A stretch of 29,839 nucleotides of DNA from IMG/VR virus record IMGVR_UViG_3300042301_002391, positions 1 through 29,839 of that record. The stretch is one strand, 5' to 3'. A program made the translations under genes and the position numbers. This stretch comes from a virus. The notes under the pieces are model-generated. The model ran no database searches. It worked only from the letters and a program-made list of their open reading frames with translations, and was not told where the DNA came from. Shown here piece after piece: positions 1 through 29,839 of the stretch; position 1 is the first letter of the stretch, and each line of letters begins with the position of its first letter.

Positions 1-222
1 GACGACCACACCCCTTGCGGGTCCGCGACTCCCGATTTTTCGCTAGAGCCAGCAAATTTTCCGGGTTGCAAAAGCCAGTCCCTGACTGAGTTTCTCAATA
101 GCCGGCCGTTATTGCGAGAACCTGAGCGGTCTGTTTGGGGCGTGCTGCGCCAGAAATTGATCAGGGAGGAGCCAACGGTAGGGGGACGCATGGTTGCGCA
201 ACGATGGGTGCTGATGGCCTGA
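1..222 (+). CDS. C-terminal part of an unidentified gene (runs off left edge)
   Basis: The frame beginning at base 1 is open for 73 codons and stops at TGA 220-222, seven bases before the ParB-like gene. No convincing start lies inside the window (only GTG 142 and ATG 190), so the gene would begin to the left. The last third reads like real protein, with a charged amphipathic stretch (PERSVWGVLRQKLIREE) followed by a C-terminus VAQRWVLMA. I do not recognise the family. The spacing and direction fit the first visible member of the packaging operon. The end resembles the C-terminus of the tiny ORFs at 9073 and 23984 (QxWVLMA), including a shared 14-nt stretch at 205-218. An open frame of this length could still be chance, so confidence is moderate. 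Confidence 0.45.
   Translation, partial: DDHTPCGSATPDFSLEPANFPGCKSQSLTEFLNSRPLLREPERSVWGVLRQKLIREEPTVGGRMVAQRWVLMA
76..121. other. Two small inverted repeats near the left edge
   Basis: CAGTC-CCT-GACTG (76-88) is a perfect 5-bp stem. Directly after it, 90-121 forms an imperfect inverted repeat (GTTTCTC..AATA against TATT..GAGAAC) around a GCCGGC core. No T-run follows, so a rho-independent terminator is not supported. They lie inside the open frame 1-222 and may be incidental. Confidence 0.2.
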
Positions 223-229
223 TGAGGGC

Positions 230-940
230 ATGAGCGACGTGAGCATTCCTGCGATGGCCAAGCGGCTGGAGATGTGGCCGCTGGAGCGGCTGCGGCCCTA
301 TGCGAACAACGCGCGGGTCCACTCCGATCGGCAGGTGGAGCAGATCGCGGCGAGCATCCGCGAGTTCGGCTTCACCGCGCCGATCCTGGTGGACAGCGCG
401 GATGGGATCCTGGCGGGCCACGGCCGGCTGCAGGCTGCGCACCTGCTGGGGCTGGCTGAGGTGCCGGTGGTGGTGCTCGACCACCTGGATGAGGTGCAGC
501 GGCGGGCGTACCTGCTGGCGGACAACCGGCTGGCGGAGGGAGCGACGTGGGACCAGGAGCTGCTGGCGAAGGAGCTGGCGGCGATCGACCTGGACCCCAG
601 GCTGCTGGGCTTTGACGAGGACGAGCTGCAACGGCTGCATGATGGCCTGGAGCTGCTGGTGCTCGAGGAGATGGGCGGCGGGGGAACCAGCAACGCAAAC
701 GAACGTGTGGAGCCCGAGGCCGGGCGGCCCGGGGCGGCCCCGCCGGAGCCTGAGGACGATGGCACGACCGCTGAGGATGAGAGCGGCGAGGTGGAAGAGC
801 GGCACGTGTTCAGCCTGAACATGCGGTGGGATGACCGCGAGGCGGTGCTGGGTGCTGCACGGATGGCGAAGGAGCGCTGGGGGCTGGAGGGGATGCCGGA
901 GGCCCTGGCGACGCTCTGCAGGGAGTGGATGGGGTGCTGA
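230..940 (+). CDS. ParB/Srx-like domain protein, phage packaging-region type
   Basis: This 236-residue protein has an N-terminal ParB-like nuclease fold. The stretch from LRPYANNARVHS (21-32) leads into QIAASIREFGFTAPILVD (38-55), the ParB-box-like GHGR at 63-66, and VPVVVLDHLDEVQRRAYLLA (78-97). Phages commonly carry such proteins upstream of terminase, sometimes fused to a DNA methyltransferase; no methyltransferase is present here. An acidic Pro/Gly linker (about 150-185) precedes a short C-terminal domain (about 188-236). The role could be DNA binding or nicking linked to packaging or modification, but this is not shown by the sequence. ATG 230 was chosen because it follows the upstream stop by seven bases; ATG 254 is an alternative that would keep the whole domain. 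Confidence 0.85.
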   Translation: MSDVSIPAMAKRLEMWPLERLRPYANNARVHSDRQVEQIAASIREFGFTAPILVDSADGILAGHGRLQAAHLLGLAEVPVVVLDHLDEVQRRAYLLADNRLAEGATWDQELLAKELAAIDLDPRLLGFDEDELQRLHDGLELLVLEEMGGGGTSNANERVEPEAGRPGAAPPEPEDDGTTAEDESGEVEERHVFSLNMRWDDREAVLGAARMAKERWGLEGMPEALATLCREWMGC

Positions 941-973
941 GGGACCTGCCGGACTGCCGGCTGTGGGGAATGG

Positions 974-1117
974 ATGACGGGGCCCTGGTGCTGGGACAAG
1001 ACGGCCCGGGATCGGTGGATTCGGCCGCTGCCGGCGGGGGCGGTGACGTTGGTGTTGATGCCCTGGCAGGATGTGGTGACCCCTCCACGGCATTTTGTGC
1101 CGGGCTTCGATGATTGA
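974..1117 (+). CDS. Small hypothetical protein (47 aa)
   Basis: ATG 974 follows GGGGA with suitable spacing and opens a 47-codon frame, the same frame as the ParB-like gene after its stop at 938-940. The product is aromatic and proline-rich (WCWDKTARDRWIRPLPAG near the N-terminus, VTPPRHFVPGFDD at the C-terminus). Its stop (TGA 1115-1117) overlaps the ATG of the next gene in an ATGATTGA arrangement, which suggests translational coupling. I know no family for it. The competing frame 925-1113 gives a low-complexity Gly/Ala/Asp sequence that looks like a shadow. Confidence 0.5.
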   Translation: MTGPWCWDKTARDRWIRPLPAGAVTLVLMPWQDVVTPPRHFVPGFDD

Positions 1118-1385
1118 GGTGACGATCAGCCACGGCTGTCACTGGGGCGAGGATGGCCACGTGAAGGCCTGGCCGATGCGGTTGACGTTTGGCGCAGTGG
1201 GCCCCGAGGTGACGGTGGACGACATGCTGAAGGGCCGCGGCCATGCGGTGCTTTTGCTGGACCAGCTGGTGGCGTTGGTGCGTGGCTTGGCGGGGCTGGA
1301 CATGCTGATCGAGCTGATCGGTGCTGCGCCGGCAGAACTGCTTCCTCTGCTGGTTGAGGCTGGGTACTCCGTCAAGACGTGCTGA
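1110..1385 (+). CDS. Hypothetical protein (91 aa) upstream of terminase
   Basis: A 91-residue protein from ATG 1110, which overlaps the stop of the 47-aa ORF; an upstream TTG/GTG-type start would lie inside that ORF and is less likely. The first half looks like short beta strands (MIEVTISHGCHWGEDGHVKAW), the second half is helical and Leu/Ala-rich (HAVLLLDQLVALVRGLAGLDMLIELIG). No transmembrane assignment is made because the helices carry charges and are short. Its stop overlaps the GTG of the small terminase by seven bases, so it sits in the packaging operon. Function is unknown. Confidence 0.6.
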   Translation: MIEVTISHGCHWGEDGHVKAWPMRLTFGAVGPEVTVDDMLKGRGHAVLLLDQLVALVRGLAGLDMLIELIGAAPAELLPLLVEAGYSVKTC

Positions 1386-1987
1386 TCTCCGTCGCTGAGT
1401 TCGCCGCCAGGAAGGGCGTGAGCCCGCAGGCAGTTCGGAAGGCGATCAGGACTGGCCGGCTGGAGCGCAGCGCCCAGCTGGAGAAGACGAAGCCGAAGGG
1501 ATCCACGGGCCGGCCCGGGTGGGTGATCGACCCGGAGATTGCGGAGATCGAGTGGGAGCGCAACACCGAACCGGGCAGGGTGAGGAGTGCAGCGCAGATC
1601 AACGCGGGGAAAGCACGGGCGAGAGGGGAGGATGTCGAGCCGCCGGGGCCGGTGGCGCCGCCAGATCCGCCTGGCAACCGTGGCACTGCTGGCACGTACA
1701 ACTCAGCAAAGGCTGCGGCCGAGGGCTACAAGGCGATGCTGCTGAAGCTCGATTACGAGGAGCGGAGCGGCAAGCTGCTAGAGAAGGCGGCGGCGGAGCG
1801 AGCATTCGCTGCGGCGGGAATGCAGGTGCGTGATGCGGTGCTGCGCACTAGCCAGCAGATGGTGGGCGAGATTGCAACAGCGGTCGGCGGGCTGAGCCAG
1901 GAGCAGCGCGCAGCGGTGATGCAAGTGATCGACCAGCATCATGTGAGAGCCCTGGAGGAGTTGGTGCGTGCCGCTGGCGTTGCCTGA
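1379..1987 (+). CDS. terS: Terminase small subunit-like DNA-packaging protein
   Basis: A 202-residue protein starting at GTG 1379. The N-terminus (about 4-27, SVAEFAARKGVSPQAVRKAI) is a MerR/Nu1-type winged helix-turn-helix, as in the lambda Nu1 family that binds the packaging site. A Pro/Gly-rich linker (about 85-108) separates it from a helical C-terminal half (about 110-202, with KLDYEERSGKLLEKAAAERAF) expected to oligomerise or contact the large subunit. It lies directly before, and overlaps by 20 bases, the GpA-type large terminase. Small subunits diverge strongly, so the assignment rests on the helix-turn-helix, size and position together. Confidence 0.8.
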   Translation: MLISVAEFAARKGVSPQAVRKAIRTGRLERSAQLEKTKPKGSTGRPGWVIDPEIAEIEWERNTEPGRVRSAAQINAGKARARGEDVEPPGPVAPPDPPGNRGTAGTYNSAKAAAEGYKAMLLKLDYEERSGKLLEKAAAERAFAAAGMQVRDAVLRTSQQMVGEIATAVGGLSQEQRAAVMQVIDQHHVRALEELVRAAGVA

Positions 1988-3890
1988 GGAAGCGCTGCTG
2001 GCGTTCTGGCGCGGGATGCGCCCGGACCCGCTGCTGACGGTGAGCGAGTGGGCGGATCAGCGGAGGGTGCTGAGCAGCAAAGCGTCGAGTGAACACGGCC
2101 CGTGGAGAACGGCGCGAACCCCTTATCTCCGCAAGCCCATGGACGACCTTTCGGCGACGAGCACGGTGCAGGAGGTGGTGCTGGTGTTCGGTGCGCAGAT
2201 GGGGAAGAGCGAGATGCTGAACAACTGGATGGGCTACGTGATAGACATCCAGCCGGGCCCGGCGCTGTTCGTGCAGCCGACGATCGACCTGGCAAAGCGC
2301 TACAGCAAGATGCGCATCGCCCCGATGGTCGAGGCGACACCGAGCCTGCAGCAGAAGGTAAAGGCCCCGCGCGAGCGGGACTCGGGCAACACGCAGCTGA
2401 TGAAGGAGTTCACCGGCGGGTTCCTGATCCTCGGTGGGGCCAACGCGGCGAGCGGCCTGGCGTCGATGCCGATCCGGTTCCTGGGCGGCGACGAGATCGA
2501 CCGGTGGCCACCGGACGTGGACGAAGAGGGGAGCCCGCTGGCGATCGTGAGCGCGCGGACGCGGACGTTTGGCGTGCGGAAGAAGCAGGCGTGGACGTCG
2601 ACTCCGACACTGGCGGGTCGGAGTGCGGTCTGGGCAAAGTGGGAGGAGAGCAACCAACAGCGGCTGCTGCTGCCCTGTCCGCACTGCGGGCACCGGCAGA
2701 TGATCGGGTGGGATCGGATCCGGTACGACCCGAAGGACCCGGGCCTGCCGAACACACTGCGGATGCCGCCGGTGCTGATCTGCGAGGAGTGCGGCGAGGG
2801 CATCAGCGAGGACGCGAAGGCCTGGTGGTATGACCCGGATGTGTTTGATGACGAGTGGTGGGAACCGCTGTTCCCGGACCGTCAGGCGCAGGGCTATCAC
2901 TGCTCGGCGCTCTACAGCCCGCTGGGTTGGTTCAGCTGGATCGATGCGGCGGTGGAGTACGAGAAGGCGAAGGACAACCCTGCGCAGCTGAAGCCCTGGA
3001 CCAACACGGTGCTGGCGGAGTGCTGGAACGACGACGGCGAGGCCCCGGACTGGGAAGCGCTTTACAACCGCCGGGAGCTCTACGAACTGGGCAGCGTGCC
3101 TGATGGGGTGGTGTTCATCACCTGCGGCGTGGACGTGCAGATGGACCGCCTCGAGTTGGAGGTGGTGGGCTGGGGCAAGGGGATGGAGAACTGGAGCCTC
3201 GACTACCAGGTGCTCGCGGGTGACACGGCGCAGCCGGCGGTATGGCGCGAGCTGTCGAAGTTCGTGCGGTCGGAGTTTGGCCGCGGCGATGGGCAGCGGC
3301 TGCCGATCCGGATGACGGCGGTGGACTCGGGGTTCAGGAGCCAGGAGGTCTACCGGTGGGTGCGGAGCCAGGCCGGCAATCGGGTTATCGCCGTCAAGGG
3401 TGGGCCGGAGAGCCAGACCTCGATCATCGGCACACCGGGCCGGGTGGAGGTGCTGCGCAACGGCAAGGCGCTGCGCGGCGGCGTAAAGGTGTGGCCGGTG
3501 GGCAGCAGCACCGGGAAGTCTGAGCTCTATGGCTGGCTGCGGCGGGGCCTACCGGATGAGGGTGAGTCGCTGCCGCATGGCTGGTGCCACTTCCCACAGC
3601 ACGGCGAGGAGTTCTTCCGGCAGCTATGCGCAGAGCGGCTGACCAACACGATCGACCGGCGAGGGTATAACCGGTTCGAGTGGGTGAAGACCCGGCCTCG
3701 CAACGAGGCGCTCGATTGCCGGATCTATGCCAGGGCCGGGGCGGCGCTGGTGGGTGCGGATCGGTGGAGCGATGAGCGTTGGGACGAAGAGCACGGGATG
3801 CCGTTGCAGGCGCAGGAAGTGTCGACAGCGGTGAAAGAGCAGGAGGACGATCAGGAGGAGGAGAGCGGCGGATCTTCGTTCTGGGACTGA
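1968..3890 (+). CDS. terL: Terminase large subunit, lambda GpA family
   Basis: At 640 residues this matches lambda gpA (641). It powers genome translocation into the prohead and cuts concatemers. The ATPase domain has Walker A FGAQMGKSE (74-82) and Walker B FLGGDEID (171-178). Two CxxC pairs (CPHC 237-240, CEEC 272-275) form the zinc-ribbon-like insert seen in GpA relatives. The nuclease domain contains the acidic positions GVDVQMDRLE (about 387-396) and AVDSGF (about 451-456), with NEALDCRIYA near the end. The start is GTG 1968, overlapping the small subunit. The C-terminus is very acidic (EQEDDQEEE), probably the portal-contacting tail. The assignment is secure. Confidence 0.97.
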   Translation: MPLALPEEALLAFWRGMRPDPLLTVSEWADQRRVLSSKASSEHGPWRTARTPYLRKPMDDLSATSTVQEVVLVFGAQMGKSEMLNNWMGYVIDIQPGPALFVQPTIDLAKRYSKMRIAPMVEATPSLQQKVKAPRERDSGNTQLMKEFTGGFLILGGANAASGLASMPIRFLGGDEIDRWPPDVDEEGSPLAIVSARTRTFGVRKKQAWTSTPTLAGRSAVWAKWEESNQQRLLLPCPHCGHRQMIGWDRIRYDPKDPGLPNTLRMPPVLICEECGEGISEDAKAWWYDPDVFDDEWWEPLFPDRQAQGYHCSALYSPLGWFSWIDAAVEYEKAKDNPAQLKPWTNTVLAECWNDDGEAPDWEALYNRRELYELGSVPDGVVFITCGVDVQMDRLELEVVGWGKGMENWSLDYQVLAGDTAQPAVWRELSKFVRSEFGRGDGQRLPIRMTAVDSGFRSQEVYRWVRSQAGNRVIAVKGGPESQTSIIGTPGRVEVLRNGKALRGGVKVWPVGSSTGKSELYGWLRRGLPDEGESLPHGWCHFPQHGEEFFRQLCAERLTNTIDRRGYNRFEWVKTRPRNEALDCRIYARAGAALVGADRWSDERWDEEHGMPLQAQEVSTAVKEQEDDQEEESGGSSFWD

Positions 3891-3891
3891 G

Positions 3892-3897
3892 TAGCAT
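3892..3897 (+). promoter_or_regulatory. TAGCAT box before the gpW-like gene
   Basis: TAGCAT lies one base after the large-terminase stop and 21 bases before ATG 3919. It resembles the TAGAAT boxes before the capsid, fibre, adaptor and sheath genes. No -35-like element stands out. It is a candidate -10 element only. Confidence 0.3.
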
Positions 3898-3918
3898 GCA
3901 GCGACGGAGGTGGCCCAG

Positions 3919-4128
3919 ATGAACACGTTCACGCAGGCGCACCTGACAGCGATCGAGGGAGCGATCGCCGGCGGCTACCTGGAGGTCAGGTATGACGACA
4001 AGGTGGTGCGTTACCAATCGATCGAGCAGCTGATGAAGGCACGGGTGATGATCATGGCGAGCCTGTCGGCGGTGAGCGCTCCGGTGGTGCGGATCGACTA
4101 CCCGGCGTTCGTGCGCGATTACGAATGA
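3919..4128 (+). CDS. W: gpW-like head-tail joining protein
   Basis: This 69-residue protein (lambda gpW is 68) has the gpW pattern: an N-terminal helix (FTQAHLTAIEGAIAGG), a beta hairpin with YDDKVVRYQS, and a second helix (IEQLMKARVMIMASL). gpW plugs the portal vertex after packaging so that the FII-type joiner and tail can attach. ATG 3919 is preferred because GGAGG (3906-3910) lies eight bases upstream; GTG 3910 overlaps that site. The stop overlaps the portal start (ATGA). The lambda order terminase-W-portal is conserved. Confidence 0.88.
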   Translation: MNTFTQAHLTAIEGAIAGGYLEVRYDDKVVRYQSIEQLMKARVMIMASLSAVSAPVVRIDYPAFVRDYE

Positions 4129-5681
4129 ACCCCTTAGAGCAGCTGCTGGCCGCCATCGCGCCCCGCGCGGCGTTGCGCCGTGAGGCGGCACGCCTCCAGC
4201 TGGACGAGATGCGGAAGTATTCGGCGGCTGGTCGTGGCCGGCGGACCGACAACTGGATGACGCAGCGCGGCTCTGCAGATGCCGCAAGCGCTCAAGGGTT
4301 TGGGGACATGCGCGACCGCGCGCGGGATCAGATTCGCAACAACCCCTGGGCCAGAAGGATTGTGCAGGTGTGGAGCGACAACCTGATTGGTGAAGGGTGG
4401 AGCTTCAAGGCAAAGGATGGCCGGAAGAACGGCAGCCGCGGCAAGGCTGTAACCCGGCTCATGCAGGATTGGATGAAGGATCCGATTCAGTGCGACTACT
4501 ACGGCAAGGCCAACTTCGACGGCCTGGTAAAGCAAGCGGTGCAGGCGTGGAAGGGCAGCGGCGAGGTGCTGATCCGGTGGCGCACACCGAGCAGAGCGAC
4601 GATAGGCCGGCTGGGTCTGCGGGTGCCACTTCAACTGCAGGTGATGGAAGCCGACTGGATCGATGAGTCACACGACACCCCTGGCGGCGAAAGCGGCGGT
4701 TACACAAAGCGTGGCATTGTTTATGACGCAGAAGACAAGGCTACTTACTATTGGCTATATAACTACCATCCGGGGGAAAGGGCAAATCGTGTGACGACCG
4801 TGGTGAGCAACACGGTGCCAGCAGAGCAGATCATCCATTTGTTCACTCCGGAACGCCCTGGGATGACACGGGGCGTGACATGCCTTGCGCCGGTCCTCGT
4901 GCGGTTGCGAGACGTGCAGGATTTGATGGATGCTCGATTGATGAAGGAGAAGATTGCGGCGTGCCTGGCAGCGGCTGTTGTTGATGTAGATGCGAATGGC
5001 ACCCAGAAGAGCACGATCGGTTCGCGGATCGAGCCTGGCGGGATTGTCCACCTGGGCCCGGGACAGGACATCAGGACGATCAACCCACCGGTAGCGAACG
5101 AGTTGCCGGCGACGATCAGGGCCTACTTGTTGGAGATCGCGGCCGGCGCTGGCATCACCTATGAGGAGCTGACGGGCGACTACAGCGGCGGCAGCTTCAC
5201 CCAGGGCCGGATGGGCTGGATTGGATTCCAGCGGCGGCTGAAAAGCGACACGTGGCAGGAGCTGGAGCCGACGGTGTTCCGGCAGGTGGCGCGGTGGTTC
5301 TTTACGGCATCCAGTGCTGTTGGCATCAACACCGATGGCCTGACCGGAGATTGGACGCCACCGAAGCGCGAGCTGTTCGACCCGCAGTCGGAGACGAGCA
5401 GCACGCGCGATCGAATCCGCAGCGGTCTACTGCCGCCGCAGGAGGCGATCCGCGCTGAGGGCTATGAGCCGGAGGATGTGATCGAGTTGTGGATTGAGTG
5501 GATGAAGATGTTGGATGAGGCCGGCATCACCCTGGACATCGACCCACGGAAGGTGAGCGCCGCGGGACTGACGCAGGGGCGGCCGGCAGGAACAGCGCTG
5601 CCGCCGACCGGTGCGCCGCCAGCGGACGCTACCCCAGTGCCGGCGGCCGGTACTGCAACAGGAACCGCACCTTCAGGGTGA
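4125..5681 (+). CDS. Portal protein, lambda gpB family
   Basis: A 518-residue portal protein (lambda gpB is 533). It forms the dodecameric ring at the special vertex, docks terminase and passes DNA. Family features are the N-terminal NNPWARRIVQVWSDNLIGEG (about 72-91), the stem region with ADWIDESHDTP, the HLFTPERPGMTRGVTCLAPV stretch in mid-protein, and ITYEELTGDYSGGSF (about 345-359), characteristic of lambda-type portals. The C-terminal about 30 residues are Pro/Ala/Thr-rich and probably disordered. The gene starts within the gpW-like stop (ATGA), and the stop is followed directly by the TAGAAT box of the capsid gene. Confidence 0.95.
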   Translation: MNPLEQLLAAIAPRAALRREAARLQLDEMRKYSAAGRGRRTDNWMTQRGSADAASAQGFGDMRDRARDQIRNNPWARRIVQVWSDNLIGEGWSFKAKDGRKNGSRGKAVTRLMQDWMKDPIQCDYYGKANFDGLVKQAVQAWKGSGEVLIRWRTPSRATIGRLGLRVPLQLQVMEADWIDESHDTPGGESGGYTKRGIVYDAEDKATYYWLYNYHPGERANRVTTVVSNTVPAEQIIHLFTPERPGMTRGVTCLAPVLVRLRDVQDLMDARLMKEKIAACLAAAVVDVDANGTQKSTIGSRIEPGGIVHLGPGQDIRTINPPVANELPATIRAYLLEIAAGAGITYEELTGDYSGGSFTQGRMGWIGFQRRLKSDTWQELEPTVFRQVARWFFTASSAVGINTDGLTGDWTPPKRELFDPQSETSSTRDRIRSGLLPPQEAIRAEGYEPEDVIELWIEWMKMLDEAGITLDIDPRKVSAAGLTQGRPAGTALPPTGAPPADATPVPAAGTATGTAPSG

Positions 5682-5684
5682 CAC

Positions 5685-5690
5685 TAGAAT
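5685..5690 (+). promoter_or_regulatory. TAGAAT box before the capsid fusion gene
   Basis: TAGAAT followed by C lies 20 bases before ATG 5711, immediately after the portal stop. The same heptamer stands before the fibre, adaptor and sheath genes. A -10-like role would suit a highly expressed capsid gene; no -35 element is obvious. Confidence 0.35.
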
Positions 5691-5710
5691 CGAGGAGCAA
5701 GGAAGACACA

Positions 5711-7627
5711 ATGGCAGATCAGTTGCTACACACCAGGGCAATGTTCGAGCCCTCGACGATCAACGTCGAGGAGCGGACCGTTGAGCTGGTGTGGACGACT
5801 GGCGCTCAGGTGAAGCGCGCGAGCTGGTCTCGTGGCGACTACATCGAGGAACTCAGCCTGCAGCCTGGTGCAGTTCGTCTGGACCGGCTGAACGCTGGGG
5901 CGCCGTTGCTGAATTCCCACAGCAGCTACGACCTTCGAGACCAGATCGGTGTGGTGCTGCGTGGATGGCTGACCGGAAGCGAGGGCCGCGCTCTAGTGAA
6001 GTTCAGCCGTCGGGATGACGTCGAGCCGTTCTTCCAGGACGTGCGCGACGGCATCATCCGCAACGTCTCTGTGGGCTACAAGGTTCACAAGACGGAGCGC
6101 GATGAGACTGGCATAACGCCGATCGAGCGTGCTGTGGACTGGGAGCCCTTTGAGCTCTCGCTTGTCCCGATCCCGGCTGACGCCGGTTCCCAGGTGCGCT
6201 CAGAGGAGCCCACCCCCACCCCACCCCAGGAGAGATCCGTGGACGAACTGAACCAGGGGGCGGCGGCCGCTGAGGCTGCGCCCAACATCGCTGTTGAGAC
6301 CCGAGCCGAAGCCCGTGGTGCTGAGCCCACCGTGACTCTGGGCTTCGACGTGCAGAGCGCCGAGCAGATCCGCGCCGAGGAGCGCCGCCGCACTGCGGGG
6401 ATCCTCGATACCACGCGCAAGCTGGGCGTTGATGAAAAGCTGGCCCACCAGCTCATTGTCGATGGCGTGGCCCTTGACGAGGCTCGCATGCAGCTGATCG
6501 ACGCCCGCGCCACCAGTGAGCAACGTGCCACCTCGGGCACCAGCCGGGTGGAGGTGACGCTCGACCACGGCGAGAAGCGTTTTGCGGCGAAGCTGGAGCA
6601 CCTGAAGTTCCGCGCCAACCTCGGCGAGATGAACGATGGTGCCCGCGAATACCGGAGCAGCACCCTCCTCGATCTGTGCCGCGACAGCCTGGAGCTGGCG
6701 GGCATCAACCATCGCGGGATGGATAGGTCGGAGATCGCCCTTCGGGCGATGCACGCCACCGCCGACTTCCCGCTGCTGATGGCCTCCATCCAGCGGGTGA
6801 GCCTGAGGGCTGCTTATGCGCCGGAGCAGCAGACCTGGCGGCCCTTTGCCACCCAGCGGAACCTGCCCGACTTCCGCGAGATGAAGGAGCTGGAAGTGGG
6901 CGGTCAGCTCCTGCCCGAGGAGATCAAGGAGAACGGCGAGTACAAGGCTGGCACCATCCAGGAGCAACAGGGCTCCTGGAAGCTGACCGAGTACGGGAAG
7001 AAGCTGGTGATCGGCCGCCGGCTCATCATCAACGACAACCTGGGCTACATCACCCGAGCCGTGGAAATCCTGGCTCGCGGCACATCGGTGCTGGAATCGA
7101 ACTTGGTGTGGGGCCTGATTACCGGCAACGCCAAGTGCACCGCCGACGGCAAGGCTCTGTTTGACGCCAGCCACAACAACACGGGTGCCGGCGTTATTGG
7201 CGTAGCAGGGATTAGCGCTGCTCGCCAGAAGATGCGGAACCAGAAGGATTTCACCGGAAAGAACCCGCTCTATGTTGTTCCCCGGTACATTCTACTGCCG
7301 ACCACGTTAGAGACCACTTTCGAGGTATTCAACGCTCCTATCACATCAACCCAAACAAGCAACAGCAACCCCTTCACTGGAAAACTTACCCCGATCGTCG
7401 AGCCTCGGCTAGACGTCAACGGCGCCAATGGCACCACAGAGTATTACATCGTGGGCGAATACCCTGGTGTGGATCGCGTGGTGTTTGGCGGCTTGGAAGG
7501 CGAGGGTGGGCCCACGATCGAGTCGGAGATCAAGCGCGATCCTGATGGCATCGTGACCTACCTCCGTCACGACTTTGGCTGCATGGTGGCCCAGCATCAA
7601 GCGTTTTACAAATCGTCCGGCGCCTGA
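5711..7627 (+). CDS. Prohead protease / major capsid protein fusion
   Basis: This 638-residue polyprotein combines maturation protease and HK97-fold capsid in one chain, an architecture known for prohead protease/major capsid fusions. The protease part (1-160) has the expected catalytic His in LLNSH (H70) and Ser in RNVSVGYKV (S120), with acidic residues in VDWEPFELSLVPIPAD (143-157). A Pro-rich linker (about 165-205) and a charged helical scaffold-like segment (about 210-265, AEQIRAEERRRTAGILDT) lead into the capsid from about 290, including GTTEYYIVGEYPGVDR near the end. ATG 5711 is chosen over GTG 5678 because GGAAG precedes it at good spacing. An internal GTG at 6239 has its own strong ribosome site. 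Confidence 0.93.
   Translation: MADQLLHTRAMFEPSTINVEERTVELVWTTGAQVKRASWSRGDYIEELSLQPGAVRLDRLNAGAPLLNSHSSYDLRDQIGVVLRGWLTGSEGRALVKFSRRDDVEPFFQDVRDGIIRNVSVGYKVHKTERDETGITPIERAVDWEPFELSLVPIPADAGSQVRSEEPTPTPPQERSVDELNQGAAAAEAAPNIAVETRAEARGAEPTVTLGFDVQSAEQIRAEERRRTAGILDTTRKLGVDEKLAHQLIVDGVALDEARMQLIDARATSEQRATSGTSRVEVTLDHGEKRFAAKLEHLKFRANLGEMNDGAREYRSSTLLDLCRDSLELAGINHRGMDRSEIALRAMHATADFPLLMASIQRVSLRAAYAPEQQTWRPFATQRNLPDFREMKELEVGGQLLPEEIKENGEYKAGTIQEQQGSWKLTEYGKKLVIGRRLIINDNLGYITRAVEILARGTSVLESNLVWGLITGNAKCTADGKALFDASHNNTGAGVIGVAGISAARQKMRNQKDFTGKNPLYVVPRYILLPTTLETTFEVFNAPITSTQTSNSNPFTGKLTPIVEPRLDVNGANGTTEYYIVGEYPGVDRVVFGGLEGEGGPTIESEIKRDPDGIVTYLRHDFGCMVAQHQAFYKSSGA
6228..6241 (+). promoter_or_regulatory. 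Possible internal ribosome site and GTG start inside the capsid fusion
   Basis: AGGAG at 6228-6232 sits six bases before an in-frame GTG at 6239-6241 (codon 177, reading VDELNQ). It falls in the linker between protease and capsid parts. Use of it would yield a protease-free scaffold/capsid product, comparable to nested translation of Nu3 inside lambda C. It is a sequence-based candidate only. Confidence 0.35.
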
Positions 7628-7663
7628 TCGCTGGCTTCCTGATCACCCTACCGAGAGGACTCC

Positions 7664-8026
7664 ATGAAAGGCTTTGATCCTGCAACTGGCCTGGGCTACG
7701 TCCAGGACGGCTGCTATGTCCCTGTGACTCTGCCCTACGCCCGCAATCCGGGCGAGGCCGTGCTGGTTGGCAGCCTGTTCGGCGTGTGCAGCGTCGGCGG
7801 TGCCCAGGGGGACGTGGACAACATCCACACCGAGGGCGTCTACGGGCTGACCGCCGCGACTGGCGCGAGCACTGATGCCACACAATGGGCGAAGGCCTAC
7901 TGGGACAACACGAACAAGCGCATCACGCCGGTGGCCAGCGGTCACTCCTACGTGGGTGTGTTCTTCGCCGCCAAGGCCACCAGTGACGCCACCGCCCAGG
8001 TGCGTCTCAACGAGTTCGTGGTCTGA
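7664..8026 (+). CDS. Capsid decoration-type protein (DUF2190-like)
   Basis: A 120-residue protein 36 bases after the capsid gene, with ribosome site GAGAGGAC before ATG 7664. The sequence is Gly/Ala/Val-rich and beta in character, with GEAVLVGSLFGVCSVGGAQG near residues 30-49, typical of small DUF2190-like proteins that follow the major capsid gene and reinforce the shell. No signal peptide or membrane segment. The position, occupying the lambda gpD slot though placed after rather than before the capsid, and the size support a capsid-stabilising role; direct homology to gpD is not claimed. Its stop overlaps the next start. Confidence 0.7.
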   Translation: MKGFDPATGLGYVQDGCYVPVTLPYARNPGEAVLVGSLFGVCSVGGAQGDVDNIHTEGVYGLTAATGASTDATQWAKAYWDNTNKRITPVASGHSYVGVFFAAKATSDATAQVRLNEFVV

Positions 8027-8343
8027 TGCTGCCCGATCTGGCCAACCGTGCTCTCACGGCGGTGATCGGGGTGATGGGGGAACCCATCACCTATCGCCGC
8101 CGGGGAGAGCAGTGGCAAGCAAGCGGCGTTTACCAGGCCAGCTATGTGGCCCTTGACCAAGACACCGGAGTTCAGGTCCGCTCCACTCAACCGGTTCTGC
8201 TGGTGAAGAGGACGGACCTGCCGGTGAGCCCGCAGCAGGGCGACGAGGTGGAGGTGCGTGGCAAGGCCTGGCATGTGCGTGACCCGCAACCTGACGGGCA
8301 CGATGGGTGGCTGCTGATGCTTCATCGCAAGGACCGGCGATGA
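8026..8343 (+). CDS. Head-tail joining protein, lambda FII-like
   Basis: A 105-residue protein (lambda FII is 117). It is predicted beta-rich, with ITYRRRGEQWQASGVY, VRSTQPVLLVKRTDL and GDEVEVRGKAWHVRD, matching the beta-barrel attachment protein that sits between the gpW-like plug and the tail. ITYRR and the central DEVEVRGKAWHVRD strand pair are typical of FII relatives. It is coupled to both neighbours by ATGA overlaps, after the decoration gene as in lambda-type head modules. Moderately sure of the family, more sure of the joiner role from context. Confidence 0.72.
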   Translation: MLPDLANRALTAVIGVMGEPITYRRRGEQWQASGVYQASYVALDQDTGVQVRSTQPVLLVKRTDLPVSPQQGDEVEVRGKAWHVRDPQPDGHDGWLLMLHRKDRR

Positions 8344-8684
8344 TCACGCCCGCGCGGTATGACATCACGATTCCGCAGCGTGGGACGTTCCGGCAGCGGA
8401 TGCGGCTCAAGACTGAAGGCGTGCCGCTGATCGCCATCGGCTATCAACTGGTCGCGCAGGTGTGGGATCGCCAGCGCACAACAAAGTTTGCTGATGGTGT
8501 GATCAATTGGATCGACCAGGCAACGGGCCTGTTCGAACTGGTGATCCAATATCAGGTGACGCGGCTGATCACGGAGGACGGGCGGTGGGATCTGATGGTG
8601 ATCGAGCCCGGGGGTGATCGCTACTACTGGCTGGAAGGCACCGCCTTCCTGGATCCGAATTACAGCGAGCCGGTGACGCCATGA
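8340..8684 (+). CDS. Small beta-sandwich structural protein near the fibre genes
   Basis: A 114-residue protein from ATG 8340 (ATGA overlap). The pattern of an N-terminal basic strand (ITIPQRGTFRQRMRLK), a central segment ending a domain (INWIDQATGLFELVIQYQ) and a closing DGRWDLMVIEPGGDRYYWLEG is typical of small Ig-like/BppU-like structural proteins that often precede fibre N-terminus genes. I would expect it to be an adaptor or fibre-anchoring component, but the sequence alone does not show this. The next gene overlaps its stop by ATGA. Confidence 0.6.
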   Translation: MITPARYDITIPQRGTFRQRMRLKTEGVPLIAIGYQLVAQVWDRQRTTKFADGVINWIDQATGLFELVIQYQVTRLITEDGRWDLMVIEPGGDRYYWLEGTAFLDPNYSEPVTP

Positions 8685-8698
8685 CCAACAAGGTGGCG
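8679..8698 (+). repeat. 20-nt repeat shared with 24001-24020
   Basis: The 20 bases covering the start of the 8681 gene (CC followed by ATGACCAAC and AAGGTGGCG) recur exactly at 24001-24020, immediately left of the sheath leader repeat. The flanking bases differ at both ends. A 20-nt match is unlikely by chance in a window of this size. Confidence 0.8.
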
Positions 8699-9076
8699 AT
8701 CGAGATTGTCGAAGCACCTGCCGTCGCTGTGGAGATTGTGCAGGAAGCTGGCGTGAAGGTGGTGGAGGTGCTCCACCCTGGCCCGCCAGAGCCGCAGTGG
8801 GTTGCGTTTGGCGGTGCGGTGCAGTCCAGCGTTGCGACCAACCAACTCCTAGGCGCGGCACTGCAGCAGGCTCCAGCCCTGGGGCTCGGACTTGGCGTCG
8901 GACTTGGCAAAGCAGCTGACGGCGATGCTCGCGTGTTTCTCAACTCTTGGGCTATCGCCAATAGCCTGGGTCTGGTTTCTGAGGCACTGCTGACCGAAGT
9001 GTTGGTGCTGGCGGAGCAGTTCAATTTTCCGGCCGAGTTTATCGCGAGGCTATGGGGCGGTTCACAGACTGAGTGA
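8681..9076 (+). CDS. Fibre-N-terminus-like protein sharing sequence with the giant fibre
   Basis: A 131-residue protein. Residues 4-30 contain a tandem (VAIEIVEAPAVAVEIVQEAG) and the turn HPGPPEPQ, the usual N-terminal style of phage fibres before a collagen-like or shaft region. The same DNA, lacking one 30-bp repeat unit, forms residues 28-43 of the large fibre at 9239. After residue 40 it diverges into a Gly/Leu-rich segment (ALGLGLGVGLGKAADGD) and a helical C-terminus ending LAEQFNFPAEFIARLWGG. It may be a short second fibre, a fibre-trimer base, or a stub left after the distal part was replaced. Function unproven. Confidence 0.7.
   Translation: MTNKVAIEIVEAPAVAVEIVQEAGVKVVEVLHPGPPEPQWVAFGGAVQSSVATNQLLGAALQQAPALGLGLGVGLGKAADGDARVFLNSWAIANSLGLVSEALLTEVLVLAEQFNFPAEFIARLWGGSQTE
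8689..8767 (+). repeat. Donor-side copy of the fibre-adaptor repeat
   Basis: 8689-8709 is identical to 9319-9339 (21 nt), and 8732-8767 matches 9332-9367 at 35 of 36 positions. The 9319 copy lacks 30 bp that are bounded here by GAGATTGT at 8702-8709 and 8732-8739, the signature of a deletion between short direct repeats. Confidence 0.85.
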
Positions 9077-9210
9077 GCCCCAGCGCAAATTGTGTAAATG
9101 GAAATGCAATTATCGGTGATGCGGACGATTCATTCAGCGCGACGGCTTGGGAGAGCGCTGCAACGACGTTTGCGTCGTCGCAGCAGTGGGTGCTGATGGC
9201 TTCGGCCTAG
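9073..9210 (+). CDS. Tiny ORF (45 aa) ending ASSQQWVLMASA
   Basis: GTG 9073 overlaps the preceding stop (GTGA) and opens a 45-codon frame whose reading is protein-like (NGNAIIGDADDSFSATAW, then ESAATTFASSQQWVLMASA). Its final 12 residues and stop lie in the 148-bp repeat and are identical to those of the ORF at 23984. The TAG stop (9208-9210) is the first half of the TAGAAT box. No family is recognised. It could be a small fibre-associated or leader protein, or the remnant of a longer fibre gene. The alternative frame from ATG 9098 is Arg-rich and less convincing. The ribosome site is poor, so translation would rely on coupling. Confidence 0.45.
   Translation: MSPSANCVNGNAIIGDADDSFSATAWESAATTFASSQQWVLMASA
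9163..9178. other. Hairpin at the left edge of the 148-bp repeat
   Basis: ACGACG-TTTG-CGTCGT is a perfect 6-bp stem with a 4-nt loop (two more outer pairs after one mismatch). The 148-bp repeat begins at 9172, inside the loop. No T-run follows, so a terminator is unlikely; the structure may mark a recombination edge. Confidence 0.4.
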
Positions 9211-9213
9211 AAT
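9208..9213 (+). promoter_or_regulatory. TAGAAT box before the giant fibre
   Basis: TAGAATC lies 25 bases before ATG 9239 and overlaps the TAG stop of the tiny ORF. It is identical in the sheath copy. Candidate -10 element; no clear -35 element. Confidence 0.35.
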
Positions 9214-9222
9214 CAATCCAAC

Positions 9223-9269
9223 AGGAGGCTCCTCCACAATGCCAACTAACTTCCTCCACGGCGTGGAGG
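9223..9269 (+). promoter_or_regulatory. Ribosome site with mutually exclusive hairpins (fibre copy)
   Basis: AGGAGG (9223-9228) is ten bases before ATG 9239. Two identical CCTCCAC heptamers (9231-9237 and 9253-9259) can each pair with GTGGAGG (9263-9269), and CCTCC can also pair with the ribosome site. One fold is a 7-bp stem with a 3-nt loop inside the coding region; another encloses the start codon. A translational control element is possible. Confidence 0.35.
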
Positions 9270-12200
9270 TACTTCAGACCGACATTGGCGGACGACCCAT
9301 CACGACGGTTCGATCCTCCAAGGTGGCGATCGAGATTGTGCAGGAAGCTGGCGTGGAGGTGGTGGAGCTGATCCACCTGGGACCACAGGGTCCATCCGGG
9401 ATAGCGTCAGTTAGCTCAATTATTGGCCTGCAAACTGCGCCTACAACCAATGCCGTTCTTGTCAAGCAATACTACGTCAATCACAATGAAGCAGCCATAG
9501 CGCTGCCATCGCCGCTCGAAGCCGGACCCGGCGGCGGCCTGTTTCAGTGGGAGCCTGATCTTCCTAGGTCGTTACATGATGGCGGCCTGTTCATCTCGCC
9601 GACCGTCCCCTATGACGGAACCAGGGGCAACCTGGTGGGCTTTCTCGGCAAGGTCGGAGAAACGGCCCCCAGCGCTAACGGCGTGTGGCGGCGGGCCTTT
9701 TCTGGCAATGTCATGGCGGATTGGTTCGGGTGCGTCAGCAACAGAATCGCTGACGACTACCCGTCCATTCAGAAAGCCCTAGACGTTGTGTTCGCGATGA
9801 ACAGCGTAGAGAGAGTGGGCAAGTGGTTCGTTGGGAAAACAAACGTTGTACAAATTGCCGGCAACTGCCGCATCAAGAGATACCTTGAAGTAGGAGCAAG
9901 GATGACGATCCAAGGGAATGAGAATACCTTGGTGTACCCTGTCCAGGATTCTAGTTTTGCCGGGGACTACAACGTAGCCGTCCCCTCCGTTATCTACGTG
10001 GATCCAGATTGTGTTTTATATCGACCAAACGACTATAACAGCGCCGTCGTATTGAGAGGAGACGCCTCTAAGTTGGATGGAATCGTGGTCGATGGGTATG
10101 AGATGGCCTTCGGGTCATGGTATCCAATCATCAAAATTGCAACATCCCCCCTAGCGGTTGGAGGGTCTTACGCATTTAACGGGGAGCTGTATGTCATCGA
10201 CCCCAACGATCCCAAGCAGAACAAGCCCATAGAGCTGGAAACGCTTGTCATACCATCCCATCAATATGGAGATGCCTGGTATGCAGGCTTTCAGCTAAAG
10301 GCAATGGGTGGCAATGTTACCGGCATTGGCCCAGGAACTTCCACTTATACTCAGATCACACCCGCCAACCCCTACCAGTGGGATGTTATAGGCGGCACCA
10401 TCCCTACTGGGTTCGCCGTATCGAAGTCTGGATGGGTTACCTGTAACGCAGCAACAGCTGTGATTGGCAAGCAGTTTGTAACGATTCGCGTAGCTGATGC
10501 TAGCGGCAGCACAGCACAGCGAGACCTCATCCTGGAGGTTACCGGGAAATACATAGAATTGCCCTTAGTTGGTATTCCTCCCGCTACCATAAATCAAGCC
10601 TATAAATATACCTTCAATGTTCTCAACAACGATGGCGTTGCCCATTATTGGTGGATAGTCAATGGTCCCGAGGGCCTGGTGATGAACCGTACTACCGGAG
10701 AGGTCACCGGCACGCCCGCCGCCGACTCGTTCGGACAGTACACACTAAAAGTGGCAATAACAAGCGCCACCAGTACAGCCAACTTTGAGGCCAATACTCT
10801 CATTGATGAAATCTTGATAGACTTCACGGTTGAGAATACCGCATACCCATCATTATATGGCAGCCTTTCAGATGCGGCTGTAGGGGTGGCTTACCAGGGG
10901 ATCATTTACCCTGTCGGCGGAGTTGGCCCGTTCACCTGGCAGATTGACCCTGCTCGTTCTACTGGGAACAACCAGGCCGGGTATCCAACCGCAACGTCAC
11001 CCGCTCCGGGGATAACTCTTTCGACCGATGGCATCAGAGCACTTGTAACAGGAACGCCTACAACGTCTGGAGACTTCTCGTTTTTCCTTATTGGCACTGA
11101 TTCAACCGGAAAATCGGTAAGTGGGCTTATCAGCTTTTTAGGGAACACATGGGCAGCAAGACCACAGCTGAAGACATCCCTGATTTGGAATCTTCCTGTT
11201 GCCGTCAAGGGCCAGCCATATTCCTATCAGGTTGAGGCTACTGTATCAGGCTGCACCTTTAGCGCAAAGGCATTGCCTTCCGGCCTGGCGATCTCCGCCG
11301 AAGGCCTCATTTCAGGCACTCCTCTTGGCGGCAGATATGCCAATGGGGTCGCGTGTGAATGGAGCGTCAAGATGAGTAATTTTACAGTAAGAAACTTCAG
11401 GGGTGGTGCAGGCGTCAAAGTTGATGGGCCTAGCAACGTCCACATTTTTGAAAACTTCTTTATCAACGCATGCGACGTAGGCATATCGTCCGACAATATG
11501 TTCGACTCACGGTTACAGAGCTTCTATATCTACAACACAAGAATTGGCCTGCAAATGAGGGGCGGAACTGCCGCTAATACCTACACTAACGGAAGAATTG
11601 AATACATTCATGAGCATGGTGTTACCGCCTTGTTCTCTCCAGACAATGTATGGAGCACTGTCTACTGGGATACCTGCGGGTACGCTGCAATAAGCGCTGA
11701 TCGCTCCGATTACTGGACAATGAGCGGCTGCTTCTTTTTTCGAGGTGGGCGGCGCGTCCCGCCAAGGGGCAAATACTATATGCCCGATAGTCCCGTGGAT
11801 ATTTCTACTCACATTAAAGCTATTAGCTGCAAAGACTGGGTTATCGGCACTAATAACATGGTGCGAGGATGCGACAATGGGGGGTCTAGCTCAACTTACC
11901 TTAGGAGGTACGAATCAAACGGCAGAAGGCTTTACATCCGGCCTTATGCTTCCATTGTCATGGAGCGCTGCAAGGGGTTCAAGATAACCGGCAATGGGCT
12001 AGACGGCTGCACAAGAGAATCTATCGTCTCAGTAGAAAGCGAATATGAATTTGAATACAACGATGCTCTTTTGAGCGGGAATACGGTCCACCGAACGAAC
12101 CAATTTGAAACCTTCTCGCAGAATGAACAACCCGTCATAAATTTACTGAAAAACCCTACTAAGGCTAATTTCACACCCGAAGGCACCGAGGACAATGTAG

Positions 12201-13549
12201 ACACTTACTTTCCCAGCAATGTACTTTTACTCTCGGGAAATGAATTTGTCGATAGAAGCACAAGGGGCTTAACCGTAAACAATACAAACGTCACAATCAA
12301 CACATCTGTTTACAGGTTTGGTACGGGTAGCTTCTCTTTTAATGGAACAAGCGCATTGTTGACTGTGGGTGTAGCTGACAACAACAACGTCACTGCTCCG
12401 TTTTACTTTGGCACAGATGATCTTACTTTAGAGTTTTTGGTTTATCCGCTTAGGAACAATGTAAGTCAAACCCTGATTGACTTTGGGGCTACGTCTGAAT
12501 CTGCCCCGTTCGCGCTCATTCTTGACGCAAATGGAAGGCTAGCGCTAGCCAGGAATCGCAGCACAAGCGGACAAACCATAGATGCCACCAGTGCTCGGAC
12601 GATCCCAGTAAACGCTTTCACTAAGATCACTATGACCATAACCAGGGGTATGGCAAGAGTATATATTGACGAGTCTATCGAACCAAGCCTAACTATTTCG
12701 TTTAGCGGAAGGTTCATGATTTCCGGGTATAACAGACCAATCATGGGTCGCGGTGGGTTTACGGGGGCAACCGATTTTTTCCAGGGATACATGCAGCAGA
12801 TTAGGATAACTAAACCTGTTTCCAGGTACGGGCTGCTATCAGCGCTGAGGCCGCAGACTCGCGCATTCAGCATTGTGAACCTTGGCTCCCTGCCACCGGA
12901 TACCCTTGTGTATTCTCCTGCTGCTGCGGAAACAGAATTCTTTTTTGCGGACCGATCTAATTCTATTAAGCTGGGCCCCAGTTCTTCTATTCAGAAACCA
13001 GTCTATGTAACCAGAAGATCAAAGAACGACATCGTTACCGATCGAAGGGCAGGCCTGGGCTCCTACAATGCGGGCCAGGTGAACCCGTCTTACTATATTT
13101 ATCGATTGCAAAAGGCAGCTGAGACGGGGGTTACGGCCTACACATTCCAGACCTGTGAGTTCAGGGCATGGGTCGCACGGCCGGGCTACCCAGAGGAGCT
13201 GGATAGGATCCGAGGGAAAAAACTGCTCTTATGTCTTTGGGCAAGGTCTGCTAGAAAAAACTCGGTTTCTCTTTTCACGCAGTTCTACGCCGGAACAAGC
13301 GGCAACAATTTCAAGGTTGAAGGGGGCTTTCACACTAAGTTCAACGTGCCTCCATTCTGGAGAAAATATACATTCGCCATTGAGGCACCAGACCTAGACC
13401 TGACACTTGTCGATCCATATACTTCCAATGCCTTATTGAAGTTCTACCTCGACGACAAGTCACAGACCTATGACCTGGAATTCGGGGCGATGTTTTTGTA
13501 CGAAGATGATGGGAAGTTTGGGTTCACTTCGGGGGCGACGGATCAGTGA
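9239..13549 (+). CDS. Giant chimeric tail fibre/tailspike (1436 aa) with sheath-derived N-terminus
   Basis: Residues 1-27 copy the sheath N-terminus; 28-43 copy the 8681 gene; a short GPQGPSG turn follows. Residues about 150-260 look like the start of a pectate-lyase-type beta-helix tailspike (VMADWFGCVSNRIADDYPSI). About 368-715 hold four bacterial Ig-like (He_PIG-type) units with VTGTP/ISGTP signatures. About 714-1010 return to beta-helix (NVHIFENFFINACDVGIS), about 1014-1198 form a LamG/concanavalin-like domain (YRFGTGSFSFNG, MQQIRITKP), and the rest a carbohydrate-binding-like beta domain. It probably binds, and may degrade, host surface polysaccharide; catalytic residues cannot be fixed by eye. 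From about 9400 the DNA is visibly more AT-rich with different codon use, indicating transfer. Confidence 0.88.
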   Translation: MPTNFLHGVEVLQTDIGGRPITTVRSSKVAIEIVQEAGVEVVELIHLGPQGPSGIASVSSIIGLQTAPTTNAVLVKQYYVNHNEAAIALPSPLEAGPGGGLFQWEPDLPRSLHDGGLFISPTVPYDGTRGNLVGFLGKVGETAPSANGVWRRAFSGNVMADWFGCVSNRIADDYPSIQKALDVVFAMNSVERVGKWFVGKTNVVQIAGNCRIKRYLEVGARMTIQGNENTLVYPVQDSSFAGDYNVAVPSVIYVDPDCVLYRPNDYNSAVVLRGDASKLDGIVVDGYEMAFGSWYPIIKIATSPLAVGGSYAFNGELYVIDPNDPKQNKPIELETLVIPSHQYGDAWYAGFQLKAMGGNVTGIGPGTSTYTQITPANPYQWDVIGGTIPTGFAVSKSGWVTCNAATAVIGKQFVTIRVADASGSTAQRDLILEVTGKYIELPLVGIPPATINQAYKYTFNVLNNDGVAHYWWIVNGPEGLVMNRTTGEVTGTPAADSFGQYTLKVAITSATSTANFEANTLIDEILIDFTVENTAYPSLYGSLSDAAVGVAYQGIIYPVGGVGPFTWQIDPARSTGNNQAGYPTATSPAPGITLSTDGIRALVTGTPTTSGDFSFFLIGTDSTGKSVSGLISFLGNTWAARPQLKTSLIWNLPVAVKGQPYSYQVEATVSGCTFSAKALPSGLAISAEGLISGTPLGGRYANGVACEWSVKMSNFTVRNFRGGAGVKVDGPSNVHIFENFFINACDVGISSDNMFDSRLQSFYIYNTRIGLQMRGGTAANTYTNGRIEYIHEHGVTALFSPDNVWSTVYWDTCGYAAISADRSDYWTMSGCFFFRGGRRVPPRGKYYMPDSPVDISTHIKAISCKDWVIGTNNMVRGCDNGGSSSTYLRRYESNGRRLYIRPYASIVMERCKGFKITGNGLDGCTRESIVSVESEYEFEYNDALLSGNTVHRTNQFETFSQNEQPVINLLKNPTKANFTPEGTEDNVDTYFPSNVLLLSGNEFVDRSTRGLTVNNTNVTINTSVYRFGTGSFSFNGTSALLTVGVADNNNVTAPFYFGTDDLTLEFLVYPLRNNVSQTLIDFGATSESAPFALILDANGRLALARNRSTSGQTIDATSARTIPVNAFTKITMTITRGMARVYIDESIEPSLTISFSGRFMISGYNRPIMGRGGFTGATDFFQGYMQQIRITKPVSRYGLLSALRPQTRAFSIVNLGSLPPDTLVYSPAAAETEFFFADRSNSIKLGPSSSIQKPVYVTRRSKNDIVTDRRAGLGSYNAGQVNPSYYIYRLQKAAETGVTAYTFQTCEFRAWVARPGYPEELDRIRGKKLLLCLWARSARKNSVSLFTQFYAGTSGNNFKVEGGFHTKFNVPPFWRKYTFAIEAPDLDLTLVDPYTSNALLKFYLDDKSQTYDLEFGAMFLYEDDGKFGFTSGATDQ
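9319..9367 (+). repeat. Fibre-adaptor repeat inside the giant fibre
   Basis: This matches the 8681 gene from 8689 on, minus 30 bp, and joins the sheath-derived segment exactly at 9319/9320 in frame. It supports a recombination join between the sheath leader and a fibre gene whose original 5' end resembled the 8681 gene. Confidence 0.85.
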
Positions 13550-14154
13550 TTATCCGCCGCACCATCCTTCGCCAAGCGTTCGTCGCACAGCTTTGCGATG
13601 CAACAATTGCCGAAGAGCGCGTGTACTCCGGCCGGCTCATGCCGATCAATGACGAGGAGGATGAGCCGACACTTCCCGCCATCGTCGTGCACACCCGCGA
13701 GCCGGAGCAGATCATCGACCGCTCCACCTCCGGCTTCGATGGCTTTGAGCGTCGTCGCTCCATCGTCTCCGTGGTCTGCATCGCGCAGTCCTACGACGAT
13801 TTAGACGAAGATCTCGACACCATGGCCCAGCAGGTGGAGGCCGCCCTTCAGGCCTGGATCATCCCTGGCTTCGAGTCGGCCGACGCCATGCTCATGGACA
13901 CCAGCTCCGAGCCGCCAGACTTCGACGGCAGCCTCACCACCAATGCCACCACTCTCCGCTACGCGGTCGAGTACAACACTCCTTACCGCGCCTGCAGCAA
14001 TCCTTACGTGATCAGCGCCGGCTCCCTGGAGCAGTCCGGTGCCTACCCTGGCGGGCAGGTCACTCCCGGCTGTCCAGCCGACAGCATCGGCACCGTCTGC
14101 CCCATCGGCGGCGCGACAATCATCGTCAACGGCACCCCGGATCCCACACCATGA
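13546..14154 (+). CDS. Tail terminator/completion-like protein
   Basis: A 202-residue protein from GTG 13546, overlapping the fibre stop (GTGA). The first about 145 residues resemble lambda gpU-like tail terminators: an N-terminal helix (ILRQAFVAQLCDA), a strand with GRLMPINDEEDEPTLPAIVVHT, then RRSIVSVVCIAQ and a long helix DDLDEDLDTMAQQVEAALQA. Such proteins cap the tail tube and meet the head joiner. The C-terminal about 50 residues are a Gly/Pro/Cys extension (VTPGCPADSIGTVCPIGG) absent from lambda gpU. GC content returns to the window's usual level here, right after the AT-rich fibre. Confidence 0.65.
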   Translation: MIIRRTILRQAFVAQLCDATIAEERVYSGRLMPINDEEDEPTLPAIVVHTREPEQIIDRSTSGFDGFERRRSIVSVVCIAQSYDDLDEDLDTMAQQVEAALQAWIIPGFESADAMLMDTSSEPPDFDGSLTTNATTLRYAVEYNTPYRACSNPYVISAGSLEQSGAYPGGQVTPGCPADSIGTVCPIGGATIIVNGTPDPTP

Positions 14155-14462
14155 TGGCCACCACCCGCCGCCGCAAGGCACCACCACCGCCGCCCCTCGA
14201 CCTTTCCCCCGAGGCATTGGAAGCTTTCATCGGCACCACCATCGATGCCGACCGGTCCAGTCCCGCCCTGGAGCGTGCGACCGCCGCGGCCGAGGCCTTC
14301 ATCGGCCATTCCATCCCCGACCCATGTCCGCATGCTCTGCGCCAAGGGATCTTCCTGTTTGCCTCCCAGCTGCTGATGCTGCCTGACGGCAGCCCCGCTG
14401 CTGAGCCCTCCCTCGTCACTCGCGCCATGTGGCAGGCCCATGTTTCAACTCCAGCGGGATGA
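14151..14462 (+). CDS. Head-tail connector-like small protein
   Basis: A 103-residue, mostly helical protein from ATG 14151 (ATGATG; the second ATG is equally possible). After a basic and Pro-rich N-terminus (RRRKAPPPPPLDL) it has two AEAFIG-type helices (LEAFIGTTID, AEAFIGHSIP) and LRQGIFLFASQLLML, a pattern like the gp6-type head-tail connectors (a helical ring protein). It follows the terminator-like gene rather than the portal, and overlaps the baseplate V gene by 23 bases. Family assignment is tentative. Confidence 0.5.
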   Translation: MMATTRRRKAPPPPPLDLSPEALEAFIGTTIDADRSSPALERATAAAEAFIGHSIPDPCPHALRQGIFLFASQLLMLPDGSPAAEPSLVTRAMWQAHVSTPAG

Positions 14463-15054
14463 CCAGATCACCAGCGGTGTCGGGGGCCGAGAGGCCACTG
14501 ATCACGCGCGACGGCTGAGCAACGTCGCCCGCTACGGCACCGTGGCGGAGGCGGACTACAGCGGCGAGACGGCCGGCTTCCCGGCCATCCGCGTCTCCCT
14601 CCAGGATGGCGCGATCCTCACCGACTGGCTGCCCTGGTTCAGCCCCCGCGCGGGCAAGGACCGGGTGTGGGATCCGCCGGAGGTGGGCGAGGTGGTGATG
14701 CTCCTGGCCCCGTCGGGCGAAATCAGCAACGGCGTCGCTATCCCCGGCCTGTTCAGCGATGGCAACGCGAACGGCGACCGCGCGGGCCTCCACCGCCGCA
14801 CCTACGACGACGGCACGGTGGTGGAATACGACCGCGAGAACCACACTTTCATGGTCGACGCCAGCGCCAGCAACTCCCAGGTGGTGTTCAAGGCGAAGCG
14901 GATCAGGCTTAGCACCGCCGAGATCAGCGTGGGTGCGGAGGCCAGTGGCGACGACCTGCCGGAGGCGACCATCAAGGTGAAGCGCCTGCTGGTCGAGGCT
15001 GAGGAGTTCATCAAGCTGTCCGCCCCGCAGCTGCAACTCAACCCGGAGGCCTGA
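14440..15054 (+). CDS. V: Baseplate assembly protein V (tail spike), P2-like
   Basis: A 204-residue protein (P2 gpV is 211), the trimeric central spike that pierces the outer membrane. The N-terminal OB-fold is seen around 45-110, with VWDPPEVGEVVMLLAPSGE and AIPGLFSDGNANGD, classic gpV signatures. The C-terminal repeated short strands (IRLSTAEISVG, ATIKVKRLLVEAEEFIKLSA) should build the beta-helical needle. It opens the P2-order baseplate cluster V-(PAAR)-W-J-I. ATG 14440 lies inside the preceding gene. Confidence 0.93.
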   Translation: MFQLQRDDQITSGVGGREATDHARRLSNVARYGTVAEADYSGETAGFPAIRVSLQDGAILTDWLPWFSPRAGKDRVWDPPEVGEVVMLLAPSGEISNGVAIPGLFSDGNANGDRAGLHRRTYDDGTVVEYDRENHTFMVDASASNSQVVFKAKRIRLSTAEISVGAEASGDDLPEATIKVKRLLVEAEEFIKLSAPQLQLNPEA

Positions 15055-15311
15055 TGCCAGCCGTCATCCGCATCGGGGATCCAGGCAGCCATGGCGGCGC
15101 GGTCGCCACCGGCAGTCCAGACACGACCGCGAACGGCATTGGTGTCGCCCGCGTAGGTGACACCTACAACTGCCCGATTCACGGGCCCAACGCCATTGTC
15201 ACCGGCAGCACAGACACCACTGCCAACGGCCAGGCCGTCGCGCGCGTGGGGGATCAGACTGCATGTGGTGCCACCCTCCAGGGCGGCAGTCCTGACGTGG
15301 AGGTGAACTGA
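15054..15311 (+). CDS. PAAR-repeat spike tip protein
   Basis: An 85-residue PAAR protein that caps the V needle with a sharp metal-stabilised cone. Repeated GDPGSHGG, VARVGD and ANG motifs are visible, and a metal-site set H13, C40, H43, C71 matches the usual His/Cys ligands. It sits between V and W with ATGA overlaps on both sides. P2 itself lacks a separate PAAR gene because gpV binds iron at its own tip, so this arrangement is closer to type VI secretion and other myophages. Confidence 0.93.
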   Translation: MPAVIRIGDPGSHGGAVATGSPDTTANGIGVARVGDTYNCPIHGPNAIVTGSTDTTANGQAVARVGDQTACGATLQGGSPDVEVN

Positions 15312-15649
15312 TGGCCGGCATGAGCCGCACCACTGGCGCAGCGCTGGAAGGCTTCGACCACCTGAAGCAGTCGATCGCCGACATCCTCTCCACCCCCCTG
15401 GGGACGCGGGTGCATCGGCGCAACTACGGCTCACGCCTCATGGGCCTGGTCGATCGACCCATCAACCAGTTCCTTGTTGCTGACATGGTGGCCGCAGCAG
15501 CCGAGGCGCTTGACCGCTGGGAGCCGCGGCTGAAGGTGGAGCGCCTCACGATCGACAGGGTGACGGCCGATGGGCAGATCGAGCTCAGCCTGTCTGGCTA
15601 CTATCTGATCAACGGCCAGCAGGTCACGTTCGAGGGGTTGGTGCTCTGA
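15311..15649 (+). CDS. W: Baseplate wedge protein W (gp25-like)
   Basis: A 112-residue protein (P2 gpW is 115) of the T4 gp25/P2 W family. HLKQSIADILSTPLGTRVHRRNYGSRL (about 17-43) is the family core, and IELSLSGYYLINGQQVTFEG near the C-terminus is the closing strand pair. It is a baseplate wedge component that contacts the first sheath ring. ATG 15311 overlaps the PAAR stop; ATG 15320 would shorten it by three residues. Confidence 0.94.
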   Translation: MAGMSRTTGAALEGFDHLKQSIADILSTPLGTRVHRRNYGSRLMGLVDRPINQFLVADMVAAAAEALDRWEPRLKVERLTIDRVTADGQIELSLSGYYLINGQQVTFEGLVL

Positions 15650-16488
15650 TGGCCACGATCGACTTCTCGACCATCCCTGATCCGGAGATCATCGAGCCGC
15701 TCGATTTTGAAACAATCCTGCAGGAGATGCTGGCGGACCTGCAGGCCCGCGACCCCAGCTACATCGAGATCCTGGAGAGCGATCCAGGGGTAAAGATCCT
15801 GGAGGTGGCGGCGGCCCGTGAGTTGATCCTCAGGCAGCGTGTGAACGATGCGCTGCGCGCCACCCTGCTGCGTTATGCGGCCGGCCCCGATCTTGACAAC
15901 CTCGCCGCCTTCTACGGCGTCACCCGCCTGGCGGGCGAAACTGATGCGGCGCTGCAGAGCAGGACGATCGACCGGATCATGGGCAGCAGCTCAGCCGGCG
16001 GCGCGTTCTGGTATCGCTACCACGCGTTGTCCGCTGACCCGGATGTGCGCGACGTGTCGGTGAGCTCCCCCGCCCCCGGCGAGGTGCTGGTGGCGGTGCT
16101 GAGCAATACCGGCACGGGGCTGGCAAGCGCCGTGCTGCTCGGGGCAGTGGACTCGGTGCTGCAGAGCGACAGCGTGCGGGTGGTCACGGACACCGTTCTG
16201 GTGACAAGCGCGGCGATCACCCCGGTGCTGGTGACGGCCTCGATCTACTTGCTGCCCAGCACGCCGACGACAGTGTTCGATGGTCTGGCCTCGACGCTCG
16301 CCGAGGCATTCACCGCACAGTCGGGCCTCGGCTGGAACGTCACCCGCTCCTGGCTCATCGCCACCCTTCACGCGGCCGGTGTGCAGCGTGTGGAGCTCTC
16401 CGCACCGGCGGCGGATGTGATCTGCACCCCGATCACCGCCCCTGCCCTGGGTGCGGTGTCGCTCACTTTCGCGGGCGTTGATCGATGA
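15649..16488 (+). CDS. J: Baseplate assembly protein J
   Basis: A 279-residue Baseplate_J protein (P2 gpJ is 302). Signatures are the acidic N-terminus ending in DFETILQEMLADL, the EVAAARELILRQRVNDAL helix (about 53-70) and GPDLDNLAAFYGVTRLAG (about 80-97). Mid-protein PAPGEVLVAVL marks the core beta domain. It forms wedge spokes that change shape to trigger sheath contraction. ATGA overlaps on both sides confirm the start and the operon. Confidence 0.95.
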   Translation: MATIDFSTIPDPEIIEPLDFETILQEMLADLQARDPSYIEILESDPGVKILEVAAARELILRQRVNDALRATLLRYAAGPDLDNLAAFYGVTRLAGETDAALQSRTIDRIMGSSSAGGAFWYRYHALSADPDVRDVSVSSPAPGEVLVAVLSNTGTGLASAVLLGAVDSVLQSDSVRVVTDTVLVTSAAITPVLVTASIYLLPSTPTTVFDGLASTLAEAFTAQSGLGWNVTRSWLIATLHAAGVQRVELSAPAADVICTPITAPALGAVSLTFAGVDR

Positions 16489-17336
16489 CGGCGAGCCGCT
16501 ACGACCTACTGCCGCCCAATGCAACCACGCTGGAACGCAACCTGTCGCGGGTCACTTCCAGCCTGGTGCGCGCCGGGGCCCCGGTGCCCACCATCCGCAC
16601 CGCCAAGCGGACGGACATTCCAGACAGCGTGGTGCCGTGGCTGGTATTCGAGTACGGTCTGGCCGAAATTTTGCCGTACCTGAGCAATCAGCGAGAGGCA
16701 AGCGAGGGTGGTGTGCAGTGGCAGCGGATTCGTGGTACCCCCGCCGCGATTCTCCAGGGGCTCGGCTGGCTGAACCTCAATGGCGAGATCGATGAATCCG
16801 AGGGCGGTTCGTATCGCTGGGCAGAGTTCCAGATCGGCATTGATGCACCGACGAGCGGCGAGGCGATCATCAGCCAGATCACGGCGGTGGCACGGCTCAG
16901 CGCTCCGGTGCGATCACGGCTGCAGCGGATCTACTCGGTCTATGACTTCCGCCGCTTCCTGCTGGACGACAGCCTGCTGTCTGATGGCGCGATTCTCAGC
17001 GATCACAGCGGCGTGCGGCCGCGGCCGGACTGGCCGCAGATCAGCTTTGGCGACTACCGCAGCAGCAGTGTCAGCGCTGATTTCACGGTCATCAGCGGCG
17101 ACCTATCGGTGATCGGCATTCAGGTGGTCAACTCCAACTGCTTCATCTTGGATCACAGCCTGATAGATGAGGGATGGCACGTGTTGAATGGCGACGGCGT
17201 GCGGACCGACTACCTGCCGACAACCGCCAGCCGGTTCGATGCCAGCACCAACTGGTCCGATCAGCTTGCCTGGGGTGACTTCACGTGGGAGGGAGTCGGC
17301 TACTTGGTGAGCAGCAAGATCACCACGACAACCTGA
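16485..17336 (+). CDS. I: Tail protein I with long C-terminal extension
   Basis: P2 gpI is about 176 residues; this has 283. The N-terminal half is typical: LLPPNATTLERNLSRVTS, then SVVPWLVFEYGL and TPAAILQGLGWL, followed by IYSVYDFRRFLLDDSLLSDG (about 150-169). The extension (about 165-283) repeats a short Leu/Asp motif (LLDDSLLSDG, later FILDHSLIDEGWHVLNGDG), likely a small beta domain that offers extra attachment for the fibre adaptors encoded next. A TAGAAT box follows the stop by one base. Confidence 0.9.
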   Translation: MTASRYDLLPPNATTLERNLSRVTSSLVRAGAPVPTIRTAKRTDIPDSVVPWLVFEYGLAEILPYLSNQREASEGGVQWQRIRGTPAAILQGLGWLNLNGEIDESEGGSYRWAEFQIGIDAPTSGEAIISQITAVARLSAPVRSRLQRIYSVYDFRRFLLDDSLLSDGAILSDHSGVRPRPDWPQISFGDYRSSSVSADFTVISGDLSVIGIQVVNSNCFILDHSLIDEGWHVLNGDGVRTDYLPTTASRFDASTNWSDQLAWGDFTWEGVGYLVSSKITTTT

Positions 17337-17337
17337 G

Positions 17338-17343
17338 TAGAAT
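17338..17343 (+). promoter_or_regulatory. TAGAAT box before the adaptor gene
   Basis: TAGAATC one base after the stop of gpI, 21 bases before ATG 17365 and followed by GAGGGAGGGG as ribosome site. It has the same layout as before the capsid. Candidate -10 element; no clear -35 element. Confidence 0.35.
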
Positions 17344-17364
17344 CCGAGGGAGGGGCAAGGCGCG

Positions 17365-17850
17365 ATGGCTGCTGTTCTAACACTGAGCGGGCGAACCGCC
17401 ATCGCCACGGCGATCAAGGCACGGACCGCTCACATGGCCTGGGGCAGCGGCAACACCGTTTGGGGCTCCACTCCGCCGCAACCTGCCGTGAGCGACACCG
17501 CCCTAGTGGCGGATGTGGGCCGCCGCAAGGCCAGCCAGGTCGAGTACGTGGTTCCCGATGCCAACGGCGCCATCGAAACGCCGCAAGGCAAGTACAGCAT
17601 CAGCGTCACTCCCACTGTGGCGCTCTACTTCAAGTTCTTTTTTGACTTTGGCGATGGCGTCGGATCAACGATCCGTGAGCGCGCCATCTTCATAGACACG
17701 GTGGCTGCCACCGGTGTGCCTGTAGGTCAGATGTACCTCCAACCGAGTGAGGTGCAGAGCCCTGGCACGCTGCTGGTGATCGAGCGCAATGCGCCGATCG
17801 TCCGCGAGGTCACCACCCGCCAGCTTTTTGAGTTCGTCGTGACATTCTGA
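17365..17850 (+). CDS. Baseplate/fibre adaptor-like protein (gpH N-terminal or DUF3751-like)
   Basis: A 161-residue protein. The pattern LTLSGRTAIATAIKA ... HMAWGSGNT ... PAVSDTALVADVGRRK, then a strand-rich half with STIRERAIFIDT and LLVIERNAPIVR, resembles the N-terminal attachment domain of P2-type fibres (DUF3751-like), which begins LT-x-G-x-AAI and has a VGDG-type turn and an IRE motif. Here the domain stands alone. It could join the baseplate to the DUF4815 appendage encoded next. The assignment is by pattern and context, so only moderate. Confidence 0.55.
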   Translation: MAAVLTLSGRTAIATAIKARTAHMAWGSGNTVWGSTPPQPAVSDTALVADVGRRKASQVEYVVPDANGAIETPQGKYSISVTPTVALYFKFFFDFGDGVGSTIRERAIFIDTVAATGVPVGQMYLQPSEVQSPGTLLVIERNAPIVREVTTRQLFEFVVTF

Positions 17851-17854
17851 GGCC

Positions 17855-19813
17855 ATGACTCTTCCCGGCTACCACAACCGCTTCGACGCCGCAGATCGTT
17901 ACGACGAGCTGCTGTTCCGCGCTGGCAAGGGACTCCAGTCTGCCGAGTTGAACGAGACCCAGAGCATCTTCATCGACCGGCTGAAACGCATCGCCGATGC
18001 GGTCTTCACCGATGGCGCGGTGATCGAGGGCATTCCCCCGGTTATCAACATCACCACCGGATCCACCACCTGTCCCGCGAGCAAGGTCTACTTGCGGGCT
18101 GCGGTGCGATCGGTGCCGACTCGAACCTTCACCATCTCCCTTACCGGGCTGGTGCGCATCGGCATCTTCCTCCTCGAGGAGGAGATCACCGAGCTGCAAG
18201 ATCCTGATCTGCGCGATCCCGCCGCCGGCACCCGGAACTACACCGAGCCTGGCGCTGGCCGCCTTCGCGTCACCCCCACCTGGGGCCACAGCGGCGAGTC
18301 CATCGCGGGCGAGTTCTACCCCGTTTACGTGGTGATTGACGGCTCGATGCTGAACCAGCAGGGGGCAGCAGGCGACAGCGCGTTCATGGAGGCCCTGGCC
18401 CGGTACGACCGGGAGAGCAACGGCAACTACATCGTCGATGGGCTGAGCGTCCGCCCCGCTGGCTACTCCCTCGGCGTCAACACCCTCAGCATCCGCGAGG
18501 GCGTTGGCAACATCTTCGGCTACAAGGTCGACAAGCCCACCGCGAGCCGCCTCACCTACAACGAGGATCCGGACCTGGATGTGGTGACCTCTGAGCCTGA
18601 CGTGTTCACCGGCACCACTGGCGGCACCGCGACGGTGCAGCTGAATCGCTTCCCGCTTGATGCCGTGCTGGCCGTGGTGATCACCCGGCAGAAGACCGTG
18701 ACGCTCACCCGTGGCGGCTTCTCAGGTGGCCAGGACACGCTGCCTGATGTGTCGGTGCTGTCGATCATCAGCCTCACTCAGGGAGGCACCACCTACCAGA
18801 GCCCACGGGACTTCTTCCTGAATGGCGACAAGGTGGACTGGAGCCCCACCGGCGGTGGCGCGATCGAGCCCGCTCCTGGTTCCAGCTACTCGATCACCTA
18901 CCAATACCTGGGCGCGGTGACGCCGGATGCGATCAACCTGCAGACCGGCGTGGTGACGATCACCGGTGCGGTGAACGGCAGCCTGGTGCTGACCGATTAC
19001 CGGTGGAAGCTGCCCCGCTACGACCGCCTCTGCATCGACCGCGACGGGGCGTTTGCCCGGGTGAAGGGCATCAGCTCCCGGTTTAACCCGCTGCCGCCGG
19101 CCGTGCCCAGCAACCTGCTCAGCCTGGCCACTCTCTACTGGAACTGGGGAGCAGCGCCAACAATCGCCAACGACGGCATCCGGGCGATCCCCTTCGACCA
19201 GCTGGAGCGGATGCGGTCGTTGATCGTCGACCTGTTTGACCTGGTGGCACAGGAGCGGCTGCGGAACGACATCAGCAGCCGCGAGCCCAGCAGCAAGCGC
19301 GGTGTGTTCGTCGATCCGTTCCTCGATGACGACCTGCGGGACCAAGGCATCACGCAGACCGCTGCGGTGGTGAACGGCACGCTGCAATTGCCGATCGCGC
19401 TCACCGCCTACCAGGCCCCAACGAACAACGCTCAGGACTGGATGCTCCCCTACACCGAGGAGATCATTCTGCAGCAGACGCAGCAGACGGGCAGCAGCGC
19501 GATCAACCCGTACCAAGCATTTGATCCGATCCCGGCTGCCATCACCCTCACCCCAGCGGTGGATCGTTTCACGCAGATCGACACCATCTGGACGTCGCCG
19601 ATCACCGAGCAGATTGGCACCTGGCTGGGTGCGACCGGAACGTTCTCGTTTCAGAGCGTCATCAGCACCACCAGGACGGAGCTGCTGAGCGAGAGCCAAC
19701 GGCCGGCACAGTTCCTGAGACCCATCACCATCAACTTCACCCTGGAGGGCTTCGATTCCGGTGAAACGCTCACCGAAGTCAAGTTCGACGGGATCAACGT
19801 CACCCCTGCCTGA
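17855..19813 (+). CDS. DUF4815 appendage protein, N-terminal part
   Basis: A 652-residue structural protein. The N-terminus (YHNRFDAADRYDELLF, then GKGLQSAELNETQSIFIDRL) is the DUF4815 signature. It is followed by beta-rich modules and a long mid-region with LPRYDRLCIDRDG. The last segment, FTLEGFDSGETLTEVKFDG, is a domain that in relatives continues without a break into an SFTIPANVP-type strand, the exact start of the next ORF. It is probably a large baseplate-attached appendage found in cyanobacterial phages. No TAGAAT box; start coupled to the adaptor gene by a 4-nt gap. Confidence 0.75.
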   Translation: MTLPGYHNRFDAADRYDELLFRAGKGLQSAELNETQSIFIDRLKRIADAVFTDGAVIEGIPPVINITTGSTTCPASKVYLRAAVRSVPTRTFTISLTGLVRIGIFLLEEEITELQDPDLRDPAAGTRNYTEPGAGRLRVTPTWGHSGESIAGEFYPVYVVIDGSMLNQQGAAGDSAFMEALARYDRESNGNYIVDGLSVRPAGYSLGVNTLSIREGVGNIFGYKVDKPTASRLTYNEDPDLDVVTSEPDVFTGTTGGTATVQLNRFPLDAVLAVVITRQKTVTLTRGGFSGGQDTLPDVSVLSIISLTQGGTTYQSPRDFFLNGDKVDWSPTGGGAIEPAPGSSYSITYQYLGAVTPDAINLQTGVVTITGAVNGSLVLTDYRWKLPRYDRLCIDRDGAFARVKGISSRFNPLPPAVPSNLLSLATLYWNWGAAPTIANDGIRAIPFDQLERMRSLIVDLFDLVAQERLRNDISSREPSSKRGVFVDPFLDDDLRDQGITQTAAVVNGTLQLPIALTAYQAPTNNAQDWMLPYTEEIILQQTQQTGSSAINPYQAFDPIPAAITLTPAVDRFTQIDTIWTSPITEQIGTWLGATGTFSFQSVISTTRTELLSESQRPAQFLRPITINFTLEGFDSGETLTEVKFDGINVTPA

Positions 19814-19815
19814 TC

Positions 19816-21243
19816 ATGCCCCTCACAGCCAACGGATCTGGACAGATCACGGGGTCGTTCACGATCCCGGCCAACGTGCCAGTCGGCACCAAGCGCGTCA
19901 CATTTCTGGGCAACCAGGGATCCTTTGGCGCAGCGCGGTTCATCGGCGCTGGCACGATCGTCAGCCGCACCCAGCGGCAGCTCACCACGATCGAGACGCG
20001 GTTCTGGGATCCGCTGGCGCAGACCTTCCGCCTCGATCAATCCCGGCACGTCACCGGCGTCGACTTCAAGTTCACCGCGAAGGGCAGCAGCAGCAACAAG
20101 GTCTACTTGGAGATCCGGGAGACGGAGCTTGGCCTGCCGAACGCGACCACCCTGGCGGAGGGTGTGCTGCAGGGCAGCGCTATCACGGTGGGGGCTTGGA
20201 ACAAGGTCAGCCTCACCCGGCCGGTCTACCTGCAAGCAGGAGTCGAGTACGCCATGGTGCTGCTTACCGACGACCCCACCCATGCAGTGGGTCTGGCAGA
20301 GTTGGGTAAGTTCGATTCGGTGGCCAATGCGTTCGTCACCAGCCAGCCGTACACGATCGGCACGATGCTGAAGAGCAGCAACGCCAGCGCCTGGACGCCG
20401 GTGCAGGAGTCGGACCTCACCTTCCGCATGTACGGGGCCCTGTTCAGCAGCAACAGCCGCACCGTCTCCCTGGGCCAGCTGAAGGCCGGCACGGTCACGA
20501 TCACCAGGAGCGGCACCACCGCGACGGCCACGTGGGTCGGCGGCGCCAATCCCTTCGTTACCGGGCAGAAGGTGGTTCATAGCGGCGCCACCCAGAGCGA
20601 GTACAACGGCGCAGTCACGATCACCTCAACTGGGGCCAACACCTACACGTTCACCGTGAGCGGCAGCCCGGCGACGCCTGCCACGGGGACGATCCTCGCG
20701 GCCGTGGGCGACACCACCGACCTGGTGGCCCTTGCTGGGGTCGAACGGGTCAGCAGCGCCACCGATGTGCAGTTCGTCTTCACCAAGCCGGACGGCGGCC
20801 AGATCCGTGGCTCGGACAACGCCCGCATCCAGCTGGCGGAAGACATCAACGTGCCGCTCACTCTCTCGGCGGTGCTGAGCGGCACCACGACCGAGAGCCC
20901 GCTGTTGTTTGCCGGCACCCAGGCGGTGCTCGGCAACCTAGGCGAGACCGGCACCTACGTGTCCCGGGCGATTCCCTGCGCGGCCAACGCAAAGGTGAGC
21001 TGCACCTTCGAGTCGCTGCTGCCCGCGGCATCGAGCGTGACGGTGGAGTTCCAGAAGTCGGACGGCACCTGGCAGTCCGTCAGCCAGACCAGCAGCACGG
21101 CGGTGGGCGACGGTTGGACCGAGCATGTCTTCACCGTGGCGAGCTTCACCGCCGGCGGCAGCACGACCCGCGTGCGGCTCAGCCTCACCGGCACCGCTGC
21201 GGCCCGGCCGCAGATCCGGCAGCTCCGTCTCGTGGTGATCTGA
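19816..21243 (+). CDS. DUF4815 appendage protein, C-terminal part
   Basis: A 475-residue protein beginning TANGSGQITGSFTIPANVP, which completes the final domain of the previous ORF. DPLAQTFRLDQSRHVTGVDF (about 76) and the jelly-roll-like VYLEIRETELGLPNATTLAE follow, as in full-length relatives. Around 222-290 there is an Ig-like unit (ATATWVGGANPFVTG). The C-terminus ends RPQIRQLRLVVI. The gene starts two bases after the previous stop (TGATCATG), in a different frame: either a genuine split into two proteins or a frameshift in the ancestral gene. Ribosome site weak, so coupling is likely. Confidence 0.75.
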   Translation: MPLTANGSGQITGSFTIPANVPVGTKRVTFLGNQGSFGAARFIGAGTIVSRTQRQLTTIETRFWDPLAQTFRLDQSRHVTGVDFKFTAKGSSSNKVYLEIRETELGLPNATTLAEGVLQGSAITVGAWNKVSLTRPVYLQAGVEYAMVLLTDDPTHAVGLAELGKFDSVANAFVTSQPYTIGTMLKSSNASAWTPVQESDLTFRMYGALFSSNSRTVSLGQLKAGTVTITRSGTTATATWVGGANPFVTGQKVVHSGATQSEYNGAVTITSTGANTYTFTVSGSPATPATGTILAAVGDTTDLVALAGVERVSSATDVQFVFTKPDGGQIRGSDNARIQLAEDINVPLTLSAVLSGTTTESPLLFAGTQAVLGNLGETGTYVSRAIPCAANAKVSCTFESLLPAASSVTVEFQKSDGTWQSVSQTSSTAVGDGWTEHVFTVASFTAGGSTTRVRLSLTGTAAARPQIRQLRLVVI

Positions 21244-21247
21244 TCCC

Positions 21248-22111
21248 ATGCCCATCAACGACCTCACAGCCACGCAGGGCTTCCAGAAGCCCAACGCAGC
21301 GAACCTGCTGAGCGAAGACGTGGGAAGGCTGCGCGCGGCGCTCGATGCGCTGGACGCAGAGATCAACGCGCTGGAGACGCAGAAGGCGGCGCTGGCCAGC
21401 CCTACGTTCACAGGCACCCCTGCGGCGCCGACAGCGGCGCCCGACACCAACACCGCGCAGATTGCCACCACGGCCTTCGTGCTGGGCCAAAAGGGCACCG
21501 CCACCCCGCTGATGGACGGGGCGGCCGCGGCGGGCGACTCGCGGCGGTTTGCCCCGGAGAATCACTGCCACCCGACCGACACCAGCCGTGCTGCGCTTGC
21601 AAGCCCCACCTTCAGCGGCACGCCGGCGGGCCCGACCGCACCTGTGGACACCAACACCCAGCAGTTGGCGACGACCGCCTTCGTGGTCGGACAGGGCTAT
21701 CTGAAAGCCGCCGCCGCGAGTGGCACCTATGCGCCGCTTGCTTCGCCGACCTTCACCGGCAACGTCACCCTGCAAGGGGCGGCTTACAGCAGCAGCATCA
21801 GCAGCACCGCGACCGGATGGTTTGGCTTGCCGTCAGGCAGCACCGCTCAGCGTGGCTCGCCCACTGGCCCAAGCCTCAGGTTCAACACCTCCTTCAGCCA
21901 GTTCGAGGCCTTTAGCGGCACCGATTGGACTTTTCTGGGGCAGGGAGCAGCAGGCGGCGGCGGTGACCAGATCTTTCAGGAGAACGGCCAGGTCGTCACG
22001 CAGAATTACACCATCGCCAGCGGGCGAAACGCCGTAAGTGCTGGCCCGATTATAGTGAACGCGGGGGTGAACGTGACCATCTCTGCCGGGTCAACGTGGG
22101 TGATCGTCTGA
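21248..22111 (+). CDS. Repeat-containing tail fibre protein
   Basis: A 287-residue fibre. It starts with an LLSEDVGRLRAALDALDAE coiled coil, then two near-identical blocks each of about 35 residues, LASPTFTGTPAAPTA... / LASPTFSGTPAGPTA..., with the core NT-x-QIATTAFV, and a third LASPTFTGN. These are classic phage fibre shaft repeats. After about 190 the chain turns to Ser/Gly-rich beta sequence (RGSPTGPSLRFNTSFSQF, a typical FNT/FEAF segment) and ends in a strand-rich stalk (GVNVTISAGSTW). It would form a trimeric shaft with a receptor-binding tip. The stop overlaps the next gene's ATG. Confidence 0.85.
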   Translation: MPINDLTATQGFQKPNAANLLSEDVGRLRAALDALDAEINALETQKAALASPTFTGTPAAPTAAPDTNTAQIATTAFVLGQKGTATPLMDGAAAAGDSRRFAPENHCHPTDTSRAALASPTFSGTPAGPTAPVDTNTQQLATTAFVVGQGYLKAAAASGTYAPLASPTFTGNVTLQGAAYSSSISSTATGWFGLPSGSTAQRGSPTGPSLRFNTSFSQFEAFSGTDWTFLGQGAAGGGGDQIFQENGQVVTQNYTIASGRNAVSAGPIIVNAGVNVTISAGSTWVIV

Positions 22112-22311
22112 TGGCTCTTCGACTGCAAGGCAACGGCGAGATCGCGGGCCTCGACTTGAGGTTCCAAACACCGGATGGCGTGGAGCAGTCGCGGCTGCGC
22201 GAGGGGATCCTCGCGCGCGAGGTGGTGACGGAGCTGACGGTGGAAGAGAGGCTGGCGAGGATCGGTCTGACCCTGGCGCAACTGCGCGAAGCCCTGGAGG
22301 CGACACCATGA
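22111..22311 (+). CDS. Small fibre-associated protein (66 aa)
   Basis: ATG 22111 overlaps the fibre stop (ctgATG). The product starts LRLQGNGEIAGLDLRF, resembling the LRLNGSTSGFVELD start of the next gene, and ends in two helices (LTVEERLARIGLTLAQLREALE). It may be a fibre chaperone or trimerisation helper; no family known to me. The stop overlaps the next ATG. Confidence 0.6.
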   Translation: MALRLQGNGEIAGLDLRFQTPDGVEQSRLREGILAREVVTELTVEERLARIGLTLAQLREALEATP

Positions 22312-22865
22312 GCCTGCGACTCAACGGTTCAACCAGCGGGTTTGTGGAGCTCGATGCCCCGCCCGTCGGAGACGGTCAGCGCTACCAGGTGCCGGATGAT
22401 CTGGGTATCCCGGCTGGTGCGGTGTTGCCGTTTGCGGGAAGCGTGGCGCCGGCCGGCTGGCTGAAGGCCAATGGCCAAGCGATCAGCCGGGCAGGGTATC
22501 CGAAGCTGTGGGCCTGGGCTCAGGTGTCCGGCAACCTGGCTGCCACCGAAGCGGCAAAGCAAGCCGGCCAATTCGGGCCTGGCAATGGTTCTTCGACTTT
22601 TACATTGCCGGATCTGCGAGGAGAGTTCATTCGAGGTTTGGACGATGGCAGAGGTATTGACTCGGGCCGAGGCGCTGGTACCGGACAGGCATCTTCCCTT
22701 GAAGCGCACACTCATCAAATTGCACCATCAGTTTCTTCTCCCGGATCAGGTACCACTCCTGGCCTGGCGTCTGGGTACTTTGCGGGAAATCAAAACACGG
22801 GATCTACGGGTGGAACGGAGACTCGCCCCCGCAACGTGGCATATCTTATTTGCATTAAGTCCTGA
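22308..22865 (+). CDS. Phage tail collar domain protein
   Basis: A 185-residue protein with the collar signatures: AGSVAPAGWLKANGQAISRA, YPKLWAWAQVSG, SSTFTLPDLRGEFIRGLDDG, and the closing TRPRNVAYLICIK. The N-terminus LRLNGSTSGFVELDAPPV is a motif I associate with marine cyanophage fibres. Between about 125 and 160 are His-x-His and Gly/Ser-rich stretches (EAHTHQIAPSVSSPGSG) that typically bind metal in fibre tips. It probably forms the receptor-binding head of a short fibre. A shared start motif links it to the 66-aa gene before it. Confidence 0.88.
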   Translation: MSLRLNGSTSGFVELDAPPVGDGQRYQVPDDLGIPAGAVLPFAGSVAPAGWLKANGQAISRAGYPKLWAWAQVSGNLAATEAAKQAGQFGPGNGSSTFTLPDLRGEFIRGLDDGRGIDSGRGAGTGQASSLEAHTHQIAPSVSSPGSGTTPGLASGYFAGNQNTGSTGGTETRPRNVAYLICIKS

Positions 22866-22868
22866 ACC

Positions 22869-23984
22869 ATGAGCAGCCTCCGCGTCCAGCAGCTGCAGCA
22901 CCCCAGCGCATCCTCCCCGGCATTGGCCCTGGCGAACGACGGGACCGCTGCTGCGCAGCTCAGCGCCATCAACGGCGGGCCGCTCGCCGGTTTCCGCAAC
23001 GCCATCATCAACGGCAACTTTGACATCTGGCAGCGCGGCACCAGCTTCAGTGCATCGGTCTACGCTGCCGACCGCTGGCTGAATGGCTACCTGGGCAGCA
23101 GCGCGGCGATGAGCCGCCAGCCCTTCACCCTGGGCCAGAGCAACGTCCCCGGTGAGCCGCGGTTCTTCAGCCGCACCGTCGTCACCTCCGTGGCCGGAGC
23201 CAGCAATTACTCGATCTTGCTGCAGCGAATCGAAGGCGTGCGCACCTTTGCCGGCCAGACGGTCACCATCAGCTTCTGGGCGAAAGCCGACGCCAGCCGC
23301 TCGATCGCGGTGGAGCTGATGCAGTGGTTTGGCACCGGCGGCTCGCCCAGCTCCATGGTGTCTGGGATCGGCGCAACGAAGGTTGCGATTGGCACCACCT
23401 GGCAGCAGATCAGCCTCACGGTCACTGTGCCCTCCATCGGCGGCAAGACGCTCGGCACCGCCGGCGATGACTACCTGGCGCTCAACATCTGGTTCGACGG
23501 CGGCAGTAGCCACAACGCTCGCAACGCCACCCTGGGCCAGCAGTCGGGCACGTTCGATATTGCCCGGGTGCAGGTAGAACCCGGCGGGTTCTGCACACCG
23601 TTCGAGCTGCGGCCGCTTGCAACCGAACTGGCCCTGTGCCAGCGCTACTACGAGAAGTCCTACGACCTTGACACCATCCCCGGCACTGCCACCGACACCG
23701 GCCTGGTGGGCGGGCAGTGCATCTACTACTTATCGACCACTGCTTACGCGCCCCCTGCGCCGGCGGTGGCTTATCGCGTCACGAAGCGCGGCACCCCGCA
23801 GCTCACCTTCTGGAACCGTTCGGGCACCGCCAACCAGTACAGCCAGTACTACAACGGAGTGTGGGCGAACCAGGCCACCGTGCCTGTCGTGCTCTCCAAC
23901 AGCACGAACGGGCTCCTGGTCTACCCCAACGCCTACGTCGCCAGCATGCTCTTCCACTTTGCTGCTGACGCAGAGCTGGTCTGA
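22869..23984 (+). CDS. Carbohydrate-binding-like phage fibre/tip protein
   Basis: A 371-residue protein. GFRNAIINGNFDIWQRGTSF (about 47-66) followed by ADRW is a familiar phage motif of a jelly-roll carbohydrate-binding domain; VTISFWAKAD (about 135-144) and the LFHFAADAELV end fit the same fold. The last about 120 residues carry Tyr-rich loops (RYYEKSYDLD, ANQYSQYYNGVW) that could contact host glycans. ATG 22869 follows the collar stop closely. Its stop overlaps the ATG of a tiny ORF that leads to the sheath gene. Confidence 0.78.
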   Translation: MSSLRVQQLQHPSASSPALALANDGTAAAQLSAINGGPLAGFRNAIINGNFDIWQRGTSFSASVYAADRWLNGYLGSSAAMSRQPFTLGQSNVPGEPRFFSRTVVTSVAGASNYSILLQRIEGVRTFAGQTVTISFWAKADASRSIAVELMQWFGTGGSPSSMVSGIGATKVAIGTTWQQISLTVTVPSIGGKTLGTAGDDYLALNIWFDGGSSHNARNATLGQQSGTFDIARVQVEPGGFCTPFELRPLATELALCQRYYEKSYDLDTIPGTATDTGLVGGQCIYYLSTTAYAPPAPAVAYRVTKRGTPQLTFWNRSGTANQYSQYYNGVWANQATVPVVLSNSTNGLLVYPNAYVASMLFHFAADAELV

Positions 23985-24064
23985 TGCCCGGCAATTTTCT
24001 CCATGACCAACAAGGTGGCGTTGGCGCGTCGTCGCAGCAGTGGGTGCTGATGGCTTCGGCCTAG
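23984..24064 (+). CDS. Tiny ORF (26 aa) ending ASSQQWVLMASA, upstream of sheath
   Basis: ATG 23984 overlaps the preceding stop. The peptide starts MPGNFLHDQQGGV, with a first-residue resemblance to the sheath start MPTNFLHG, and ends in the same 12 residues as the ORF at 9073. Bases 24001-24020 come from the 20-nt repeat shared with the 8681 gene start but read in another frame. The TAG stop is part of the TAGAAT box. It could be a leader peptide or a deletion remnant; expression is unproven. Confidence 0.4.
   Translation: MPGNFLHDQQGGVGASSQQWVLMASA
24001..24020 (+). repeat. 20-nt repeat shared with 8679-8698
   Basis: Exact copy of the start of the 8681 gene. Only five bases (24021-24025) separate it from the 148-bp leader repeat, whereas 473 bases separate the two pieces near 8698-9172. 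The order is the same at both places, so the present locus looks like a deletion derivative. Confidence 0.8.
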
Positions 24065-24067
24065 AAT
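24062..24067 (+). promoter_or_regulatory. TAGAAT box before the sheath gene
   Basis: TAGAATC, 25 bases before ATG 24093, identical to the box at 9208. Candidate -10 element; no clear -35 element. High sheath demand would fit a promoter here. Confidence 0.35.
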
Positions 24068-24076
24068 CAATCCAAC

Positions 24077-24123
24077 AGGAGGCTCCTCCACAATGCCAAC
24101 TAACTTCCTCCACGGCGTGGAGG
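24077..24123 (+). promoter_or_regulatory. Ribosome site with mutually exclusive hairpins (sheath copy)
   Basis: Same arrangement as at 9223-9269: AGGAGG, CCTCCAC at 24085-24091 and 24107-24113, and GTGGAGG at 24117-24123. All are identical in both copies. Confidence 0.35.
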
Positions 24124-25526
24124 TACTTCAGATCGACACTGGCGCACGACCCATCACGACGGTTCGATCCTCCGTGATCGGTGTGATCGGCACCGCTCCC
24201 GATGCTGATGCTGCTGCGTTCCCTCTCAACACTCCGGTGTTGATCGTCAGTAAGACCGAGTACGCCAGCCTCGGCGACGCCGGCACCCTGAAGCAGGCAC
24301 TGGATCTGATCTACGCCCAGGCCGGTGCGGTCGTCGTGATGATCCGCGTCGCCGCTGGCGCTGGCGACGAGGCCACCATCACCAACGTGGTTGGCGGCAC
24401 CAACGCTGGAACCGGAGCCTACGAAGGGGTCTACGGATTCCTGGCATCGGAAAACGCCGTTGGCTTTGCGCCCAAGGTGCTGATAGCTCCTGGCTTCAGC
24501 CATCAGCGGCACGCCAACGGCATTCTCACCATCCCCGTCACCACTCAGGGCAGCGGCTACGTCACCCCCCCGCCTGTGACCATCGGCGCCCCTGCCAGCG
24601 GCGGTGTGCAGGCCACGGCCACCGCAGTGCTCGGCACCGGGGCCAACGCCGGCAAGGTGCTGAGCATTCGGATTGACAACCCCGGCACCAACTACACCGG
24701 CACGGTCACCGTCACGATTGGAGCTCCGCCTTCTGGTGGTGTCCAAGCGGTGGCCGGCACCGCCACCAAGGGCACCGTTCGTAACCGAGTCGTCTCCGAG
24801 CTGCTCAGCATCGCGGATCGCCTCCGGGCCGTGATCATTGCCGACGGGCCCGACACCACCGACGACGCCGCGATCCAAGCCGCCGATGACTTCGGCTCCC
24901 GCCGGGTCTACCTCGTCGATCCCTGGGTCGTGGTCGGTGGCGTCACCATGCCCGGCTCGCCTGCTGCAGCCGGGATCATCAACCGCACCGACAACGAGCT
25001 GGGCTTCTGGTGGTCACCCTCCAACAAGGAGGTCTACGGCATCGAGGCCACCAGCCGCGCCATCGACTTCGCTTTGGGTGACGCCAACTCCCGCGCCAAC
25101 CTGCTCAACGAGCAGAACGTCGCCACCATCATTCGTGAGGGCGGCTTCCGCCTTTGGGGCAACCGAACCCTCTCGATCGATCCGCTCTACTCGTTCCTCT
25201 CGGTGGTGCGCACGGCGGACATGATCAACGAGTCGATCCTCCGTGGCCACCTCTGGGCCGTGGATCGCTGCATCACCGCCACCTACCTCGAGGAGGTGAT
25301 GGAGTCGGTGCGGCAGTACCTGCGCACCCTCAAGGCCCGTGGTGCCATCTTAGGCGGTGACGTCTGGGTGGATCCCGAGCAGAACACCCCCACATCCATC
25401 GCCAATGGGCAGGTGGTGTTCGACTTCGAGTTCACGCCTCCCTATCCGGCCGAACGCGTCACGTTCCGCAGCCACCTGGTCAACACCTACGTGGTCGACC
25501 TGTTCGCTGCGCTCCCTGCCGCCTGA
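24093..25526 (+). CDS. FI: Contractile tail sheath protein (P2 FI-like)
   Basis: A 477-residue sheath protein (P2 FI is 396). The N-terminus MPTNFLHGVEVL through VIGVIGTAPDAD, then FPLNTPVLIVS, matches P2-like sheaths; the C-terminal half has ADMINESILRGHLWAVDR, YLEEVMESVRQYL and GDVWVDPEQNTP. The first 27 residues are the arm that threads into neighbouring subunits in contractile sheaths. Compared with P2, a stretch of about 85 residues (about 141-227), two copies of a strand module with VTIGAPASGGVQA / VTIGAPPSGGVQA, is inserted after VLIAPGFSH; it should sit on the outer surface. AGGAGG precedes the ATG. Confidence 0.96.
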   Translation: MPTNFLHGVEVLQIDTGARPITTVRSSVIGVIGTAPDADAAAFPLNTPVLIVSKTEYASLGDAGTLKQALDLIYAQAGAVVVMIRVAAGAGDEATITNVVGGTNAGTGAYEGVYGFLASENAVGFAPKVLIAPGFSHQRHANGILTIPVTTQGSGYVTPPPVTIGAPASGGVQATATAVLGTGANAGKVLSIRIDNPGTNYTGTVTVTIGAPPSGGVQAVAGTATKGTVRNRVVSELLSIADRLRAVIIADGPDTTDDAAIQAADDFGSRRVYLVDPWVVVGGVTMPGSPAAAGIINRTDNELGFWWSPSNKEVYGIEATSRAIDFALGDANSRANLLNEQNVATIIREGGFRLWGNRTLSIDPLYSFLSVVRTADMINESILRGHLWAVDRCITATYLEEVMESVRQYLRTLKARGAILGGDVWVDPEQNTPTSIANGQVVFDFEFTPPYPAERVTFRSHLVNTYVVDLFAALPAA

Positions 25527-25556
25527 TCCACCACCCGCCCCATCGAGGACTGACCC

Positions 25557-26057
25557 ATGATCCCAAGGATCCTCAAGAACTTCTCTCTGTTCGTCGATGG
25601 CCGCGGCCTCGCTGGCAGCATCGACACCCTCACCCTGCCCACTCTCACCACCAAGGTCGAGGAGGTGCGCGCAGGCGGAATGGATGCCCCAATCGAGCAC
25701 GACATGGGCATGGAGAAGCTGGAGGGCACCTTCAAGCTGCTGGAGTACAACCCTGACATCACCGCCCTCTACGGCCTGGCTGGTGCGGACAAGCAGCTCA
25801 CCGCCCGTGGCGCGATGCGCCGCGATGGTGAGGATGCGGTTCCGGTCGTGGTGAACATGACCGGCATGATCAAGCAGTTGGAGAAGGGCGACTGGAAGGC
25901 CGGCGACATGTCAAGCCCGACGTTTTCCTACAGCCTGCGGTACTACAAGCTCAGCATCGGCGGTCGCGAGATCATCGAGATCGACAAGGTGAACATGATC
26001 CGCAAGATTGATGGCGTGGATCAGCTCGCCACCATCCGCCAGGCGATTGGGGTTTGA
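25557..26057 (+). CDS. FII: Tail tube protein (P2 FII-like)
   Basis: A 166-residue protein (P2 FII is 172). The pattern MIPRILKNFSLFVDGRGLAG followed by GGMDAPIEHDMGMEKLEGTF and YYKLSIGGREIIEIDKVNMI is typical of the family. It assembles the inner tube through which DNA passes. It follows the sheath by 30 bases with a GAGG-type ribosome site, as in P2-like phages; no TAGAAT box, so it is probably co-transcribed with the sheath. Confidence 0.95.
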   Translation: MIPRILKNFSLFVDGRGLAGSIDTLTLPTLTTKVEEVRAGGMDAPIEHDMGMEKLEGTFKLLEYNPDITALYGLAGADKQLTARGAMRRDGEDAVPVVVNMTGMIKQLEKGDWKAGDMSSPTFSYSLRYYKLSIGGREIIEIDKVNMIRKIDGVDQLATIRQAIGV

Positions 26058-26059
26058 CG

Positions 26060-26338
26060 ATGGCAGCCAAGCAGCAGCGCCCTGAGCAACGCGTGAAGGT
26101 GGTCTTCGACTTCCCGGAGACCGTCAGCGGCGTGGAAGTGGATCACGTGATCATGCGCCGGCCCAAGGTTGGTGATCGCGTCGCCGCTTCCAAGGCCTCC
26201 AGCAACGAGGGCGAGCAGACCGTTCACCTCGTCGCAAACCTGTGCGAGATCCTCTACGAGGACGTCCTCAACTTCGACGACATCAACTGGGGCAAGCTGG
26301 AGGCGCAGCTCCTGGCTTTCAGGGTGGCCAGGTCGTAG
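26060..26338 (+). CDS. E: Tail assembly chaperone E-like
   Basis: A 92-residue protein in the position of P2 gpE (91 residues), between tube and tape measure. ATG 26060 is preferred to TTG 26054 and follows a GGGG site. The VKVVFDFPETVSGVEVDHVIMRRP and GEQTVHLVANLCE pattern matches Phage_TAC-type chaperones that coat the tape measure during tail assembly. Confidence 0.85.
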   Translation: MAAKQQRPEQRVKVVFDFPETVSGVEVDHVIMRRPKVGDRVAASKASSNEGEQTVHLVANLCEILYEDVLNFDDINWGKLEAQLLAFRVARS

Positions 26339-26340
26339 CA

Positions 26341-26499
26341 GTGGACGACCTTCGCCGGGCGGTCGTCGTCCTGGCGCAGGCAACCGGCTGGGGCCTGGCC
26401 GAGATCATGGGCATGGATGACACCGATGACGACTTCTGGGCCTGGCTGGCATCCGCCCAGGGGGTTGAAAATGAGATCGCGGAGGCGATGAAGCCATGA
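26341..26499 (+). CDS. E'-like small chaperone ORF (52 aa)
   Basis: A 52-codon frame from GTG 26341, two bases after the E-like stop, ending WAWLASAQGVENEIAEAMKP and containing GWGLAEIMGMDD, similar in size and place to P2 E'. Relative to E it lies in the -1 frame, as expected for an E+E' frameshift, but no classical slippery heptamer is visible near the E stop. An independent GTG start, after AGG, is therefore assumed. The stop overlaps the tape-measure start. Confidence 0.65.
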   Translation: MDDLRRAVVVLAQATGWGLAEIMGMDDTDDDFWAWLASAQGVENEIAEAMKP

Positions 26500-28637
26500 T
26501 CGGCGGCAGCGGGCCACAGAAGATCACCGTCGAAATCGGCGGCAAGATCGCGGCCAGCCTGGGCAACTCGATCAAGGCTGCGCAATTCCAGGTGTCGTCC
26601 TTCGGGCGGAACGTCACCCGCACGATGAGCGATGCGGCGATCGCTGGCCGCAAGGGCTTCAAGGGGATGTTCGACAGCGCGATGTGGCAGCAGGCCGCCA
26701 TCGGCGCGACGGGCATCACGGTGGCGATCGGGGCCAGCATCCGCACAGCCGCCAGCTTCGAGGCGGTGCTGAGCGACATTGGCAAGACCGCGAACATTGG
26801 CGCAGTGGAGCTGAAGGGGCTGAGCACGGAGGTGCTGCGGCTCAGCAGCCGGAACCTCACCAACCTGGGGCCGGAGAAGCTGGCGCAGGGCATCCAGGAT
26901 CTGGTGGCCCAGGGCCTGGAGCTGAAGGATGCCGTCGCATCGATGGAGGCGCTGGGCAAGGTGGCGACCGCCACCAACTCCGATCTGCTGGACGTCACCA
27001 AGACCGGCTTTCAGTTGCAGAACGCGCTGAAGATCCGGCCGACGGAGCTGAAGGCGACGTTTGATGCGCTCGCGTTCGCGGGCAAAGCGGGCGCGTTCGA
27101 GCTGAAGGACATGGCGCAGTTCATGCCCACCATCGCCGCCGCGGCCGGGACGCTCGGCATCCAGGGCCGGCAGGGTGCGGTGTCGCTGGCGAGCATGATG
27201 CAGATGGTGCGGAAGGATGCGCCGGATGCAGGCCAGGCAGCGACGCGCCTCACGGACGCGATGTTGAAGATGACCGCACCGGATGCGGTGAAGAACTTCA
27301 GCAAGTTCGGCGTCAACATCGAGCAGGTGCTGAAGAACGCCAAGGAGAAGGGCATCAACCCGATGGAGGCGGCAGTGGCAGAGCTGCAGCGCGTCACCGG
27401 TGGCGACGTGTTCAAGCTCTCTCAGATCTTCGGGGACAAGGAAGCCAAGCTGGCCCTGATGTCGCTGATGAAGTACCGGCAGGAGTACGCGAAGCTGAAG
27501 GCTGAAGCCGGCGGGTCGGCCGCAGCCGGCACAGTGGAGAAGGACTTTCAGCGCAGCCTCGGAACATTCCAGGGGACGCTGACGAGCTTCCAGAACAGCG
27601 CCCAGCGGCTAGGCATCACCGTGGGCAATGCGCTACTGCCACCGCTCACCCGCATCGCGGAGGTCATCACCCCAGTGGTGGAGGGAATCGCCAACTGGGC
27701 GGCTGCCAACCCTGGCCTAATGACCGGGGTGGTGGCGATCGGCGGGGCACTTGCCGGCCTGGTGATCGCGCTGCCGGTGATTGCTGGGGTGGCCGCCGGC
27801 ATCAGCGCCATCGGCACCGCCATCGGGGCCGCGGCGATCGCGTTCCCGGTGCTCGCTGGTCTCGGCACCGTGTTCGCGATGGTGATCCCTCCAATCGGTG
27901 CAGTGGCCGCCGCAATCGGTGGCGTCTCGGCCCTCGCCTATGTGGTGATCCGCAACTGGTCATCGATCCCTGGCATCTTCTCCCGCATCTGGCAGACGGT
28001 GGTGCAGGCCACGATCCGCACCGGCCAACAGATGCTCGCCGTATTCTTCCCGATCCCTGCGCTGATCATCAACCTGTTCACCGGGGCCGGCATTGGCCAG
28101 CGGATCATCGGCAGCATCATCGATGGCCTGAAGGCCCGGGCCGGAGCCCTCTTCTCCTGGGTCGGCGGTGCCGTGCAGCGCATCGGCTCAATGGTCTCCG
28201 GAGGCGGCGGCGGCGGGGTCGCGCCTGCTGCTCCAGTCGCGGTCGGTCCAACTCCGCAGCCCCGCGCCCTCGGCGGTCGTGTCATCGCCGGCATGGACTA
28301 CCTGGTGGGAGAGCGGCGGCCCGAGATCTTCCGCCCCGATCGCTCCGGCCACATCCTTCCTCGCATCTCTCAGCTGGCGCCGGCCGCCCAGCCTCGTGCA
28401 ATGGTTGGGGGCAGCATCACCGCAGACGAGCAACGTACTAAGCGCCCATCTCGGATCATCTCCCGCGCTCCACATCCCGCCGCCGCGCCCCCCAAACAGT
28501 TCACCTTCAACGCCGGCGGCATCACCATCAACGCCCCCAGCGGCAATGCCCCCGACATCCGCGCGGCGGTGCTCGATGCGCTAGAGGAGTTCCAGCGCAG
28601 CATGGCCTCCACCTACCGCCTCGCCCTCAACGACTGA
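26496..28637 (+). CDS. T: Tail tape measure protein
   Basis: A 713-residue protein (P2 gpT is 815). The N-terminus is helical, and the TP901-type core follows: FEAVLSDIGKTANIG, LSSRNLTNLGPEKLAQGI, GTLGIQGRQGAVSLASMMQM and FGDKEAKLALMSLMKY. A hydrophobic stretch about 395-500 (GLMTGVVAIGGALAGLVIAL, then Ala/Gly/Ile-rich segments) probably forms the membrane-active part used for DNA entry. By the usual proportion of about 0.15 nm per residue the tail would be near 105 nm (inference). The C-terminus is Pro/Ala-rich. Confidence 0.94.
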   Translation: MIGGSGPQKITVEIGGKIAASLGNSIKAAQFQVSSFGRNVTRTMSDAAIAGRKGFKGMFDSAMWQQAAIGATGITVAIGASIRTAASFEAVLSDIGKTANIGAVELKGLSTEVLRLSSRNLTNLGPEKLAQGIQDLVAQGLELKDAVASMEALGKVATATNSDLLDVTKTGFQLQNALKIRPTELKATFDALAFAGKAGAFELKDMAQFMPTIAAAAGTLGIQGRQGAVSLASMMQMVRKDAPDAGQAATRLTDAMLKMTAPDAVKNFSKFGVNIEQVLKNAKEKGINPMEAAVAELQRVTGGDVFKLSQIFGDKEAKLALMSLMKYRQEYAKLKAEAGGSAAAGTVEKDFQRSLGTFQGTLTSFQNSAQRLGITVGNALLPPLTRIAEVITPVVEGIANWAAANPGLMTGVVAIGGALAGLVIALPVIAGVAAGISAIGTAIGAAAIAFPVLAGLGTVFAMVIPPIGAVAAAIGGVSALAYVVIRNWSSIPGIFSRIWQTVVQATIRTGQQMLAVFFPIPALIINLFTGAGIGQRIIGSIIDGLKARAGALFSWVGGAVQRIGSMVSGGGGGGVAPAAPVAVGPTPQPRALGGRVIAGMDYLVGERRPEIFRPDRSGHILPRISQLAPAAQPRAMVGGSITADEQRTKRPSRIISRAPHPAAAPPKQFTFNAGGITINAPSGNAPDIRAAVLDALEEFQRSMASTYRLALND

Positions 28638-28642
28638 CGACC

Positions 28643-29557
28643 ATGGCCAGCGCACTCTTCCAGCTTGGAGACTTCCAGTTCACCCTGGCGAACGGCGCAC
28701 CGCAGACGCTGGAGCGCACCGCCGACTACCGGTGGGAGGTGCAGGAGCGGCTACTGCGCGAGCCCGCCGCGCAGTTCCTCGGCCCTGGCGAGCAGGCCAT
28801 GACCCTCGATGGCACCCTCTACCCCGGCTTCAGCGGCAAGCAGGGCACGATGCAGCAGCTGCGCGATCTCGCGGTGAAGGGCGAGCCGCTGATGCTCACC
28901 GATGGCCTCGGCCGCGTCCACGGCAAGTGGGCGCTCCGGCGCGTGCGAGAGGGGCAGTCCACCTTCATGGCCAACGGTGCCGCCCGGGCCATCACCTTCT
29001 CCCTGGAGCTCACCCGCTACGGGGAGGACAACCCAGGGGCAGCCGCCGCTCCCGGCAGTGTCGCTGGCATCACGGCCGTTGGTGCTGCGCTGCCTGCCTT
29101 CGCCAGCCTGGCGCAGTTCACCGGGGTCGGCTCCGCCGCTGCCGTCGTCAACATGATCGCCGCACCCGTGGTGCAGGCCGCGCGCGGGGCGGGCTTCAAC
29201 ATCGGCCAGCTGGCGACCATCGCCGGATCCCTCGCCAGCAGCAACTACGTCGGGGCAGCGCTCAACGCCTTCGGCCTCGCCGGCCTCTCCATTCCGCAGC
29301 AGGGGATCTGGGGGCAGCTCGGCATTCAGGGCCTGCAGATGGTCCAGCAGATGGCACTCGGCCGCGGTGCGCCGGCGATGAGCGTCGCGCTCCAAGCGCT
29401 TCGCCCCGCCACCTCCGCCATGCTCAATACCCTCGGCGGTGGAGTGGAGAACGGCCAGGCCCTCGGCAGCCTGATCAGCAACGCCGCCACGATCTCGACC
29501 ATCCTGGATGTCGATCCCTTCGTCACCCAGTCTGTTCGCCAGCTGGTGCAGCCATGA
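28643..29557 (+). CDS. U: Tail protein U (P2-like) with C-terminal extension
   Basis: 304 residues against about 159 in P2 gpU. The N-terminal part is typical: LGDFQFTLANGAPQTLERTADYRW, FLGPGEQAMTLDGTLYPGF and GKWALRRVREG, followed by a strand leading to ITFSLELTRYGED (about 117-130). From there on an Ala/Gly/Leu-rich helical tail follows (ALPAFASLAQFTGVGSAAAV, ASSNYVGAALNAFGLAGLS). The extension could be a hydrophobic tube plug or a fused domain; I do not recognise it. Next to X, as in P2 order. Confidence 0.88.
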   Translation: MASALFQLGDFQFTLANGAPQTLERTADYRWEVQERLLREPAAQFLGPGEQAMTLDGTLYPGFSGKQGTMQQLRDLAVKGEPLMLTDGLGRVHGKWALRRVREGQSTFMANGAARAITFSLELTRYGEDNPGAAAAPGSVAGITAVGAALPAFASLAQFTGVGSAAAVVNMIAAPVVQAARGAGFNIGQLATIAGSLASSNYVGAALNAFGLAGLSIPQQGIWGQLGIQGLQMVQQMALGRGAPAMSVALQALRPATSAMLNTLGGGVENGQALGSLISNAATISTILDVDPFVTQSVRQLVQP

Positions 29558-29763
29558 CCCAGTACATCACCCGCCAGTTCGATGAGCTCGACGCCATCTG
29601 CTACCGCTTCTACGGCCGCACGCAAGGCACCGTCGAGACGGTGATGGCGGTGAACCGCGACCTGGCGGACCTGATGCCGGTCCTGCCGCAGGGCCTCGTC
29701 CTCAAGCTCCCGGATCTGCCGCAGCCCGAGGCGACCGAGACGCTGCGCATCTGGAGCACATGA
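29554..29763 (+). CDS. X: Tail protein X (P2-like, LysM-type)
   Basis: A 69-residue protein (P2 gpX is 67) with the LysM-like pattern of FDELDAICYRFYGRTQGT, VMAVNRDLADL and PQGLVLKLPDLPQ. It links the tube to the baseplate hub. ATGA overlaps on both sides fix the start and stop. Confidence 0.94.
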   Translation: MTQYITRQFDELDAICYRFYGRTQGTVETVMAVNRDLADLMPVLPQGLVLKLPDLPQPEATETLRIWST

Positions 29764-29839
29764 CCACACCAGCGTTCCGCATCGTGGCCGATGGCGATGA
29801 CGTCACCCGGGCGGTGGCGGATCGCCTTGTCTCGCTGCG
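29760..29839 (+). CDS. D: Tail hub protein D (late control-type), partial
   Basis: Starts at ATG 29760 over the X stop and runs off the right edge. The visible start, AFRIVADGDDVTRAVADRLV, matches the N-terminus of P2 gpD-type hub proteins (VNGQDIT...DRL-like). It forms the trimeric baseplate hub carrying the V spike. Confidence 0.85.
   Translation, partial: MTTPAFRIVADGDDVTRAVADRLVSL

Follow-up and report, generated by a model that had tools for sequence, protein, structure and literature searches.

The giant fibre gene of a freshwater cyanobacterial virus (IMG/VR record IMGVR_UViG_3300042301_002391, positions 1-29,839; the whole of this 29,839-nucleotide stretch is referred to here as the window) begins with a copy of the leader and the first 27 codons of the phage's own tail sheath gene. 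At the level of sequence, the comparisons below establish the transfer, its content, the in-frame junction and its presence in several strains: in an ancestral form of this Cyanobium-type myophage, DNA extending from the 3' end of a gene that we call Y across the sheath leader and as far as sheath codon 27 was evidently copied to the fibre locus, where it joined, in frame, the adaptor of a fibre that had been acquired. The fibre would thereby have gained the sheath's expression signals together with a handshake arm able to dock at acceptor sites on the sheath or baseplate. We favour this reading tentatively, rating docking and co-expression as just short of probable.

The original prediction had described a 148-bp duplication (145/148 identical) that carries TAGAAT, AGGAGG and 27 codons, and both a repeat search and BLAST within the record recovered exactly that. 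The two copies (Table 1) form a direct repeat of 148 nt with 98% identity (E = 3e-70 for the pair), the sole long one that the repeat search found in the window. On the sheath side, TAGAAT lies at 24062-24067 and AGGAGG at 24077-24082; the start ATGs are at 9239 in the fibre gene and 24093 in the sheath gene, and the repeat ends after codon 27 in both. The 67-nt leader is free of mismatches. All of the mismatches (3/3) fall in the coding part and are non-synonymous, giving T14, I16 and G18 in the fibre and I14, T16 and A18 in the sheath. We rejected phase variation as a role for the repeat because its copies have the same orientation, and a crossover between the two would remove the terminator and baseplate genes.

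Table 1. Coordinates of the fibre-locus and sheath-locus features in the window.
Feature	Position	Strand	Basis
ORF of 131 aa immediately before the fibre gene; it too begins with the adaptor (MTNKVAIEIV)	8681..9076	+	ORF list, repeat search
3' end of gene Y, open frame ...NAIIGDADDSFSATAWESAATTFASSQQWVLMASA*, stop overlapping TAGAAT	9073..9210	+	match to Y of relatives
Fibre-side copy of the repeat: sheath leader and codons 1-27, start of the fibre gene	9172..9319	+	repeat search, BLAST, contigs L005/L006/L007
TAGAAT, -10-like box of the captured leader	9208..9213	+	sequence; conserved in sheath leaders
AGGAGG, ribosome-binding site of the fibre gene, same as the sheath's	9223..9228	+	sequence
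Fibre gene, 1436 aa: arm 1-27, adaptor 28-56, acquired body 57-1436 with He_PIG and Laminin_G_3	9239..13549	+	ORF, domain search
Sheath N-terminal arm, fibre residues 1-27	9239..9319	+	arm profile, E 1e-11
Adaptor KVAIEIVQEAGVEVVELIHLGPQGP, usual N-terminus of the lineage at the fibre locus	9320..9406	+	paralogous to ORF 8681; relative L139:5343 MTQVQIEIVQEAGVEVVEVIHPGPQGP
Y remnant before the sheath gene, 26 codons, MPGNFLHDQQGGVGASSQQWVLMASA*	23984..24064	+	full-length Y at this place in L073, L087, L019
Exact 20-bp duplicate of 8679-8698 (start of ORF 8681), lying within the Y remnant	24001..24020	+	fibre-locus DNA at the sheath locus
Source-like copy of the repeat: leader and sheath codons 1-27	24026..24173	+	repeat search; leader conserved before sheath genes only
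Gene of the 477-aa tail sheath; residues 1-25 predicted as a detached arm, core starting at 29	24093..25526	+	PF04984, PF17482, phrog_23; model

The fibre gene is a three-part mosaic. Its arm is identical to that of its own sheath at 24/27 residues. The following stretch (residues 28-56) resembles both ORF 8681 and the first gene at the same locus in the relative L139, and in L139 and L140 different genes lie between gene 8307 and the tail terminator, that is, at the position of the fibre. The protein as a whole matches tail-fibre families, phrog_24092 (tail fiber) included, and is without the subtilisin-like or C-terminal sheath domains (PF04984/PF17482, phrog_23); its sole sheath-family match covers residues 1-43, to the sheath-N-terminal family phrog_11242. 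An AlphaFold model of fibre residues 1-300 has a mean pLDDT of 28, too low to be informative.

Over residues 57-1430, identity to fibres on other viral contigs, most of them larger (27,978 to 279,339 bp), is 73-93%; a Synechococcus phage B23 protein matches the body at 47%. One N-terminus is common to the bodies in L128, L130 and L133, while L127, L129 (collagen-like) and L132 each have another. The alternative that relatives' fibres always begin in the same way, independently of the sheath, therefore fails, since homologous bodies elsewhere carry other N-termini. The fibre behaves as a modular tail fibre, with a body common to several phages and exchangeable N-termini, and the body was, as judged from these alignments, acquired horizontally. 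Comparison of window positions 9407-13546 with L127-L134 points to cross-lineage transfer of a 1380-residue fibre. The DNA of the fibre junction had no match in the annotated phage collection. We also observed that the start codon of the tail terminator (GTG) overlaps the fibre stop at 13546-13549, and the captured leader may therefore affect terminator expression as well.

The upstream part of the copy has a sheath-specific distribution. The leader pairs CCTAGAATCAAYC with GACAGGAGG shortly after it, in this form or in close variants, about 30 nt before the sheath gene, and it is present in more than 30 freshwater phage contigs whose sheaths are 70-100% identical. A form written CTAGAATCAAYC...GACAGGAGG, again about 30 nt before the sheath start, was seen in L008, L009, L045-L066 and others. 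Across the loci compared, the exact leader 13-mer occurs once per locus, before the sheath, the fibre contigs excepted, and in the window it occurs at the two copies only. The capture of sheath expression signals and of the N-terminal arm that had been predicted is borne out by this pattern: the leader is, from its distribution, a sheath-specific, deeply conserved element, the codons match the sheath arm, and the promoter-like sheath leader now precedes the fibre gene as well. That the leader acts as a promoter we infer from its -10-like box. We claim no promoter use from a sigma-70 consensus scan because it returned fewer sites than shuffled sequence and the leader was absent from its list.

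Such a leader may be all that selection has kept. The fibre could have retained the segment for the strong promoter-like element and ribosome-binding site of the sheath, with attachment provided by the adaptor at residues 28-56; the 27 codons would then be passengers, carried along because an in-frame join needs a start codon. The perfect identity of the 67-nt leader with that of the sheath fits this explanation, as do the restriction of the leader to sheath genes in the many contigs above and nowhere else in the window or the loci, the status of the adaptor as the lineage's usual N-terminus at this locus, and arm changes that are non-synonymous without exception. We consider expression capture with a passenger arm a serious possibility, though on balance a somewhat improbable one, as three observations stand against it: where the copy ends, which residues it has kept, and the separate possession of an arm by gene Y.

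The end of the copy can be placed on the architecture of the sheath. The sheath protein matches phrog_23 with E = 3e-115, its closest fold is the R2 pyocin sheath, and its arm aligns to that sheath (PA0622) from residue 2 onward. In a model built from 33 sequences, residues 1-25 have pLDDT below 50 and the first core strand spans residues 29-34. The arm of the E217 sheath (gp31) comprises residues 1-23, with a hinge at 24 (PMC10329688), and residues 1-23 of the Milano sheath (gp20) lie within the handshake domain (PMC10811340). Together, the model and these two arms indicate that the copy ends at the predicted arm/core boundary, and not just past the start codon. Most conserved arm residues are also retained: in an alignment that includes Y, 12 positions of the arm (residues 1-27) reach at least 90% conservation, and the fibre keeps all 12. 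One of the three replacement changes, I14T, hits a site at which sheaths are at least 90% conserved; this, and the absence of silent changes among the three, suggests relaxed or altered constraint on the fibre arm. In a separate part of the sheath, residues of about 142-223 form an insert that matches the tail-fibre families phrog_5342 and phrog_17885; there is therefore fibre-like sequence inside the sheath too.

Structures of other phages show what such an arm does. In E217, it contributes one strand of a four-stranded sheet formed with adjacent sheath subunits, and a collar protein provides the equivalent strand at the top ring (PMC10329688). The C-terminus of the Mu terminator also makes such a sheet (PMC11915804). 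At the baseplate of phage 7-7-1, a pocket of wedge 1, which otherwise corresponds to the surface of a neighbouring sheath subunit, captures the N-terminal part of the sheath of the last ring (PMC12796354). Arm acceptor sites thus exist on both the sheath and the wedge, and non-sheath proteins take part in these contacts.

We searched for further arm carriers at several scales. With the arm profile, 40/41 records were found to bear an arm, and 38 of these 40 have a single one, belonging to the sheath in 37 cases and to the fibre in one (G001, where the sheath is off the contig). A second arm, in Y, was found in G009 and G010; the profile used (A2) includes Y rows, so these two matches are not independent evidence. 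Arm-like starts sampled by pattern in viral contigs ran into a sheath in 83/97 of the matches listed, and the other 14/97 of those listed belonged to unrelated genes, cut contigs or broken frames; besides Y and the fibre, no non-sheath arm carrier was found in the sampled phages among these matches. A forty-residue arm profile run against 399 host-order genomes matched in two genomes only: in one, the Cyanobium contig that underlies L087, it hit both the sheath and Y, and in the other it hit one further 477-aa frame. In annotated phages, a 95-residue sheath query matched at 334 places in 333 records and is too insensitive for short arm copies. The family phrog_20240 (272 aa; sheath residues 1-95) was tried as a second class of arm fusion and set aside, as only the Cyanobium sheath matched among 61 genomes. 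In the open literature, with subscription journals mostly outside the search, we found no fibre with a sheath arm.

Gene Y gives insight into both the origin of the copied stretch and the earlier history of the arm. In the relatives L073, L087 and L019, it occupies the interval from the counterpart of gene 22869 to the sheath gene (L073:8544-9479, L087:8649-9434, L019:1789-2850) and encodes a sheath-like arm, ATTF-type repeats and a variable C-terminal domain; a second small gene follows, and then the sheath. The Y protein of L019 matches phage structural families, and that of L073 begins with the arm MFAFLHGIEVLDGDNGRLIRASRPRVNGVIGS. Against a sheath-arm profile built without Y, Y arms scored E values of 1e-4 to 8e-4 among 20,048 frames, and the score of the Y arm against its own sheath was reached by 0/2000 shuffles. 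By these measures, Y carries an older, diverged sheath-like arm. The combination of such an arm with repeats in Y indicates that in this lineage the sheath arm has been added to a non-sheath protein on two occasions, first in Y and then in the fibre. Y is absent from L011 and L012. Y had no match in the annotated phage collection, a degenerate Y-specific pattern search gave zero matches, and L145, a candidate relative of Y, turned out to be an ordinary sheath.

The window retains Y only in pieces, and these define the extent of the transfer. The open frame upstream of the fibre gene (Table 1) matches Y of L019 with 63-72% identity over 25-27 aa (E 2e-6 against all frames of the loci), including 72% over 25 aa for NAIIGDADDSFSATAWESAATTF; the same frame is 48% identical to Y of L073 and L063, and its DNA is 74% identical to L019 over 62 nt. 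Because the 3' end of Y lies upstream of the fibre, the copied stretch must have begun in the interior of Y, taken in the sheath leader and ended with sheath codon 27. The duplicated DNA thus reaches further upstream than 148 bp, starting in the 3' end of Y, and it is the loss of Y at the sheath locus that fixes where the exact repeat ends on the left. With the Y end at the fibre locus and 20 bp of ORF 8681 at the sheath locus, each locus holds sequence of the other, and the junctions are mosaic at both.

This reciprocal mosaicism, including the 20 bp of fibre-locus sequence in the Y remnant, is also what a functionless recombination accident might leave behind: in a single phage species, the Y/sheath junction and the fibre locus would have recombined illegitimately, and the product would have been tolerated so far without being lost. 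Its confinement to a single species-level cluster is in keeping with such an accident. Against it, the join is in frame, the leader, start codon and downstream frame are open in every contig that covers them, and the junction is common to strains whose fibre bodies differ at 108 codons. We therefore regard an accident without function as unlikely.

The strain comparison comes from an exact-pattern scan. With the window included, four contigs, each from a different IMG/VR dataset, have the fibre copy (the window; L005, whose 19.4-kb record is L141; L006; and L007), and three have the sheath copy (the window, L008 and L009). Presence of the repeat in relatives, a check proposed with the original prediction, was thus observed, with the same junctions recurring. 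L005, L006 and L007 all have ORF 8681 sequence upstream of the copy and the fibre body attached, and their arm proteins are identical. The fibre of L007 differs from that of the window in 110 codons, and L007 is therefore a distinct strain. These differences comprise 77 silent and 31 replacement changes in the body (108 codons), one replacement in the adaptor and a single silent change in the arm. Two contigs of dataset 3300020571, L007 (fibre) and L009 (sheath), read TTCAGCC where both window copies have TTCGGCC; this common base hints that the copies still exchange sequence, or that the assembler mixed them there. Dataset-specific bases common to fibre and sheath copies (24026-24173, L007, L008, L009) are likewise a hint of gene conversion or assembler mixing. 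The repeat itself is not an assembly artefact, since four contigs from different datasets have the fibre copy and three the sheath copy. A wrong joining of sheath-gene reads to the fibre gene is extremely improbable: short-read assemblers can be misled by 148-bp repeats, and the TTCGGCC/TTCAGCC polymorphism is common to a fibre and a sheath contig of one dataset, but the junction recurs across datasets, three fixed differences separate the copies, extra Y sequence lies upstream of the fibre copy, and the 1436-codon frame starts inside the join.

On the docking reading, which we tentatively propose, expression of the fibre would use the promoter-like box and the ribosome-binding site of the sheath itself, and the protein would start with the sheath handshake arm. 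During tail assembly, this arm would enter an arm-acceptor site, the candidates being the C-terminal beta-hairpin of a sheath subunit at either end of the sheath and the matching pocket of the gpW/gp25-like wedge at the baseplate; gpW is encoded at 15311-15649 of the window. The contractile tail would then hold the fibre by its arm, with the older adaptor either acting alongside the arm or replaced by it. Y, with its older arm, repeats and further domain, would represent an earlier use of the same trick, its own function being presumed, and would have been destroyed in the window genome while the fibre gained its arm. We favour docking because the breakpoint lies at the arm/core boundary, conserved residues are kept, fibre N-termini are modular and Y has an arm too; it is further supported by the published arms, which are docking strands, and by the non-sheath proteins that join such contacts. 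Strict mimicry is weakened by retention of the adaptor and by the three replacement changes, I14 being nearly invariant among sheaths. Since the lineage's usual adaptor is kept, attachment of the fibre may not need the arm. Arm acceptors are already full in published tails, and a docking fibre must therefore compete for them or take a special or end position. More broadly, arm grafting may be a repeated way in this lineage to hang adhesins, first Y and then the giant fibre, on the moving sheath or on end acceptors with sheath expression, a generalization that we consider possible but rather doubtful.

Some phages carry fibres on the contractile sheath, and newly acquired fibres need a mounting. 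A fibre that copies the coupling arm of the sheath would suggest a simple attachment rule, a 27-residue tag on an unrelated protein, and it shows that the leader and interaction motif of a structural gene can move together as one module. Fibre residues 1-27 are the same sheath arm as in E217 gp31, Milano gp20 and R2 pyocin PA0622, but unlike in those systems, the arm sits on a protein without a sheath domain. The collar or terminator proteins E217 gp29 and Mu gp37 are likewise non-sheath strand donors, and by analogy the fibre may add a strand as they do; they use a C-terminal extension of their own, however, with no copied sheath N-terminus and no fibre. Hair-like fibres along the sheath are found in the jumbo phages CBB (PMC5259590) and phAPEC6 (PMC7247149), at three annular positions in the latter (PMC7247149). 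The likeness would lie in fibres on a contractile sheath, and the difference is that CBB and phAPEC6 are unrelated giants. As in N-terminal adaptor exchange among tail fibres, a moving body has received a phage-specific N-terminus; unlike in the usual exchange, the added N-terminus is the phage's own sheath arm, delivered with the sheath leader. Because docking is something that we infer, the case belongs with fibre N-terminus exchange and is not filed as a new category. Finally, sheath proteins of types 2 and 3 have extra outer domains ('Evolution of Phage Tail Sheath Protein', PMC9230969) and similarly put adhesin-like domains on the sheath. In those proteins, the domain is inserted in the sheath protein, whereas here it is the sheath arm that has been placed on a separate fibre.
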